This document shows positions 1-60,097 of a stretch of 60,097 bases of DNA, one piece after another (the first letter of the stretch is position 1; each line of letters opens with the position of its first letter). The position numbers were made by a program, and so were the translations under genes. The notes under the pieces were generated by a model. The model searched no databases and was not told the DNA's origin. It saw only the letters and a list, made by a program, of their open reading frames with translations. This DNA comes from an uncultured Prochlorococcus sp. (GTDB taxonomy: Bacteria; Cyanobacteriota; Cyanobacteriia; PCC-6307; Cyanobiaceae): contig CACNSV010000005.1 of assembly GCA_902623195.1 (NCBI GenBank), positions 1 to 60,097 on the forward strand. The letters are read 5' to 3'.

Positions 1-575
1 ATATTGAATGAGAACTGACTTCCATAATCACTACTTCTACTCCTGCTTCTAAAGCAGCACTTAATTTTGGTTGTAACTTATCTGCGAAATCAGTTGTATG
101 TGATGATTTTTCTAAATAACCTTCCCATCTATTAAATAAAGTTCCAAATAATGCCGTTCTATTTCCTAATTTAATACTTAAATACTCTAATAAAAAACTA
201 ACTGTAGTTTTCCCATTTGTACCTGTTACTCCAATAAGCTTTAGTTGTCTTGATGGTCGATTCCAAAATTCAGATATTAATTGACCGAAAAGATAATCTA
301 ATTGTTTATCCAGTACTAAAACTTTTTTATGATCTAATTCTCTTGAAATTTTTGCTGCTTGCTTACTGATAATTGCAGCTTCCGCACCATTATTAATTGC
401 ATCCTTCCAATAAACACCTCCATCAGATCTTGATCCAGGTAGTCCAAGAAATAAAGTGCCTTTTTTGACTTCTTTAGAATTAAAACTAATATTATTTATT
501 AGAGGATTAAGTAATAATGCAGTAGGCTGAATATTAATTAAATCCAGTAATTTATGTAATGTAATTTTTGGCATC
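1..575 (-). CDS. murE: MurE, UDP-MurNAc-tripeptide synthetase (N-terminal part)
   Basis: This cytoplasmic ligase adds the third amino acid, normally meso-diaminopimelate, to UDP-MurNAc-L-Ala-D-Glu during peptidoglycan synthesis. About 191 N-terminal residues lie in the window and the gene continues past position 1. The Mur-ligase ATP loop GTNGKTT is at about residues 118-124, preceded by the Mur N-terminal domain with LFLGLPGSRSDG. The ATG at 575 lies 5 bp below the stop of the upstream glutaredoxin-like gene, so the gene is probably third in the yidD-glutaredoxin-murE operon. Confidence 0.95.
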
Positions 576-580
576 AGTTT

Positions 581-889
581 TTAAATATTTTGATAATTTA
601 AAATATTTTTTTGCAACCAATTTTGTAATTGCGAATCTTTTAATCTAGGAGAAAGCCTTGGTAGCTCATGAATTTGATTAGTTAAATTATTTTGCAAAGC
701 AAGCACTGGAACTTCATAATCATATTTTCTAAATTTATCCTGATATAGATCAAATCTATCAATATCAATTTCCTTAATTATTAATTCAGATTGGATATTT
801 TTAATATTAATCTTTAGCAAATTATTTTTTACTGCATCGCAGAGACAGCAACCTTTTCTAACAAAAATATATAAAATCATTCTCTTCAA
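581..889 (-). CDS. glutaredoxin-like protein
   Basis: A 102-residue thioredoxin-fold protein with a CCLC redox motif near residues 14-17 and a following glutaredoxin-like pattern with a VPVLAL segment near residue 60, the usual cis-proline loop. It resembles the short glutaredoxin-like (DUF836) proteins; the substrate is unknown. The first residues (MKRM) overlap the end of yidD by 4 bp, suggesting translational coupling, although a start at the second Met is also possible. It sits between yidD and murE on the same strand. Confidence 0.8.
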   Translation of the reverse strand: MKRMILYIFVRKGCCLCDAVKNNLLKINIKNIQSELIIKEIDIDRFDLYQDKFRKYDYEVPVLALQNNLTNQIHELPRLSPRLKDSQLQNWLQKNILNYQNI

Positions 890-1152
890 TCAGGAACAGG
901 ATCACATCCACATGGGGTAAATGGATGACATTTACTTAATCTTTTTAAAGTTAACCATCCCCCTTTCCATGGACCATGCTTTGTAATAGCTTCATATCCA
1001 TATGCACTGCAACTTGGGATAAATCTACATCTTGGTCCAAAAAATGGAGATAGCCACTTTCTATATAAAGAAATTAAGAAAAGAAATATTGAAGTTAAAA
1101 GAGAATTTATAAATTTAATCACGTTGATGATGTAAAATAAAATATCAAGCAA
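886..1152 (-). CDS. yidD: YidD, membrane protein insertion efficiency factor
   Basis: A small YidD-family protein of 88 residues. The diagnostic cysteine-rich core is present (a Y.KWLSP..GP.CRF.PSCSAYGYEA pattern), followed by HPFTPCGCDPVP at the C terminus. The family assists YidC-dependent insertion of inner-membrane proteins. An N-terminal hydrophobic helix precedes the core. It is the first gene of the probable yidD-glutaredoxin-murE operon and is divergent from rpsD, with 57 bp between the start codons holding both promoters. Confidence 0.93.
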   Translation of the reverse strand: MLDILFYIINVIKFINSLLTSIFLFLISLYRKWLSPFFGPRCRFIPSCSAYGYEAITKHGPWKGGWLTLKRLSKCHPFTPCGCDPVPD

Positions 1153-1209
1153 TAATTACTCTAATTGAAATTTCAATTTTTTATTGCATAATTCAATTAA
1201 TTTTAAACT

Positions 1210-1818
1210 ATGTCAAGATACCGCGGGCCTAGATTGAGGGTTACGCGTCGCTTGGGAGAACTACCAGGTCTCACTAGGAAGGCTTCTAAAAAGTCCAATC
1301 CTCCAGGTCAGCACGGCCAAGCCCGTCGCAAGCGATCAGAATACGCAATTCGTCTAGAAGAAAAACAGAAACTAAGATTTAACTACGGAGTATCTGAAAG
1401 GCAACTAGTTCGTTATGTAAAAAAAGCTAGAGCTCAAGAAGGCTCTACAGGTACGAATTTACTAAAACTTTTAGAGAACAGACTCGATAATGTTTGTTTC
1501 AGATTAGGTTTCGGTCCCACTATCCCAGGTTCAAGACAATTAGTAAATCATGGACATGTAACTGTGAATGGCAAAGTACTAGATATTGCAGGATATCAAT
1601 GCAAACCAAATGACATTATCGGTATTAAAGAGAACAAAGCAAGTAAAAAACTTGTTGAAGGGAATATTGAATTTCCAGGTTTAGCAAATGTCCCACCACA
1701 TTTAGAATTAGATAAACCAAAATTATCAGGCAAAGTAATAAACAAATGTGATAGAGAATGGGTGGCTATTGAAATAAATGAATTATTAGTCGTGGAATAT
1801 TACTCTAGGAAAGTTTAA
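1210..1818 (+). CDS. rpsD: 30S ribosomal protein S4
   Basis: Ribosomal protein S4, 202 residues, the usual bacterial length. It binds 16S rRNA early in assembly of the small subunit. The basic N-terminal domain begins [20 protein letters not shown] and includes PGQHGQ; the S4 RNA-binding domain follows ([14 protein letters not shown]...[14 protein letters not shown]). Codon use is less AT-biased in the first 200 bp than in neighbours, as expected for a highly expressed gene. It is transcribed alone, divergently from yidD. Confidence 0.98.
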
Positions 1819-1878
1819 CTTCCGTTTTATTAGAGTTTTTGCTCGATCTCTAACATGGGTATTAAAAGAGTTATTTAA

Positions 1879-3048
1879 ATGGAACTCAATAATAATAAAA
1901 AAATTATCCCGGGATTCAATACTTTATCAATACACCATGGGAAATCTTTTGCGGAAGAGACAGGGTGTATCATGCCACCCATTTTTGCTACATCTACATT
2001 TAAACACGGGAATAAAGAAAATTTTGATTATACAAGATCAGGTAATCCAAATTTTAGAATCCTAGCTGATATCCTTAAAGCATTAGAAAATTCAAAATAT
2101 TGTACTGTCTTTAATTCAGGTATAAGTGCTGTCACAGCTATTGCATCAAGCTTAAAGTCCGGAGATAAAATTCTTTGTGAATCAAATCTTTACGGCTGCA
2201 CAATAAGGATGTTTGAAAAAATTTTTAAAAAATTTAATATCAATACTTTTTATTGTGATTTTACCGATAAGGATAATTTTAAAAAAATTTCAGAAATTCA
2301 CCCAACATTAATTTGGTTAGAAAGCCCTACTAATCCTTTATTGAAAATAATTGATATCCAAGAAATTTGCTCAGAAGCTAAAAAAAAGGAAATCCCAGTA
2401 GTAGTAGACAATACTTTTTGTACATCAATGATTCAAAGACCGTTAGAACTTGGCGCCACAATATCTCTTATAAGCACAACAAAGTTGATTAATGGACATA
2501 GCGATGCATTAGGCGGAGCAGTACTTACAAATGATGAAGAGTGGCAAGAAAAAATGATTTTTTCTCAAAAGGCTTTAGGTCTTCATCCTTCACCATTTGA
2601 TTGCTGGCTTATTACAAGAGGCATCAAAACGCTTCCTTTGAGAGTTGAAAAGCAATCAAAAAATGCAGAATTAATATCTGAGGAATTAGTAACAAATGAC
2701 TTAATTAAAGAAGTAACTTATCCTTTTAATAAAAATCATCCTGGATACCTATTAGCTAAATCGCAGATGAAATTAGGTGGATCAATGATTTCCATAAAAC
2801 TAAATTTAGATAAAGATCAAACATTCAAGTTTTGTAAACAGCTTAAATATTTTTCATTAGCAGAAAGTCTTGGTGGGGTGGAAAGTTTAATATGTCATCC
2901 AGCAACAATGACACATGGTTCAATTGATAAAAAAACAAAAAATAATTTAGGAATTGATGATTCACTTGTAAGATTATCAGTGGGGTGTGAAGATAGCGAT
3001 GATCTTATATCTGATATACTTAATTCTTTTGATTCTCTATCGATGTGA
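1879..3048 (+). CDS. Cys/Met metabolism PLP enzyme (cystathionine synthase/lyase family)
   Basis: A fold-type I PLP enzyme of the transsulfuration family, 389 residues, full length. The phosphate-binding YTRSGNPN motif is at about residues 51-58 and the Schiff-base lysine is K202 in STTKLINGHSD. The WLESPTNPLL and DNTF motifs are intact. The family includes cystathionine gamma-synthase, cystathionine beta- and gamma-lyase and O-acetylhomoserine sulfhydrylase, and sequence alone does not separate these confidently. It overlaps a second, divergent family member by 4 bp and lies two genes upstream of cysK, which points to cysteine/methionine interconversion. Confidence 0.85.
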   Translation: MELNNNKKIIPGFNTLSIHHGKSFAEETGCIMPPIFATSTFKHGNKENFDYTRSGNPNFRILADILKALENSKYCTVFNSGISAVTAIASSLKSGDKILCESNLYGCTIRMFEKIFKKFNINTFYCDFTDKDNFKKISEIHPTLIWLESPTNPLLKIIDIQEICSEAKKKEIPVVVDNTFCTSMIQRPLELGATISLISTTKLINGHSDALGGAVLTNDEEWQEKMIFSQKALGLHPSPFDCWLITRGIKTLPLRVEKQSKNAELISEELVTNDLIKEVTYPFNKNHPGYLLAKSQMKLGGSMISIKLNLDKDQTFKFCKQLKYFSLAESLGGVESLICHPATMTHGSIDKKTKNNLGIDDSLVRLSVGCEDSDDLISDILNSFDSLSM

Positions 3049-4511
3049 GAGATTTAATAAATAATCCCATATGGAAAAAATCAGAGCTCGGTTTACGCAT
3101 ACCAGATTCCAAACATGCTGTTTCAGTCGCTCTCCCAACATGGAATGATGTTATTGACTATGAGGAGAAAAAACCAGAATGTATAAATACTTTAAAATCA
3201 ATTTATCCAAGATTTGGTATAAATCCATTATTAAAAAAATTATCTAATGAATTACTTAAACAGAATAATTTACAAGACCATAATGCATGGCCTTATTCAA
3301 GTAGAAATTTAGTTTTAAAAGCTAAAATTTATTGTGATAAATTCACTGATGAGTCTAATTCTTTCATAAAGGAATCTCAAAGCTTATTTTTTTTAATAAC
3401 TAAAGATGAAGCAAATAATTATGCAAAGGTTTTTTGGCAGCACACTGGTCTAGGTGCATCATCTAGAGAAGCTGCAATATATCTAAAGTTAGAACCTAGA
3501 GCTGAAAATGACTTAGTTAAAGATTCAGAAAGAAAAATAATAAACAGAATTTCTAAATATGTTCAGTCAAATTCAGAGTTGATTCATATTACTTCTTCAG
3601 GGATGTCAGCTTTATATAGTGCTTTAGAGATTATTTATAAAATTTTTCCTAAAAAACCAACCCTACAAATTGGATTTCCATATGTTGATGTTCTTAAATT
3701 GCCAAAGAATATTTTTTATGGGGCAAATTTAATTATCGAAAATGATCTTCAGAAAATTGAATTTGAGATAAAAAGAATAGATCCTGCAGCAATAATCATA
3801 GAATTACCTAGTAATCCTTTACTTAAATGCACTAACATTATTGAAATCTCAAAAATAGCACAAAAATATAATATACCTCTAATTACTGATGATACTATAG
3901 GCTCTAATTTAAATATCAACTCTCTTGATTATTCTGATATCGTATTCACATCGTTAACAAAGATTTTCTCAGGTAGTGGAGATATTCTCGCAGGTTCTCT
4001 TATTTTAAATCCTAGAAGTAAGTGGATTGATAAATTTAAAAAAGCACTTAAGGAAATAGATATTCCAAAATTATCTGATAATGATTTTATATATTTAGAA
4101 AAATGCAGCAGAGATATTGAGTTTAGAGTTATTAATCAAAATATTAATTGTTTAAATTTGAAAAAAAAATTAGAGAATCATCATGCAGTAAAAACAGTCT
4201 TTCATCCTGAAAATTGTCCAAATTTTAATTCTATTCTCAAAAGGGATGGCGGTTATGGATGCTTATTATCATTTGAATTAAAAGGCAATATTGAAAAAAC
4301 AAAGAAATTTTATAATGCATTAAAGCTTTCAAAAGGACCAAGTTTAGGTACAAGATTTAGTCTTATATGTCCATATGTATTGTTGGCACACTATAACGAA
4401 TTAGAATGGGCTAGTAGTTGCGGTGTACCATCTAATTTAATTAGAGTTTCAGTTGGTCTTGAGGATCATAATCATATATGGGATGTCTTTTTAAAAGCCT
4501 TAAATACTTAA
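3045..4511 (+). CDS. divergent cystathionine gamma-synthase-like PLP enzyme
   Basis: A 488-residue protein with a Cys/Met-metabolism PLP domain in its C-terminal two thirds. The pyridoxal lysine is probably K306 in SLTKIFSGSGD, with ELPSNPLLKC and a TDDTIG motif replacing the usual ESPTNP and DNT. About 130 extra N-terminal residues make it longer than typical MetB and recall the long cystathionine gamma-synthase-like proteins of fungi. The start is GTG at 3045, overlapping the preceding stop as GTGA, so the two PLP enzymes are translationally coupled. Its distinct substrate is not predictable. Confidence 0.75.
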   Translation: MRDLINNPIWKKSELGLRIPDSKHAVSVALPTWNDVIDYEEKKPECINTLKSIYPRFGINPLLKKLSNELLKQNNLQDHNAWPYSSRNLVLKAKIYCDKFTDESNSFIKESQSLFFLITKDEANNYAKVFWQHTGLGASSREAAIYLKLEPRAENDLVKDSERKIINRISKYVQSNSELIHITSSGMSALYSALEIIYKIFPKKPTLQIGFPYVDVLKLPKNIFYGANLIIENDLQKIEFEIKRIDPAAIIIELPSNPLLKCTNIIEISKIAQKYNIPLITDDTIGSNLNINSLDYSDIVFTSLTKIFSGSGDILAGSLILNPRSKWIDKFKKALKEIDIPKLSDNDFIYLEKCSRDIEFRVINQNINCLNLKKKLENHHAVKTVFHPENCPNFNSILKRDGGYGCLLSFELKGNIEKTKKFYNALKLSKGPSLGTRFSLICPYVLLAHYNELEWASSCGVPSNLIRVSVGLEDHNHIWDVFLKALNT

Positions 4512-4595
4512 ATTTTATAGTTCTTAGTGTTAAGAAATTTATATACTATTTTTTAAAAAAATAGTTAAAATTAAATTAAATATTACACATAAATA

Positions 4596-5582
4596 ATGGC
4601 AAAAATTTATGAAGACAATAGTTTTGCTATTGGAAATACTCCTTTAGTAAGATTGAAATCTGTTACCAAAAATGCAAAAGCTACTGTACTTGCAAAGATA
4701 GAGGGTAGAAATCCTGCTTACAGCGTTAAGTGTCGTATTGGAGCAAATATGATTTGGGATGCAGAAAAAAGCGGAAAATTAACAAAAGACAAAGTAATCG
4801 TTGAGCCAACTTCAGGCAACACAGGCATCGCGCTTGCATTTACAGCTTCAGCAAGAGGATACAAATTAATTCTCACTATGCCTGAATCAATGTCCCTTGA
4901 GAGGAGGAGGGTGATGGCTGTTCTTGGTGCAGAAATTATCTTAACTGAAGCTGCAAAAGGCATGCCTGGAGCTATTGCAAAAGCAAAGGAGATTGCAGAA
5001 AGTGATCCTTCAAAATATTTCATGCCAGGACAATTTGATAATCCAGCTAATCCAGAAATTCATTTCAAAACCACTGGTCCAGAGATATGGGAAGATTGCG
5101 ATGGAGAAATTGATGTTCTAGTTGCGGGAGTAGGAACTGGAGGAACTATTACAGGAGTTTCCAGATATATTAAAAATGAAAAAGGTAAAAATATAACATC
5201 GGTAGCTGTTGAACCAACTCATAGTCCAGTTATTACTCAGACTCTTAATGGTGAAGAGGTGAAATCTGGACCTCATAAAATACAGGGCATAGGTGCAGGA
5301 TTCATTCCAAAAAATCTTGATTTATCAATTGTTGATAAAGTTGAGCAAGTGACAAATGATGAGTCCATCGAGATGGCCTTGAGACTTGCGAAAGAGGAGG
5401 GTTTACTAGTTGGAATATCTTGTGGAGCAGCTGCTGTTGCTGCAATTAGATTAGCAGAGCAAGATGAATATGCAGGAAAAACTATTGTTGTTGTTCTACC
5501 TGATTTAGCAGAGAGATATCTATCATCTGTAATGTTTACAGAAGTTCCAACTGGAATAATTCAAGAACCAGCTAATGCTTAA
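4596..5582 (+). CDS. cysK: cysteine synthase (O-acetylserine sulfhydrylase)
   Basis: Makes cysteine from O-acetylserine and sulfide. It is 328 residues long with the PLP lysine K45 in the SVKCRIG motif, the substrate loop [13 protein letters not shown], and the phosphate-binding GTGGTITG glycine loop. Most CysK proteins have SVKDR at the PLP site; here Asp is Cys, a conservative change for function. It follows the two transsulfuration-type PLP enzymes on the same strand after 84 bp. Its 3' end overlaps the convergent queA by 11 bp. Confidence 0.95.
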
Positions 5583-6711
5583 TTTTTGAACCTTCTAAAA
5601 AAGCTTCTGGACTGATATACATAGCATCGCCATAAGAGAAAAATCTATATTTTTCTTTTATGGCTTTTTCATACAAACTTAGTAGTCTCTTTCTTCCAAT
5701 CATTGCACTTACTAAGAGTAATAGGGAACTCTTTGGTAAGTGAAAATTAGTTAATAAACCATCTACAACTTTAAATTTAAAGCCAGGTTTAATTACCAAA
5801 TCCACATTTTTATGAATAGGGAAAATATCTTTTTTAGATTCGACATAACAACTTTCTAGTGCCCTAACGCTGGTTGTTCCTATAGCAATAATTTTTTTAC
5901 CTTGTAGTTTTGTAGTTTTTATCTCCTCAATTACATTTTTACCAATACTGACGAATTCTTTATGTAATTTTAAATTGATTAAATTATTTTGATCAATAGG
6001 TTTAAAAGTTCCATAACCAACATGTAAAGTTATAGGCATTATTTTAATACCTTTATGTTTTAATTTTGATAGTAGACTATTACTGAGATGCAATCCTGCA
6101 GTGGGAGCGGCGATCGCTCCAGGATTTTTTGCATATTCAGTCTGATAAGAATTCTCATGAGCTAATTTCTCATCTATATTTTTGATATAAGGTGGTAAGG
6201 GTATATCCCCAACATTATTAAGTAATGCATCCATAGTTTTGAGATTATTTATATTATCTGGAAATTGTATTAATCTACCCCCTGTTTCTTTATCAATTCC
6301 TACTATTTTCAATTCAATATTGTTATTAATTCTCTTTGAAAATATTTTTACATAATCATTTAACTTCAGTTTTTTAGCTGGTTTTCCCAAACAAAGCCAT
6401 ACAGTATCGTTTACTAATTCTAAAATTAATAGCTCAACTAAAGAACCATTACTTAATTGAACATTTAATCTTGCCTTCATTACTTTGGTATCATTAACAA
6501 TAATTAAGTCACCATTATTGAGTTCATCAATTATATTTTTTGTAAGTTTATCTTCGTAAGAACTAATATCAGAATCAACTTTTCTTACAACCATCATTCT
6601 TGATTGATGCCTTATTCTTTTTGGTTTATTTGCAATTAAAGAAGGATCTAGTTTGTAATCATATGAATTTAGCTGCAAATCTAATTCATCTCGTTTTAAA
6701 ATTGAGTCCAA
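5572..6711 (-). CDS. queA: S-adenosylmethionine:tRNA ribosyltransferase-isomerase QueA
   Basis: Transfers and isomerises the ribosyl moiety of SAM onto preQ1 in tRNA to make epoxyqueuosine at wobble position 34. The 379-residue protein has QueA signatures: the N-terminal [11 protein letters not shown] start, [34 protein letters not shown] and [11 protein letters not shown]. It lies 9 bp after pdhC on the same strand and converges with cysK, with which it shares 11 bp. Confidence 0.97.
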
Positions 6712-6720
6712 GAATATGAA

Positions 6721-8064
6721 TTAAGTTATCAAAGTTTCTGGATGATTCTCAATAAGATTAGCTAAATCTTTTAAGAAAGCTGCACCATCTGCTCCATAAA
6801 TAACTCTATGATCAGCAGTAAGATTAACCTGCATAACTTTTTTAACTGAGATAGATCCATTATCACCAGCGACAACAGTTGGTTTTGAAGCAGCAATTGC
6901 CAAGATTGCTCCAGTCTCTGGAGGAAGTATTGCATCAAATCTATCTACTCCAAACATACCGAGGTTTGAAAGAGTAAATGTGCCTGTTGAATATTCTTCA
7001 GGCTCTAATTGTTTCGTGCGCGATCTCTTGACCAAATCTTTCCACTCTCTAGATAGTTCAAATAAATCTGTTTTATTAGGATCCTTTAAAACTGGAGTAA
7101 TTAAACCACCATCTTCCATTGCAACAGCCACTGCAACATTTATTTCTTCAGGATATGAAATTCCATTTTCAGAATAACTGGAATTTACCTGAGGATGATT
7201 CTTAAGTGCATTAGCAACTGCTTTAACTAATATTGCAGTCATAGTTACACCATTTTGTTTAACTGTTTTATAGAAAGAATCTAGTTTGTCTGTATTTATT
7301 GAATAACCAACTCTAAAACATGGCACCCTCAAACTAGATTCCATATTTTTATTTACAGCTTTTTGCAAAGTATTGAATTGAATAGTTTCTCCAGGGTTAC
7401 CAAAACTATTTCCAGGATTATTTGACTGGACGCTTTCATTTGAATTGACATTAATAATTGATGCGGAGGTATTTCCTTCCCCAATCCATGGGACAGAAAC
7501 TGGTTGACCTTTTGCTTTTAGAACATCATCTGCCTGGATTCTTCCATGAGGTCCAGAGCCATGTACTTTTGACAAGTCAATTCCCATTTGAGAAGCAATT
7601 TTTTTTGCTTTTGGAGATGCAACTACTCTGGAGGAAATATTAGTAGTCGATGCATTAACCTCTATTTTTTTCTCTTGTATTTTTACTTTTTTTATAGAAG
7701 GCTTTACTCTTTCAACCTCTTTTGTACTTTGTATATCTACCTCATCAGCAACCTCAATCTTTTCTGGATTGTCTTTAACTACACTAATATTTTTATTCTC
7801 AGCTTGGACACTTGCTATCTCATTCTCGCTTTCTACAATTATTCCAATAGTCTCTCCAACTGGAGCAGTACTACCTGCGGGCATTAAAACTGCTGCTAAA
7901 TATCCATCTTGAAATGATTCAACATCCATATCGGCTTTATCAGATTCAACTACCAATACTGATTCACCTCTTTCAACTTTATCTCCTGGATTTTTTAACC
8001 ACTCAACAATTTTTCCCTCAGTCATAGTTGAGCTAAGAGCCGGCATAAATATTTCGTGAGACAT
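6721..8064 (-). CDS. pdhC: pyruvate dehydrogenase E2, dihydrolipoamide acetyltransferase
   Basis: The acetyl-transferring core of pyruvate dehydrogenase. Its 447 residues run as one lipoyl domain (lipoyl Lys in VESDKADMDVES, about residue 43), an Ala/Lys/Val-rich linker, a peripheral subunit-binding domain (SPKAKKIASQMGIDL...HGSGPHGRI) and a CoA acetyltransferase domain. The catalytic signature is ADHRVIYGADGA; the HxxxDG Asp of canonical E2 is Tyr here, as I recall for plastid-like and cyanobacterial enzymes. It is followed by queA after 9 bp. Confidence 0.93.
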   Translation of the reverse strand: MSHEIFMPALSSTMTEGKIVEWLKNPGDKVERGESVLVVESDKADMDVESFQDGYLAAVLMPAGSTAPVGETIGIIVESENEIASVQAENKNISVVKDNPEKIEVADEVDIQSTKEVERVKPSIKKVKIQEKKIEVNASTTNISSRVVASPKAKKIASQMGIDLSKVHGSGPHGRIQADDVLKAKGQPVSVPWIGEGNTSASIINVNSNESVQSNNPGNSFGNPGETIQFNTLQKAVNKNMESSLRVPCFRVGYSINTDKLDSFYKTVKQNGVTMTAILVKAVANALKNHPQVNSSYSENGISYPEEINVAVAVAMEDGGLITPVLKDPNKTDLFELSREWKDLVKRSRTKQLEPEEYSTGTFTLSNLGMFGVDRFDAILPPETGAILAIAASKPTVVAGDNGSISVKKVMQVNLTADHRVIYGADGAAFLKDLANLIENHPETLIT

Positions 8065-8264
8065 AAATAATTTTTTATAGCAATAGTTCTTAGAGATTAT
8101 CGACTGAAGTATCTACAATTCTTCAAGTTAAATAACCTTAAAAACTCCTAATCTTATTATACGAAAACCTGTAAATATGGGAACTATAAATAATTAAATT
8201 ATTTAATTTAATAAAACAAATAATATTTGAAATAAATCAAATTTTAATATCTTTAAAAAATCTA

Positions 8265-8447
8265 TCATGAAGTTTCATAAATTAATATTGCTTCTATTTG
8301 TAATTTATCACTTTCAGTTAATACATTAATTTTACTTTTCCATTCAACAAATTTAAAACAATTTTCAATTGAAGGTGATTCATCTCTACTTTTAATCCAT
8401 TCTCTTATCCAATCAGCTAGTTCATATGTAATTTTGGTTGAAAGCAT
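8265..8447 (-). CDS. small conserved hypothetical protein
   Basis: A 60-residue acidic, soluble protein rich in Trp and Glu, with no signal peptide, membrane segment or recognisable domain. It lies 71 bp downstream of the YlqD-like gene and about 200 bp upstream of pdhC, all on the minus strand. Codon use matches neighbours and the length and start (ATG at 8447) are plausible, so it is probably real. Function unknown. Confidence 0.6.
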   Translation of the reverse strand: MLSTKITYELADWIREWIKSRDESPSIENCFKFVEWKSKINVLTESDKLQIEAILIYETS

Positions 8448-8518
8448 GGAAAAGAATCTACAAAAAATTTAGAAATCTATACTTAATATATTTTTATCTA
8501 AAAGTTTTAAATTAACAA

Positions 8519-8962
8519 TTAAGGATTGTCTATTGATTGTATTATTCCGTCCTTAACAGTAATGGAAACTTGCATTTTCTTAATCAAGTTATCACCGACA
8601 GTAACATCGCAAAAACTATCTATTTGTCCTTGATCAACAATATCATCCATTTTTAAATCTCTTACTTGATTTTGTTGCTGTAATAAATTCCTTTTTTGCT
8701 CTTCTAATTCATTCCTTTTTGCAGCTATTTGTTGTTGTATTTGCCCAACTTGTTCTTGAACTCTTGGGTCTAATGGATTAGCGGCTTGAGATCTAATATT
8801 ACTAACTACTTGTTGACCTTCTTGTTCAAGTTGAGATAATTGTTGATCCGTTGATGATATTGCTTTACTAATTTCATTCTCTGCATCTTGTTTCCATATA
8901 GGAGTAACAATAGCTTTTATAGCAATTGATCTTTTAATTGAAATAGAGTCTTTTGTGGTCAT
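8519..8962 (-). CDS. YlqD family protein
   Basis: A 147-residue soluble protein with a short beta-rich N terminus, a long Gln/Glu-rich coiled coil at about residues 30-100, and a C-terminal segment ending in VTVKDGIIQSIDNP. This layout matches the YlqD family, whose function is unestablished. It sits between the acyl-activating enzyme upstream and a small hypothetical downstream, with short gaps, possibly in one transcript. Confidence 0.7.
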   Translation of the reverse strand: MTTKDSISIKRSIAIKAIVTPIWKQDAENEISKAISSTDQQLSQLEQEGQQVVSNIRSQAANPLDPRVQEQVGQIQQQIAAKRNELEEQKRNLLQQQNQVRDLKMDDIVDQGQIDSFCDVTVGDNLIKKMQVSITVKDGIIQSIDNP

Positions 8963-8995
8963 AAAAAATAAATATATGTTTTTAATATATAGTTA

Positions 8996-10942
8996 TCAGA
9001 TCAAATTTTCTCGTTTAATTTGTTTTTTATACATTTCTTCTATTTGAGTTTCATATAATTTTTCAATTTCTTTTCTTTTTTGTTTTAAGGTTTGCGTGAG
9101 TAAAGAATTTTCAATAGTAAATGGAGATATAAATAAACAATCTATTATTTGTTCTTCTGATCTAGATCCCACTCTATTTTTAAGTAATTTATTTATTTTA
9201 GATTTATAAAATTTACTAATCTCTTTATTTTGATTTATTTTTATTAAATCATTCTCAGAAAATTTAGATTCAATTAAATCAATATTAGGAACAACAAGAG
9301 CGGATAAATTTTTCTTGTCTTGACCAACTAGTTGTACTTGAGAAATAAATTCAGAACTTAGAATTTTAGCCTCTAGAGGATTTGGCTCTATATTCTCACC
9401 ACTTGAAAGAACAATAGTATCTTTTGATCTACCAGTAATGATTAATGAGCCATTTGGTATTAAGAATCCAAGATCACCAGTATCAAACCATCCATCTATT
9501 GATAAAACCTTCAGAGAAGAAGAAGCATCATTAAGATAACCTCCCATAACTTGTGGACCTCTAGCAAATATTTTTCCAGTTTCTTTAAATCTTAAAATTG
9601 AATTATTTTCTCCAACTATTTTTATTTCCGTTGATGGCAATGGCTGCCCAGAACTTCCCCTAACATTACACCAAGTTCTCCTACAAGTTAAAACAGGGCT
9701 TGTTTCAGTTAAGCCGTAACCAACTAAAACATCAATACCCAATGCTTCAAAAAACAAATCAACATGCTCAGGTAATGCACCCCCACCGTTAATTGGAAAT
9801 TTTAATTTGTCGCCGCATAATTGTTTTTTGAGATTTGGCCAAAGAAATATTGAAGATAATTTATGAACAGGGAAACAAGAAAAAATTAGAAACAAGGCTT
9901 TAATTTTGTCAATTATGCTTGAATGATCTACTTGTAAGTTCCTAAATTTACGTAAGTTCTTTTTAAATTTAGAACTATTTATTAATAAATTCTTAATTAA
10001 ATTTTGTTTGGTCTTAGGCATCTTTTTTAAAGCCAGAAAAAAGCCATCATATATAGCCTCCCAAAGCCTTGGAACAGTTGCCATTATGGTTGGTTTTATT
10101 TGTTTAATATCATCTTTCAAATATTTTGGTAAAGTATAGAATTGAGAACAGCCACATGATAAAAAAAAGTATTCAGCACTCCTTTCGTAAGAATGCCAAA
10201 TAGGTAAAACACTTAAGACAGAAGATCCTGGTTTTGGGTCAGCAATACAAGCTAAATTTATTACTTGATGTAATAAATTTGAATGTGTTAAAGGAACTCC
10301 TTTAGGCTTACCAGTAGTGCCAGAAGTATAAAGTATTGTTGCAACATCATTAATACTACATTTATCAACTTCTGCTTTATAATCACCTGAGCTTATTTTA
10401 TTTCCAAATCTTAAAAATTCCTCCCAAGATAAAATTCCATTATCTGAAAAATCCTCGAAGTTAATAATAAACTTTAAATCCTTCAGTAGTTTTTCTTTAT
10501 TCTCTAATTTTTCCCAAATTAAATTTGATTGAATAATCAAACCTACAGATTTTGAGTGCTTAATAATATAATCCAATTCAACTGATGGAGAATTAATTCC
10601 TCTTACCGCATCAATAGCGGATAATCTCATAATTGCTTGATCAGCGATTAACCACCTTGGAGAATTTTCTGAAATAATAGTTACTACTTCTCCTTTCCTT
10701 AATCCAATGTTAAAGAAAGCATGAGAAGCTTTTGTTATTAATTGGTCTAATTCTGAATAAGAAAATTCTTCTTTTTTTTTGCCCCTTAAATCTTTAACAG
10801 CCAATAAACCTCCATATCTATTTTTTAAAGATTTCCATATCTGATCAAGATGATTTAAATTTTGAACAAAATCTCTCTCTTTTAATCTTTTTACTTCTTT
10901 TGAAGACAACTTTGGGGAAGTCAAATAAGCTAATTTTTTCAT
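8996..10942 (-). CDS. long-chain acyl-CoA/acyl-ACP synthetase-like enzyme
   Basis: An ANL-superfamily adenylate-forming enzyme of 648 residues. The ATP-binding P-loop LYTSGTTGKPKGVPLTHSN is at about residues 205-223, followed by VGYGLTETSP, GWFDTGDLGF and TGRSKDTIVLSSGENIEP. These are features of long-chain fatty-acid:CoA ligases; cyanobacterial homologues act as acyl-ACP synthetases (Aas) that recycle free fatty acids. The substrate specificity is inferred from that family. It lies 27 bp downstream of lipB. Confidence 0.88.
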   Translation of the reverse strand: MKKLAYLTSPKLSSKEVKRLKERDFVQNLNHLDQIWKSLKNRYGGLLAVKDLRGKKKEEFSYSELDQLITKASHAFFNIGLRKGEVVTIISENSPRWLIADQAIMRLSAIDAVRGINSPSVELDYIIKHSKSVGLIIQSNLIWEKLENKEKLLKDLKFIINFEDFSDNGILSWEEFLRFGNKISSGDYKAEVDKCSINDVATILYTSGTTGKPKGVPLTHSNLLHQVINLACIADPKPGSSVLSVLPIWHSYERSAEYFFLSCGCSQFYTLPKYLKDDIKQIKPTIMATVPRLWEAIYDGFFLALKKMPKTKQNLIKNLLINSSKFKKNLRKFRNLQVDHSSIIDKIKALFLIFSCFPVHKLSSIFLWPNLKKQLCGDKLKFPINGGGALPEHVDLFFEALGIDVLVGYGLTETSPVLTCRRTWCNVRGSSGQPLPSTEIKIVGENNSILRFKETGKIFARGPQVMGGYLNDASSSLKVLSIDGWFDTGDLGFLIPNGSLIITGRSKDTIVLSSGENIEPNPLEAKILSSEFISQVQLVGQDKKNLSALVVPNIDLIESKFSENDLIKINQNKEISKFYKSKINKLLKNRVGSRSEEQIIDCLFISPFTIENSLLTQTLKQKRKEIEKLYETQIEEMYKKQIKRENLI

Positions 10943-10969
10943 ATTTTTTATTAAAATTATTTATTTATA

Positions 10970-11617
10970 TTATTCTGATATAAATTTAAAATTAAATTCC
11001 TCCTTAATAATATTTTTAACAATATCCTTAACATCAATCATCCTTACATAAGGATTAAAATCACTAATTTTTGTCATTAAGCAATCTTTAATTCCGCAGG
11101 GAATAATACTTTCAAAATGATTTAAATTACAGTTTACATTTAAAGAAAATCCATGAATAGTGATCCATCTTTTGCATCCAATACCAATTGAAGCAATTTT
11201 TTTGTTACCACACCAAACCCCAGTAAAACCTTTCTTTCTTGAACTATCAATATTAAATTGATGGAGGATTTTTATAATAATTTCTTCTATTTTTCTTAGA
11301 TACCAATTTAAATCCTTTTTATAGTTATTAAGATCAAGTACCAAATAAACCACCAATTGGCCTGGCATATGGCAAGTTACTTCTCCTCCTCTATTAATTT
11401 CAAATATATCAACATTTTTGTCTAGTGAAGGTAAAAGATTATTCTTGTCTCCACCTCTTCCAATGGTATAACAAAGATTATGTTCTCCAATCCATACAAA
11501 TTGTGTCTTAGATTTACCAGTTATAAGAGATTTTTGATATTTCTCTTGTAATTTAAGAACCTTTTCAAAATATAAAATTTTATTAGGTTGTTTAAGTATA
11601 GATGTCCTAAGAAGCAT
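10970..11617 (-). CDS. lipB: octanoyltransferase LipB
   Basis: Transfers octanoyl from octanoyl-ACP to lipoyl domains such as that of PdhC, also encoded here. The 215-residue protein has [15 protein letters not shown], the conserved Lys in KIASIGIG, and the catalytic Cys in IIPCGI. An ATG at 11617 is followed by a typical LipB N terminus. It heads the minus-strand run lipB, acyl synthetase, YlqD, and is divergent from hpf with 47 bp between the starts. Confidence 0.95.
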
Positions 11618-11664
11618 ATTTATGTAAATTAAAAAGGAGAGATAGCAAAATTTAAAAATTTATT

Positions 11665-12249
11665 ATGAAAATCTTAATTCATGGAAAAAACATTGAACTG
11701 ACTGGCGCACTTAAAGAATACACTGAGTCAAAAATTACTAAAGCTACCCATCATTATAAAGATATCGTCAAAGAAGCAGATATACATCTTTCGATCGAAA
11801 AAAATCCAAGAGTATCTTTTCAAAGTGCAGAAGTAACTATTTTTGCGAATGGAATAATAATAAGGGCAGAAGAAAAATCAGATAACTTATATTCAAGTAT
11901 AGATTTGGTATCTAATAAACTTTGCAGAAAGCTTAGAAAATACAAAGAAAGAACAATTAATAGTAATCACAAAGAAACAATTCAATTAAAAAATTCGAGT
12001 TTAGATGATACTTCAACTATCGCTGCTGAAACTACTGATTTTTTAAAAGAAGGGTTAAAAGGAAGCTTACCTGAACCATCTATTAAAAATAAATATTTTG
12101 AAATGGAACCGATATCAATATCTGAAGCTAGAAGACAACTTGATTTTATTGATCATGATTTTTATTTTTTCCGAAATAAAAAAAATAATGAACTACAAGT
12201 TATATATAAAAGAAATCATGGAGGATATGGACTAATTCAACCAAAATAA
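11665..12249 (+). CDS. hpf: ribosome hibernation promoting factor, long form (LrtA/RaiA)
   Basis: A long-form hibernation factor of 194 residues. The N-terminal S30AE domain (MKILIHGKNIELTGALKEYT to about residue 100) binds the 30S decoding region; the C-terminal dimerisation domain (MEPISISEARRQLDFIDHDF) drives 100S ribosome formation. Cyanobacterial homologues are known as light-repressed LrtA. It leads the closely packed series hpf-deoC-recO, with 4-bp and 3-bp gaps. Confidence 0.93.
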   Translation: MKILIHGKNIELTGALKEYTESKITKATHHYKDIVKEADIHLSIEKNPRVSFQSAEVTIFANGIIIRAEEKSDNLYSSIDLVSNKLCRKLRKYKERTINSNHKETIQLKNSSLDDTSTIAAETTDFLKEGLKGSLPEPSIKNKYFEMEPISISEARRQLDFIDHDFYFFRNKKNNELQVIYKRNHGGYGLIQPK

Positions 12250-12253
12250 TTAA

Positions 12254-12913
12254 ATGAGCTCAAATAAAGATTATGAATTTAATAAAAAGATTCACTCAAT
12301 TCTTTTAAATCCTTACTTATCAAAAGAATCTTTTGAACAAAATATAAATCTAATTAAAAAATATAATATTAAAAATATAACAACTTCATTAAATTTCCTA
12401 CCTAACGTAAAAGATAATTTTCTATCATCAGATATAAAAATAACTACATTAATCTCTTATCCATTTGGGGATTTACCAAATAATTTTGTGCAAGAATTAA
12501 TTCATTATGCAAAGGATGCTGGATCAGAAGCGATAGAATATGTACCAAAATTCTTTACTTTATCAAATAACAAAGATGATGAATTCGCAAGAGACATTGA
12601 AAATGTATCAAAATTAGATTTACCAATTACTTTGATTTTTAATAAAAAAAAGCTAAGTAACGAAATCTTTACTCAAGCAATAAATATTTCTCTTGAACTA
12701 GGCATAGAGAATTTTCAATTTGGAGATGGTTTTGGTCAATATTTAGGAGTTAATGAGATCAAAGAAATAATGCATTTATTAGGCAAAAATAATTTTATTA
12801 AAATAGTGGGAGGGATAAAAACAATCGCAAATGTAAAAGATACTTTAGAAGCAGGAGCTGATTGTGTTGGAACATCTTACTATCATGATATTTTCCAAGA
12901 ATTAAAAAATTAA
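12254..12913 (+). CDS. deoC: DeoC-like aldolase-fold protein
   Basis: A 219-residue TIM-barrel protein of the DeoC/deoxyribose-phosphate aldolase family. The C-terminal IKIVGGIKT...AGADCVGTS pattern matches the DeoC phosphate-binding end. The region that should hold the Schiff-base lysine (usually DFIKTSTG) reads NFQFGDGFG, so the catalytic Lys seems absent, and the usual Asp after the first half reads IEYV. The classical aldolase activity is therefore doubtful. It is tightly packed between hpf and recO. Confidence 0.75.
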   Translation: MSSNKDYEFNKKIHSILLNPYLSKESFEQNINLIKKYNIKNITTSLNFLPNVKDNFLSSDIKITTLISYPFGDLPNNFVQELIHYAKDAGSEAIEYVPKFFTLSNNKDDEFARDIENVSKLDLPITLIFNKKKLSNEIFTQAINISLELGIENFQFGDGFGQYLGVNEIKEIMHLLGKNNFIKIVGGIKTIANVKDTLEAGADCVGTSYYHDIFQELKN

Positions 12914-12916
12914 TCA

Positions 12917-13696
12917 ATGTCAAATGAAAAAAGATTAAAAGTATTATGTATTAAAGCTACACCTCTTGGTGAAAATGATCGTTTAATAACTGTATTATCT
13001 GAAGAGCAAGGATTAAGCCGATTTGCGGTGCCTGGAGCCAGGAAACCTAAAAGCAGTTTAGCCTCAGCGACCCCTTTAACATTTTTGGAAATTCAAATAT
13101 TTGGTAAAAAAAATCTTAAAACTATACGTCAATTAAAAATCATAAAAAGTTATAGCGGATTGGGAAAAAGTATTGAATGCTTAGCAGCAGCTCAAGCAAT
13201 TACAGAATTAACTTTTCTTTTAATAGGAAACGAGGACACTCAAAATAATTATCTTTCTACAGTTCTTGCACATTTAGATCGTTTATGTGAATACAAAGCT
13301 TTAGCAGAAAGCGACCTTAAAATACTGGCTATGAGCATTCAATCACTTATGCATCTTTTAGCAATTGGTGGATTAAGTTTACCCTTACATTACTGCTGCC
13401 TAAGTAGTAAACCAATTCAGCCTCCTATTGGCAATTGGGATTGGACATGTTTTTTTATTCCTAGTGAAGGCTTTTCAATTGTCGAAGATTCAAGAAGTTT
13501 AATAAATCTTAATGCATCAGAAATTGCATTAATGCAAAGACTTCTTTTCCCAGATTTACCTATAAAATCAAATGGAGAATTATTAGGTCCAAAAGAAGTA
13601 TGGAAAAAAATACTAAAAATATTTTCCATTTGGATTCCAGCTCAATTAGGAAAAGAAATATCATCATTAAAAATTTTGAGTGAATTTTATAGATAA
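12917..13696 (+). CDS. recO: DNA repair protein RecO
   Basis: A recombination mediator that helps load RecA onto single-stranded DNA in the RecFOR pathway. The 259-residue protein has the N-terminal OB-fold pattern (LCIKATPLGENDRLITVLSEE), PGARKPKSSLASATPL, and the central helical region with YCCLS. The length is typical. It begins 3 bp after deoC, so translation is probably coupled. Confidence 0.92.
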   Translation: MSNEKRLKVLCIKATPLGENDRLITVLSEEQGLSRFAVPGARKPKSSLASATPLTFLEIQIFGKKNLKTIRQLKIIKSYSGLGKSIECLAAAQAITELTFLLIGNEDTQNNYLSTVLAHLDRLCEYKALAESDLKILAMSIQSLMHLLAIGGLSLPLHYCCLSSKPIQPPIGNWDWTCFFIPSEGFSIVEDSRSLINLNASEIALMQRLLFPDLPIKSNGELLGPKEVWKKILKIFSIWIPAQLGKEISSLKILSEFYR

Positions 13697-13766
13697 ATAT
13701 TTCTTTAATAAAATTTCTAGGCTTTCTCTCAAACTGTATATTAAATAAATAAATAAATATATTCTT

Positions 13767-14924
13767 GTGGTTAGCATAGCTTGGCTTGGAAAGAAATCTC
13801 CATTCTGCGGGAATGTTAGTTATGGAAATTTAATTACTGAACATTTAAAAAAAAGAGGACATAAAGTAAGTTTTATTCATTTTGATAATCATTTACTAAA
13901 CAATAAATCTGAATCACTTTTTCTAGCCAATGAACCAGAGGTAAGTCTCCCTTATTTAATAAAATCGCAAGTCTATACTATACCCTCTCCAAGAGCAGAA
14001 AAGGAATTAAAAGTTTCTCTTGAAAAACTTAAGCCAGATATAGTGCATGCCAGCCTAACATTATCTCCATTAGATTTTAGATTACCTGAGATTTGCCAAC
14101 AACTGAATGTTCCCTTAGTTGCAACATTTCATCCAGCATTCGATTCAAAAATAAGAAATCTGACTGCGAGTGCTCAACAATTAACGTATCAATTATATGC
14201 ACCTAGTCTTGCTAAATTTCATAAAGTAATAGTTTTCTCTCAGGATCAAAAAGATGTTTTAGCAAAACTGGGTGTTAGCAAGGATAAACAAATAATTATT
14301 CCAAATGGAGTTGACCAAAATATTTGGAAACCCGCTAATAAATTGAATAAAAACCATTCATTCATTAGAGAAAAAGTCGGGGGTAAAAGAATTTTTCTTT
14401 ATATGGGAAGAATTGCTAATGAAAAAAATATAGAAGCACTTTTAAAAGCATGGCGCCAAACAAAAAGCAAAAATTGTTTACTTCTAATGGTGGGAGACGG
14501 ACCCATGAAGCCATCTCTAGAGCATAATTTTTCAGATTTAGAAAAAGAGAATTTAATATGGTGGGGAGAAGAATCCAATCTTGAAACAAGAGTAGCAATT
14601 ATGCAAATTGCTGAGGTCTTTTTTTTACCTAGTTTAGTTGAGGGATTATCATTATCCCTACTAGAAGCAATGTCTACGGGTACCGCATGCGTTGCGACCG
14701 ATGCAGGAGCTGATGGTGAAGTTTTAGATGATGGAGCTGGAATAATAATTTCTACTGATGATGTAACAACTCAATTAAAAACAATGATTCCAATTTTGCA
14801 AGATCATCCGGATTTTACAAAAATTTTGGGAATTAAAGCGAGAGAACGAGTTATTGCAAGGTATACAATTGAAGAAAATATAGATCGTCTTGAAAAAGTT
14901 TATTTACAAATTAAAGAAAATTAA
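13767..14924 (+). CDS. GT4-family glycosyltransferase
   Basis: A GT-B fold glycosyltransferase of 385 residues. The N-terminal acceptor domain is followed by a C-terminal family 4 domain with LYMGRIANEKNIEALLKAW, VGDGP, and the EGLSLSLLEAMSTGTACVAT nucleotide-sugar site. The start is GTG at 13767. Cyanobacterial homologues include sulfolipid synthase SqdX and related lipid glycosyltransferases; a membrane-lipid role is possible but not shown. It lies 70 bp downstream of recO. Confidence 0.8.
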   Translation: MVSIAWLGKKSPFCGNVSYGNLITEHLKKRGHKVSFIHFDNHLLNNKSESLFLANEPEVSLPYLIKSQVYTIPSPRAEKELKVSLEKLKPDIVHASLTLSPLDFRLPEICQQLNVPLVATFHPAFDSKIRNLTASAQQLTYQLYAPSLAKFHKVIVFSQDQKDVLAKLGVSKDKQIIIPNGVDQNIWKPANKLNKNHSFIREKVGGKRIFLYMGRIANEKNIEALLKAWRQTKSKNCLLLMVGDGPMKPSLEHNFSDLEKENLIWWGEESNLETRVAIMQIAEVFFLPSLVEGLSLSLLEAMSTGTACVATDAGADGEVLDDGAGIIISTDDVTTQLKTMIPILQDHPDFTKILGIKARERVIARYTIEENIDRLEKVYLQIKEN

Positions 14925-14928
14925 ATTT

Positions 14929-15741
14929 TCATTTAAATTCTTTGCTCTTATTCATCGCACCTATTATTGATTCGATCAAAGCTGATCTCAAACCATTTTT
15001 TTCAAGAATTCGTAATGCAGCAATTGTTGTACCTGCAGGAGAAGTTACCATATTTTTTAATTCCGAAGGACTTACATTTAAATCTTTCATCATTGAAACA
15101 GTTCCATAGATCATATCTATAACCAACTCCTCAGATAATTTTTTTGTTAATCCACCACTTAATCCACCATCTCCTAAGGCCTCAATTATTAGAGCTATTA
15201 TTGCTGGTGAAGAAGAAGTAAGAGCTAAAAATATATCAAGATAATTCTCAGAAAATTCAAAAACTTTACCTGAATTTTCAAATATATTTTTGATAAAATT
15301 TCTATTTTTATCATCAATATCATTGTTCCATGCGATTCCTGTTAGACCTTGTCCAATAGTTATAGGTATATTTGTTACAGCCCTAATACAATTATGTTTT
15401 GGGAAAATAGTTTCTAAAGTTTTCAAGGAAACACCTGCTAGGATAGATATCAAAAAATATTTATTAGTTTCATTAAAATTTATTTCTTTTATATTTTTTA
15501 ATTGCTGTGGCTTAACAGCTAATAGTTTTATTGGACAATGCCAAACCAAATTTGCTTCAGATGATTTTAAATGATAAATATTTATTTTATATTTATAATT
15601 TATTTTTATATTTTCAAAACTTTCTTTTGAGTTTACTAAACAAATTATTTCTTCTGGCTGTAAAACATTTTGTTCTAACAATGGAGTAATTATAGCTTTT
15701 GCAATATTGCCAAAACCTATTACACCTAGCTTAGGAGCCAC
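14929..15741 (-). CDS. proC: pyrroline-5-carboxylate reductase
   Basis: Catalyses the last step of proline synthesis, NAD(P)H-dependent reduction of pyrroline-5-carboxylate. The 270-residue protein has an N-terminal Rossmann motif LGVIGFGNIA and the C-terminal family signature (LTSSSPAIIALIIEALGDGG and MVTSPAGTTIAALRILE). It is the last gene of the minus-strand run der-ecfT-pipX-pipY-sepF-proC, 3 bp after sepF, and converges with the glycosyltransferase with 4 bp between. Confidence 0.96.
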   Translation of the reverse strand: MAPKLGVIGFGNIAKAIITPLLEQNVLQPEEIICLVNSKESFENIKINYKYKINIYHLKSSEANLVWHCPIKLLAVKPQQLKNIKEINFNETNKYFLISILAGVSLKTLETIFPKHNCIRAVTNIPITIGQGLTGIAWNNDIDDKNRNFIKNIFENSGKVFEFSENYLDIFLALTSSSPAIIALIIEALGDGGLSGGLTKKLSEELVIDMIYGTVSMMKDLNVSPSELKNMVTSPAGTTIAALRILEKNGLRSALIESIIGAMNKSKEFK

Positions 15742-15744
15742 GAT

Positions 15745-16317
15745 TTAAGAATAGGCGGATAACTTTGAATCTCCCCATGCTGGCTGAGGAGCAGAATTAG
15801 AATTCAGTCCGAAAGATGGAATGTCTTCATTAGTAATATGTGAGGGAGACGCCTCAACGGGGAAAGAACTTGTAACATTTACACAGCTGGGAGTAAATAA
15901 AAATATACTTTCCCCTATTCTTTCTTGATGACCGTCCATTGCATATGTTCCTCCTGCAACAAAATCAACAGCTCTTTGAGCTTGATCAGGGTCCATCATT
16001 GTCAAATTTAAAATAATTGTTTTTCTCTCTCTCAACGCTTGAATGACTTGGGGCATTTCGTCAAAACTTTTTGGCTCTAGAAGATTTACCTCTGAAGATG
16101 TATTTGTAATGCCTGGCATCCCAATAACTTTTGATGATTTATTATTCATAAAATCAAAAGGATTAGAACCTGATAATGAACTTGAATTTCTAGTATTAAT
16201 TCTGCGATCATTTATTGAATTGAAATCATTTTCCGATTCATAATCAAGTTCATCGAAATCATCATCCAAGTAATCATCACCAGCGACAACAGCCTTTAAT
16301 CGAGAAATTAGTGACAC
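15745..16317 (-). CDS. sepF: cell division protein SepF
   Basis: SepF binds FtsZ and tethers it to the membrane. The 190-residue protein has a low-complexity acidic N terminus and a C-terminal SepF domain (about residues 85-170) with [32 protein letters not shown] and [10 protein letters not shown]. This is the cyanobacterial Ftn/SepF form. It is placed between pipY and proC, as commonly found next to yggS-family genes. Confidence 0.93.
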
Positions 16318-16457
16318 CTTTTCAAATCCCCTTAGTGTAAATTTAGAAAACCAAGCAATTAATTCATAAAATTATGAAAACCACCTATACCTAGATAACG
16401 TTAGTTATCAATAACTGCAAGCTTATTATTAATATTTTTATTTATTATTATAAATTA

Positions 16458-17084
16458 CTAACTATTTCTTTTTCCAAAAATTATTGAACCTAATCTTATC
16501 CATGTTGCTCCAGCTTTTATAGCTTCCTCCCAATCATTTGACATACCCATTGAACAATGGGGTAACTCTAATTTATCAGCAATTAATCTACATTTATTAA
16601 ATAGCTCAAAATTTTGTTCTGCATTAAGTCCCTTTGGATTTATAGTCATTAAACCAATTATATGGATTCCTTTTAATTGTTTAATCTGATACCAATTTGA
16701 AATTAATTCTGAATAAGATAAACCAGCTTTTTCTGGATCATGAGCTAATTTTATTTGAATAAAAACTTTTGGCATTTTTTGTAATTCATTTGAAACTTGA
16801 GAAATTTTCAACAATTTCTTAAAAGAATCAACTGAATGTATATAATCAAAATTCTCAACTATTTTGCGGATTTTATTAGTTTGTATTCTTCCTATAAAAT
16901 GCCAACAAAGATTATTACTCCTTTTAAAAACTGGCTTTAGTAAAGCTTCTTGAACCTTGCTCTCGCCAAAATCAATTTGTCCCAATGATTGAATATATTC
17001 AATATCACTAGACTTAAATCCCTTACTTACCGCAAGTAAATTTACACCTTTAGGTAATATTTTTTTAATCTCAATATAATCCAA
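16458..17084 (-). CDS. pipY: PipY, YggS-family PLP homeostasis protein
   Basis: A PLP-binding protein of the YggS/PROSC family (208 residues) that buffers intracellular PLP. The PLP lysine is in LLAVSKGF near residue 20, followed by DFGESKVQEA, WHFIGRIQTNK and the C-terminal SMGMSNDWEEAI. In cyanobacteria it is encoded directly after pipX and called PipY. Here it follows pipX with 13 bp between. Confidence 0.95.
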   Translation of the reverse strand: MDYIEIKKILPKGVNLLAVSKGFKSSDIEYIQSLGQIDFGESKVQEALLKPVFKRSNNLCWHFIGRIQTNKIRKIVENFDYIHSVDSFKKLLKISQVSNELQKMPKVFIQIKLAHDPEKAGLSYSELISNWYQIKQLKGIHIIGLMTINPKGLNAEQNFELFNKCRLIADKLELPHCSMGMSNDWEEAIKAGATWIRLGSIIFGKRNS

Positions 17085-17097
17085 TTTTAGTATCTTT

Positions 17098-17364
17098 TCA
17101 CATGAAAGTTTGCTTAAATAAATTCTCCCATTTTGCTAAATCACTAGATGACTCTCTTCTAACCTTTTGCAAATTCATCTCAGCCTGATTTCTTGCATCT
17201 AAATAGGGTATGACCTCAAATAATATTTCTCTTGGCTTAATAGAAACTAAAAAAAACATTTTTTGTGCGTATAAGGTTGCATAAATATCTTTTCCCTCAT
17301 CAGCAGGAGATACTTGGTACAACATTCCAAATGTCGGATGATTTAGATAACGCTCTGAGCTCAA
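17098..17364 (-). CDS. pipX: PipX, PII-interacting co-activator of NtcA
   Basis: A cyanobacterial regulator, 88 residues, that swaps between the PII signalling protein and the global nitrogen regulator NtcA. The Tudor-like N-terminal domain (ERYLNHPTFGMLYQV to about residue 55) and the two C-terminal helices are complete. It lies 17 bp downstream of the CbiQ/EcfT-like gene and upstream of pipY, so PipX output may be tied to expression of the der-led transcript. Confidence 0.95.
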   Translation of the reverse strand: MSSERYLNHPTFGMLYQVSPADEGKDIYATLYAQKMFFLVSIKPREILFEVIPYLDARNQAEMNLQKVRRESSSDLAKWENLFKQTFM

Positions 17365-17381
17365 TTTAAATCAAATATTAT

Positions 17382-18296
17382 TTATAATGCACCATACTGT
17401 TTCCTTAGAAAAATTGCCAGACATATAAAAAAAATAGATATTAAATTCATGACAAAAGAAGATATTTTTTGCTTCTGAGTGGGTTTAAACCGTTGAATAT
17501 TAATTAGTAAATAACCTTTAGATAAAAGTGATTCAGAACCTTGTTCAATCCGCAATAAAATATTCAAAAAAATTCTTTCTATTAAGCTTAATCCAACATT
17601 AAATGTTTTTTTAAAACCCAAATTTCTATAATTTATTGACCTTATAGAAACTGATTTAAGTATATTTTGGAATTCTTCCTGAACTAAAGGAATAAACCTC
17701 AAAGATAGTAACAGCTGAAATAATACTCTATCAACTGGAATATTAAATTTCTTCAATGGATACATAAACCAACTAATGGCCCAAACAATTTCTTCTTTTA
17801 GAGTTGTAAGTAAAACCAGATTAACACTATGAACAACTGTAAAAATTAATGTTGATGTTTTTATTCCTAATTCAAATGCTTTTCTGGAAATATTATATGG
17901 ACCTAAATTCATAAAACCTACTTTAAAGATGGGAATTTGAATAAAATTCCAACTTATATTTTTTGATAACAAAAAGCCTAACTCATTTGGATCCCTTAAA
18001 GGTATCTCCAATGTTGATAAATTAGAAGTTGCAAATATAGATATTAATCCAATAAATATAGATAAAAAAATTAAAAATGAAATAGATCTCCACCAAACCC
18101 TTATTGGAAGAAAGCTAATAAAAGTGATAAATATTAAAAATAAAACCAGACTAATCCTCCATAAAGGGCCCGCCCATATTGGAGTAATTAAGAATATCAA
18201 TAAAATGATAAATTTTAATCTACTATCTATAATTCTTAACCAGCTTTTATTTCCATCTACGTATTGCCCAAGTGGAAACTTAGTTAGTATATTCAT
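17382..18296 (-). CDS. energy-coupling factor transporter membrane protein (EcfT/CbiQ family)
   Basis: A polytopic membrane protein of 304 residues with four to six predicted hydrophobic helices. The cytoplasmic EcfT/CbiQ coupling segment is present (SWFMYPLKKFNIPVDRV...LSLRFIPLV and later RIEQGSESLLSKGY), which contacts ECF ATPases. The transported vitamin is not evident. Its start shares one base with the der stop at 18296. It sits between der and pipX. Confidence 0.88.
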   Translation of the reverse strand: MNILTKFPLGQYVDGNKSWLRIIDSRLKFIILLIFLITPIWAGPLWRISLVLFLIFITFISFLPIRVWWRSISFLIFLSIFIGLISIFATSNLSTLEIPLRDPNELGFLLSKNISWNFIQIPIFKVGFMNLGPYNISRKAFELGIKTSTLIFTVVHSVNLVLLTTLKEEIVWAISWFMYPLKKFNIPVDRVLFQLLLSLRFIPLVQEEFQNILKSVSIRSINYRNLGFKKTFNVGLSLIERIFLNILLRIEQGSESLLSKGYLLINIQRFKPTQKQKISSFVMNLISIFFICLAIFLRKQYGAL

Positions 18297-19669
18297 TAAT
18301 CATCTTGTATTAGTTCAATATTATTTTTAGATATCTCTCTATCTAATGATCTCCGTTGCTTACCTCTCCATAAAAAAATTAAAGGAGTGCCTTCAAATCC
18401 TAAGTTCATTCTGAATTGTTTTTCTATGTATCTTCTATAAGTACTTCCAAATAATTTAGGATCATTTACAAATAATGAAAAAGTTGGAGGCTTATTTTTA
18501 ACTTGAGTTCCATAATATATTCTTCCTTGTTTACCACTTCTTTTCGTAGGCGGACTTCTCCAAGTGATGGCCTCTTTTATAACTTCATTTACAACTGAGG
18601 TAGTTACTCTTCTACGATGCTGATCAATTGCAGATTTCGAATTTTCAAATATGTCATTTACTCTCTTACCTGTTAATGCCGAAATGAAAATCATCTTAGA
18701 CCAACTCAAAAAGTATAACTTGGATCTGAATTTCTTCTCGGCTGAATATATTGTTGAGCTATCTTTCTCAATTAAATCCCATTTATTAATTACAATTAAA
18801 CATGCCCTTCCTTGTTCTTCAATACGACCAGCTAATTTCTGATCTTGCTCTGTAACACCATCTTCAGCATCTAAAACTAAAAGGCATACATCGCTTCTAT
18901 CAATAGATTTAAAGGACCTATTAATTCCAAAAAATTCCGTTCCATACTTTACGTTCTTTTTTCTTCTTATTCCAGCGGTATCAATTATTTTCCAAAATTT
19001 ATTTTCTTTTTGTATGTAGGTATCTATAGAGTCAGTAGTTGTTCCGCTAATATTACTTACAATTGCCCTCTTATTGCCGCATATTGAATTGAGTAAACTT
19101 GATTTACCTACATTTGGTCTACCTATAATTGCCATACAATATTGTTCTTCTTGATCTGTTTTATCTTTTTCAGGAAGTTCTGCAATTACTAAATCCAATA
19201 GATCACCAGTGCCAATTCCATGAATTGCAGAAACAGGAAATGGTTCGCCAAGACCAAGTTTCCAAAAATCAGAAGCAAGAGATGCTCCAAGTATTGTTGA
19301 TTCACATTTGTTAACAGCAATTATAACTTTACATTTTGCACTTCTTAACCACTTTGCTATAGAAAGATCTCCATCAGTAACACCTTGCGTACCATCTACA
19401 ATAAATATTGCCATAGAGGCCTCTTCTAAGGCTAAAAAAGTTTGGGTACGTATTTCTGGGAGAAACTCTGAATCATCTTCAAAAACTAATCCACCAGTAT
19501 CAACGACAATAAATTCTTTTCCACACCATTCAGCATTTTGATAGGTTCTATCTCTCGTAACACCAGGGGTATCATAAACAATTGCATTATTAGTTTGGCA
19601 AAATCGATTTACTAAAGTAGATTTCCCCACATTAGGTCTTCCTATAACAGCTATTGAGGGGAGTTCCAA
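18296..19669 (-). CDS. der: ribosome biogenesis GTPase Der (EngA)
   Basis: An essential double GTPase for 50S assembly. The 457-residue protein has two consecutive G domains, each with a GRPNVGKS loop (near residues 10 and 185), DTGG/DTAG switch motifs and NKCE/NKWD specificity motifs, then a C-terminal KH-like domain. It is the probable first gene of the operon that continues into ecfT, pipX, pipY, sepF and proC. Confidence 0.97.
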
Positions 19670-19771
19670 AATACGCTAAAAATTACATCTATTATATAAC
19701 TATACATTTTTATATATTTTTTAACTTCAAGATACAAATTAATCAATTTAAATTAAAAATAATGAAATTTA

Positions 19772-20530
19772 TTATTCATGACCTATTCTCAACAAAAGCA
19801 AAGAAAAATAGGGTAATTCTTTTGAGAGGTATTCTGAAGCATCTCCGATGTACTGATTTTCCATCCCTAGATTTATAGCTAATAAAGACTTTCTTAATAT
19901 CTTTTTTTCCTTTAAAGCATATTTAACCCATTCCCATCTTTTACCAACTTTCATAATTGCTAAGACTGTTTTGCTCTGGTTATTAAGTAAATTATGAAAT
20001 TGATTTTTATCATCTGGACATTCAATTATATTCAAATTTTCTCCTTTCTTAATAAGTTGAAAATCTCCTAAAGCCGCAGCTAAAGATAGTGAAGATATTC
20101 CTGGAAGTGTAGTTATTTTAATTTGTGGAAAATTTCGCTTTATTTCTTTTTTTAAATAAAAAGAACTTGCATAAATAGAAGTATCGCCAAGACAAAGCAA
20201 TGCAACTGGGAGATTTTTATTTATATGATCAACTATTTTCTTTGCCCCACTTTTCCAAATAAACTCAGAATCATATTCTTTTCTGCCCATGGGAAAGACT
20301 AAAGGTATTTGCTTCTTTTTTTTTATAAATTTATTTACTATTTCAGCAGAAAAACTATCTTTATCTTCTCCAGATGTTGGATAAAATATTATTTTTGATT
20401 TCTTGAGCGCCTTAATAGCTTGAATAGTTAAAAGTGAAGGATCTCCAGGGCCTACAGCAATAATTGTCAAAGAACCTTTTTCCTTTTTAGAAAAGATTAA
20501 ATTCTTTAGGAATATGAATATTTTTCCCAT
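19772..20530 (-). CDS. cobI: precorrin-2 C20-methyltransferase
   Basis: A SAM-dependent methylase of the cobalamin pathway, which adds a methyl at C20 of precorrin-2. The 252-residue tetrapyrrole-methylase fold has the GPGDPSLLTIQA motif near residue 27, LCLGDTSIYASSF, and TLPGISSLSLAAA, fitting CobI/CbiL. A hydrophobic and basic N-terminal extension of about 20 residues precedes the domain. It lies 6 bp downstream of miaE. Confidence 0.88.
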   Translation of the reverse strand: MGKIFIFLKNLIFSKKEKGSLTIIAVGPGDPSLLTIQAIKALKKSKIIFYPTSGEDKDSFSAEIVNKFIKKKKQIPLVFPMGRKEYDSEFIWKSGAKKIVDHINKNLPVALLCLGDTSIYASSFYLKKEIKRNFPQIKITTLPGISSLSLAAALGDFQLIKKGENLNIIECPDDKNQFHNLLNNQSKTVLAIMKVGKRWEWVKYALKEKKILRKSLLAINLGMENQYIGDASEYLSKELPYFSLLLLRIGHE

Positions 20531-20536
20531 ATTTAA

Positions 20537-21142
20537 TTAACTATGAACACGAGGCTTTGTAAATGTTTCTGAGAGTATTTCTTCCTCTTTATTTATTAAT
20601 TCTTTAAGTCTTTTAATTGTTTGATTTTTTTCAAATTTACTTTGTGCTAATTTCCAATAAACCCCAAAATGTCTTGCTTCACTCTCTAAAAGAGAATTAT
20701 AAAGTTTTCTGAAAGAATTATCTTTAGCATTCAGAGCAAGAATACTTAATCTTTCATGGCTTCTGGCCTCAATAATTCCAGCTACTAAAAAACTATCAAG
20801 CATTCTTAATGGTTCATCTTTTCTTATATTCTTCGCAAGTTCAGATCCATATGGAGGTGGCTGTAAGGCTTTCAATTCTATTCCTTTAGCTTTAAGAAAA
20901 TATAGTATTTTTTCAAAATGCTCTAATTCTTCTCTTGCTATGGGACTTAAAACTTCAGCTAAATTTGGTTCTGATGGATATCTAAACATTAACTGGATAG
21001 CGACTCCAGCCGCTTTCCTTTCGCAATGAGCATGATCTATTAAAATTTCTATTGGATTGGACAAAGCTAATTTAATCCATTTTTCTGAAGACAGCTTTGT
21101 CAAATGCTTGATATGAAATGCTGGCCTTTTAATTTCTCTCAT
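20537..21142 (-). CDS. miaE: tRNA-(ms2io6A)-hydroxylase MiaE
   Basis: A non-haem diiron enzyme that hydroxylates the isopentenyl group of ms2i6A at tRNA position 37. The 201-residue protein has the ferritin-like pattern: HAHCERKAAG, REELEHFEKI and ARSHERL, and SLLESEARHFGVYW, which supply Glu and His metal ligands. It lies in the run aroQ-miaE-cobI with gaps of 10 and 6 bp. Confidence 0.93.
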   Translation of the reverse strand: MREIKRPAFHIKHLTKLSSEKWIKLALSNPIEILIDHAHCERKAAGVAIQLMFRYPSEPNLAEVLSPIAREELEHFEKILYFLKAKGIELKALQPPPYGSELAKNIRKDEPLRMLDSFLVAGIIEARSHERLSILALNAKDNSFRKLYNSLLESEARHFGVYWKLAQSKFEKNQTIKRLKELINKEEEILSETFTKPRVHS

Positions 21143-21152
21143 AAAAATTAAA

Positions 21153-21602
21153 CTATTTTTTTAAATAATTTATTATTGCTTCTAAAGATAGAAAATAACT
21201 ATAAACTCCAAAACCACTTATTATTCCTATTGCTTTATCGGTAAGAAATGATTCTCTTCGAAAGCCTTCTCTATTAAAAATATTTGAAATATGAAGCTCT
21301 ATGAAAGGAATATTTGAACCTACTAGTGCATCTCTAAGTGCTACAGAAGTGTGCGTTAAGGCTCCTGCATTTATTAAAATTCCATTAACAATTCCAATAG
21401 ATGCTTGTATTTTATCTACGATTTTACCTTCATGATTACTTTGGTAGCACTCTAATTTATACCTATTCTGTTTCGCTATTTGAATTAATTCTTTTTCAAT
21501 TTGACTTAATGTTTTTTTTCCATAAATTTCCGGTTCTCTGGTACCCAATAGATTAAGATTTGGACCATTTATTAATAAAATATCCATTAAATAAATTCTC
21601 AT
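21153..21602 (-). CDS. aroQ: 3-dehydroquinate dehydratase, type II
   Basis: Third step of the shikimate pathway. The typical type II core begins [18 protein letters not shown], followed by [27 protein letters not shown] and [14 protein letters not shown], which hold the catalytic Tyr, Arg and His residues. The 149-residue frame includes five doubtful N-terminal residues; starting at the Met at 21587 gives the family's usual N terminus. First gene of the aroQ-miaE-cobI run. Confidence 0.96.
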
Positions 21603-21686
21603 TTAATCAAATCGTATCTTGATCGAGAAAAAAAACCAAAACATTTCTACACAAAGTGACCATTAACTGATAAATTTTTATTGTGG

Positions 21687-21768
21687 GGGTCGGTGCCCGA
21701 GTGGTTAAAGGGGGCGGACTGTAAATCCGCTGGCTCTGCCTACGTTGGTTCAAATCCAACCCGGCCCA
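21687..21768 (+). tRNA. tRNA-Tyr (GTA)
   Basis: An 82-nt class II tRNA with a long variable arm. The 7-bp acceptor stem is GGGTCGG paired with CCGGCCC, and the anticodon loop CTGTAAA gives anticodon GTA. The T arm GTTGG-TTCAAAT-CCAAC is perfect. The CCA end is not encoded. Confidence 0.97.
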
Positions 21769-21778
21769 CTTTAATAAA

Positions 21779-21850
21779 GCCCTTGTAGCTCAGCGGTAGA
21801 GCACACCCTTGGTAAGGGTGAGGTCTCGGGTTCAAGTCCCGACGAGGGCA
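21779..21850 (+). tRNA. tRNA-Thr (GGT)
   Basis: A complete 72-nt tRNA. The acceptor stem GCCCTTG pairs with CGAGGGC, the anticodon stem-loop CACCC-TTGGTAA-GGGTG gives anticodon GGT, and the T arm TCGGG-TTCAAGT-CCCGA is perfect. It is 10 bp after tRNA-Tyr and likely cotranscribed. Its 3' half is the left copy of the 47-bp repeat that delimits the downstream island, so it is the integration target. Confidence 0.97.
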
Positions 21851-21852
21851 TA
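21806..21852 (+). repeat. left attachment-like repeat (attL) in tRNA-Thr
   Basis: These 47 bp run from inside the anticodon stem of tRNA-Thr to two bases past its 3' end. They match 25528-25574 without mismatch, and the flanks diverge at once on both sides. Anticodon-to-3'-end att sites are standard for tyrosine-recombinase elements. Confidence 0.9.
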
Positions 21853-21894
21853 GCTCAAAACCTAGTTACTGCAAGGGCTGATGTTGGCGGAGAT

Positions 21895-22227
21895 ATGGCA
21901 ATGATTCAGGGACAGAATAAACAAACCAAATTACAGGAATGGACTTCTTGGAAGCAATGGGCATTAGATCACAAAGATTTCCCAAAATTTCAAACGGATT
22001 TCTTTAACGAAGTTGATGAATATAACAAAAATATCGAAAGAAAATTAGAAGATCCTGAAGTACAAAAAGAGTTAGATAAATTATTTAGTGCAGATGCAAA
22101 AAGAATTAGGATTGGGCGAGTTATTTTATTAATATTCACTGCCTCAATAGTTGGGGGCCTTGTTTTTGTTTCTACTTTTGAATCTTATAAAAATGAACAA
22201 AACCGATCAAGTTTCTTAAATAAATAA
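21895..22227 (+). CDS. small tail-anchored membrane protein, family A
   Basis: A 110-residue protein with a soluble N-terminal domain and one transmembrane helix at about residues 77-95 near the C terminus. The core (DFPKFQTDFFNEV.EYN, then LEDP..QKEL) is repeated in the 157-residue protein at 27452-27925, so the two are paralogues. It is the first island gene, starting 42 bp after the left repeat, without a strong ribosome-binding site. Function unknown. Confidence 0.65.
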   Translation: MAMIQGQNKQTKLQEWTSWKQWALDHKDFPKFQTDFFNEVDEYNKNIERKLEDPEVQKELDKLFSADAKRIRIGRVILLIFTASIVGGLVFVSTFESYKNEQNRSSFLNK

Positions 22228-22266
22228 ATACAACGCTTACTACTTGCACCGCTATAGTGATTCTGG

Positions 22267-22308
22267 TTGACAGCTGATCTAAATTAGAGGGGTAAAACCC
22301 TCTTTTTT
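22267..22308 (+). promoter_or_regulatory. shared leader, copy 1 (promoter-like box plus hairpin)
   Basis: It begins TTGACAGCTGATC, followed by a -10-like TAAATT and then a GAGGG/CCCTC hairpin with a T6 run ending one base before the ATG of the next gene. The 5' 28 bp are nearly identical to the copy before 27452, with weaker copies at 22569, 26573 (minus) and 38589. It has a terminator-like shape but lies in the leader. Confidence 0.65.
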
Positions 22309-22563
22309 ATGTCACCTAATAAAGGACCAAAAGTCATCAAATACTGTGTAATTACATCTACAACTGCGATAGTCCTCATTTTCATCTCCTTGATACCCGT
22401 TTCAAAAAAGGCATTTTATTGGAATAAATGCTTTAAAAAAACATTCCAATGGATTGATAAAAACGAGATGGAACTAAAAAATTGGGATAAAGCATCAAAA
22501 GAAAGTATTGCAGTAGCAGTTTGCAATGGTGCTGTGTATGAACCTGAACTTAAAACAAAGTAA
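22309..22563 (+). CDS. small membrane-anchored protein, family B
   Basis: An 84-residue protein with an N-terminal transmembrane helix (about residues 14-31) and a short polar, charged C-terminal domain with two Cys. The order helix, W/Y-K-Cys, then a conserved Asn-Ala-like C-terminal Cys resembles the protein at 38633-38896, and both genes follow the same leader motif. It lies inside the tRNA-Thr island. Function unknown. Confidence 0.6.
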   Translation: MSPNKGPKVIKYCVITSTTAIVLIFISLIPVSKKAFYWNKCFKKTFQWIDKNEMELKNWDKASKESIAVAVCNGAVYEPELKTK

Positions 22564-22568
22564 TCCGA

Positions 22569-22610
22569 TTGACAGTCGATCTACAATAAGGGGCAATTAG
22601 CTACTTTTTT
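22569..22610 (+). promoter_or_regulatory. shared leader, copy 2
   Basis: It begins TTGACAGTCGATC, then a -10-like TACAAT, and ends with TTTTTT directly before the ATG at 22611. The hairpin of copies 1 and 4 is weak here. It precedes a DUF3764-like gene, as copy 3 does. Confidence 0.55.
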
Positions 22611-22895
22611 ATGTCCATTGAAACAACTGTTTTAGATTTCAAATTAAGTAATACTTTTGAGGAATATGAGGCGCATATGAATGCTCCCGAACAACAGGCC
22701 ATGTTTAAAGAGATGGGAGTAAAAACTTTTTATATTGGCAAATCATTAGAGGATCCCAAAAGAGCAACAGTTATGTTTCAAGGACCAGTAAATACTTGTT
22801 ACGACATCTTTGTTAATCCTGAAACTAAGCCAATAGTTGAAGCATCCGGTCATATTTATGAAGGGACAGTAATTAACCGCTGGATTTCTGAATAA
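22611..22895 (+). CDS. DUF3764-like protein
   Basis: A 94-residue soluble protein with the pattern of the picocyanobacterial DUF3764 family: a LSNTFEEYEAHMN start, ...YIGKSLEDPKRATVMFQGP, and a C-terminal SGHIYEGTV. A second member is at 26261-26530. The family assignment is from memory of such proteins and its function is unknown. It follows shared leader copy 2 directly. Part of the tRNA-Thr island. Confidence 0.6.
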   Translation: MSIETTVLDFKLSNTFEEYEAHMNAPEQQAMFKEMGVKTFYIGKSLEDPKRATVMFQGPVNTCYDIFVNPETKPIVEASGHIYEGTVINRWISE

Positions 22896-22963
22896 TTTTG
22901 AAACGCTTACTACTCCCACTACTTAGTTGCGTAGAGAAAAATAAAAGATGGAAATGATGAAAG

Positions 22964-23227
22964 ATGGATAAGGACTCTAAGAAAGTTACAGAAGAGGCAT
23001 GGTTAATATGTCCTAACTGGACTGAGGTAAGACGTTTTACAAAGAATAAAAATAATAAGGATAAATTTTTTGAGTATATGTTTGTTGATAGTGGAATTGT
23101 AGTTGGTTCTAATGGTGAATCACCACCGCTTATGAAGACAAGAAAGGAAATTAAAATGGAAGATGCTCGCGAAGAGTACCAACAATTAATTACTGCGGGG
23201 TGGCAAGTTACTAAGCCAAAATGGTAG
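22964..23227 (+). CDS. DUF1651-like small protein
   Basis: An 87-residue soluble protein. The layout, an N-terminal W-L..P, a central variable loop and a C-terminal A-x8-AGW motif (EDAREEYQQLITAGWQ), resembles the marine-picocyanobacterial DUF1651 family, also seen at 32072 and 33106. The segment VGSNGESPPLMKTRKEI is distinctive. Function unknown. It lies in the island just before the first tRNA-Pro-like fragment. Confidence 0.5.
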   Translation: MDKDSKKVTEEAWLICPNWTEVRRFTKNKNNKDKFFEYMFVDSGIVVGSNGESPPLMKTRKEIKMEDAREEYQQLITAGWQVTKPKW

Positions 23228-23322
23228 TTTTATCGGGCGACCAACCTCCAAAGTTATCCAAAGATATACAAATCCACGCCCGAACCTCGCCCGCAGAGTT
23301 TTTAAGAATCATGAGAAGTCAA

Positions 23323-23369
23323 TCGAGGCGATAGGATTTGAACCTACGACCTAGTGCTCCCAAAGCACT
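23323..23369 (-). repeat. tRNA-Pro (TGG) 3' fragment
   Basis: On the minus strand this reads as the anticodon arm AGTGC-TTTGGGA-GCACT (anticodon TGG, perfect stem), variable loop, T arm GTAGG-TTCAAAT-CCTAT and acceptor strand CGCCTCG-A. The D arm and 5' acceptor strand are missing upstream. It is therefore a half tRNA, like an att site. It lies 160 bp before the protease gene. Confidence 0.8.
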
Positions 23370-23528
23370 TGACTGGGTAAGTGATTCACTAGTTTTTTTA
23401 AAAGATATAACTTATTTATTACATGGCATTGTGTTATTTCTCAAGACAAATCATGAAGTATTTGTCCAGTATTTGACCACTTTTTCTAAAATAAATACAA
23501 TTTAAACTTTAAATAAACATAGTTTGGC

Positions 23529-24938
23529 ATGAATAAAACTATATTATCGATTCTACTTTTGTTTTCTACTCAAGTTGCCATTACTCAACCCTCGAAGGCC
23601 GTAGAAATAAACTGTAATTCATCAATACACAAGAACCATCTAAAATGCAAAGATGAGTCTGGTAAACGAAAACGAGAGGAAACCACTTTAGATCCTGAAA
23701 CTGGATTAATGGTTATTGAAATGGATAGTGATATTAATTGGTCTTCCACTGTTAATCCAAAAATTCCTTACAAAAATATTGTTAAATTAAAATCTAGTTT
23801 TGATCAAAGCGTTGAATATGTCGTTTTTGATAGGGACTACAAACTTGTAATTCCAAACGAATATACAGTATTAACGAAATGGAGTACGGATTATGTTCAA
23901 GGAGCTTTTTTTATAAGAACTAATTGTGGAATTTTTGGATGCATTGTAGATGATGTAATTGATAGTGGAAATTTAAATTCTCCTTTAGAGTTGAAATTTA
24001 AGAATGAAAACTATACTCTTTATGGAGATGATGGTCAATTTATTCTTCCAAATAAATTTGTAAATCAAATTAAAGATACACAAGATTTTAAAGGCTTATC
24101 CATCAGAATCAAAAACAGAGTTATTCCTATTGGTGAGGAAACTGTAGAAAAGCTTTCAATACTTTATAAAAAGTCACTCAAAAAATGGGAAGTACCAAAC
24201 TTTAAAATATTAGCTAAGGATGTTGAAAAAGATTCTTCAATAAAAGATATTGCCAGTAAGTCTTTACCAAAAGTTGTCACTATAAAATCAAGCAGAGGAC
24301 AAGGGACAGGATTTTTTATAAATGATGATGGCCTTCTTATGACAAATAGGCATGTAATAGGTTCTGGCAAGAAAGTTAATCTTCAGATTGAAACTGCCAC
24401 AGGTGCAAAGCTTTCTGGAGATGTCATATATATCAGTAGAGAAGATGATTTCGCAATTATAAAAGTGAATGGGAACAATTACCCCAAGGCTCTTCCTATC
24501 TGTTATGCAAGCTATCCTGTCCCAGGAGAGGAAGTTATTGCGCTTGGTTCTCCAAGAGGTCTTTCTAACACTATTACTAGAGGTATTGTGAGTGCCTTTA
24601 GAAGATCAGGCGGTTTTTCAGAGGGGATAGCTACTACAGGGGCTTCCTTAATTCAAACTGATGCAGCAATTAATCCAGGTAATAGTGGTGGGCCTTTAGT
24701 TAATTCAAATGGAGAAGTCATTGGGATAAATACTTTTGCTAAAACAAGTTCAGGAGGAAGCCAGGGGCTAAACTTTGCAGTTTCAATAATAGATATTTTG
24801 CAACAAGTTAATATCAGTAGACCTGAAATAAATTCAGACAAAGGCATTAAATTAAATTCATGCGGAAATATAGTTGGTTCAATAAATGAAAAAAATTATT
24901 TTCAGAAGCTTTGGGAAAGTTTTAATAATAAAAACTAA
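23529..24938 (+). CDS. secreted HtrA-like serine protease
   Basis: A 469-residue protein with an N-terminal signal peptide (cleavage likely after about residue 24, TQPSKA) and a 200-residue N-terminal domain of unknown fold. A trypsin-like S1C domain follows with a complete triad: His275 in TNRHVIG, Asp307 in REDDFAI and Ser386 in NPGNSGGPL. No PDZ domain is recognisable. Probably periplasmic or exported. It is bracketed by tRNA-Pro-like 3' fragments at 23323-23369 and about 25011-25066, suggesting it travelled as a cassette. Confidence 0.85.
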   Translation: MNKTILSILLLFSTQVAITQPSKAVEINCNSSIHKNHLKCKDESGKRKREETTLDPETGLMVIEMDSDINWSSTVNPKIPYKNIVKLKSSFDQSVEYVVFDRDYKLVIPNEYTVLTKWSTDYVQGAFFIRTNCGIFGCIVDDVIDSGNLNSPLELKFKNENYTLYGDDGQFILPNKFVNQIKDTQDFKGLSIRIKNRVIPIGEETVEKLSILYKKSLKKWEVPNFKILAKDVEKDSSIKDIASKSLPKVVTIKSSRGQGTGFFINDDGLLMTNRHVIGSGKKVNLQIETATGAKLSGDVIYISREDDFAIIKVNGNNYPKALPICYASYPVPGEEVIALGSPRGLSNTITRGIVSAFRRSGGFSEGIATTGASLIQTDAAINPGNSGGPLVNSNGEVIGINTFAKTSSGGSQGLNFAVSIIDILQQVNISRPEINSDKGIKLNSCGNIVGSINEKNYFQKLWESFNNKN

Positions 24939-25010
24939 ATTAATTTCAATTTCAAATTTTGATCAATAAGGATAGACTTTTAAACCTGTCGAATAATTAG
25001 ATTCTAAAAG

Positions 25011-25066
25011 TAGGGGAGACAGGATTCAGACTTGCGACTTAGCGTTCCCAATGCACCAGCTCTAAC
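25011..25066 (-). repeat. decayed tRNA-Pro-like 3' fragment
   Basis: The minus strand reads GTTAGAGCT (D-arm remainder), a mismatched anticodon arm with loop ATTGGGA (TGG at the anticodon), a degenerate T arm and CTCCCCT-A as acceptor strand. It shares order, anticodon and orientation with the fragment at 23323-23369 but has more substitutions. It overlaps the stop of the neighbouring minus-strand gene. Confidence 0.5.
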
Positions 25067-25403
25067 TCTTTACTTTTGCTTCTAAGCCAACTAACTTCAT
25101 AAGAACTTTTGCATTACTTGCAACTGCAGAATATTGTTTTTCCTGCATTGCTCTATGCATAGCAGTTTCTAAAGTACATAATAATTTTGCTGTCATCTCA
25201 GGACGATTTAAGTCCCCTTCCTCGATATCATTTTTTAGTAAAAGGTAAGCATTGGAGGTAATCTGCCTCGCTCTTCTTCTTGATATTCCATATTTCGCGG
25301 CAACAAGGGAAGTAATTGATGAATATGCCTGTCCTTCGGCAACTAATTCGGCAGCATGTGCAACTCTTAATTCAGTTTCTTTTTTAGTTGCTCCTTTATG
25401 CAT
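25062..25403 (-). CDS. small HTH protein resembling phage terminase small subunits
   Basis: A 113-residue basic, helical protein. Residues 29-54 (SSITSLVAAKYGISRRRARQ) form a helix-turn-helix-like segment, followed by a helix region with LETAMHRAMQEKQYSAVASN and KLVGLEAK. This layout, an HTH and a C-terminal helical oligomerisation part ending in a Leu-Gly-Leu motif, resembles terminase small subunits or related DNA-binding proteins of phages and satellites. The call is by pattern only. It is divergent from the right repeat, with an operator-like repeat cluster upstream. Confidence 0.5.
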   Translation of the reverse strand: MHKGATKKETELRVAHAAELVAEGQAYSSITSLVAAKYGISRRRARQITSNAYLLLKNDIEEGDLNRPEMTAKLLCTLETAMHRAMQEKQYSAVASNAKVLMKLVGLEAKVKS

Positions 25404-25428
25404 AAATCAAACTAATTAACCTTATTAT

Positions 25429-25460
25429 GCACTAATTTCGCACTAATTTTCGCACTAATT
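25429..25460. promoter_or_regulatory. three phased GCACTAATT repeats
   Basis: GCACTAATT occurs at 25429, 25440 and 25452, spaced 11 and 12 bp, about one helical turn, with TTCG or TTTCG between. The array lies 26-57 bp upstream of the ATG of the minus-strand HTH gene, where a repressor or activator would bind. Autoregulation by that protein is a plausible inference. Confidence 0.55.
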
Positions 25461-25527
25461 AAGTGAAATTTAATATATATTTCTCTATAAACAATTGCAA
25501 TTACTAGCTTATATCAAATAATTATCT

Positions 25528-25574
25528 CCCTTGGTAAGGGTGAGGTCTCGGGTTCAAGTCCCGACGAGGGCATA
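25528..25574 (+). repeat. right attachment-like repeat (attR), tRNA-Thr 3' fragment
   Basis: An exact 47-bp copy of 21806-21852, holding the anticodon loop TTGGTAA, T arm and 3' acceptor strand of tRNA-Thr without its 5' half. It is not a functional tRNA. It marks the right end of the island. Confidence 0.9.
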
Positions 25575-25600
25575 AAAACCCACCGCCAAGAGCAACCATC

Positions 25601-25622
25601 AAACGCCATTAGGCGTTTTTTT
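25601..25622 (+). terminator. rho-independent terminator, probably of tRNA-Thr
   Basis: A perfect stem AAACGCC/GGCGTTT with loop ATTA, followed by more T residues to 25622. It lies 27 bp beyond the tRNA-Thr 3' fragment. It probably terminated tRNA-Thr before the island split them; the current tRNA has no similar hairpin within 50 bp. Confidence 0.8.
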
Positions 25623-25706
25623 ATTGCCCATACCGCTTCAGCACTTCATTTATGCAGAAATCGTCCGTCAGGAACACTCATGATACTCCAAATCTAAAAT
25701 AATAAA

Positions 25707-25778
25707 ACTTCCCGAAAACTTCCCGTTAATATTTCCAAACTTCCCGAAAACTTCCCGTTAATATTTCCAAACTTCCCG
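25707..25778. repeat. phased CTTCCCG iteron-like array
   Basis: CTTCCCG occurs five times, at 25708, 25719, 25740, 25751 and 25772, with spacings 11, 21, 11 and 21 bp. The larger unit is 32 bp, present 2.25 times. All copies face the same side of the DNA helix. It lies 133 bp beyond the right att repeat. Such arrays often bind recombinase arm domains, initiators or regulators. Confidence 0.7.
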
Positions 25779-25960
25779 AAAAATACAAATATTCTTAAAA
25801 ACTACCTTCAAAACCAGTCATAACGTACCTATATCTCTCAACTCAATTTTCGAAGAGGGCCCTTTCCAAGATCTGCATAGATTAGGGGATCATCATTTAA
25901 CTCAAATTCAGATAAATTTATAAAAGATTGTCCAACATTATGCCTCTATAACCATACCGG

Positions 25961-26131
25961 ATGCACAAAATTTATATTTCAGCGACTATGAATTATGGTA
26001 TTGGTTCCGATAACCTTGAAGAATTAGCTTTCTACTACAATATCAGAAAAGAGATAGAGGACATGAAAAAAGATCCAGTAAAAAAAGGAATACCCCTTAA
26101 ATGGGATATTCTTGAAGAAATAGATAAATGA
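25961..26131 (+). CDS. 56-residue hypothetical protein
   Basis: An ORF starting ATG at 25961 encodes MHKIYISATMNYGIGSDNLE and continues with charged helical residues to EEIDK. It is soluble and acidic. The next small gene begins inside its stop codon (ATGA at 26128-26131), which supports translation of both. No domain recognised. Confidence 0.5.
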   Translation: MHKIYISATMNYGIGSDNLEELAFYYNIRKEIEDMKKDPVKKGIPLKWDILEEIDK

Positions 26132-26223
26132 ATTTTAATACTTTTCTATTAATTGATGGATGCCTTATGCTTATTGGTCTTCCTTTATTAATAATTCTTC
26201 AAGGCAAAAAGCAAGCTCTCTAA
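26128..26223 (+). CDS. 31-residue single-pass membrane peptide
   Basis: The ATG at 26128 overlaps the previous stop as ATGA. The product is nearly all one hydrophobic helix (FLLIDGCLMLIGLPLLIILQ) with a basic C-terminal tail. Coupling to the preceding ORF suggests a real bicistronic pair. Function unknown. Confidence 0.45.
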   Translation: MNFNTFLLIDGCLMLIGLPLLIILQGKKQAL

Positions 26224-26260
26224 TTTAATCACAACAATTATCCTTCTTTAATGAAGCAGT

Positions 26261-26530
26261 TTAAGAAGATTCATCCATCGTTGAAAGATCAACACTATGG
26301 GTTGCCATCCAGTCCCCATTCGCTTCAACAAACTTCTTCACATTACCTGCAGGAGCCTGATGAATAACTATAACTTTTTGAGGATCTTCCTTGCTGACAC
26401 CTCTGTAAAGAGGCTTGATATCATATTCGATATGTCTTCTATCGACTTCTTCACTATCAAAAATTGCGACCCATTCATCGAAGGTACTTTCAATTTTAAA
26501 AGTGAAAACTGAGGTAACAGAGCAAGACAT
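26261..26530 (-). CDS. DUF3764-like protein
   Basis: An 89-residue soluble protein related to the island protein at 22611-22895: both open with a TFDEW/TFEEY helix after a short beta strand, carry a Y.G.S.EDP.K..V strand and end in a short variable tail. The two are paralogues, and both have a copy of the shared leader ending in T7 or T6 directly before the ATG. Function unknown. Confidence 0.6.
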   Translation of the reverse strand: MSCSVTSVFTFKIESTFDEWVAIFDSEEVDRRHIEYDIKPLYRGVSKEDPQKVIVIHQAPAGNVKKFVEANGDWMATHSVDLSTMDESS

Positions 26531-26573
26531 AAAAAAAGGAGCTATATACTACTTATTTTAGATCGACTTTCAA
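26531..26573 (-). promoter_or_regulatory. shared leader, copy 3
   Basis: On the minus strand it begins TTGAAAGTCGATC, then a -10-like TAAAAT, and ends CTCCTTTTTTT directly before the ATG at 26530. It resembles copy 2 (22569-22610) more closely than copies 1 and 4, and both precede DUF3764-like genes. Confidence 0.55.
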
Positions 26574-26582
26574 TCAATCAAA

Positions 26583-26903
26583 TCAGCCCATCGCTACTTC
26601 TGCATCAGCAACCTGTTTGTTTCTTTGGATAACTTCCTCATCATTTAAAACAGCTGTGATCTTCCATTCGACACCGAATTTTGCTCTCCAGATTCCAAAG
26701 TGTTCCGAAATTGCCAGATGATTATTGGCCTTGAGAATAACAAAAACCTCTCCTGTTTCAGGAGCATGAAATCTTCCTATTAGTTCAAATCCATCAAAAT
26801 TGTCCTTGGGTGCACCGGAGGCAAGATATTGTTCAAACGCTTTATATCCATTAGCCTGAGAGATCTCATCAGGAATCAAACCATGCACGTGATAATAAGC
26901 CAT
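26583..26903 (-). CDS. DUF3303-like small protein
   Basis: A 106-residue soluble protein, probably a ferredoxin-like alpha/beta fold. The middle (GAPKDNFDGFELIGRFHAPE, then GEVFVILKANN) closely resembles the protein at 34723-35025 (GAKGDDFEGFKILYRLHDL), so these are paralogues in a DUF3303-like family. Such short cyanobacterial proteins have no known function. It follows the DUF3764-like gene's leader region on the same strand. Confidence 0.6.
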   Translation of the reverse strand: MAYYHVHGLIPDEISQANGYKAFEQYLASGAPKDNFDGFELIGRFHAPETGEVFVILKANNHLAISEHFGIWRAKFGVEWKITAVLNDEEVIQRNKQVADAEVAMG

Positions 26904-27096
26904 AAAAAAATAATAATTTAATTATTAATATAAAAATAATAATTCTTTAAGCGTTTAATTTGTCTCTGAATATAGATTTTAAAATTTGAAATATGAAAGG
27001 AATCAAAAACAAAATTGATAAAATCAATCCAGTCTCGAAAAACTTTCAAGAAAATTAGAATTTAAAAAATAATAAACTAGCATCAACAATCATTAA

Positions 27097-27180
27097 ATGA
27101 AATATCATAATATTGGTCTATTATTGGCTGTAATTATTTTGGCAATCATTCAAAAACTAATTGAATCGGTAAAAATTTAA
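27097..27180 (+). CDS. 27-residue membrane peptide
   Basis: The ATG at 27097 opens MKYHNIGLLLAVIILAIIQK, a single hydrophobic helix with a basic end. The stop is one base before the ATG of the next small gene, suggesting coupled translation. It could be a chance ORF in AT-rich DNA, though hydrophobic micro-ORFs are common in this genome type. Confidence 0.4.
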   Translation: MKYHNIGLLLAVIILAIIQKLIESVKI

Positions 27181-27181
27181 A

Positions 27182-27340
27182 ATGAAAAATCTTCTAGCAA
27201 GCACAAGATCAAAATATTTATTTATTTTAGGCTTATTAGCTATTGGAATTGGAGTCGCATCCAAAAAAGTAATTAGCTATCCAACAGAATGTTCAACAAT
27301 GAATAATCAAGAAATAACTTTTTTATTTAATATAAAATAA
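27182..27340 (+). CDS. 52-residue membrane peptide
   Basis: Starts at ATG 27182, one base after the previous stop. A helix at about residues 12-28 (LFILGLLAIGIGVAS) is followed by a short polar tail with one Cys. The amphipathic layout and tight spacing suggest a real gene. Function unknown. Confidence 0.45.
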   Translation: MKNLLASTRSKYLFILGLLAIGIGVASKKVISYPTECSTMNNQEITFLFNIK

Positions 27341-27407
27341 TAGTTTTATAATATTGTGATTAGGAACAGTAGCTTTATTGTTACTACATGAATTAATGTA
27401 GTATTGG

Positions 27408-27451
27408 TTGACAGCTGATCTAAATTAGAGGGGAAGTTCCCCTCTTTTTTT
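27408..27451 (+). promoter_or_regulatory. shared leader, copy 4 (promoter-like box plus hairpin)
   Basis: TTGACAGCTGATC is followed by TAAATT and the hairpin AGAGGGG/CCCCTCT with loop AAGTT and a T7 run before the ATG at 27452. It is almost identical to copy 1 at 22267-22308. Upstream is an inverted repeat ACTACAT/ATGTAGT (27383-27402). Confidence 0.65.
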
Positions 27452-27925
27452 ATGAAATATTCTAAGAAGGAATTATATATTATCCAAAAGAAAAGACCAG
27501 ACTTAATACGTAAACCTGAGCCATCAACACATACAGCAATAATTGCATTTTTGAGAAAATATAATCAAATTTCTCAAGTTCCAAAAGATATGACATCAAA
27601 AGAATGGATTACTTTGAGACAACAAACATTAGATAATAGGGATTTTCCAAAATTTCAAACTGATCACTTTAATGAAGTAATTGAATATAACCAAAAAATA
27701 GATATGCAATTAGAAGATCCTCAAACACAGAAAGAATTATATTTTCTTATTAAAAAATATGCTATCTCAGAAAAAATAAAGCTATTTATTAATCCACTAT
27801 ATTTATATTCGAAATATCAAAAAAATAAAAAAGTAAACATGGAGCAGAAATCCTACAAGATAAATCTGCCTATATTAATATTTATTATTTTATGTGCATT
27901 AATAGTTCTAATTATTTTTAGTTAA
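27452..27925 (+). CDS. tail-anchored membrane protein, family A paralogue
   Basis: A 157-residue basic protein with a C-terminal transmembrane helix (about residues 136-155). The segment DFPKFQTDHFNEVIEYN and LEDPQTQKEL repeats the island protein at 21895-22227; the N-terminal 50 residues are extra. It follows leader copy 4 directly. Function unknown, but the conserved core argues that it is a real protein. Confidence 0.65.
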   Translation: MKYSKKELYIIQKKRPDLIRKPEPSTHTAIIAFLRKYNQISQVPKDMTSKEWITLRQQTLDNRDFPKFQTDHFNEVIEYNQKIDMQLEDPQTQKELYFLIKKYAISEKIKLFINPLYLYSKYQKNKKVNMEQKSYKINLPILIFIILCALIVLIIFS

Positions 27926-27995
27926 AAAATATAAACTAAAAATTTATATTGCAGTTTTTCTTTAGGAAGAATTTTTTATTTACCATTACATCCCC

Positions 27996-28058
27996 TTAGA
28001 TGGATCTCAACTCATCGAGTAATGCATTCTGTATGTCAGTTAATAATATAACATTCAC
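27996..28058 (-). other. gap 27926-28441: no clear gene; short coding remnant
   Basis: This 516-bp stretch holds no convincing complete gene. A minus-strand GTG frame of 20 codons (ILLTDIQNALLDELRSI) looks like the C-terminal end of a lost protein. A plus-strand stretch near 28145-28256 encodes a hydrophobic and then Lys/Arg-rich piece with stops in every frame, similar to one at 28805-28986. These are probably decayed small genes. Confidence 0.3.
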
Positions 28059-28441
28059 TTATTCTTTCAAAATAAGAATTTATATGATCTATTTCATCTT
28101 TATTATTCAATCAAATTAAATGATTATTTAATAAAATATTTTTAATGAATATCTTTTATTAACTGGTTTAGCATTTTTAGCTTTGAAAACTTTAAGTTAG
28201 TTCTAAGAATTCTTCTTTCAAAAATAAGAAAGAAAAAAAGAGCTAAAAAAAAAATAATTTAGCTAAAAATGGAACCTCCATATTTTAAAATTTTCAATAG
28301 ATATTAGTTTTAGTCTAAGTCAGCCTAAACATTTACAATTTAAAAAAATGTTCTTCTTCCCCTACCAAATACTTCCTTTTTCCGCACTATAAATTTGATT
28401 TAAAAAGAAGGACAATATAACTATGAATTAAGGAGGTATAA

Positions 28442-28582
28442 ATGAAATTATTCAACCAATTCACAATACTCAAAAAGAATTTAAAAGATATTGATTACGT
28501 AACCAGAGAAAAAGTTGATTTTTGGGCAAAAGAATGTAATGAGCGTCCAACTCAAAAGCACTGTTTAGTTTATTGTGATTAA
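28442..28582 (+). CDS. 46-residue conserved small protein
   Basis: The ATG at 28442 follows a near-perfect Shine-Dalgarno (AAGGAGG at 28430-28436), rare in this region. The product begins MKLFNQFTILKKNLKDIDYV and ends with WAKECN and CLVYCD, with three Cys. Soluble and basic, without a recognised domain. The strong ribosome site and Trp/Cys content suggest a real gene. Confidence 0.6.
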   Translation: MKLFNQFTILKKNLKDIDYVTREKVDFWAKECNERPTQKHCLVYCD

Positions 28583-28668
28583 AAATAAATATTTCTAAAG
28601 TAGTTTTACTTTTATTTCTTATCCAATACTTCTATAAAGGATATTTAATTAAATAAGAGGAAAATTTT

Positions 28669-28771
28669 ATGACTAATTTCAACATTGAAATTATTTTTTA
28701 GAAGATTTTATAAATCTATTTCGCTCTTAGAATTAGAGAAATCAATAAAAAGATTTAAGCAACAATACTAA
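28669..28771 (+). pseudogene. frameshifted small gene
   Basis: After AGAGGAAAATTTT an ATG at 28669 opens MTNFNIEIIF and then stops at a TAG. The next frame continues as RRFYKSISLLELEKSIKRFK and ends at TAA 28769-28771 in a coherent basic helix. The simplest reading is one small protein of about 33 residues broken by a frameshift near 28699. It could also be chance. Confidence 0.4.
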
Positions 28772-28804
28772 TTTTGAATTTAGATAAAAATATAATTAAT
28801 TTTT

Positions 28805-28990
28805 TGTTCAATTAATTTTTTTAGCAATATTAGCTTTTCTAATCACTTTTCTTAAAATATTATTTTTAATTGAAAGGTCAGAAATACAATATAGAGCTAA
28901 AAAGAAAATTAACTTTGCAAACAATGAAATTCGCATAAAAATAACTTTATATTTAAATAAAAACAAATATACAAAATTTGTCCACTATTA
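28805..28990 (+). pseudogene. remnant of a small membrane protein
   Basis: A frame without ATG encodes FVQLIFLAILAFLITFLKIL followed by a basic tail (ERSEIQYRAKKKI) and stops at about 28990. It is preceded by an in-frame stop. The hydrophobic plus basic layout resembles an intact membrane protein; a lost start is likely. The rest of 28583-29053 shows nothing else. Confidence 0.25.
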
Positions 28991-29053
28991 AACTGCAAAA
29001 AAATTCTAGAATTAGTAGATTTTTTTGGATTTCCTTAAATTTTATTTAAATAA

Positions 29054-29367
29054 TTAAAAACCTAAATTTACAATTGGTGCCATTGTTAATGTTTCGCTTA
29101 GCGGTTTCTGATGATAGAGGTCTGTTTATTTAATAGGTCCTCTCCATACTTCTGCCGAAACTTCACTATTAACTTAGAAGAGGATTTATCAGGATTTTCT
29201 CTGCTCATTTTTGGGATAATTACTTCAAGACAATTTGCTACATATTGAAAAGTATTAAAATTATCATCAAGAACTATTATCACTCCTTCTAGATATTTTC
29301 TTTTTTTATCTAAGAATCTACTCTTTAATATTGAACATGTATTGAAAATTTCCATATTTATTTTCAA
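29054..29367 (-). pseudogene. ClpS adaptor pseudogene
   Basis: The N-terminal half reads VIIVLDDNFNTFQYVANCL, a typical ClpS adaptor strand and helix. Near 29174 the ClpS match moves to another frame: VNSEVSAEVWRGPIK, then a TAA at 29126-29128, then TDLYHQK...LTMAPI ending at 29054. These segments fit ClpS end to end. The gene thus carries one frameshift and one nonsense codon. An open frame of 89 codons persists but its C terminus is not ClpS-like. ClpS delivers N-degron substrates to ClpAP/ClpCP. Confidence 0.75.
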
Positions 29368-29384
29368 TTTATTTTATAATTTTT

Positions 29385-30023
29385 CTAAAATAAACTCATT
29401 TGACTTGTTAAGGAATTATTTGATTCTTCCACTAACCAATCTTCTGGAGACCATGTCTTCATAAGAGGAATCAATGCAATAAGTTCATCTGGATTTTTAA
29501 AATTATCAGTCCATTTTTCTTCAAATCCATTTGGAATAATACAGGGCATTCTGTGATGGAGAGGTTTTATTAATTTATTTGATTCTGTTGTTAATATACA
29601 AAAACTTTCTAACTCTGCCCCATCAGCAGAACACCATCTAGACCAAATTCCACCGAGCCAAAACGTTGCATAATTTTTCTTTCTTATTCGAAATCCTTTT
29701 TCAAAAAAACCACTAGCAGGTATCAAACATCTTTTGTGCCTCCAACTAACCTGGAAAAATTTCTTTTCGTCTACTGACTCTGAACGAGCATTAAATGGTC
29801 TAGGATTTGATTTTTCAAAAGGATCCTTTGCCCATGGGGATATAAAGCCCCATGACATAAAAGTTGTTTTCACTTTACCTTCATTTTTTATCACTAAAAC
29901 TGGATCAGCAGGCTTTATAAGATTTTGGGTCTCATATTTACTACTAAGTCCAGGAGGGAAATCCTGCTTTAAAATTTTCGGTAACGAATCATATTTAGTT
30001 TTTAACTCAAATCTTCCACACAT
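29385..30023 (-). CDS. SRAP-domain protein (SOS response-associated peptidase family)
   Basis: A 212-residue YedK/HMCES-family protein that forms a DNA-protein crosslink with abasic sites in single-stranded DNA. The start MCGRF leaves the catalytic Cys2 after Met removal. Conserved motifs follow: WGFISPWA, FNARSES, RCLIPASGFFE and HHRMPCII, with the catalytic Glu and His. Length is normal. It lies 17 bp upstream of the ClpS pseudogene on the same strand. Confidence 0.93.
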   Translation of the reverse strand: MCGRFELKTKYDSLPKILKQDFPPGLSSKYETQNLIKPADPVLVIKNEGKVKTTFMSWGFISPWAKDPFEKSNPRPFNARSESVDEKKFFQVSWRHKRCLIPASGFFEKGFRIRKKNYATFWLGGIWSRWCSADGAELESFCILTTESNKLIKPLHHRMPCIIPNGFEEKWTDNFKNPDELIALIPLMKTWSPEDWLVEESNNSLTSQMSLF

Positions 30024-30086
30024 TTTTTAAATAACTAATGAAAAATAAAATTAATTTTTTAATGGTAATAAATCTCTGATTAATTC

Positions 30087-30188
30087 TTATTTTAATTTTT
30101 TTGCAGCATTACCTTTCGCTCTTAGTATAAGTACAAAGGAGAGTGCAGCAATAATCAAACCAATGTCTATTAATAAATGTAAGTTCAC
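30087..30188 (-). CDS. 33-residue membrane peptide
   Basis: A GTG-started frame encodes NLHLLIDIGLIIAALSFVLI followed by LRAKGNAAKKLK: one transmembrane helix and a basic tail. The composition and clean layout suggest a real small protein. No ATG is available in frame. Function unknown. Confidence 0.5.
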   Translation of the reverse strand: MNLHLLIDIGLIIAALSFVLILRAKGNAAKKLK

Positions 30189-30286
30189 TATAAAAATAAT
30201 TCTGTGATAATTATTCTAATTTTTAAGTCAAAAAAGTGCTCAACATAAATAAGCTGAGATTATTAATTATTAATTTTTTTAAATAC

Positions 30287-30391
30287 TTATTTTATTGATA
30301 TGTGTGCCAAAGATAGTCTTCTTTCTTGTTGCACTAACCTAGCGGTTTTAAGGTTATTGCCTCACTCCTGCACAAGAGCGTAAAAAAACAT
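30287..30391 (-). pseudogene. small gene with in-frame TGA
   Basis: From an ATG at 30391 the frame reads MFFYALVQE, TGA (30362-30364), then GNNLKTARLVQQERRLSLAH and a stop at 30287. Both sides of the TGA look coding, with Arg/Gln-rich helix composition unusual for AT-rich noncoding DNA. TGG (Trp) to TGA is the simplest change. The remainder of 30189-30541 shows nothing else. Confidence 0.45.
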
Positions 30392-30541
30392 TTTATATTA
30401 AGGATAGTTTCTTCTAAAAAAAACTCTATTGCTTAAAGTTGCTCTGATAATATCTATATCTATTATTTAAGTGGACCCTTTTTGTCTAAGTTCCATAAAT
30501 TTCTCAGAAGTAGCCACTGACAATCTTTTATTGATTAATTA

Positions 30542-31162
30542 TTAAGATACCTTTTGATAGATTAAAGTAAGGTTATTAGCAGGCATTTTTATAAGCTTTT
30601 TTTGCGAGAAACCATTAATTCTTGCTTCTTTATCTACCTCCTCCAAATTTCTAACCCCCCAATCACTATTCTGGATCTTTAACGATTTATCAAATAATTC
30701 GTTAGTTTCACTAATATGTTTATCTTTAATTTTAAAAGGCCCATATATAATAAGAAATTTTCCAAAATTTAATAATTTGCCTGACTCTTTAAATAATGAT
30801 TCTGAACATTCCCAAGGTGCTATATGAATCATATTTATAGAGATAATGACTTGTAAGTTATCTATTAATTTGCCATAAATTGGCCAGGGGCTTTTTGTCA
30901 CATCAATTTCTAGTGGTTTAGGCATTTTAAAATTTAAATTTTCATAATCAATCCATGAAATAATACTTTTCCTATGTTCCATTTCAGGATCACTTGTTTG
31001 CCATATTATGTCTGGAAATCTTTTTTGGAATTCAATTCCATGTTCACCGCTTCCGCTACCAATTTCTAAAACAAAACCTTTTTTAAGAGGAATTTTTGAT
31101 AAAACATCTCCGATATAAATTTTATTTCTTTGAGTCGCTGGAAAAAAAAGTCTTTGGTCCAA
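30542..31162 (-). CDS. DUF938-family SAM-dependent methyltransferase
   Basis: A 206-residue methyltransferase-like protein. The SAM loop is VLEIGSGSGEHGIEFQKRFP near residue 33, preceded by PATQRNK, and a family-typical middle (INMIHIAPWECSESLFKES) and YGPFK follow. These fit DUF938, whose substrate is unknown. It stands alone on the minus strand. Confidence 0.85.
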   Translation of the reverse strand: MDQRLFFPATQRNKIYIGDVLSKIPLKKGFVLEIGSGSGEHGIEFQKRFPDIIWQTSDPEMEHRKSIISWIDYENLNFKMPKPLEIDVTKSPWPIYGKLIDNLQVIISINMIHIAPWECSESLFKESGKLLNFGKFLIIYGPFKIKDKHISETNELFDKSLKIQNSDWGVRNLEEVDKEARINGFSQKKLIKMPANNLTLIYQKVS

Positions 31163-31201
31163 AAAAATTTAAATATTAATTTAATTTAGACTAGCTATAA
31201 A

Positions 31202-31471
31202 TCATTTTTTTAGAGGTTCAATATTTTCTACAATCTTTTTCAAATCCTCTAACATTTTCATTCTCCCGATATTAATCATTTTTAGAGTGTCTTCATACAT
31301 TTTTAGTTGAGCATCTGCTGTTCTAAGCCCATTAACTAATCCCTTCCCTTCATCTGGAAGTGAATCAATATAATATTCCGCATTATCAAGATTTAGTACT
31401 GCTCGATTTTTGTTTGAATCCATTTTTTGATTTAAAGTATCAATATTATAAACTTTACTTTGGCATAGCAT
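31202..31471 (-). CDS. DUF6447-like small protein
   Basis: An 89-residue frame; the likely start is the Met at 31423 (MDSNKNRAVLNLDNAEYYID), giving 73 residues. The pattern of a short beta start, SLPDEGKGLVNGLRTADAQL and a coiled-coil helix resembles DUF6447 proteins of picocyanobacteria and phages. The call is from pattern memory. Upstream is an 11-bp hairpin (31533-31566). Function unknown. Confidence 0.55.
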   Translation of the reverse strand: MLCQSKVYNIDTLNQKMDSNKNRAVLNLDNAEYYIDSLPDEGKGLVNGLRTADAQLKMYEDTLKMINIGRMKMLEDLKKIVENIEPLKK

Positions 31472-31532
31472 TCAATAAACAGCTAAATTTGTTTCCTGTT
31501 AAATATAAAATTAGTGACTATCTGAAACAAGA

Positions 31533-31566
31533 AACCCCTTTAGAAATTCCAAGTACTAAAGGGGTT
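31533..31566. promoter_or_regulatory. perfect 11-bp hairpin
   Basis: AACCCCTTTAG (31533-31543) pairs perfectly with CTAAAGGGGTT (31556-31566) around a 12-nt loop. No convincing T run follows on either strand. It lies 62 bp upstream of the small minus-strand gene and could be a leader structure or a protein-binding palindrome. Confidence 0.5.
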
Positions 31567-31790
31567 ATTAAATTGATTTTTACTATATAAAACCAATCTA
31601 TGTCTTGGAGTAAACGTAGAGTTAACTCTTTAGAGGTTTGGCCTCAATTAATTTATAGCAAATAAATTTAAGAATTATTCATGTAGTTAAATTAAGAAGC
31701 ATTTTTCTAAAAGGGTTAATAAATAAATCAATATTTTTGTATCCATAGAATATATTTACTATTGACAACTCACATGATAAAAATAAATTA

Positions 31791-31949
31791 TTAAGGGAGA
31801 GAAGAATCCTCAGCCCATTTTTTATGTTTCTTTTCTAAATCTTTTAATAAGATTCTTTGATAAGTTAACTTTAAATAATTAAGATTAATATGATCTCTTA
31901 AAACGAAAATATTTTTAGAATAGAAATCAAATAAATTTGATTGTCTCAT
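31791..31949 (-). CDS. 52-residue basic small protein
   Basis: An ATG-started frame at 31949 encodes MRQSNLFDFYSKNIFVLRDH and a Lys/Leu-rich helix ending HKKWAEDSSLP. Soluble and basic. The balanced amino-acid composition and Trp suggest coding. No domain recognised. The remainder of 31567-32071 appears empty. Confidence 0.5.
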   Translation of the reverse strand: MRQSNLFDFYSKNIFVLRDHINLNYLKLTYQRILLKDLEKKHKKWAEDSSLP

Positions 31950-32071
31950 TTTCTTATTTTCCAAAACTTTAGAGAAATTAAATTATTTACTTAAGATGAT
32001 TTTTTATAAAATCTAATAAATTTAATTATTTATTTATTATGTTGAGAGAAATTTGAAGCTTTTTTTATTTT

Positions 32072-32302
32072 TTAAATTTTAGTTTTCATTTCTTTCCAAC
32101 CTTTTAATTTTAGATTTCTCCAAAGATTAACAGCTTCATTAACTTTCAGTATCTCTTTTTCCTTAATAATAAAATCAATTTCTTGATCCTTTTTTACAAT
32201 CTCATCAATACAAACAATAAACATTTTACTTGAATTTTGCTGAGACTTATAAAATCTCAAAATATTTTTATTAGCAGGGTTTTGCAACCACCCATCTTTC
32301 AT
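32072..32302 (-). CDS. DUF1651-like small protein
   Basis: A 76-residue protein with the DUF1651 layout: DGWLQNPANKNILRFYKS at the N terminus, a variable middle and the C-terminal NEAVNLWRNLKLKGW motif (A-x2-LW-x6-GW). Relatives are at 33106-33396 and probably 22964-23227. This family is essentially restricted to Prochlorococcus and marine Synechococcus. Function unknown. Confidence 0.65.
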   Translation of the reverse strand: MKDGWLQNPANKNILRFYKSQQNSSKMFIVCIDEIVKKDQEIDFIIKEKEILKVNEAVNLWRNLKLKGWKEMKTKI

Positions 32303-32463
32303 TTTTTTGAATCATATTGAACAATCTAATCAGAATTTAATCAATAATTTAATGAATTAGATGGGTTAACCGTCATTTAAAGCTTAATTAAAAATAAAAC
32401 TATTAAAAAATATTTAGATATTACAAAAGATATTTCATTTAAATAAAAACTATCCTTCATTTT

Positions 32464-32934
32464 TCATTGATTTATATTCTGATTTATCTCAACCAATACA
32501 ATTTTAAAAATTCTAATTATTTTATTAAATTTTGATAAATTAAACTCAATTCTTTTTTTCTTTATTTGATGATTCCGATAAAACAAACTAATGTGAGGAG
32601 AATAATTATTACCTAAATCAAATTTATCCAATTTATAAATATTTTGTCTTATTTTTTTAGAGGTAATGAATTTTTTATTGAAAGATAAAATCATTTAAAC
32701 AATTCTTGTTTAAGACAATATCGATCAAACTGCAACATAATCAAAGAATTATTTTCTCCAAAAGATCTAAATTTACAAATAAAAATTTTTATCAATTTCT
32801 AAATAAGGGCCTGAGAAAGTAAGGTGCAGATCAAAATATAGACTAATCAATGTACTTTGAACTTTATCTTTTATAGATTTTAAGTGTTCTGTATCTTCGG
32901 TATTGAATAGGCACCATAAATAATAAGTTTTCAT
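32464..32934 (-). pseudogene. 2H phosphoesterase (LigT-like) pseudogene
   Basis: From an ATG at 32934 the protein begins MKTYYLWCLFNTED and carries HLTFSGPY (first HxT motif), then stops at TAA 32773. The next frame continues with SFGENNSLIMLQFDRYCLKQ before a TGA. The third piece, starting at about 32694, gives NIYKLDKFDLGNNYSPHISL with the second HxS motif. All parts fit a 2H phosphoesterase or cyclic phosphodiesterase, broken at least twice. Confidence 0.7.
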
Positions 32935-33052
32935 GTTAATCATTTATTACTTATACAAAGTCTCTACATCCTTCTACTCTATTTTTTTTTAGCTGCAAAT
33001 TATAACCATCTTAAAATTCAACAAATACTTCAAAAAATATTAAAAAAAACAC

Positions 33053-33082
33053 TTGACGTCCTAATAGAATCATATCTATATT
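33053..33082 (+). promoter_or_regulatory. sigma-70-type promoter
   Basis: TTGACG at 33053-33058 and TATATT at 33077-33082 are separated by 18 bp. The expected transcript start near 33089 lies about 17 bp before the ATG of the DUF1651-like gene. Confidence 0.6.
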
Positions 33083-33105
33083 ATTAGTACACATGTATTA
33101 TTCTA

Positions 33106-33396
33106 ATGACTTTAGGAGGAGCTAATGTTTGGACTAATTTTTCTTACGGCAGTCGTACTGATACCCCATCTGGTTGCCTACTCAACCCAGAAGGTAGTCG
33201 TCTAATTTTCTTTGATAAATGCAAAAAGTCCCGAGTAAATAATATCAAAGTTTTTACTCATCTTTTCTATACAAATCATCTTGGAGAACCAGCTGGACTC
33301 AAAAATTCTAGATTACTTGACCTTAATTGTGCATTTGAGACATGGGATGAATTAGTAAATAATGGCTGGACTGAAGTACAACACTATTTTGGATAA
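33106..33396 (+). CDS. DUF1651-like small protein
   Basis: A 96-residue soluble protein. The core SGCLLNPEGSRLIFFDK, a central strand ending HLGEPAGLKNSR, and the final AFETWDELVNNGWTEV repeat the DUF1651 pattern. The first 20 residues are atypical; the ATG at 33106 lacks a Shine-Dalgarno. An AGGAGG at 33114-33119 points instead to an overlapping ATG at 33125 in another frame, so the start is uncertain. A good promoter lies upstream. Confidence 0.65.
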   Translation: MTLGGANVWTNFSYGSRTDTPSGCLLNPEGSRLIFFDKCKKSRVNNIKVFTHLFYTNHLGEPAGLKNSRLLDLNCAFETWDELVNNGWTEVQHYFG

Positions 33397-33399
33397 ATC

Positions 33400-33540
33400 A
33401 TGAAAAATATTAACCCAATTAAAAAAAAATTTCCTAATCAAAAAAGAATAATTTCTTTAACCGATCCGTCAAAATTATTAGCAGATTTTTTTAATGGTGT
33501 TGTTATCGAAGTTGAGGAAGAATATGTATATGAAGCATAA
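33400..33540 (+). CDS. 46-residue small protein
   Basis: The ATG at 33400 is 3 bp after the previous stop, and the frame encodes MKNINPIKKKFPNQKRIISL to VEEEYVYEA. It has a basic N terminus and an acidic C terminus with no membrane segment. It overlaps the start of the next small gene by 11 bp, which suggests a compact three-gene set with the DUF1651-like gene. Function unknown. Confidence 0.55.
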   Translation: MKNINPIKKKFPNQKRIISLTDPSKLLADFFNGVVIEVEEEYVYEA

Positions 33541-33682
33541 AGAATTAGTAGATCAAGTATCTGCAAGTCTAATTAAAAAAGGCGGGAAATTAGAGAGCCG
33601 TAAATCATGGCTAGTAATGAGAGATTATTTACAACAATTAAGTGATGAGCAACTCAACGCAATTTTAAAAGATTCAGATTAA
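33530..33682 (+). CDS. 50-residue small helical protein
   Basis: The frame is open from 33494 but the likely start is ATG 33530 (MKHKELVDQVSASLIKKGGK). The rest (SWLVMRDYLQQLSDEQLNAIL) is a helical, UBA-like-looking segment without a recognised family. Its start overlaps the previous gene by 11 bp. It is the last of three close plus-strand genes. Confidence 0.55.
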   Translation: MKHKELVDQVSASLIKKGGKLESRKSWLVMRDYLQQLSDEQLNAILKDSD

Positions 33683-33832
33683 TTACTTATGAAAAGCCTT
33701 AGATAAGGAGTTTGTCAATTTATTAATGTTATTTAAATTGCTTCGTAAATGTTCATTAATGGATTAATAACAAATCTTGCCCAAATAGACCATTTATAAT
33801 TTTTTTCAATCCTTCGGTAGATAATCCCTCTA

Positions 33833-34003
33833 TTAATTCAAAAATAAAGTAAGTTGGTCATCTCTGATTCTTGCATTAGCGGAATGACTATAAAAATCTT
33901 TCACGTTATTAGTTGTAAAGTAATCATCATAATCACCCCAGGAGCCGTTACTGCATAGGCAAATTATCCCACCACTATTAAGCAATCCCTGCCTTGAATT
34001 CAT
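33833..34003 (-). CDS. 56-residue hypothetical protein
   Basis: The frame extends further upstream to 34087 but that part overlaps the cupin gene. ATG at 34003 gives MNSRQGLLNSGGIICLCSNG, followed by SWGDYDDYFTTNNV and FYSHSANARIRDDQ. Rich in Ser, Asp and Tyr, it looks like a conserved compact soluble protein. Function unknown. Confidence 0.55.
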   Translation of the reverse strand: MNSRQGLLNSGGIICLCSNGSWGDYDDYFTTNNVKDFYSHSANARIRDDQLTLFLN

Positions 34004-34055
34004 GATGAAGAATATAGCGATTTGAAGGCGTAGAAAATATATAAAAAATTGTTTT

Positions 34056-34484
34056 TTATTTATTAATGGTGGTAGGCATACCCACAATAGATGCAGCTAC
34101 TACATAAATAATGGCTGGTTCATTACCAATATTTTCTACAAAATGTTCTTCTCCATTATTACTTTCTATAAATGATTGTTTTGATGAAAAAATACTAATA
34201 TTTTCTCCTCTTGTATGCTTTAAATCGCCTTGAGCAAGATAAACGACCATTGGTGCTGGATGTGTATGTATTGGAGTCTTCCCTCCTACAGGAATAATCA
34301 CTTTAAAAAACCTAAGCTCAGCTTGCTTCCATCTAGGATAAGAGATCTTTTTACCTCCAAGACCTTTTGTACTCTGAATTAGTGGTATGATTTCTATTTT
34401 TTCTTCAGCCTTAGAAATTTCTGCAGGTATAAAAATGGATGAAATTGTTATTGCTGAAATAAGCAAGTTTCTTAATCTTTTCAT
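34056..34484 (-). CDS. secreted cupin-domain protein
   Basis: A 142-residue protein with a signal peptide (residues 1-26, ending SKA) and a cupin fold. The metal-site motif is GGKTPIHTHPAPMVVYLAQG, with His and Glu-like residues, and EEHFVENIGNEPA follows as the second cupin strand set. Probably periplasmic and metal-binding; the enzymatic activity is unknown. The gene stands on the minus strand between small hypotheticals. Confidence 0.8.
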   Translation of the reverse strand: MKRLRNLLISAITISSIFIPAEISKAEEKIEIIPLIQSTKGLGGKKISYPRWKQAELRFFKVIIPVGGKTPIHTHPAPMVVYLAQGDLKHTRGENISIFSSKQSFIESNNGEEHFVENIGNEPAIIYVVAASIVGMPTTINK

Positions 34485-34524
34485 AAATTGATCACGTTTA
34501 TAACATCCTTAGGTTAGTAAGTTT

Positions 34525-34671
34525 TCAAGAATTTTTGTCATTCTTATTCCAACCAAACATTTTTGCCATTCGGCCTGTTCTCGCGAAAAAGATAATTAAT
34601 AAACAAAAGAGTACAAATGCTGCAAGATTTGGAATAATTCCTCCAATAATTGTAAATTCCGATAATTCCAT
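34525..34671 (-). CDS. 48-residue membrane protein
   Basis: ATG at 34671 gives MELSEFTIIGGIIPNLAAFV, then a hydrophobic helix and a basic tail with RMAKMFGW. One transmembrane segment at about residues 10-31. A plus-strand frame over the same DNA has no comparable protein features and was rejected. Function unknown. Confidence 0.6.
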   Translation of the reverse strand: MELSEFTIIGGIIPNLAAFVLFCLLIIFFARTGRMAKMFGWNKNDKNS

Positions 34672-34722
34672 TTTTAAAAAGAGAATTTGCCTGGCTTATT
34701 TAAAAAAATTTAAGATAAATTC

Positions 34723-35025
34723 TTACATCCAATTTCTTTTATAAGCCTCTACACATTCTGAGTCAGTCATCATTTGCCTTACTTTTACTTTACATTTTCC
34801 CATTTTTATAAAAGGTGCCCCATGATCAAAAACTTTTGTTGTATCGTCAGCCTCAGCAATAAATACACCTGTTCCATTATGCAAGTCATGCAATCTGTAA
34901 AGAATTTTAAAACCTTCGAAATCATCGCCTTTAGCTCCATTGTCTATATATTCAGCAAAAACTTTGCAAGTCTCAATTGTATTTTCTTGCGAAGGGAATT
35001 CCCATTCTCCAAAAAATAAAGCCAT
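34723..35025 (-). CDS. DUF3303-like small protein
   Basis: A 100-residue soluble protein paralogous to 26583-26903. Shared elements are the FAEYIDNGAKGDDFEGFKIL helix-strand, LHDLHNGTGVFIAEADD and a C-terminal helix with MMTDSECVEAYKR. It starts MALFFGEWEF. No catalytic motif is apparent. It is 51 bp upstream of the small membrane protein gene at 34525-34671. Confidence 0.6.
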   Translation of the reverse strand: MALFFGEWEFPSQENTIETCKVFAEYIDNGAKGDDFEGFKILYRLHDLHNGTGVFIAEADDTTKVFDHGAPFIKMGKCKVKVRQMMTDSECVEAYKRNWM

Positions 35026-35163
35026 AGTAAATTAAATATTTTTTTTGAAATATAAACTATTAAGAGTTAACTCAAACTAATTGTCTTAATATCATCAATT
35101 ATTCAAAATCAGAAAATTGAAAACTACAAAAGTTTTGTAAATATTAAATTTCTAATCACATAT

Positions 35164-35310
35164 TTAAAACTTTACTTGTTCAATTCTAAAAATATTATCA
35201 ATAAAATTTTCTTTCTTTTCTCTGTATTCTTTAAGAAAAGTAGCATTGATCCAAAAAGAAATATAAAGCTTAATTAATATTCTATAAAAAATGATTATCA
35301 GACATATCAA
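35164..35310 (-). CDS. possible 48-residue membrane protein with TTG start
   Basis: A minus-strand frame reads ICLIIIFYRILIKLYISFWI and then NATFLKEYREKKENFIDN, ending at 35164. No ATG is present; TTG at 35310 would give 48 residues, and the frame remains open about 50 bp further upstream. The coherent membrane helix plus charged tail suggests a gene, perhaps with a lost ATG. The rest of 35026-35500 holds only the hli promoter region. Confidence 0.35.
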   Translation of the reverse strand: MICLIIIFYRILIKLYISFWINATFLKEYREKKENFIDNIFRIEQVKF

Positions 35311-35500
35311 AAAAATTTCTAAATTATCTAATTTAAGGTTAATCTCAACGTATAAATCTTACAAAAGATAACAATACTTAAAATCTACACTTATGTAACA
35401 GAATCGTAAAAAAAAGTGCGCAAATATCTAAAAAACATATAAAACTTTACAATTTTTAATATTAGTGTTATATTTCTTTACATATTAAATTACTGATTAA

Positions 35501-35617
35501 ATGGAATCAAACAAAGACATTTTTGATAAAGCAATTGGACGCCCAGCGATGATGGGATTCTTATTGCTTATGGGAACTTATTTAGTAACCGGTCAACTCA
35601 TCCCTGGATGGTTCTAA
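35501..35617 (+). CDS. hli: high-light-inducible protein (short Hli)
   Basis: A 38-residue one-helix thylakoid protein of the LHC superfamily. The chlorophyll-binding helix AIGRPAMMGFLLLMGTYL is followed by the Hli tail TGQLIPGW. Hli proteins bind chlorophyll and carotenoid and protect photosystems under light stress. It overlaps the next hli gene by one base (TAATG), so the two are coupled. First gene of a small hli cluster. Confidence 0.9.
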   Translation: MESNKDIFDKAIGRPAMMGFLLLMGTYLVTGQLIPGWF

Positions 35618-35820
35618 TGGGTCGTTCAATTTCAATTACAACAGAATCTGGTGGGAGACAAAATATCTTCCCAACTGAAGTAAAAACTCAATTAGTTGAA
35701 GACTATACAAATTATCCTGTTGAAGCTGAGAAAGCTAATGGAAGATGGGCAATGATTGGTTTCATCGCTCTAATTGGTTCTTACGCAACTACAGGACAAA
35801 TAATTCCTGGGATTTTTTAA
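35617..35820 (+). CDS. hli: high-light-inducible protein
   Basis: A 67-residue Hli protein from the ATG at 35617 (an upstream in-frame start at 35608 is unlikely). A hydrophilic N terminus is followed by EAEKANGRWAMIGFIALIGS and TGQIIPG, the conserved one-helix chlorophyll-binding core. It is translationally coupled to the preceding hli. Confidence 0.92.
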   Translation: MGRSISITTESGGRQNIFPTEVKTQLVEDYTNYPVEAEKANGRWAMIGFIALIGSYATTGQIIPGIF

Positions 35821-35825
35821 TAGCT

Positions 35826-35940
35826 ATGGAACCTCTTTCTTTAGAGCTTTATGAAGAAATAGTTAAAAGCTATAAGACTTCTAATTGAATTCTTGATTTT
35901 AGTAATTGCTATTACTGGTTTTATAATTTTTATTCCTTAA
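35826..35940 (+). pseudogene. frameshifted small membrane protein in hli cluster
   Basis: ATG 35826 opens MEPLSLELYEEIVK. Removing one base from the AAAA run near 35869 joins it to AIRLLIEFLILVIAITGFII, a transmembrane helix, ending at TAA 35938-35940. The length of 115 bp (3n+1) fits a single insertion. As it stands, the product is 20 residues. It could be a recent mutation, a sequencing error in a homopolymer, or programmed slippage. Confidence 0.5.
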
Positions 35941-35993
35941 GGCAATTTCAACAATTAAATACCTCAAAATTATTCATAACCAAATCTAAATAA

Positions 35994-36140
35994 ATGGAAA
36001 ACTTAAACACCAAAACAAAAACAATCGAAAAAGAAAAATTAGTTGCAGAAACTCTTAATGGGAGATTTGCAATGCTTGGCTTAATAGCTGCTTTAGGAGC
36101 TTACTTAACAACAGGACAAATAATTCCTGGTTTTGTTTAA
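35994..36140 (+). CDS. hli: high-light-inducible protein
   Basis: A 48-residue Hli protein. It begins MENLNTKTKTIEKEKLVAET and has the core LNGRFAMLGLIAALGAYL and TGQIIPGF. Third hli of the cluster, followed 3 bp later by another small gene. Likely thylakoid-located and induced by light or phage stress, as the family is. Confidence 0.92.
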   Translation: MENLNTKTKTIEKEKLVAETLNGRFAMLGLIAALGAYLTTGQIIPGFV

Positions 36141-36143
36141 ACC

Positions 36144-36275
36144 ATGAAAAAAAATATTAATAAAAAATATGCTGAATTATTAATCAAAGCTCAGAATGCC
36201 ACAAAAAGGAACGAAGCTATTTTATTAATTAAAAAAGCAAAAAAGCTACAATCTAAACTTGCATTGGCAATTTAA
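36144..36275 (+). CDS. 43-residue basic helical protein
   Basis: The ATG at 36144 is 3 bp after the hli stop. The product (MKKNINKKYAELLIKAQNAT, ending LQSKLALAI) is one long Lys/Ala-rich helix, soluble. The tight spacing supports co-transcription with the hli genes. Function unknown. Confidence 0.55.
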   Translation: MKKNINKKYAELLIKAQNATKRNEAILLIKKAKKLQSKLALAI

Positions 36276-36317
36276 ATTAAAAGTTTAAGAATATACAAAT
36301 AGTTAGAGAAAATACTT

Positions 36318-36581
36318 CTAAATATAGATTCTTACATTGTCTTTAGAATAATAATAGAGGCCACCTTTCTTACTAAAGTAATAAGTTATGCCTTTATAGT
36401 TAGAACTTCGAAAATTATTTAACCTTCTAACATGTTGTTCATAATCTTTAGTTTCTAAACTTGGTTTTCTTTCTATAAATTCATATTTATTTTTATAACT
36501 TTTATAAAAAACTATAAAAGTACTTACCACAAAAACTAAACATAGTACTGTTAAGAGAGTAGTTAATAAATAAGCCAACAA
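36318..36581 (-). CDS. 87-residue single-pass membrane protein
   Basis: An N-terminal transmembrane helix (residues 3-26) is followed by a basic, tyrosine-rich cytoplasmic or lumenal domain with NYKGITYYFSKKGGLYYYSK. No domain recognised. It converges with the hli cluster. Function unknown. Confidence 0.6.
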   Translation of the reverse strand: MLAYLLTTLLTVLCLVFVVSTFIVFYKSYKNKYEFIERKPSLETKDYEQHVRRLNNFRSSNYKGITYYFSKKGGLYYYSKDNVRIYI

Positions 36582-36619
36582 AACTAGTAATGTGTATATT
36601 TTAAAATTAAATTTTAAAA

Positions 36620-36763
36620 CTAAACATATTTTTTATTATTAAATGCAGATTCTGTCTGTATTTTTAATCTTTCAAAATAATTTTGCTGAACTTGACTTGA
36701 TTCTGAACATTTAACTCCATATAGAAGTCGAGCATCAATATCTTCAAATAACTTTCTATTCAT
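36620..36763 (-). CDS. 47-residue hypothetical protein
   Basis: ATG at 36763 opens MNRKLFEDIDARLLYGVKCS, followed by a helical polar part. It is soluble, with a Cys near the middle. Composition is convincing for coding. Function unknown. Confidence 0.5.
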   Translation of the reverse strand: MNRKLFEDIDARLLYGVKCSESSQVQQNYFERLKIQTESAFNNKKYV

Positions 36764-36860
36764 ACGAATTTAATTTAATACTATCTAAAATTCTTGCATG
36801 ATTAATAATCCACTATTATCTACACTTAATAAATTTTTATACTTTTGGTTACAAATAATC

Positions 36861-37164
36861 TTAATTTGCTTTTATTTGTAATTTAATTAACAAATCACTT
36901 AATCTTTTTATATTTGCGCTTTTTTTCAAATGTTTATCTAAATTATAAAATCCAACCTTTAAGAATTTATTTTGTAAATTTAATAAGATAAATAATATTT
37001 TCAGTTGGATAATCTTTTTTAAGCCATTCTCTAAATTCTTCTGAAAGTGCATTGTATTCCCTTAACAGATTATCTTTTGATAGATAATCCTGACGAAGTT
37101 TTACATAGCCTATAGAATTTTTACACACCTCAATAACATTTTTATTGTGATTTAATTCGCCCAT
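36861..37164 (-). pseudogene. frameshifted small gene
   Basis: From ATG 37164 the first frame reads MGELNHNKNVIEVCKNSIGY to ...EWLKKDYPTENIIYL, then runs to a stop. The overlapping next frame continues with LNLQNKFLKVGFYNLDKHLK and ends SDLLIKLQIKAN at 36861. Joined at about 36980 they form one coherent protein of about 100 residues. One base deleted near 36980 would explain this. Confidence 0.45.
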
Positions 37165-37496
37165 AAAAAATAAACTTTATTTTCATATTAAGAATCATCT
37201 ATGAATTAAACATGTAAATTAATCACAATTAATTAGTGTAATTAAAAGAAATTTTGTACCTTATGAAAAAAATTTAAGGTTATTTTTTACAAATGATTAA
37301 TCTAAAATTAATTTTAAAATATTAAGAAGTGTAAATTAATAGATTTTGTGATTCGAAGCATTGTCTTTAAAAAAACAGAGTTATAGATTGGTTTTGCAAA
37401 TATGAAATCAATTCCGAATTAAGTATTTAAACTTATCTTTATTTTTTTAGCCTCATTTAACAAAAATTTTAATTAGCGTTTTATCAGTATATTTAA

Positions 37497-37748
<252 letters not shown>

Positions 37749-37771
37749 TTTTTTCTCAGAAAAACAATTTA

Positions 37772-38032
37772 TTAATTTTCATTAATGATACTATCAGTTT
37801 CATCTTCTATGATCTCCTTGATTTCTTCTACTGTATGCCTTCCATCATATTTTTCAAAAATATAGATACCTGCGGCAAATCTAAGATTGATATCATTGAG
37901 ATCTATACCTAAATCCCTTAGAAATTCCTTACATTCAGAGAAAGTTGGATTCTTCTCCTTTATAAACAGATTAAATTTTTTTCTTAGTGGCTTTGTCCAC
38001 TGGTGATTAAGATTGAGCTCTTGGTTTTCCAT
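37772..38032 (-). CDS. 86-residue acidic hypothetical protein
   Basis: A soluble, acidic protein with helical composition (NPTFSECKEFLRDLGIDLND ... YDGRHTVEEIKEII). No membrane segment or known motif. It converges with psaC. Function unknown. Confidence 0.6.
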   Translation of the reverse strand: MENQELNLNHQWTKPLRKKFNLFIKEKNPTFSECKEFLRDLGIDLNDINLRFAAGIYIFEKYDGRHTVEEIKEIIEDETDSIINEN

Positions 38033-38092
38033 AATTACTAATTTTATATTGGGAATTTATTAAAAATTTAAATTATTGAAAATATTTTATAG

Positions 38093-38284
38093 CTAAATTG
38101 AAATTCGATCTACATACAAAATGTCTTGTGCGAAAATAGTATCTGATTGTTCTTCCTGATTTAAAAAAGAATCAGCTTCACTTTGAGTTCTTTTTTTATA
38201 AACTTCTTTAACATACTCAATTTCTTTTCTCTCTTTATTGAGAATTTGTAATTTAGAAATTTTTAAATTCATCTTTATTAACAT
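38093..38284 (-). CDS. small hypothetical protein
   Basis: The frame is 63 codons; the Met at 38272 (MNLKISKLQILNKERKEIEY) is a likely start. It is Lys/Glu-rich, probably a coiled coil, ending ILYVDRISI. Function unknown. Confidence 0.5.
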   Translation of the reverse strand: MLIKMNLKISKLQILNKERKEIEYVKEVYKKRTQSEADSFLNQEEQSDTIFAQDILYVDRISI

Positions 38285-38470
38285 ATGAATTTACTATATT
38301 TCTAACTACTCTAAAAAATATATGATAGTAAATAAGGTTCGGTTTAATGAATTAAATTGTACGGATAAAGGCTCATCACTTAAATCTTATATTTGTTAAT
38401 TAATCAAATAAATTGATTTAGTATTTATTAGTTTAAATATTTAAAAATTTAATCATTTATTAAAGATCAT

Positions 38471-38574
38471 TTAAATTGGCTTTCTCAAAAGATTCTCTAA
38501 ACTTTTTTTAAAATAATTAATTATGATTTCATCTTCAGAGATGGTGCCATAAAATCATACTTATTCTTTTTCAT
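38471..38574 (-). pseudogene. possible frameshifted 34-residue gene
   Basis: ATG 38574 opens MKKNKYD; one missing base in the following GATTTT then leads into FYGTISEDEIIINYFKKSLE and NLLRKPI, ending at 38471. The total of 104 bp (3n+2) fits a single deletion. The rest of 38285-38588 shows nothing. Confidence 0.35.
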
Positions 38575-38588
38575 TTAAATATAATTTG

Positions 38589-38632
38589 TTGAAAAGTAAT
38601 CTAAATTAGAAGGGTACAAATATCTATTGGTT
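38589..38632 (+). promoter_or_regulatory. shared leader, copy 5 (weaker)
   Basis: TTGAAAAGTAATC, then TAAATTAGAAGGG, matches copies 1 and 4 at most positions but lacks their hairpin and T run. It ends just before the ATG at 38633, which encodes a family B relative of the gene behind copy 1. Confidence 0.45.
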
Positions 38633-38896
38633 ATGGGCAACAAATTCTTAGAGTGGTGGAAAAGGCATAGAAGAGTAGTAACCTTTGGAGCTATTTCAAT
38701 TTTATTTTCTATGTATTTATCGCCAGTAATTAGGGAAGCAAAATACAAAAACGATTGTATCAATAATTCAAAAAAGGGACTTTTATCTGTCTGGAAAAAT
38801 AATGAAGCAGAAAAAGATATTGAAGAAAAATCAGGTTTGCCTATTGAAGAATTTGTAAAGATCGAAGCCTATAGAAATTGTAATCATGCGAACTAA
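38633..38896 (+). CDS. small membrane-anchored protein, family B paralogue
   Basis: An 87-residue protein with an N-terminal transmembrane helix (about residues 17-33, FGAISILFSMYLSPV) and a polar, Cys-containing C-terminal domain. It shares layout and leader with the island protein at 22309-22563. ATG at 38633 is preferred over the TTG at 38627. Function unknown. Confidence 0.6.
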   Translation: MGNKFLEWWKRHRRVVTFGAISILFSMYLSPVIREAKYKNDCINNSKKGLLSVWKNNEAEKDIEEKSGLPIEEFVKIEAYRNCNHAN

Positions 38897-39005
38897 ATAA
38901 AATGGTAATTTAATTTATTAGTAAAAACAAAATATCTAAGATATTCATCTTTCTTAAATAAATAACATTAATATTAAATATTTCATTAATTCTATATTTA
39001 TCTAT

Positions 39006-39317
39006 TTATAAAGAATTTATATATGGAACAAGATTATTTTTCAGGAATGATGCTGTCAATATAAATAATGAAAGTATAGTTAATTGGACGACAAGCCAAG
39101 TCAACAATTTATAATTAGGATTTTTTGTAAAAAGAGAAATATTTTTTGTAATCAGCGAATTTAGATGAATAACCTCTTTTACTTCTTCTTTTAATGTCCC
39201 TTTTCTTTCTTTTATAACTTGATCATCAATAGGTGCTGAATCTTGATTCGAAGCTTTCTCAAGAAACTCAACAAACTGTTTTTGCTTATCGGAAAGTTCA
39301 TTATCAGGCTTATCCAT
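39006..39317 (-). CDS. tail-anchored membrane protein
   Basis: A 103-residue protein with an acidic and basic soluble N-terminal region (DKQKQFVEFLEKAS) and one C-terminal transmembrane helix (about residues 73-93). No domain recognised. Function unknown. Confidence 0.6.
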   Translation of the reverse strand: MDKPDNELSDKQKQFVEFLEKASNQDSAPIDDQVIKERKGTLKEEVKEVIHLNSLITKNISLFTKNPNYKLLTWLVVQLTILSLFILTASFLKNNLVPYINSL

Positions 39318-39389
39318 TACATTACTTTATTTATTGAACTATAAGCTTAGTTTTAGTTTAGCCTGATGTGAAGGAAATTTTTAACAACT

Positions 39390-39767
39390 TTATGCAGAAT
39401 ATGTACCATCAGTTTCTCTTCTAGCTTTAGCTAATATAATTTCATCAACAATTTTTTCAATCATATATGCAGTTTTTATCCCATAGCATTCCTGTTTAAG
39501 ACTATTTTTAAAGTCACTTTGGGTAACGTAACTATATTCACAACATTCACATTTCAAATCTATTTTTTTTCCCTTATATACTTCAAGTGCCATTCCAAAA
39601 ACCCATCTTTGAAAAATAATATTTTCCCATTTATCAAAATCGGACCATACATCAAATTCATTTTCAAAAGTAGAAATTAATCCATCCACCTCATTAAGAG
39701 AGGCTAAAAGAGAATCTTTTCTTGGATTCTGTTTTTTGCCAATTAATTTTATGGAATCCTGAATCAT
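39390..39767 (-). CDS. 125-residue hypothetical protein
   Basis: A soluble protein with a cysteine cluster CECCEYSYV near residue 75 and an additional Cys at about 94, possibly metal-binding. An N-terminal helix with DSLLASLNEVDGLISTFE precedes a Trp-rich centre. No family recognised. Confidence 0.6.
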   Translation of the reverse strand: MIQDSIKLIGKKQNPRKDSLLASLNEVDGLISTFENEFDVWSDFDKWENIIFQRWVFGMALEVYKGKKIDLKCECCEYSYVTQSDFKNSLKQECYGIKTAYMIEKIVDEIILAKARRETDGTYSA

Positions 39768-39811
39768 TAGATCAAAATCTTTAAATTGGTTTCAAGAAAA
39801 TAATATAGAAT

Positions 39812-40024
39812 TTAGTAGCAAAAGCATTTATTTTCTGATTCAGAATGAGCAGGAATTAATGCATCTGCGATATCTCTTAATATAACTGCTACATATTCAG
39901 GTGTACATTGAAACTCATCTATAAAGTGGATACTTTTCTTTGCGATTGCAGCATATTCATGCAGTATTTGATTATCAATCTGCTCTTGAGTTGGTTCCCA
40001 TTCTGCTTTACAAGTATTACTCAT
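39812..40024 (-). CDS. small hypothetical protein
   Basis: About 70 residues from the Met at 40024 (MSNTCKAEWEPTQEQIDNQI); the frame opens at 40039. The middle YVAVILRDIADALIPAH resembles the small protein at 48247-48372 (IMAEILRDYADRLE), so they may be related. A Cys-rich tail (CFCY) ends it. Function unknown. Confidence 0.55.
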   Translation of the reverse strand: MSNTCKAEWEPTQEQIDNQILHEYAAIAKKSIHFIDEFQCTPEYVAVILRDIADALIPAHSESENKCFCY

Positions 40025-40285
40025 GTAATTATTTAACATATCTCACCATACTTTAATTTATTAATAATAACTACATAAAATATACATTTCAGCAATGAAT
40101 TAAAAAATATAAAACATTACTGGGTTTTAAAGAAGTTTCCTAAATAAAAATAAGTTTTTGATATTCTCGAGAACAAATTAAGCAAATCATTATAATTCTC
40201 AAATAGAAAGGTATTTGATGTAAATCAGCATAAACACTGATTTACTAATTAATATGTTAAGTATTAGATTGTATTTATTGAGTTG

Positions 40286-40567
40286 GAGGCAATCTTTTTA
40301 TGATTGAAAATCCGCCTGAAATTTAGTGTATTCCCGAGAAAGGGAATATCTTGATAACTAAAGTTCATCAATTAGTCTGATAAGACTTCGTTTTATAATT
40401 ACTAACGATATCAGGACAATTTACAATCGAGATTTTCCCTGAGAACTTACTTTTAAAGATCATTATTAAGTGAAATTTAATAAGTAAAAATCAACGCTTT
40501 TAATAAGCAATTAATATTTCAAATTGATTCCAAAAAAGAGGGCTGATAAAATCAGTTCTCTTTTTTT
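40286..40567 (+). ncRNA. candidate non-coding RNA ending in a terminator
   Basis: The 600-bp gap 40040-40638 has no coding frame of note but holds successive hairpins: AGGCAATC...GATTG/GCCT near 40287-40317, ATTCCC-GAGAAA-GGGAAT at 40330-40347, and an 11-bp terminator stem at 40537-40561 with loop AAA and T7. An A run before the stem makes it bidirectional, so it may equally end the minus-strand operon at 40639. An RNA gene is inferred, not shown. Confidence 0.4.
40537..40567. terminator. bidirectional rho-independent terminator
   Basis: AGAGGGCTGAT pairs with ATCAGTTCTCT (two G-T pairs) around loop AAA. It is followed by seven T on the plus strand and preceded by six A, which act as the T run for minus-strand transcripts of the operon ending at 40639. 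Confidence 0.75.
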
Positions 40568-40638
40568 ATTTGAAAAAAAATAAATTTCTTCAAATTTTAA
40601 TGATAAAAAAATTTATATTTATCTAACAATCTGCAAAA

Positions 40639-41826
40639 TTACTTTTTTGTCAATACTCTATTAATTTCCCAACAACTTATATCGAAACTACAATTTTTAT
40701 TTAAAGCTTTTTCAGCCAAACATTTACCTATAAGTGGTGCAAATTTGAACGATTGGCCTGAACCTCCCGAAAAAACAGTAATATTTGGCTTAGGTTTATC
40801 AAGAATAAAATTCACGTCGCTTGTCATTGTGTAAGGACTTACAAAAGTTTCATCACAGACTATTACGCCATTTATATTATTTAAAATAAAATCATCCAGC
40901 ATTTTTTTCAAAGGATCCATAAAAGGACTTTCCATTGACCTATTATCTATTCCAATAATATTTGATGGAGCCCAGTCTATTCCAACTTTTATTCTTGGAA
41001 TATTATTTTTATTTCTACTCAATACAGGGAAGCCGTAATATAGCCCGCCATCGTCATTCTTTGATTTTTGAAAACAAAACCATTGAGGATAACTATTTAT
41101 AAATTTTTCTTCAACCAAATAATGAGCCCAAAGCATTGGCCATATTTTAATGTCAAGCTTTAATCCTATGTTTTCCAATAACTCGTTGGTCCACATTCCA
41201 GAAGCTACTATTAATTGATCGAAAGAGACAGAATTATTTTCAATTATTTCAAGTTGATTATTTTCTTCATTAATTTTTTTTATTCTGCAATCTTCAAATA
41301 TTTGATTACCATTTCTTTTTATAATTTGTATCCAATTATCGATAGCTTTATCACTTAAAATTGCCCCTGCGCTTGGTTCAAATAGACCTACAAAATGGTC
41401 TTTAGGTTTGATAGGAAATCTTTTAGAGATCTTTTCTGAGGAGAGAAACTCATATGGAATATTCTGCTCATCCATGACTTTTTGAGCCCCAGGGATAGAA
41501 CCTTCAATAGTTTCTTCATCCCAAGATTCTCCATAAAACAATAACCCATGTTCCTTCCTGAGAGGTTTATCTGATAATGATTCTTGCTCTGACCATAATT
41601 TATTTGATTCCTTTGCAAGTTTACAAAGGATAGGATCTGAGTACATTTCTCTATACATTCTTGACTCACCGAAACTACTTCCATTAGCGTTAGCAAGTTT
41701 TTGAGCTTCAAATAAAGCAATATTTTTTATTCCCATTTCACTTAGTGCGGCTGCAGCACTGAGGCCAGCCATCCCACCACCAATAATTGCTATATCTACA
41801 TGTTTTGGAATACTAAGATTATTCAT
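40639..41826 (-). CDS. sarcosine oxidase/N-methyltryptophan oxidase-like flavoprotein
   Basis: A 395-residue FAD-dependent amine oxidase (DAO family). The FAD Rossmann motif GGGMAGLSAA is at about residue 16. The monomeric-sarcosine-oxidase hallmark region reads SPYTMTSDVNFILD, where family members normally have Cys-x-YT that binds FAD covalently; here Ser occupies the Cys position. SGGSGQSFKFAPLIG closes the FAD site. ATG 41826 overlaps the upstream stop as TGATG. Third gene of the methyltransferase-dehydrogenase-oxidase operon. Confidence 0.85.
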   Translation of the reverse strand: MNNLSIPKHVDIAIIGGGMAGLSAAAALSEMGIKNIALFEAQKLANANGSSFGESRMYREMYSDPILCKLAKESNKLWSEQESLSDKPLRKEHGLLFYGESWDEETIEGSIPGAQKVMDEQNIPYEFLSSEKISKRFPIKPKDHFVGLFEPSAGAILSDKAIDNWIQIIKRNGNQIFEDCRIKKINEENNQLEIIENNSVSFDQLIVASGMWTNELLENIGLKLDIKIWPMLWAHYLVEEKFINSYPQWFCFQKSKNDDGGLYYGFPVLSRNKNNIPRIKVGIDWAPSNIIGIDNRSMESPFMDPLKKMLDDFILNNINGVIVCDETFVSPYTMTSDVNFILDKPKPNITVFSGGSGQSFKFAPLIGKCLAEKALNKNCSFDISCWEINRVLTKK

Positions 41827-42875
41827 CAATTGAAAAATGACTTACCTATTATTTCTTGTCTATCATTTTGCATTAGACTTAAAATTTCTTTAGATTCTAA
41901 ACCACTTTGTTCAAGAGCTAAATAGGTAAAACATTTCTTTCTAACTTCCTGTTGCACGAAATTATAAACTTTTTCAGCAGAGGTTCTAGTCCATGCCTCA
42001 GGGGCATATTTCTCAATAGAGTCAGCAATTACTGCGCCTGCATTAACAAGTGGATCAGGAATAATAACAACTTTTGAATCTACAAGTTTAGAAGGAATTA
42101 CATTATTACTAAAAGGGCCATTAGCAGCTGAAATAATCGCTTTGGTTTTAAGAAGGAATTGAGCAATATTTGTATTTATAAGACCTGAAATAGAGCATGG
42201 AAATATTACATCAAAATTCTTTCGATACCAATTCTTATTATTTCCAAGTGATATTACTCCAGGGATATTAGTCCTTTCAGAATCAATATCAACTACAAAA
42301 GTTTTTATTTTTCTTCTAACAAGTTCTGTGGCAACAATGCGTCCAACCGATCCACACCCATGGACCAGAACTCCATTGGAAAGATCTTGTGAAAAACATT
42401 TTTGAAATGCTTCAAATGCTCCAATAACACCCATACCAGTAGCAGTACTCGCATCAACCTTACTGTTAATAGCTGCTAAAACATGGGGAGTTAGTTTGAA
42501 TAATTTCTCCATATCATTTATATTCGTATTCAAATCACATCCTGTAATCATCTTCCCCTTTAGCTTTTCAAGAAGTTTAGATGTTATAGATATAAGTTTA
42601 TCCTTAACCGAAGAAATATCTGCAGATCTAGCCACAACTTTTCCACCCGAAAAACCAGTAGAGTAAATACTATGCTTACTCTTCATAAGATTTGCCAATC
42701 TAAAACCATCCTGAATACATTGCATATCTGTTTCATAATTGAGAAGTCTTAATCCTCCATTAGCGGGATAATCTTCAAGATTATTTTCTGCCACAATAAA
42801 AATAGATAATTCCTCACTGATATATTCAGCAAGTATACCCACTTCACTTTTCTGTTGAGTCTGTAAATTAACCAT
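41826..42875 (-). CDS. leucine-dehydrogenase-like amino acid dehydrogenase
   Basis: An ELFV-family amino acid dehydrogenase, 349 residues from the ATG at 42875. The catalytic Lys is K79 in FSGGKVVAR, the catalytic Asp D114 in GCDLNTN, and the NAD(P) loop HGCGSVGR is at about residue 172. It looks active. An extended upstream frame would overlap the methyltransferase by 49 bp; at 42875 the start instead shares TAATG with the upstream stop. Family members oxidatively deaminate branched-chain or aromatic amino acids; the substrate here is unknown. Confidence 0.85.
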   Translation of the reverse strand: MVNLQTQQKSEVGILAEYISEELSIFIVAENNLEDYPANGGLRLLNYETDMQCIQDGFRLANLMKSKHSIYSTGFSGGKVVARSADISSVKDKLISITSKLLEKLKGKMITGCDLNTNINDMEKLFKLTPHVLAAINSKVDASTATGMGVIGAFEAFQKCFSQDLSNGVLVHGCGSVGRIVATELVRRKIKTFVVDIDSERTNIPGVISLGNNKNWYRKNFDVIFPCSISGLINTNIAQFLLKTKAIISAANGPFSNNVIPSKLVDSKVVIIPDPLVNAGAVIADSIEKYAPEAWTRTSAEKVYNFVQQEVRKKCFTYLALEQSGLESKEILSLMQNDRQEIIGKSFFN

Positions 42876-43927
42876 TAAACTTTCTCCATCATTAGGTGAT
42901 GTTCTACATAATCGAGACTCCAATTTTCAGGATCGTTACTTATTCTTTTTGTTAAGCGATTGAAAAGTGTATCAACTGGATTTAAGTTTTTATGACTATT
43001 TTTATCCAAAGCAGAAACAAAACTATGTCTGCTCCAACTTCTTATCGTTTCCATTAATCCAATTGCAAACTCCTCAGTATTTTTATTTTCTTTCCACTTT
43101 TTCTTATATGGGCAATCTACATATACAGTCCTTTCCTTAATTAGTCTTAAACCTTTTTTATATGCAGAAGAATCCTTATTAATTAAAGGTGAAATAAATT
43201 CTTCTGGAGACTTATAAAAATTCTGAATGGTGCCTTTCTGATACTCAGCTTCTGTAATGAGTTTTTCTTCTAACAACTCTTTCCAAATAGAATGAATTTC
43301 ATCATGAACGTTTACTGTCTTACCACCATTATTTCCTAAATATCTATTTTCATTATCTCTAGATAAATTAACTGTAAGTAATTTACCTCCAATTTTAAGC
43401 TCTTTACTTCTAATATCTAGTATTTGATTCCAGTCAAATAATGCTTGGTTTAAAAAATCATTTCTTGCAGCTTGATTGTTTGAAGCGAGGACATGAGTAT
43501 GATCGTTAAGATTTTCCACCTTTTTATTAAGCCAATGCATAGCAGTAGCTGAGAATCCAAAATCTATAAATTCAGAAGGAACTAGCTGATCATAAAAACT
43601 ACCAGCACATAAAAAAGTCTTTACTAATTCATTATTAATAGATTGAATTGATAAATTATTAATTAGAGCCTGATTATCATTCGAATAAAGATCATTTCCT
43701 ATCAAAGTAATCTCAGTAGATTGATTCTTTTCATGTATATCATTTATCATCTTCCCCCAAAATTCAGAAGCCGTACCACCATCCGCGGCACCATAATCCA
43801 TTAAAAATACATTTTCACTTATATTTAGATCAGAGATACATTCAGCACCCCAGTCACTTGCAAGATCAATACACAGCTTAGCACCAGCTGTCTGCTCGCT
43901 GTAGCCCTTGGTCATTGCTATTGCCAT
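42875..43927 (-). CDS. SABATH-like SAM-dependent carboxyl methyltransferase
   Basis: A 350-residue protein matching the SABATH family best known from plants (salicylate, jasmonate and indole-acetate methyltransferases). Visible features are an N-terminal AMTKGYSEQT, the SAM loop MDYGAADGGTAS (about residue 43), GNDLYSND, AGSFYDQLVP, SATAMHWLN and ELKIGGKLLTV. It methylates a free carboxylate in its relatives. First gene of a coupled operon with the dehydrogenase and oxidase. Confidence 0.82.
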   Translation of the reverse strand: MAIAMTKGYSEQTAGAKLCIDLASDWGAECISDLNISENVFLMDYGAADGGTASEFWGKMINDIHEKNQSTEITLIGNDLYSNDNQALINNLSIQSINNELVKTFLCAGSFYDQLVPSEFIDFGFSATAMHWLNKKVENLNDHTHVLASNNQAARNDFLNQALFDWNQILDIRSKELKIGGKLLTVNLSRDNENRYLGNNGGKTVNVHDEIHSIWKELLEEKLITEAEYQKGTIQNFYKSPEEFISPLINKDSSAYKKGLRLIKERTVYVDCPYKKKWKENKNTEEFAIGLMETIRSWSRHSFVSALDKNSHKNLNPVDTLFNRLTKRISNDPENWSLDYVEHHLMMEKV

Positions 43928-44094
43928 AAAATATAAAGAAATTATTAAGATAGCTCAATCCTACATAGTTAATTTTGTTTCTGCGGTTATTTTCTAAAAT
44001 GACGTTTAATAAGGCACAGTTAGTTAGATCATATTCTCATATTATTTCCTATAAAAAAATATTTTGCATTTCAAATTTATTAGAAAAACAAAAT

Positions 44095-44247
44095 TTACCA
44101 GTCAGGATATATAAAATCATCACCAATAGGCTCTTCGTAGAAATCGCCTGATTTAAGCCCTTTTTTGTAGATATTTAATGCTTTTTGATAAGTTGCCACT
44201 GAGGGGATTATATCTCCTACATATACTGGATTATCATTGATATTCAT
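44095..44247 (-). CDS. 50-residue hypothetical protein
   Basis: ATG at 44247 encodes MNINDNPVYVGDIIPSVATY and a helical part ending EEPIGDDFIYPDW. Soluble and acidic, with Trp and Tyr content unusual for chance ORFs. No membrane segment. Nothing else is seen in 43928-44343. Confidence 0.55.
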   Translation of the reverse strand: MNINDNPVYVGDIIPSVATYQKALNIYKKGLKSGDFYEEPIGDDFIYPDW

Positions 44248-44343
44248 CAGTATAAAATTTAATTTAAGTTACTTTCATTTTAAAACCTAAATCAACAATT
44301 TCGGTTTTTTTATTTTTTAATTTTAGATGTTAACGGAAATAAT

Positions 44344-44559
44344 TTACTTACGAAGAGGTGATCCTCCTTTGCCAAAAAGTAATTTTAATATTTGTTTGAA
44401 AATACTCGAATCAGTTTTCTCATGATTTTCATTTTTAGATAAATGTGAAAGATCTCTATAAAATTTTCTTGTAACTTTATCTTCTTCTTCTGATGGCCAA
44501 AGTAATTCTGAACCTTCATCAAATTCTTCTTTATATCTTTCTTTAGACTTCCCCATCAT
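44344..44559 (-). CDS. 71-residue charged protein
   Basis: A highly charged soluble protein (KERYKEEFDEGSELLWPSEE) with a basic C-terminal end (FGKGGSPLRK). Start is either of two adjacent Met codons. No domain recognised. Confidence 0.5.
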   Translation of the reverse strand: MMGKSKERYKEEFDEGSELLWPSEEEDKVTRKFYRDLSHLSKNENHEKTDSSIFKQILKLLFGKGGSPLRK

Positions 44560-44635
44560 TTACTAATAAATTGATGCGATTAATTAAACATAATACTACT
44601 TTGAACTTTTTGATTAATTCAATTTTCACATTTTT

Positions 44636-44971
44636 TTATTTTTTTAATTTTCTTAGATTATCTGATAATAAGTACCCAAAATACATTGCAAAGTAACCAA
44701 TCACTAAAAATAAACTTACCCTTAAAAAAAATAATAAATATAAACCTTTATTCAAAATATTTAATAAATCTAAAATCCATCCACTAAAAGTAGTTAGAGA
44801 TCCACAAAAACTAAAGCAAAGAAATAATTTGATTTTTTTCGAAACATGAAGATTATTTATAAATCCAAAAATGAAGCATCCAAGAATATTTACAAAAAAA
44901 ATATTGTTAATGTTCCACCGAATTAAAGAACCTAAAATAGAACCTGCAGAAATAACAAAAAACTCAAACAT
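44636..44971 (-). CDS. crcB: CrcB/Fluc fluoride channel subunit 2
   Basis: A 111-residue four-helix membrane protein of the fluoride-exporter family. Motifs include SAGSILGSLIRW, NILGCFIFGF and FCGSLTTFSGW, the Phe/Thr fluoride-track signature. It begins at 44971, immediately after the stop of the upstream crcB at 44972. Two adjacent paralogues often form a heterodimeric channel. Confidence 0.88.
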   Translation of the reverse strand: MFEFFVISAGSILGSLIRWNINNIFFVNILGCFIFGFINNLHVSKKIKLFLCFSFCGSLTTFSGWILDLLNILNKGLYLLFFLRVSLFLVIGYFAMYFGYLLSDNLRKLKK

Positions 44972-45358
44972 CTAAAAATTAACAACTAATAATCCAAGAG
45001 AAATTGCTAACAATCCTAAAAATACAGATAAAAAAATAATGATTGAAATATCTTTATATTTTCTTTTAATTGATAATTTGAATAAATCATTAATAAATGA
45101 GGAAAATGTACTTAAGCTTCCAGCAAATCCAAAAAGAAATAAAACAAATAATTCTCTATAAATTTTTATATCACTTTTATTATTTAATGATAATGAGGCA
45201 CCCAAAATTACTGAAGCAATTAAATTTACCAGTAGCAATCTCCTACTCTTACTTAACTTTATTAAAGAAAATTTAGTTATCAAGAAATATCTTAAATTTG
45301 CGCCTAGCAATGATCCAGTTGAAATTGCAGAAAAATGAATTAGAGGAGAAATATTCAT
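44972..45358 (-). CDS. crcB: CrcB/Fluc fluoride channel subunit 1
   Basis: A 128-residue four-helix membrane protein. It has STGSLLGANLRY, VNLIASVILGASL and GFAGSLSTFSSF, the typical Fluc motifs. With the adjacent second crcB it likely makes a two-subunit fluoride channel. The stop abuts the next start directly. No fluoride riboswitch was recognised upstream. Confidence 0.88.
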   Translation of the reverse strand: MNISPLIHFSAISTGSLLGANLRYFLITKFSLIKLSKSRRLLLVNLIASVILGASLSLNNKSDIKIYRELFVLFLFGFAGSLSTFSSFINDLFKLSIKRKYKDISIIIFLSVFLGLLAISLGLLVVNF

Positions 45359-45442
45359 TAATTTTTTAAATATTTTATGATTTAAAACTAAATTTAATAT
45401 TTTTGAAAATAATAATTTTTATTATCTCTTGTGAATAACTAT

Positions 45443-45826
45443 TCATTTCTTATCAAACAGTTGAAAAAAATCATTTGAATTCATATCAGGATAACTTTTA
45501 TCTTTAACAGCATTTATTGCTTTTGAATAATATCTATATTTCATTTGATAATCACATAACAAAATAACTATCCTCCAATATTTAATGAGAAATCTATCAT
45601 TTATTTCTCTAAATTTATATAAGTCTCTTTCTTTTAGCTCAGATTTATTATTTAAATATTTTTTTTCTATCCAATTAAACATATCTTTAGCTTTACCATT
45701 AATTTTCCCATTTTTAATCCATTTTTTAATATATATTTCATCTCCTTCTTCAACAATCAGGCATTTCTCAGGAGATGGTAAGGAAAGTGTATGAAACTTC
45801 TCTATAAAATTTGCAATAAGCTTCAT
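45443..45826 (-). CDS. 127-residue hypothetical protein
   Basis: A basic, soluble protein with many Lys, Tyr and Trp (NWIEKKYLNNKSELKERDLY). It has no signal peptide or membrane helix. No family recognised. A plus-strand frame over the same DNA was judged a shadow. Confidence 0.6.
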   Translation of the reverse strand: MKLIANFIEKFHTLSLPSPEKCLIVEEGDEIYIKKWIKNGKINGKAKDMFNWIEKKYLNNKSELKERDLYKFREINDRFLIKYWRIVILLCDYQMKYRYYSKAINAVKDKSYPDMNSNDFFQLFDKK

Positions 45827-45895
45827 ATAAGTTATTATTTTTCTTTAATTTTACTTAAAATTAATACAAAAAATGGACATTAAAATCAATACTTT

Positions 45896-46267
45896 CTATT
45901 GCGAATATATTATTAAAACTTCATTTATAGGTAAGTTAGTTTTTATTAGCTTGCTAAATACTGCCCATTCTTTTATTTCATCTTCTGAAAGTTTATAAAA
46001 TCTTTTTGAAAAACATTTATTCAACTCCTTAGGCTTAACTTTAAAAAGCTCCTCAATATCTTCGGCACTATAAATATCATTCAGATCGCAAAAATTCCAA
46101 TTTCGCTTTTCTTCATCAGAAAGTATTTCATAAATTGATTCTGGTACTATTACTTCTTCCGTCCAATCTTCTGAATAATTTTTTTTATCAACTTTAAGTT
46201 GATCAGTCATTCTCCTATTAACTAATTTCAGCCATTCGCAAAAATCTTTTATTTCAACTTCATTCAT
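45896..46267 (-). CDS. 123-residue hypothetical protein
   Basis: A soluble acidic protein with a helical layout (EIKDFCEWLKLVNRRMTD at the start, SDEEKRNWNFCDLNDIYSAE later). No family or catalytic motif recognised. It precedes the small photosystem-like gene at 46283 on the same strand. Confidence 0.6.
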   Translation of the reverse strand: MNEVEIKDFCEWLKLVNRRMTDQLKVDKKNYSEDWTEEVIVPESIYEILSDEEKRNWNFCDLNDIYSAEDIEELFKVKPKELNKCFSKRFYKLSEDEIKEWAVFSKLIKTNLPINEVLIIYSQ

Positions 46268-46282
46268 CTTTATTATCGATTT

Positions 46283-46387
46283 TTAATCATTTTTCAAACC
46301 AACTCCAAGCCTCAAGGCAAGTGTTCCAGCAAAAATTACTATAAGTAAAGCAGTCGCCATCAAGATTAATTGTTGAGAATTTTCCAT
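46283..46387 (-). CDS. PsaM-like small membrane protein
   Basis: A 34-residue protein with one helix: MENSQQLILMATALLIVIFA, then TLALRLGVGLKND. The arrangement Thr/Ser-Gln near the start and an LALRL...L end resembles the photosystem I subunit PsaM. Similarity is modest over such a short length, so this remains tentative. It lies 15 bp downstream of its neighbour on the minus strand. Confidence 0.45.
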   Translation of the reverse strand: MENSQQLILMATALLIVIFAGTLALRLGVGLKND

Positions 46388-46542
46388 TAAATTATTTTAT
46401 CTGATAATTAATATAACTTAAATATATTAGTAAGTATTTATAAAACTATTAAAAAGTAATATTAATGTCTCTTGTATTGTTATTAATTTATTAGATACAG
46501 ATAAAAGTTGAGATATATTTATTATGTTGTTTATATTCTTTA

Positions 46543-47730
46543 ATGAATATAGTTTTATTACTAATTTCAATCTTAACTTTTGTACTAGGTATTAGTTGTC
46601 TTTTATTAGAAATTTATATCTTTAAAAAAGCACCTTTTCTAGAAGTTAATTGTTCTAATAAACCAATCGATACAAGTCTTACAGTAATCATTCCTGCTTA
46701 TAACGAAGAAATAAATATAATTAAATGCTTAAATTCATTAAATAAGATATCAAGACCTAGTATTCAATTTAATATTTTAGTAGTGGATGACTCGAGCGAT
46801 GATAAAACCCTTCTACAGGTTGAAAATTTCAAAAATCAAGTCTTTAAGAATCCAGAAGAATTAATAATTATTTCATCAGGTCCTAGACCAACAGATAAAA
46901 AGTGGGTAGGAAAGAATTGGCCATGTTATGTAGGCTCTAAAGAGATCAATTCTGAATGGATACTATTTATTGATGCAGATGTTGTAGTTGGCGAAGATTG
47001 CATTCGTAAAGCTTTAGCGAAAGCATCCAAAGATAATATAGATTTATTATCACTTGCACCAAAAGTAAACTGCAACTGTTTTGCAGAGTGGATGGTTCAA
47101 CCAATCATGACTAGTTTATTAATGATAGGTTTTCCCATCTCTGATACCAATGATAAGAGTAGTGATATCGCCTTCGCCGCTGGGCCTTTTATGCTTTTCA
47201 AAAACGATTCATATAAATCCATTAAAGGACATGAAGGTACTCATGATGAGGTTGTTGAAGATCTTGCCTTAGCAAAAAAGATTAAAGATAGTAATTTAAA
47301 ATTAAATTTTTTAATAGCAATTAATGATATCTCTTTGAATATGTATAAAGATTTCAGTACTTTAATCGAAGGATGGAGCAAAAATTGGTTTTTAGGTTTA
47401 GAAAAAAATTTACTTAAGTCATTATCAGCATCTGTGTTTGTTTTCTTAACTTATAGTATGCCTTGGTTACTATTTGGCATATCAATTATTATTGCTTTGA
47501 CAAACCAAAATACAAATTTTTTAACTTTAGGTTTTATATCGTTGCTGTCAATATTTACTTACATATTCAAAAGGTTTTGGTTACGAGCTCAATACAATAT
47601 TTCAGAAAAATATTGGTTTTTAAGTGGTCTAGGTGGAATAATTGTTGTTTATATAAGCTTAGTTTCTATTTATAAAACATATACAGGTAAAGGTTGGACT
47701 TGGAAGGGAAGAAATTTATCCAATTCTTAA
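46543..47730 (+). CDS. family 2 glycosyltransferase, membrane-bound
   Basis: A 395-residue GT-A glycosyltransferase with an N-terminal helix and three C-terminal membrane helices. Motifs are VVDDSSDD, LFIDADVVVG (DxD), EVVEDLALAKK (catalytic ED) and GWSKNWFLGL. This layout resembles HpnB- and CruC-type enzymes that glycosylate lipids or carotenoids. The acceptor is not predictable. Stands alone on the plus strand. Confidence 0.85.
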   Translation: MNIVLLLISILTFVLGISCLLLEIYIFKKAPFLEVNCSNKPIDTSLTVIIPAYNEEINIIKCLNSLNKISRPSIQFNILVVDDSSDDKTLLQVENFKNQVFKNPEELIIISSGPRPTDKKWVGKNWPCYVGSKEINSEWILFIDADVVVGEDCIRKALAKASKDNIDLLSLAPKVNCNCFAEWMVQPIMTSLLMIGFPISDTNDKSSDIAFAAGPFMLFKNDSYKSIKGHEGTHDEVVEDLALAKKIKDSNLKLNFLIAINDISLNMYKDFSTLIEGWSKNWFLGLEKNLLKSLSASVFVFLTYSMPWLLFGISIIIALTNQNTNFLTLGFISLLSIFTYIFKRFWLRAQYNISEKYWFLSGLGGIIVVYISLVSIYKTYTGKGWTWKGRNLSNS

Positions 47731-47811
47731 CAATCAATCTAAATAAAACATTTAATTTTAAAAATATTCAAATATTCTTTGCTAACTATGAATTAGATCC
47801 CTAAACAATTT

Positions 47812-47985
47812 ATGAAATTGAAAAAATTGTATTTTAATAATCAAATATTTGAAAAGAGATCAGTTTTTATTTCTTTATTTGCAATTTCAGCTTTAGTATT
47901 TTTTTCAGTAAAACTATTTTTTAATATGTACCTTAACAATCCTAATTTTCATATGTTTATTCAAAGCAAAGGTATTTTTCTTTAA
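47812..47985 (+). CDS. 57-residue membrane protein
   Basis: ATG at 47812 encodes a basic N terminus (MKLKKLYFNNQIFEKRS) and one transmembrane helix (VFISLFAISALVFFSVKLFF) with a short tail. It lies 81 bp after the glycosyltransferase, on the same strand. Function unknown. The gap after it (47986-48246) shows nothing. Confidence 0.5.
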   Translation: MKLKKLYFNNQIFEKRSVFISLFAISALVFFSVKLFFNMYLNNPNFHMFIQSKGIFL

Positions 47986-48246
47986 TCTCGATTTTACAAA
48001 TTTTATAGGGTATTAGATTTATTTACCTTATGAACGAATTTATTTTTATAAGGTATTCTTGTTGTCCAAAATATTTTCTGAGGTAAATCTATCTTTCCTA
48101 GAATTTGTTTCTATAAAAACTTATTTGATTAGATTAGTTCATAAATAAAGCTTCTAAAGATAGTTATTTAGATTTTCTATGATACGAAGCACATATGGTT
48201 CATATAAATCTTGAAAAAACAAAATAAAGGAATCTTACCTTCATTT

Positions 48247-48372
48247 TTATCCCTCTAATCTATCTGCGTAATCTCTTAATATCTCTGCCATAATTTCAGG
48301 TTTGATTTCTTCCTGATATTTTTTACATAATTCAAAAAACTGATCTAAAAAATCTTTCATTGGTGAAGACAT
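48247..48372 (-). CDS. 41-residue small protein
   Basis: ATG 48372 gives MSSPMKDFLDQFFELCKKYQ and IMAEILRDYADRLEG, one acidic helix. The motif EILRDYAD matches the protein at 39812-40024. It resembles short picocyanobacterial proteins; function unknown. Confidence 0.5.
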   Translation of the reverse strand: MSSPMKDFLDQFFELCKKYQEEIKPEIMAEILRDYADRLEG

Positions 48373-48487
48373 AATGCAAGTTTAAATTACTAATATTATC
48401 AAAAATCTATTTAATAAAAATTTTATTAACATTATCTTGTGAATTATCTTGCTTATTTATAAGTTATGTTTAAGAAGTAAAATTAAC

Positions 48488-48700
48488 ATGCCAAAGATTT
48501 TTAAACAGAATAAGTTTGCTTTATTAGGAGCAAATATTATAAGTATTGCAATTTGGATATTTCTATCATCATTTGTGATTCAATTAATAACATATGACAA
48601 CGCGCCTTTCTATATATATAAATTAGGGGAATTATTTAAGTATCTACCACCAATTTGGCTAACTTATTATTTATGGATAGTAAGAAAAGGATTTAATTAG
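48488..48700 (+). CDS. two-helix membrane protein
   Basis: About 70 residues from the Met at 48488 (MPKIFKQNKFALLGANIISI), with hydrophobic segments at about residues 10-30 and 50-65. The longer frame from 48449 lacks a plausible start context. Function unknown. Confidence 0.5.
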   Translation: MPKIFKQNKFALLGANIISIAIWIFLSSFVIQLITYDNAPFYIYKLGELFKYLPPIWLTYYLWIVRKGFN

Positions 48701-48738
48701 TTTACAAAATTTATACATAATAAATCTTCAAAAGTAAA

Positions 48739-48945
48739 TTAAATTCCTTGATATACAGGAGACAAAATTCCCCCATCAAAATCATCATCATCATCATTAC
48801 TGTCATCAGAAAAGATAATTTGACCAACTTCCAAACCTAAATATAAACAAAATATCCAAACGAACACATCACCACCTGAAAGCCCATATATCCAGCTAAT
48901 TATTAAACCGATTAATAAACCTATACCAACAACAAGTATTTGCAA
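48739..48945 (-). CDS. 68-residue two-helix membrane protein with acidic tail
   Basis: Two N-terminal transmembrane helices (VVGIGLLIGLIISWIYGL and VWIFCLYLGLEVG) are followed by an Asp-rich tail (DDSNDDDDDFDGG). Function unknown. Confidence 0.55.
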   Translation of the reverse strand: MQILVVGIGLLIGLIISWIYGLSGGDVFVWIFCLYLGLEVGQIIFSDDSNDDDDDFDGGILSPVYQGI

Positions 48946-49088
48946 TTTTAAAATTTAAGTTCTTAATACCATAACTTAGTGATCACAATATCCGAGTACC
49001 AAAATTATCAAAGTATTGTGTAAATTGATTATTAAGAAATAAAATTATAACTTAATCAACGAACTCTTATTTTTAAGTAAATCAATAT

Positions 49089-49343
49089 TTATTTCTTGGT
49101 GAGAATAAAATTTAAAGCCACCCCAAATAGAACCAACATTGATGATACTAGTATAAAATTAAATAAATCAATAAATGATTTATCATTATTGATCCTTAAA
49201 AAGGTAATTAAAAATATAGCAGTTGGAAATAATAATATAAATTTTGAGAACAAATCTTCATTCCATTTTTTAAAACTAGTATTCTCTTCATCTTCTTGAA
49301 GCTTTTCTATAATTTTTTCTAAAGATTTTTTATTTTTTGTCAT
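49089..49343 (-). CDS. 84-residue two-helix membrane protein
   Basis: A charged N-terminal coiled-coil segment (KKSLEKIIEKLQEDEENTS) precedes two transmembrane helices. The function is unknown. An overlapping plus-strand frame appears to be a shadow. Confidence 0.55.
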   Translation of the reverse strand: MTKNKKSLEKIIEKLQEDEENTSFKKWNEDLFSKFILLFPTAIFLITFLRINNDKSFIDLFNFILVSSMLVLFGVALNFILTKK

Positions 49344-49570
49344 TTATCAAGGTTTTTTAAAAAAGTCAATTAATATCAACTAAATAAATTAAAACTTATA
49401 TAAGTTTACATAAAATATATAATATTTGTTAAGAGAAGTAGTGTGTAAATCATATCAAAAACTAATTTGTTTATTTATTTTTTAAAGATAATTATTATGA
49501 GAAACTAGATATAAATACTGATGCATTATAAAAATAAATTTGTCAAATTAAAAATATAATTTTATTTTAA

Positions 49571-49738
49571 ATGAATTTTATAGCCGGATTTGAATTCCTC
49601 TTCTTATTAACGATATTTGGAACGATAAACTATTTGTTAATGCTGAAAAGATATCAACATGATATGAAAAAGAAAAAATTTACCCAAATTAAAAAGATTG
49701 CCAAACTTTATCCAAAAGGTACTTTTATAAGTACTTAG
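49571..49738 (+). CDS. 55-residue membrane protein
   Basis: ATG 49571 encodes MNFIAGFEFLFLLTIFGTIN, one transmembrane helix, followed by a strongly basic tail (KRYQHDMKKKKFTQIKK). It converges with the next small gene. The stretch 49344-49570 shows nothing. Confidence 0.5.
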   Translation: MNFIAGFEFLFLLTIFGTINYLLMLKRYQHDMKKKKFTQIKKIAKLYPKGTFIST

Positions 49739-49745
49739 TATATTT

Positions 49746-49895
49746 TTATTTCTTATCAGGAGGAATTTCCATTTCACTCTGAATAATCAGTTCTTCTGCA
49801 GATAAGAACTCTTCTTCTGTTATGAGTCCCTTTTTCATTAAAGAAGAGAGTCTTTTAACACCTGCTTCAATAGTTATGCCTTTTTGTTGCTGCAT
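49746..49895 (-). CDS. 49-residue SHOCT-like protein
   Basis: ATG 49895 gives MQQQKGITIEAGVKRLSSLM, then KKGLITEEEFLSAEELI. The pattern of a short helix, Gly-Leu-Ile-Thr-Glu-Glu-Glu-Phe, matches the SHOCT short C-terminal helical domain. It is a stand-alone domain protein. Function unknown. Confidence 0.6.
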   Translation of the reverse strand: MQQQKGITIEAGVKRLSSLMKKGLITEEEFLSAEELIIQSEMEIPPDKK

Positions 49896-50078
49896 TGATT
49901 AATTGTCTTGTTGAAAACAATAAAAAATCTTGTTTTCTTTGTCAAGAAAAATATTTACAAATTCAGGAGATAGATTAATGTAATATGCGAAATTTATTTG
50001 TTTTAAACAAAATTATTTGATTTATTTTAAAAAGATCTATTATCCGAAGTTAATTCTCAAAATGATTTAATAATAATT

Positions 50079-50501
50079 TCACTCGAAATACCTAAATCTT
50101 CTATTATTCTTCAATTCACTCCTTTTCTTTTTTTCTTCAATTCTCTTATTTTGGGCTGATCTAGATGGTTTAGTTTTTATTCTAAATATTTGTTTTTTAT
50201 TTAAAGACTCTTTTATTAACTTAGCCATTCTTTTTAAAGCTAATTGACGATTATATCCTTGAGTCCTTTGATCTTGAACAACAATGGAAATACAGTCATT
50301 TACTAGTTTCTTGTTAAGATTATTTCTTAATTTTATTTTCTGAAAATCATTTAAGAATTTTGAATTCTTAATATCAAAAATAATTTCAACTTTACTACTA
50401 GTTTTGTTTACTTTTTGTCCTCCTGATCCAGAAGATCTAGAGAAACGCCATCTAAACTCCTTATAGGGTATTGATAAATTAGTATTTATAAATAAATTCA
50501 T
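50079..50501 (-). CDS. arfB: ArfB-like ribosome rescue hydrolase
   Basis: A 140-residue class I release factor-like protein without a codon-recognition domain. The GGQ hydrolysis motif is in SSGSGGQKVNKTSSKVEI near residue 27, and the basic tail (TKPSRSAQNKRIEEKKKRS) enters the mRNA channel of stalled ribosomes. This matches ArfB/YaeJ. It stands alone on the minus strand. Confidence 0.88.
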   Translation of the reverse strand: MNLFINTNLSIPYKEFRWRFSRSSGSGGQKVNKTSSKVEIIFDIKNSKFLNDFQKIKLRNNLNKKLVNDCISIVVQDQRTQGYNRQLALKRMAKLIKESLNKKQIFRIKTKPSRSAQNKRIEEKKKRSELKNNRRFRYFE

Positions 50502-50782
50502 AATCTAATCAAAACTTATTTGAAAATAAATTAAATATTTTCTTCACCAATTAAATGAAAATAATTAATGTATATATTAAATATAAATATATTAAATAAA
50601 CTTTTTAAAAAAGAGTTGATTATCAATACGCATATTTTTTTAATTGAAATTATTAGAGAAAAATAAACCTAGTTTGTTTTAACTTAATTTTTTTTATCTA
50701 TTATTAGTCTTTTTTACAAGTTACTCATCATTATCATGAGAGAAAAAAAAATGATGTATGATTAAAAAAATTTTATAAAAAC

Positions 50783-50899
50783 ATGGCACTTATTCCTTTT
50801 AAATCTACCGATAAAAAAGGTAAAGCTAACGGAAAGAGTTTATTTGCACTAGCTATATTTCTCTTTGCAGTGACAGGGTGGGCTTTAGTATTCAAATAA
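50783..50899 (+). CDS. 38-residue membrane peptide
   Basis: ATG 50783 gives MALIPFKSTDKKGKANGKSL and a helix FALAIFLFAVTGWALVFK. Single-pass, basic N terminus. The composition differs from surrounding noncoding DNA, so it is likely real. Function unknown. Confidence 0.55.
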   Translation: MALIPFKSTDKKGKANGKSLFALAIFLFAVTGWALVFK

Positions 50900-50966
50900 A
50901 TATAAAATTAAATTATTTCCAATTTTGTAATTTATAACTTTAAAATAAATTAAATTATTAAATACT

Positions 50967-51278
50967 TTGAAAAATATAAACAAAGATCAAATTTTGGCTT
51001 CATCCAGTGGGTGGGTTGCATCGTTACTAAATTTTTTCCCTGGATTAGGTACTGGCTATATTTACCAAAGGAGATGGTTGCCTTATTTTCTAACCGCTGG
51101 AGCGGTTCTTGTATGGTTTGCTTTAGGAATATTTTTACAAGGAGATGAGGAACCAAATCAATCAGACCAATTAATAGGCTTAGCTGGATTATTATTTATT
51201 TCAGTTGTAACAGTAATTGAAGCATATTTGGCTCATAAAAAATCCTTAAAACTTGTTGAAGTTAAAGATAAGAAATAA
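50967..51278 (+). CDS. 103-residue two- or three-helix membrane protein
   Basis: It starts at TTG 50967 (KNINKDQILASSSGWVASLL). The segment FFPGLGTGYIYQRRWLPYFL resembles TM2-like small membrane proteins with a GxGxxY turn. Two further hydrophobic stretches follow. Function unknown. Confidence 0.6.
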   Translation: MKNINKDQILASSSGWVASLLNFFPGLGTGYIYQRRWLPYFLTAGAVLVWFALGIFLQGDEEPNQSDQLIGLAGLLFISVVTVIEAYLAHKKSLKLVEVKDKK

Positions 51279-51334
51279 GTAATATTATTAAAAAGCTAAG
51301 AATTTATTTTAAAGAAAAATAAAAAAATAAATAT

Positions 51335-51502
51335 TTATCTTTGTTTTTTTAGTTTAGGTTTACTTGTATCGAAAAAGATTGATCTTATTCCAAGCAGCAA
51401 AACTATAGCAGAAAGTACAGGAATTATAACAAGAATAAAATCACTATTCATTCCTGATGCTTGACCAAAAAGTAAATGCATTAAGTAAGAAGTAGTAGAC
51501 AT
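51335..51502 (-). CDS. 55-residue membrane protein
   Basis: ATG 51502 gives MSTTSYLMHLLFGQASGMNS and a transmembrane helix (FILVIIPVLSAIVLLLGI), then a basic tail. Function unknown. It is a neighbour of another small minus-strand membrane gene. Confidence 0.5.
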   Translation of the reverse strand: MSTTSYLMHLLFGQASGMNSDFILVIIPVLSAIVLLLGIRSIFFDTSKPKLKKQR

Positions 51503-51580
51503 TAGATTTTTTATTTCTACTTACATAAGTAGCAATTATTTTAAATGCCCAACATCTATTTGTTCCCTATTCAAAATAGT

Positions 51581-51754
51581 TTATTTATTCTTTTTAGGTT
51601 TTTCCATCATCCACCCATATACTGCCTCAGCATCAAAATTCTTTGAAGAAATAAAAAAAGTAATTGGAAAAACAATAAAGCTTATGCTCATTGTTATTAT
51701 TTGCCATTTACGTAATCCCATTTCACTAAATGCAACTGCAAAATCATTAAACAT
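51581..51754 (-). CDS. 57-residue membrane protein
   Basis: ATG 51754 gives MFNDFAVAFSEMGLRKWQII and a helix (MSISFIVFPITFFISS), then NFDAEAVYGWMMEKPKKNK. Likely single-pass. Function unknown. Confidence 0.5.
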   Translation of the reverse strand: MFNDFAVAFSEMGLRKWQIITMSISFIVFPITFFISSKNFDAEAVYGWMMEKPKKNK

Positions 51755-51870
51755 TTTTTATTTATAATTCAAATAATTATTGCCTATATCTATTTTTAAA
51801 GCTGTATTGTTTATTTGTTTTAATAAATTAGTTTAAATTTTACATTAAATCAAATCAAATTTATATGAGA

Positions 51871-52074
51871 TTAAATTTCATTTTTAATTTCATTAGTTTC
51901 TTTTATAAGCCTATCTTTCAATTTATTTGTAATTAGTCCATTTTCGAAGCAATCTAAAATATCTTTAATAGGATCAGTAGATTGATCACGATCAGACATC
52001 CATCCTTTGGTGCATTCCTTACAAGCTAAATTATTTAGCTTTTCTGCTATTTCTCTTATATTTTTATCAACCAT
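51871..52074 (-). CDS. 67-residue hypothetical protein
   Basis: A soluble, helical protein with two close Cys (LACKECTKGW) and a C-terminal Lys/Glu helix. No family recognised. Confidence 0.5.
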   Translation of the reverse strand: MVDKNIREIAEKLNNLACKECTKGWMSDRDQSTDPIKDILDCFENGLITNKLKDRLIKETNEIKNEI

Positions 52075-52115
52075 TTTTTTAATAGTAATTAAGAATTTGC
52101 AATATTGTTAAGGTT

Positions 52116-52388
52116 TTATCCATAGAAAAAAGTTATCTCCTTTTCTTTTAGACCCTCCCAGCCTGCATCTATCAACATACTATTTAAGGTGTCTTTATCA
52201 AAATGTTTTGATCCAGTTTTCACACATCTATTTCTCATTGATTTTTTTACTCCACTTCTCTTTCTTTTATTTTCTTCAAACATAATTTTATTATATAAAT
52301 TAAGCATTTTGGATGGAATAGCTGTTCCATCAAGATCAACTCCATTAGCGATGGCTTCATCAACTGCCTTTAACCCAACTTGATTCAT
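52116..52388 (-). CDS. 90-residue hypothetical protein
   Basis: A soluble basic protein (MNQVGLKAVDEAIANGVDLD; ENKRKRSGVKKSMRNRC; a C-terminal AGWEGLKE). The Lys/Arg-rich centre could bind nucleic acid, but no domain is recognised. It lies 61 bp downstream of the peroxiredoxin start-to-stop run on the same strand. Confidence 0.55.
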   Translation of the reverse strand: MNQVGLKAVDEAIANGVDLDGTAIPSKMLNLYNKIMFEENKRKRSGVKKSMRNRCVKTGSKHFDKDTLNSMLIDAGWEGLKEKEITFFYG

Positions 52389-52449
52389 TTTGAAAATTTT
52401 CAGTTTTTTATAATTTATATAGGAATATTAACATCAAGAATATGCGCAG

Positions 52450-52899
52450 TTATTGATTTTGAAGTTCTTTCAATACTCTTATTGCCTCTTTGATATGTGC
52501 CGGGCCATTTAACAAATCTCTATAGATATGTCTAACTATTCCTTTTCTATCAATTACATATGTAACCCTACCATCAAGTAAACCAAGTACTTTTGGAACT
52601 CCAAAAATTTTGCGTAAAGAATCGTTAGTATCGCATAGAAGGGGATATTGTAATTTATTTTTATTTGCGAATGCTAAATGACTAGCAGTATTACCATTAC
52701 TAACTCCCCATACTTCCGCTCCAAGCACCTTAAAAAGATCATATTTATCTCTAAATCCGCAAACTTCAATAGTGCAACCAGGGGTATCGTCTTTAGGGTA
52801 AAAAAATAATACTAAAGGTGATTTTAATTTCTTATTAGTTCTCTGAATTCCGTTTTGATCAAGCATTTGAAATTCAGGAACTTTTTCTCCAATGTTCAA
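52450..52899 (-). CDS. prxQ: PrxQ/BCP-type peroxiredoxin
   Basis: A 149-residue thiol peroxidase that reduces hydroperoxides using thioredoxin. The peroxidatic Cys42 lies in DDTPGCTIEVCGF, with a resolving Cys five residues later as in PrxQ. The PxxxTxxC motif is complete. Start ATG at 52899 gives MNIGEKVPEF, a normal N terminus. Confidence 0.95.
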   Translation of the reverse strand: MNIGEKVPEFQMLDQNGIQRTNKKLKSPLVLFFYPKDDTPGCTIEVCGFRDKYDLFKVLGAEVWGVSNGNTASHLAFANKNKLQYPLLCDTNDSLRKIFGVPKVLGLLDGRVTYVIDRKGIVRHIYRDLLNGPAHIKEAIRVLKELQNQ

Positions 52900-53018
52900 G
52901 ATAATTTATATAAAAATATATATTAAATAATTTTTTAATCTTTTTGCAAACTAGAAGTAAAAAATACTACAAAATAAATGCTTAAATAAAAAATAATATA
53001 TAGCTTATTGGATGATGA

Positions 53019-53258
53019 TTAAAATTCTATTTTTTCATTAGGTGTAAATACAGAACAATATTTTTTTATTTTCGCTTTTGCTTCTATTTGATCATTTATG
53101 TTATGTTCTATTTTCAGCTTTTCAAGAGCCTGAAAAGCATCTAATTCATTAAGTCTGTATCTCGCACAAGTATCTAAAACTCTAAACATCCTTGTTGTTA
53201 CAGCATTTGCAGGATTAAAAAAAAATATTATCGATAATGATAAGAATATTTTTCTCAT
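53019..53258 (-). CDS. small secreted hypothetical protein
   Basis: A 79-residue protein with a signal peptide (residues 1-19, ending ANA) and a mature part with two Cys (LDTCARYRLNELDAFQAL and KKYCSVF), perhaps disulfide-bonded in the periplasm or lumen. Function unknown. Confidence 0.65.
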   Translation of the reverse strand: MRKIFLSLSIIFFFNPANAVTTRMFRVLDTCARYRLNELDAFQALEKLKIEHNINDQIEAKAKIKKYCSVFTPNEKIEF

Positions 53259-53439
53259 TTATTAAGAGATCATCTTCTATAAGAATAATGTATTCAATGA
53301 AAGATTGCCTCTAAAAATCAAATACTATTTATTGATTACGAATGTAACTGCTTAGCAAAATTTATTTTTAATTATTTAGATACTTTTAAAAATCATATAT
53401 AAGAGATAAATTAAAAAAAGAATTAAGGAAAAATTAATT

Positions 53440-53583
53440 ATGAAAAAAATTATTTTAACTCACAAAAGATTGATATCCTGGTATCAAAAGAAATTAAGAT
53501 TAAGTGATTATGCATTGCTTTGGTTCGTTTTTTTTAAAGGTGCATTAACTGCAATAATTATTGAAAAAATATTTTTTAATTAA
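53440..53583 (+). CDS. 47-residue membrane protein
   Basis: ATG 53440 gives MKKIILTHKRLISWYQKKLR, then LSDYALLWFVFFKGALTAII, one transmembrane helix. A basic N terminus suggests cytoplasmic orientation of the N terminus. Probably real; function unknown. Confidence 0.55.
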   Translation: MKKIILTHKRLISWYQKKLRLSDYALLWFVFFKGALTAIIIEKIFFN

Positions 53584-53671
53584 TATTTAAATATAATTTG
53601 TCAGACACTAATAGTTGCTTAAGTGTAATTATCAAATATCTAATATATAATCAAATTAAAATCATTTCCTT

Positions 53672-53905
53672 ATGAATATTTTTGGAGTAGGCTTACCTGA
53701 AGTTACAGTTATACTTGTACTTGCCCTACTAATATTTGGCCCTAAAAAACTTCCAGAACTTGGCAAACAGCTTGGCAAAACTCTTCAAAGCCTTAAAAAT
53801 GCTTCCAACGAATTTCAAAATGAATTAAATAAAGCAGTTAATGAACCTGAAGATAGTAAAACTAATAATATGATTGAGAAAAATAAGCCCGAAAATACCA
53901 AATAA
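53672..53905 (+). CDS. tatA: twin-arginine translocase TatA/E
   Basis: A 77-residue TatA-family pore protein. It has the short N-terminal transmembrane helix (GLPEVTVILVLALLIFGPKK, about residues 7-26), the FGPKKLPELGKQLG hinge and amphipathic helix, and a polar tail. TatA transports folded proteins across the thylakoid or plasma membrane. Confidence 0.93.
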   Translation: MNIFGVGLPEVTVILVLALLIFGPKKLPELGKQLGKTLQSLKNASNEFQNELNKAVNEPEDSKTNNMIEKNKPENTK

Positions 53906-54005
53906 GATTAATATTTAAAGTTTAAATTAATAACAATAATTACTTGTAAATCACAATAAAAACTTCTAGATAATATACTTTAAAAAATATATTTTAATTT
54001 TTAAA

Positions 54006-54134
54006 ATGGATGCTCAAGCATTAGGGGAATATTTTTCAACCTTAAGTTATCATGCCCCAGTAATGATAATTACTACGGGGATATTTTTCTTTATTAGAAG
54101 AAAATTTATTATAGATGGTAAAAATAAAGCTTAA
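54006..54134 (+). CDS. 42-residue membrane protein
   Basis: ATG 54006 gives MDAQALGEYFSTLSYHAPVM and a transmembrane helix (IITTGIFFFI) with a basic end. Its stop is adjacent to the ATG of the next gene at 54135, which supports coupled translation. Function unknown. Confidence 0.5.
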   Translation: MDAQALGEYFSTLSYHAPVMIITTGIFFFIRRKFIIDGKNKA

Positions 54135-54536
54135 ATGATAAAAAGGCCAATAACTCCTTTAGATGAATTTGAAAAAGCTTTAAAAGAAGCTAATCTATCA
54201 GATAAAGATTATGAGTTAATAGAGTATATACGTTATACAAGCGTATTCACGCAGCCAAGCTTAATAAAAGATCTTAAAAGGCCTTCAAAGCCTCCGATAT
54301 TAACAAATATTTGTGAAATTTCTAGAAAGATAGGATTATTTATGCCAGAACATTTTGAGAAAGTCATTGATTGGTCAATTCAAATAAGTGAACATAACAC
54401 AAGATGGGATGGACATTTGTTATGTGCAGAAGCATTTAATGTAGATCAGATTGCATTAACGCCAGCCGCAGGTACCTCTTTATTCGATGTTCTTGTTGTG
54501 CACAAAGAATTATTTATAGGTTTTGAATTTGAATAA
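54135..54536 (+). CDS. 133-residue hypothetical protein
   Basis: A soluble protein with a helical N-terminal half (PLDEFEKALKEANLSDKDYE) and a C-terminal domain with EHNTRWDGHLLCAEAF and LTPAAGTSLFDVLV. The pattern suggests a conserved cyanobacterial family, but I do not recognise it. It follows the small membrane gene without a gap. Confidence 0.6.
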   Translation: MIKRPITPLDEFEKALKEANLSDKDYELIEYIRYTSVFTQPSLIKDLKRPSKPPILTNICEISRKIGLFMPEHFEKVIDWSIQISEHNTRWDGHLLCAEAFNVDQIALTPAAGTSLFDVLVVHKELFIGFEFE

Positions 54537-54642
54537 TTTCATAATTAACTTAATTATTAATAAATTAAAGATAGAAATTGATAATTACAATTAAATGTAT
54601 TTCTAAAATATATTTTTTAGTTTAAGTTGAGTTATTTCCTTA

Positions 54643-54936
54643 TTATTCCTTAGTTTCCTTTGGCTCTTCCTTAGTTTCTGTTTTTGCTTCTTCCTTAGCT
54701 TCTACTTTTAGCTCTTCCTTTGTTTCTACTTTTGGCTCTTCCTTCGTTTCTGTTTTTGCTTCTTCCTTAGCTTCTACTTTTGGCTCTTCCTTAGTTTCTG
54801 CTTTTGCTTCTTCTTTAGCTTCTACTTTTGGCTCTTCCTTAACTTCTCTTTGTTTTCTCCCAAAATCGTCTTTTCCTACAACAAAGAAAATTAATGCGAA
54901 TAGGAAGAAGGAGGCAAATAATAATATTTCCATCAA
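54643..54936 (-). CDS. membrane-anchored EAKEE-repeat protein
   Basis: A 97-residue protein with one N-terminal transmembrane helix (residues 2-21) and a repetitive tail built from tandem 16-residue units such as EEPKVEAKEEAKAETK, interrupted by half units. The tail is highly charged and probably forms an extended helix. The DNA repeats closely too (about 48 bp per unit), so unit number may vary. It is likely to span the periplasm or bind partners. Function unknown. Confidence 0.65.
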   Translation of the reverse strand: MMEILLFASFFLFALIFFVVGKDDFGRKQREVKEEPKVEAKEEAKAETKEEPKVEAKEEAKTETKEEPKVETKEELKVEAKEEAKTETKEEPKETKE

Positions 54937-55043
54937 ATAATTTCCAATTAGAATTAGGGATAAGTTAAATTAAAAATATATTATTAATCAACATCAAATA
55001 ATACAAAATTAAGTTAACTTTGTTTCAATGAAGCCCGATTTTA

Positions 55044-55364
55044 TTAATCGTCAACTGGATAGGACTCTGTATCAATAACATCTTTCTGAGAATCTATAAA
55101 ATTAAATTTTGTTTCTATCCAATTATTTATTAATGTAACTAAAGGCTTAGAACCTCTAAATATAAATATTGAAGTTGGTAGAGCAGAAACTATACCAATT
55201 ACTGGGCTTTTAAAGAGTAATCTACCTGCCTTGGCATTAAATAAAATAATTAAAAAAGAAGGAACAATTATACTTATTACTGTTTTTAACGCCGCAAGCC
55301 AACCTACTTTGTATACATACCAAATTAGTAATAAACCAATTAAATATAAAAATACATATGTCAT
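55044..55364 (-). CDS. 106-residue membrane protein
   Basis: Two or three hydrophobic segments (about residues 2-22, 27-43 and 56-73), then an acidic tail (SQKDVIDTESYPVDD). No family recognised. Confidence 0.55.
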   Translation of the reverse strand: MTYVFLYLIGLLLIWYVYKVGWLAALKTVISIIVPSFLIILFNAKAGRLLFKSPVIGIVSALPTSIFIFRGSKPLVTLINNWIETKFNFIDSQKDVIDTESYPVDD

Positions 55365-55448
55365 AATTTAATTATAAATTTAAAAAATTAATTTGTTTGT
55401 TAACTTCAAAAATTTTTTATATTAATATCTTACATAAAAAAAATTACA

Positions 55449-55664
55449 ATGAGTTTCGCTGAAATAAAAAAATTTCTTCAAAAAATGCAAACAGATGAAT
55501 CTCTCAAAAATAAAGTAATCTCTTCAGCGACTGCTGATGATGTAGCTTTGATAGCGCAAGAATTGGGATTTAGCTTTTCAGGAGACGATCTATTAAGATT
55601 TAATGGACAAAAAGTTGACAAAGTAACAGTAAGGAAAGTGCAACATCCAGGCGAATATCATTAA
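55449..55664 (+). CDS. Nif11-domain peptide
   Basis: A 71-residue protein with the Nif11 leader fold: EIKKFLQKMQTDESLKNKVI, ATADDVALIAQELGFSFSGD, DLLRF. In prochlorosin precursors this domain ends at a double-Gly before a Cys/Ser/Thr-rich core; here the remaining tail (NGQKVDKVTVRKVQHPGEYH) has no Cys and no GG. It may be a stand-alone Nif11 protein rather than a lanthipeptide precursor. Confidence 0.75.
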   Translation: MSFAEIKKFLQKMQTDESLKNKVISSATADDVALIAQELGFSFSGDDLLRFNGQKVDKVTVRKVQHPGEYH

Positions 55665-55673
55665 TAAATTTCA

Positions 55674-56174
55674 TTAGCCACTAATCCAAATTGCTAGACC
55701 TCCTCCTTTCCCTCGAGCACATAACCATTTTTTTTCTTTTCCCAAAGCTATTAGTGAGAAAAAAGGTCTTTTTTTAGGATCAGTATTTTTTAAAGAGGTA
55801 TTTATTATAGGTATATTTAAAATCTTTATTAATAATTGCTCAAAATAAAAAGGTAAAAGTGGGCGAGTTCCCTTTAGATATGCTTTTCCAGAAAAATTAA
55901 TAGAGAGAACTCCAAATTTTATTGAATTGCTTATTTCAAAAGTCGGTTCATTATTTTGCCCTATAGATTTGCTTAGTTTTAGAGATGCAGAAAGAACTTG
56001 AAGAATAGAACTTGATACATTATCAATACTTGTATCTCCCTTTTTATAAACATATTGAAATTTCCAAAAACCTAATAAATCATCAAATTGAATACCACTT
56101 CCATCCTTATTTGCTATTTTCTCCAAATTTTTAATTTCATCAAAATTTGGAAAACTATATTCCTTAATAATCAT
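55674..56174 (-). CDS. conserved hypothetical, fibrillin/PAP-like
   Basis: A 166-residue soluble protein. It has DDLLGFWKFQYVYKKGD, KAYLKGTRPLLPFYFEQLL and CARGKGGGLAIWISG at the C terminus, which recall plastid lipid-associated (PAP/fibrillin) proteins. The resemblance is not decisive. It converges with the Nif11 gene, 9 bp apart. Confidence 0.45.
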   Translation of the reverse strand: MIIKEYSFPNFDEIKNLEKIANKDGSGIQFDDLLGFWKFQYVYKKGDTSIDNVSSSILQVLSASLKLSKSIGQNNEPTFEISNSIKFGVLSINFSGKAYLKGTRPLLPFYFEQLLIKILNIPIINTSLKNTDPKKRPFFSLIALGKEKKWLCARGKGGGLAIWISG

Positions 56175-56261
56175 GTCTTAAAATGAGGCTAAATTATCAG
56201 CTATAAAAATAATTTAATAAGATGAGTCTATCCAAAAATTCTAGCTAAATATCAATTTATT

Positions 56262-56888
56262 ATGAACTTATCTAAACATTTATGGAATAAAAATAAAGAT
56301 CTTGCATTTGCAAGTTTAAACAGCAAATTTGTTCAAGGGATTAAAAACGGTAATTTACCAAAAAATAATTTTCAATCTTATGTCGCTCAAGATTATTTTT
56401 TCTTAGAGAGTTTTGCTCGCGCTTATGGATTAGCTATATCTAAATGCTTTGATATTAATGCAATAAGAACATTAAGTGAACTACTCCTTGGAGTATCAGA
56501 GGAACTAGTCCTCCATGAAAAATATGCAAAGGAGTGGGAAATTAATTTAACTAATAATAAGATAGAAGTTCCTACAAAAGCTTATACAGATTTTCTAAGG
56601 AAAATATCTTTGGAGTCAAGTTGTATTGAAATTTTAGTTGCCATGACTCCCTGCATGAGATTATATGCATGGATTGGAAAAAAATTATCCGCTTCAACTT
56701 CAAATAATATTTATAAAGATTGGATAGTAACTTATTCAGATGAAAATTTTGAAAAACTTGCAAACTCTCTTGAAGAAATAATTGATACCTACAAAGGCTC
56801 TTATGATTTAGATCAATTAAATTATTTATACCAAGAAGCGATGGATTTAGAAGTAAAATTTTTTGAGGCTTATTCTGATTTTAAATAA
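56262..56888 (+). CDS. tenA: TenA-family thiaminase II
   Basis: Salvages the pyrimidine moiety of thiamin by hydrolysing aminopyrimidine precursors. The 208-residue helical protein has AQDYFFLESFARAYGLAI, ELVLHEKYAKEW, a catalytic Cys in AMTPCMRLYAWIG and YSDENFEKLANS. It is 32 bp upstream of thiD on the same strand, forming a thiamin salvage pair. Confidence 0.92.
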   Translation: MNLSKHLWNKNKDLAFASLNSKFVQGIKNGNLPKNNFQSYVAQDYFFLESFARAYGLAISKCFDINAIRTLSELLLGVSEELVLHEKYAKEWEINLTNNKIEVPTKAYTDFLRKISLESSCIEILVAMTPCMRLYAWIGKKLSASTSNNIYKDWIVTYSDENFEKLANSLEEIIDTYKGSYDLDQLNYLYQEAMDLEVKFFEAYSDFK

Positions 56889-56920
56889 ACTTAAAATTAA
56901 AGATTATTTTTAATAACACT

Positions 56921-57709
56921 ATGTACTCAAAAATATCTCTTACAGTTGGAGGAAGTGATTCAGGCGGAGGCGCAGGCATACAAGCAGATTTAAAGACTTT
57001 TATGTCTCATAACGTCCATGGATGTTCAGTAATTACATGTATAACAGCACAAAATAGCGTAAATGTAATTGATGTAGAGGCAATAGGAACTCAAATGCTA
57101 AATAATCAGTTTGATGCTGTTTTTACTGACTTTAAAATTAACGCTCTGAAAACAGGCATGCTTTTTAATGAAGAAATAATTTTTAATACTGCTTTAAAAC
57201 TGAAAAATCAATCCATACCAAAAGTAATTGATCCTGTAATGTGCACAAGAACTGGAGCAAGATTGTTAGAAGAAAGCGCTATTAATGCCTATAAAGAATT
57301 TCTTATTCCTCAAGCAGAAATATTAACACCGAATATTTTTGAGGCAAATCTTCTTGCAAATATAAATATTAAAGATATGAATGATATGGAAAAAGCTGGT
57401 GAAAGAATTCTTGAATATGGCTGCGAATCAGTACTAATAAAGGGAGGGGGGCTCCAAGAACTTAAAGGTAAAGATTTTTTTATCGATAAAAAAGGTAACA
57501 GCTATTGGCTTAAAAATGAATTTATAGATACTAAGAATACTCATGGTAGTGGTTGTACATTAAGCGCAGCCATTTGTAGCCAACTTGCTTTAGGTATAGA
57601 TTTATTAGAGTCAGTTAATAAGGCTAAAGCTTTTATTGAAAAATCCTTAATAAATTCTTATAAAATTGGGGCTGGACCTGGCCCACTTGGACATCATCAA
57701 TCGTATTAG
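56921..57709 (+). CDS. thiD: hydroxymethylpyrimidine/phosphomethylpyrimidine kinase
   Basis: Phosphorylates HMP twice to make HMP-PP for thiamin synthesis. The 262-residue ribokinase-fold protein has GGSDSGGGAGIQADLKTF near residue 10, PVMCTRTGARLL and the catalytic KNTHGSGCTLSAAI. The substrate comes from TenA, encoded directly upstream. Confidence 0.96.
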   Translation: MYSKISLTVGGSDSGGGAGIQADLKTFMSHNVHGCSVITCITAQNSVNVIDVEAIGTQMLNNQFDAVFTDFKINALKTGMLFNEEIIFNTALKLKNQSIPKVIDPVMCTRTGARLLEESAINAYKEFLIPQAEILTPNIFEANLLANINIKDMNDMEKAGERILEYGCESVLIKGGGLQELKGKDFFIDKKGNSYWLKNEFIDTKNTHGSGCTLSAAICSQLALGIDLLESVNKAKAFIEKSLINSYKIGAGPGPLGHHQSY

Positions 57710-57824
57710 AGACCAAAATATATATTATTTTTCTTTATTTCGAAATATTTCATATTTTCTTTATACAAGACACACAATTGTGACAAATAAACGCTAGTAT
57801 CTTAACATAAAGTAATTAAGAAAA

Positions 57825-57935
57825 ATGGATTTCATCTCTAAAAAGCAAGGTTATGTACCCTTAAAAGCTGTACCTTACATATTTGTATTAGCTTTTGTTC
57901 TAAGTATCACTACTTCTTCAACAACATTCGTTTAA
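57825..57935 (+). CDS. 36-residue membrane peptide
   Basis: ATG 57825 gives MDFISKKQGYVPLKAVPYIF and a hydrophobic helix (VLAFVLSITTSSTTF). It lies between thiD and the isomerase on the same strand. Such short peptides may be photosystem-associated, but I cannot assign it. Confidence 0.5.
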   Translation: MDFISKKQGYVPLKAVPYIFVLAFVLSITTSSTTFV

Positions 57936-57975
57936 ATTTAAATCATCAATAAAATAGTGTTTACTATTTTAATAA

Positions 57976-59502
57976 ATGGACAATTTTGATGTAGTTATAA
58001 TAGGTAGTGGAATAGGCGGACTATGTTGTGGTAGCTTACTTGCTTCCCGAGGGAAAAAAGTATTAATATGTGAATCTCACTTTCAACCTGGTGGAGTTGC
58101 ACATACCTTTACTAGGAATGGTTATAAATTTGAATCCGGGCCATCTTTATGGAATGGACTAGAAAGCATCTCAAATACCTCTCCACTTGGGCAAATACTA
58201 TATTTATTAGATGAACAGATTGAAGTAAAAAAATATAAAGGTTGGAAAGTTATAGTTCCCGAAGCGGACTTTGATTTAGAGGTTGGAGATTCACCCTTTA
58301 GAAAAAAAATACAGGAATTAAGAGGTGATGATGCATTAAATCAGTGGGATTCCTTTATGAAAGCAGTTAAACCACTAAGCAGAATCATAGATAAGATGCC
58401 TCTTCTAACAACTTCTCCTGAGAACTTAAATTTACAAGAAATCTTGAAACTCTCAATAAAGGTTTTGCCTGAAATCAGTCATGTTAATAATCTTAGAAAA
58501 GGTTTCGGGGAAATTGCAAATAAATTCCTAACTGATCCTTTTTTAAAAAATTGGGTTGACTTACTAAGTTTCTTAATAAGCGGAATGTCAATGGATGATA
58601 CAAATACAGCAGCCATGGCAACTTTATTTAATGAGTGGTTCAAACCTAATGCTTACTTGGAGTATCCTCTGGGTGGGAGTGAAAGTGTTGTAAATGCATT
58701 AATAAGAGGATTTAAGAAAAATGGCGGCAAATTACTTTTATCTTCAAAAGTTAAAAATATTAATTTTTCAAATGAATTTGCTACCGGGGTTACTTTAGAG
58801 AATAATGAAACAATTAACTCCGAATTCATTGTGGCCAATTGTGATATTTGGAATAAACATTCTCTTATACCAAGTCATCTTATTAGTAAATTCAAAGATA
58901 AAGAATTTAATGTAGAAAAATGCAAATCATTCCTTCATATACACTTAGGTTTCGATGCAACTAATATTAAAGATCTTCCGATACATACAATATGGGTAGA
59001 TGATTGGGGAAGAGGAATAACAGCAGAGAGAAATATCGCTGTTTTTTCTATTCCATCAGTAATCGATCCAAGCATGGCACCAAAGGGTAAACATGTGCTA
59101 CATGGTTATACTCCTGCCAATGAACCTTGGGAAATTTGGGAAAATCTTAAACCTAATTCAAAAGAATATAACGATTTAAAAGAAGATAGATGTGAAGTAT
59201 TTATGAAACCATTAAGAGGAATTATTCCAGATATCGACAAGAGGATTGAACTAAAAATGCTTGGAACTCCAGTAACACATCAAAGATTTACAAACACCTA
59301 TTGTGGGAGCTACGGTCCAGCTATTTCAGCCAGAAAAAGTTTATTCCCAGGCTATCAAACTCCTTTTGAGAATGTACTAGCTTGTGGAGCTAGTACTTTC
59401 CCAGGAATTGGCATTCCCGCAGTAGCAGCAAGTGGCGCGTATGCAGCTGAAGCGATCTTAGGGAAAAAAGAATTTAAAGAGATTATTAGCAAACTTAATT
59501 AA
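57976..59502 (+). CDS. carotenoid isomerase (CrtH/CRTISO)-like flavoprotein
   Basis: A 508-residue FAD-dependent protein of the phytoene-desaturase/CRTISO family. The FAD motif GSGIGGLCCGSLLASRG is at about residue 10 and GGVAHTF at about 40. The C-terminal segment CGASTFPGIGIPAVAASG matches the carotenoid isomerase end. CrtH converts poly-cis- to all-trans-lycopene, with light partly substituting. Some homologues act on other carotenoids, so the exact role is inferred. Confidence 0.8.
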   Translation: MDNFDVVIIGSGIGGLCCGSLLASRGKKVLICESHFQPGGVAHTFTRNGYKFESGPSLWNGLESISNTSPLGQILYLLDEQIEVKKYKGWKVIVPEADFDLEVGDSPFRKKIQELRGDDALNQWDSFMKAVKPLSRIIDKMPLLTTSPENLNLQEILKLSIKVLPEISHVNNLRKGFGEIANKFLTDPFLKNWVDLLSFLISGMSMDDTNTAAMATLFNEWFKPNAYLEYPLGGSESVVNALIRGFKKNGGKLLLSSKVKNINFSNEFATGVTLENNETINSEFIVANCDIWNKHSLIPSHLISKFKDKEFNVEKCKSFLHIHLGFDATNIKDLPIHTIWVDDWGRGITAERNIAVFSIPSVIDPSMAPKGKHVLHGYTPANEPWEIWENLKPNSKEYNDLKEDRCEVFMKPLRGIIPDIDKRIELKMLGTPVTHQRFTNTYCGSYGPAISARKSLFPGYQTPFENVLACGASTFPGIGIPAVAASGAYAAEAILGKKEFKEIISKLN

Positions 59503-59626
59503 ATATTTTTTTACTTTATTCTTGCTTCAAATTATTTAGTTGGTTAAGAAATAAAAAAATTGATATGCAATCTTGGTGAGAGATGATATTGTTTAAATGA
59601 TCATTAATTTAACTAATAGGTCTTAT

Positions 59627-59830
59627 ATGTTTTTCTTATCAATTCCACAAGCTTGGCATTTAGTAGGTACTTGGTCTGAACAAGTTCCAAGTGAATCAAG
59701 TCTTATTGGCATGGGCGAAGTGGAATTAATGATGACTCTTCACTCTATATTTGTACCAATATTATTAGTAATTGGAGCATATTTTTTTATAACTCTATCT
59801 AGAGAAGAGAGAAGAAAAGCAAAAAGCTAA
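59627..59830 (+). CDS. small conserved membrane protein
   Basis: About 68 residues from the Met at 59627 (MFFLSIPQAWHLVGTWSEQV), with one transmembrane helix at LHSIFVPILLVIGAYFFI and a basic tail (SREERRKAKS). The frame also opens at 59597, but that N terminus looks atypical. Conserved-looking; function unknown. Confidence 0.6.
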   Translation: MFFLSIPQAWHLVGTWSEQVPSESSLIGMGEVELMMTLHSIFVPILLVIGAYFFITLSREERRKAKS

Positions 59831-59834
59831 ATTA

Positions 59835-60097
59835 CTATTTAGCAGAACTTCTTCTTACCACCTTGCGACCGCTAGAAGAATCTAAATAAATATTTTCATC
59901 ATTTTTAGTTTTTTGACTACCATTATTATCTAATTGATCCATTTCGGAGCAAATACCTACAACCATAGCAGCTTCAACGTGATCAGGAAGATCACCGATT
60001 GTAATTAAAGCTTTCAAAACCAATTGGAGTCTTGTATCTTTATCTAATTCAGGTCTAAGCTTTTTTACTGTACCCCAAAGCTCTTTAGTTACTTCTT
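59835..60097 (-). CDS. hypothetical protein (3' part)
   Basis: The C-terminal 87 codons of a gene that continues beyond 60097. They include EVTKELWGTVKKLRPELDKD, then LKALITIGDLPDHVEAAMVV and a basic tail (SGRKVVRRSSAK). Soluble and helical. The gene start lies outside the window. It converges with the small membrane gene, 4 bp apart. Confidence 0.7.
   Translation of the reverse strand, partial: EVTKELWGTVKKLRPELDKDTRLQLVLKALITIGDLPDHVEAAMVVGICSEMDQLDNNGSQKTKNDENIYLDSSSGRKVVRRSSAK

What the first reader, a model, noticed from the sequence alone, without database searches (positions are those of the whole stretch)
25707..25778. CTTCCCG iterons with alternating 11/21-bp spacing beside attR
Five copies at exactly 11, 21, 11 and 21 bp put all sites on one face of the DNA at one and two helical turns. 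The array sits 133 bp outside the right att repeat. It could be a recombinase arm-site array, an element replication origin, or a silencer-binding site. Being outside the current island, it may mark a second, older element sharing this junction.
Basis: partly seen in the sequence, partly recalled or inferred. Interest (0 to 1): 0.65.

Follow-up and report, generated by a model that had tools for sequence, protein, structure and literature searches.

The report
Integrase arm sites of a relic element
The repeated CTTCCCG motif is most likely the row of handholds where a DNA-integrating enzyme grips the end of a mobile element that inserts beside a transfer-RNA gene in Prochlorococcus; here the element has lost its genes and only its two ends remain, and the same layout marks related elements across marine picocyanobacteria.

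Summary
In detail: five CTTCCCG sites spaced 11/21/11/21 bp, a perfect 32-bp unit in 2.4 copies (25705-25782). Relaxed 11-bp-spaced TCCCG pairs occur in 11 of 265 genus genomes, all beside tRNA-Thr(GGT) or a copy of its 3' end: about 150 bp after the tRNA, about 80-90 bp before a second tRNA-end core, or both with 0.8-3.9 kb of cargo between. One such end carries a tyrosine integrase whose N-terminus folds like solved arm-type binding domains. Twenty related elements (tRNA-Ser, -Asn, -Thr) share the layout with element-specific motifs: usually three sites on the tRNA side (11-12 then 20-23 bp apart) and two sites about 91-95 bp from the far core; left ends match their own right ends (permutation p about 1e-5). 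The layout recurs in other genera.

The window array matches both distances. I read it as the fused P and P' integrase arm sites of an older, cargo-less element whose far core has decayed to GAAGAGGGC (25852-25860). Integrase binding is untested. It is a new member of a known kind (lambda/mycobacteriophage-type attP).

The parts
21779..21850 (+). tRNA-Thr(GGT), the attachment gene; its 3' end is the att core
   Evidence: ARAGORN and Rfam
25528..25574 (+). 47-bp copy of the tRNA-Thr 3' half (also 21806-21852): right att of the younger island and the near boundary of the older relic
   Evidence: exact direct repeat
25575..25704 (+). left end (tRNA side) of the older element, with a terminator-like hairpin at about 25602-25622 (AACGCC ATTA GGCGTT TTTTT)
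   Evidence: alignable in layout with the left ends of L085-L100, which also have a hairpin plus T run
25705..25782 (+). arm-type site array: 32-bp unit x 2.4
   Evidence: TRF score 156, 100% matches
25708..25714 (+). site 1, +134 from the near att end
25719..25725 (+). site 2 (11 bp after site 1)
25740..25746 (+). site 3 (21 bp after site 2)
25751..25757 (+). site 4 (11 bp after site 3)
25772..25778 (+). site 5; its TCCCG is 78 bp from the far core, as in the right arms of relatives
25779..25851 (+). right end (spacer between right arm and far core)
   Evidence: 25774-25864 aligns to L092 with 82 identities and 9 mismatches; 25774-25823 identical to L094
25852..25860 (+). decayed far att core GAAGAGGGC (GACGAGGGC in tRNA-Thr)
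   Evidence: 78 bp from the last TCCCG; 75-79 in 13 relatives
25429..25460 (+). separate array GCACTAATTTTC x 2.8 of the younger island, probably its right arm, about 95 bp before the tRNA-derived repeat
   Evidence: TRF; sequence; similar array and att in L022 and L034

Best explanation
The array is the integrase arm-type site array of an attP of the lambda / P4-like heterobivalent kind, left by an older mobile element that integrated at the 3' end of tRNA-Thr(GGT) in a Prochlorococcus genome. In intact elements of this family the integrase N-terminal domain is expected to hold direct-repeat sites on the tRNA side (P arm: about 113-150 bp from the att core, usually three sites spaced 11-12 then 20-23 bp) and on the far side (P' arm: two sites 11-12 bp apart, the distal one about 91-95 bp from the other core), while its catalytic part recombines the tRNA 3'-end cores. 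In the window everything between the two arms is gone: the left end runs into one array, which continues directly into the right end and a decayed core. The likely cause is recombination between left and right arm repeats, which deleted the cargo, plus tandem duplication of a 32-bp unit. Shown: coordinates, distances, homology of the right flank, the two-ended grammar in many elements, the integrase and its arm-domain fold in a relative. Inferred: that the integrase (not the AlpA-like factor) binds the sites, and how the cargo was lost.
For: All 20 relaxed pairs in the genus lie at tRNA-Thr or a copy of its 3' end. Cargo sits between a left and a right array in L085, L089, L090, L092; no cargo in L086, L087, L093, L095 and the window. 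Last TCCCG to core is 78 bp in the window, 75-79 in 13 relatives. L094 has an integrase (PHROGs 3.5e-23) and an AlpA-like gene (PF05930 2.3e-5) next to its array. The integrase N-domain matches solved arm-type binding domains 3ju0 (Z 10.3) and 3jtz (Z 9.8); the whole matches lambda Int (Z 15). 17 of 20 left ends match their own right end best, p about 1e-5. Arrays cluster at att distances. Left-arm spacing 11-12 / 20-23 recurs in most left arms. Layout seen in other genera. tRNA-Thr integrases from other genera carry TTCC-type arms.
Against: No binding or recombination data. No integrase in the window itself. The distance windows used for statistics were drawn after seeing the pattern. 13 or so of 31 loci outside the genus gave no array near an att at the threshold used. 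Motif similarity tracks the integrase as a whole, not the N-terminal domain in particular. One element (second one of L144) does not match its own ends, and the first one of L144 was ranked best through an A+T-rich word.
Confidence: 0.85

Rival explanations
1. The sites bind the AlpA-like excision factor (recombination directionality factor), not the integrase; the array is an excision-control and autoregulation site.
For: AlpA-like genes lie beside the integrase in L094 and several others; in L094 the array is about 55 bp upstream of the operon start. Such factors also bind repeated sites in att arms.
Against: Arrays are at both ends at fixed distances, also in cargo-only elements with no such gene next to them; the 2 + 3 direct-repeat plan is that of integrase arm sites in PMC3203893; the integrase has an arm-domain fold that needs such sites.
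Confidence: 0.1
2. Iteron-type replication origin of the element, or an operator/silencer site.
For: Short direct repeats one helical turn apart are typical of both.
Against: Same array at both ends with different neighbouring cargo; position is tied to the att core, not to a gene; no initiator gene was recognised by eye in the cargo ORF lists (no initiator profile was run).
Confidence: 0.02
3. A chance tandem duplication or a promoter element of the small gene at 25961-26131 with no link to mobility.
For: The 32-bp unit is a perfect tandem duplication. The small gene with its upstream region is common in the genus (214 of 266 genomes).
Against: In most relatives the conserved region starts near query 329 (window about 25888), beyond the array. 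The motif and its flanks recur as element ends, with and without that gene next to them.
Confidence: 0.03

Closest known systems
attP of mycobacteriophages CrimD, Pixie, L5 and Giles (PMC3203893)
   Same: Pairs of 11-bp repeats on both sides of a core at the 3' end of a tmRNA or tRNA gene; Pixie has a pair on one side and three sites on the other in direct orientation; CrimD has a terminator-like stem-loop between core and arm; motifs differ between related integrases.
   Different: Phages of another phylum; here elements are small islands, many without an integrase, and the window copy is a cargo-less relic. Their sites were predicted too; integration of an int-attP vector was tested there.
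Phage lambda attP and Int (PMC4880445; PDB 1z1g)
   Same: Arm-type sites in both P and P' arms bound by a small N-terminal domain, core sites cut by the catalytic domain; the model matches lambda Int.
   Different: The N-terminal domain here resembles the P4-like (HPI, HAI7) arm domain; accessory bending sites were not looked for.
Tycheposons of Prochlorococcus (recalled; described second-hand in PMC10872708 and PMC11389934)
   Same: Small elements at tRNA genes of the same genus with tyrosine recombinase and variable cargo or satellite functions.
   Different: Formal membership was not tested; the primary paper is not held, and I do not know whether arm arrays were described there.
Picocyanobacterial integrase family of PMC10187409
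   Same: Divergent tyrosine integrases of Prochlorococcus and Synechococcus beside tRNA genes.
   Different: Reported at tRNA-Phe and tRNA-Cys; the integrases here use tRNA-Ser, -Asn and -Thr. Not compared by sequence.

Membership tests
Lambda/P4-like heterobivalent integrase attP | Core is a duplicated 3' end of the target gene | tested here: met
   tRNA 3'-end copies of 11-20 bp at element ends; GACGAGGGC in relatives, one base off in the window
Lambda/P4-like heterobivalent integrase attP | Repeated 10-12 bp arm sites on both sides of the core at set distances | tested here: met
   Left and right arms in 20 elements; in the window both distances are met on one fused array
Lambda/P4-like heterobivalent integrase attP | Cognate tyrosine integrase with an N-terminal arm-binding domain and catalytic residues | tested here: met
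   Met in relatives: L094 and others. No integrase lies beside the window array
Lambda/P4-like heterobivalent integrase attP | Integrase binds the arm sites and needs them for recombination | not testable with these tools
   needs footprints and recombination assays
Lambda/P4-like heterobivalent integrase attP | Sites for DNA-bending proteins between core and arms | not tested
   not looked for
Tycheposon | Integration at tRNA genes with a deep-branching tyrosine recombinase | tested here: inconclusive
   tRNA sites and a divergent recombinase without a Pfam match are present; no comparison with the published recombinases was possible
Iteron replication origin | Adjacent initiator gene and a single origin array | tested here: inconclusive
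   Arrays with the same motif lie at both ends, which speaks against it; no initiator was recognised by eye in the ORF lists, and no initiator profile was run

The most novel reading that the evidence does not exclude
The arm arrays also serve as cargo-exchange joints: fused cargo-less ends stay at the tRNA as docking scars, elements swap cargo by recombination between identical arm repeats, and integrase-less islands are mobilised in trans by any integrase of matching arm specificity, so that the arm motif defines compatibility groups.
Probability: 0.25. Interest if true: 0.75.

Novelty: new member of a known kind. Interest (0 to 1): 0.58.

Why it matters
Integrase-less genomic islands make up much of picocyanobacterial variability, and how they move is unclear. 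A sequence-readable, element-specific arm code at fixed distances from tRNA cores would let one delimit elements, including cargo-only ones and relics, and predict which integrase can move which island. It gives a concrete test of trans-mobilisation.

Tried and rejected
The strict CTTCCCG pair search in the genus found only the window, which alone would wrongly suggest an orphan repeat. blastn against phage records: no match. The genome contigs pattern scan gave Prochlorococcus hits plus scattered other taxa, not examined and presumed chance. Pfam gave no integrase family for the L094 protein; PHROGs did. Alignment A1 was too diverse for the search for related loci. The Mantel test did not single out the N-terminal domain. 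The younger island shows no left arm matching its right arm, so it is probably composite or truncated. The original tycheposon paper is not in the library; the passages read in papers that mention tycheposons hold no arm-site description.

Full report
Observation. Five CTTCCCG copies lie at 25708, 25719, 25740, 25751 and 25772. They form one perfect 32-bp unit in 2.4 copies, so the alternation is an 11+21 pair duplicated in tandem. The first site starts 134 bp after the tRNA-Thr repeat that ends at 25574.

Relatives at the same locus. The strict pair is found only here among 266 genomes of the genus. The relaxed 11-bp pair TCCCGAAAANNTCCCG gives 20 sites in 11 genomes against 1 for the reversed control. 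Every one lies beside tRNA-Thr(GGT) or a copy of its 3' end with the core GACGAGGGC.

Two ends and cargo. In L085, L089, L090 and L092 a left array about 150 bp after the tRNA and a right array about 80-90 bp before the second core enclose 0.8-3.9 kb of different cargo. In L089 the cargo reads as a cytosine DNA methyltransferase with a companion, possibly nuclease gene (judged from sequence, no profile search). In L086, L087, L093, L095 and the window the left end and right end meet at a single array without cargo. From the last TCCCG to the core is 78 bp in the window and 75-79 bp in 13 relatives. The window's right flank aligns to L092 with 82 identities and 9 mismatches, and 50 bases from 25774 are identical to L094. 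The window's far core reads GAAGAGGGC, one base off. In L021, L032 and L033 the tRNA 3' end abuts the downstream sequence directly, as an empty site would.

Integrase. L094 carries, next to its array, a 435-aa protein, an AlpA-like protein (PF05930, 2.3e-5) and a 150-aa protein of unknown kind. The 435-aa protein matches a PHROGs integrase family at 3.5e-23, and the profile of its relatives matches lambda Int at 2.7e-7 and the arm domain 3jtz at 2.4e-5. Relatives keep R271, K302, R373 and Y407 invariant and H370 nearly so. The AlphaFold model (mean pLDDT 80.6, pTM 0.55) has an N-terminal domain that matches solved arm-type binding domains: 3ju0 Z 10.3, rmsd 2.3 over 84 residues; 3jtz Z 9.8, 2.1 over 77; the whole protein matches lambda Int 1z1g with Z 15.0, though with rmsd 8.7 over the whole chain.

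A general grammar. Twenty-three genomes of the genus hold relatives of this integrase. Oriented with the tRNA at the left, most have a pair of 11-12 bp repeats upstream of the integrase followed after some 64-79 bp by a copy of the tRNA 3' end. Elements with both ends show the same words at both ends. In a set of 20 elements (near-duplicates dropped, four tRNA-Thr cargo elements added), the left end scored best against its own right end in 17; permutation p about 1e-5. One of the 17 (first element of L144) owes its rank to an A+T-rich word. Of 37 TRF arrays, 13 fall in the right-arm windows (0.11 expected) and 8 in the left-arm windows (0.23 expected). These windows were drawn after the pattern was seen, so the probabilities are descriptive. 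Left arms usually have three sites spaced 11-12 then 20-23 bp, for example L136 11,21; L134 12,22; L388 11,22; the window has 11,21,11,21. Some differ: 65-66 bp to the third site in L139, L145 and L146, and 11,11 in L085, L089 and L090.

Outside the genus. Thirty-one integrase loci from other genera of the family were read. Nine (L367, L368, L370, L371, L372, L374, L380, L387, L388) have the right-arm pair at about the expected place before a tRNA-type core. Eight loci of a tRNA-Ser(CGA) class (L375, L377, L378, L379, L384, L385, L386, L395) have an array ending 111-115 bp from the tRNA 3' end, with the same motif again at the far end where it was held (L381, L384, L385). The rest gave no array near an att at the threshold used and were not examined further. 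The other tRNA-Thr integrases (L380, L387, L388) are the closest to L094 outside the N-terminal domain (48-49% identity, next best 35%) and carry TTCC-type arms. Motif similarity follows integrase similarity (Mantel r 0.28 with the N-terminal domain, 0.33 with the rest) without preference for the N-terminal domain.

Interpretation. The simplest reading is a lambda-type attP with P and P' arm sites. Pixie has a 2+3 direct-repeat plan and CrimD a terminator between core and arm (PMC3203893); the window has a terminator-like hairpin at about 25602-25622. The window array combines the left-arm distance (134 bp) and the right-arm distance (78 bp), so it looks like the joint of two ends whose cargo is gone. 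Loss by recombination between the arm repeats, and the 32-bp tandem duplication as a later slip, are inferred. The rival that the AlpA-like factor owns the sites cannot be excluded without binding data.

Relation to known elements. These look like tycheposons (recalled; the primary paper is not held). Another picocyanobacterial integrase family has been reported at tRNA-Phe and tRNA-Cys (PMC10187409). Whether arm sites were described for tycheposons before is unknown to me, so novelty is set at new member of a known kind.

Noticed in passing
window 22262-22313 and 22564-22615: A repeated leader (TTGACAG..., then a hairpin with a T run, GAGGGGTAAAACCCTCTTTTTT in the first copy) ends directly at an ATG; a similar leader stands before cargo genes in L085 and L090. 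It looks like a promoter plus terminator-like hairpin just upstream of island genes.
   Followed up: no
window 25062-25460: The younger island's own 11-12 bp array (GCACTAATTTTC) lies just upstream of a 113-aa gene with a weak sigma-70 region 4 match (E 0.01); no matching array at the island's left end.
   Followed up: partly
window 23457-23479: AGTATTTGACC in two copies inside the younger island, like the array before the small gene in L020; possibly the arm remnant of a third element.
   Followed up: no
window 25888-26131: A 56-aa gene with its upstream region is found in 214 of 266 genus genomes, sometimes in two copies, without a Pfam family.
   Followed up: no
L135, L136, L144: Several elements stacked in tandem at one tRNA, each segment with its own arm motif.
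   Followed up: partly
L375-L397 (several): A tRNA-Ser(CGA) class in other genera with the integrase right beside the tRNA and the array between them, the reverse of the layout in the window's genus.
   Followed up: partly
window 54646-54851: A 24-bp tandem repeat in about 8 copies (period 24/72), probably coding.
   Followed up: no
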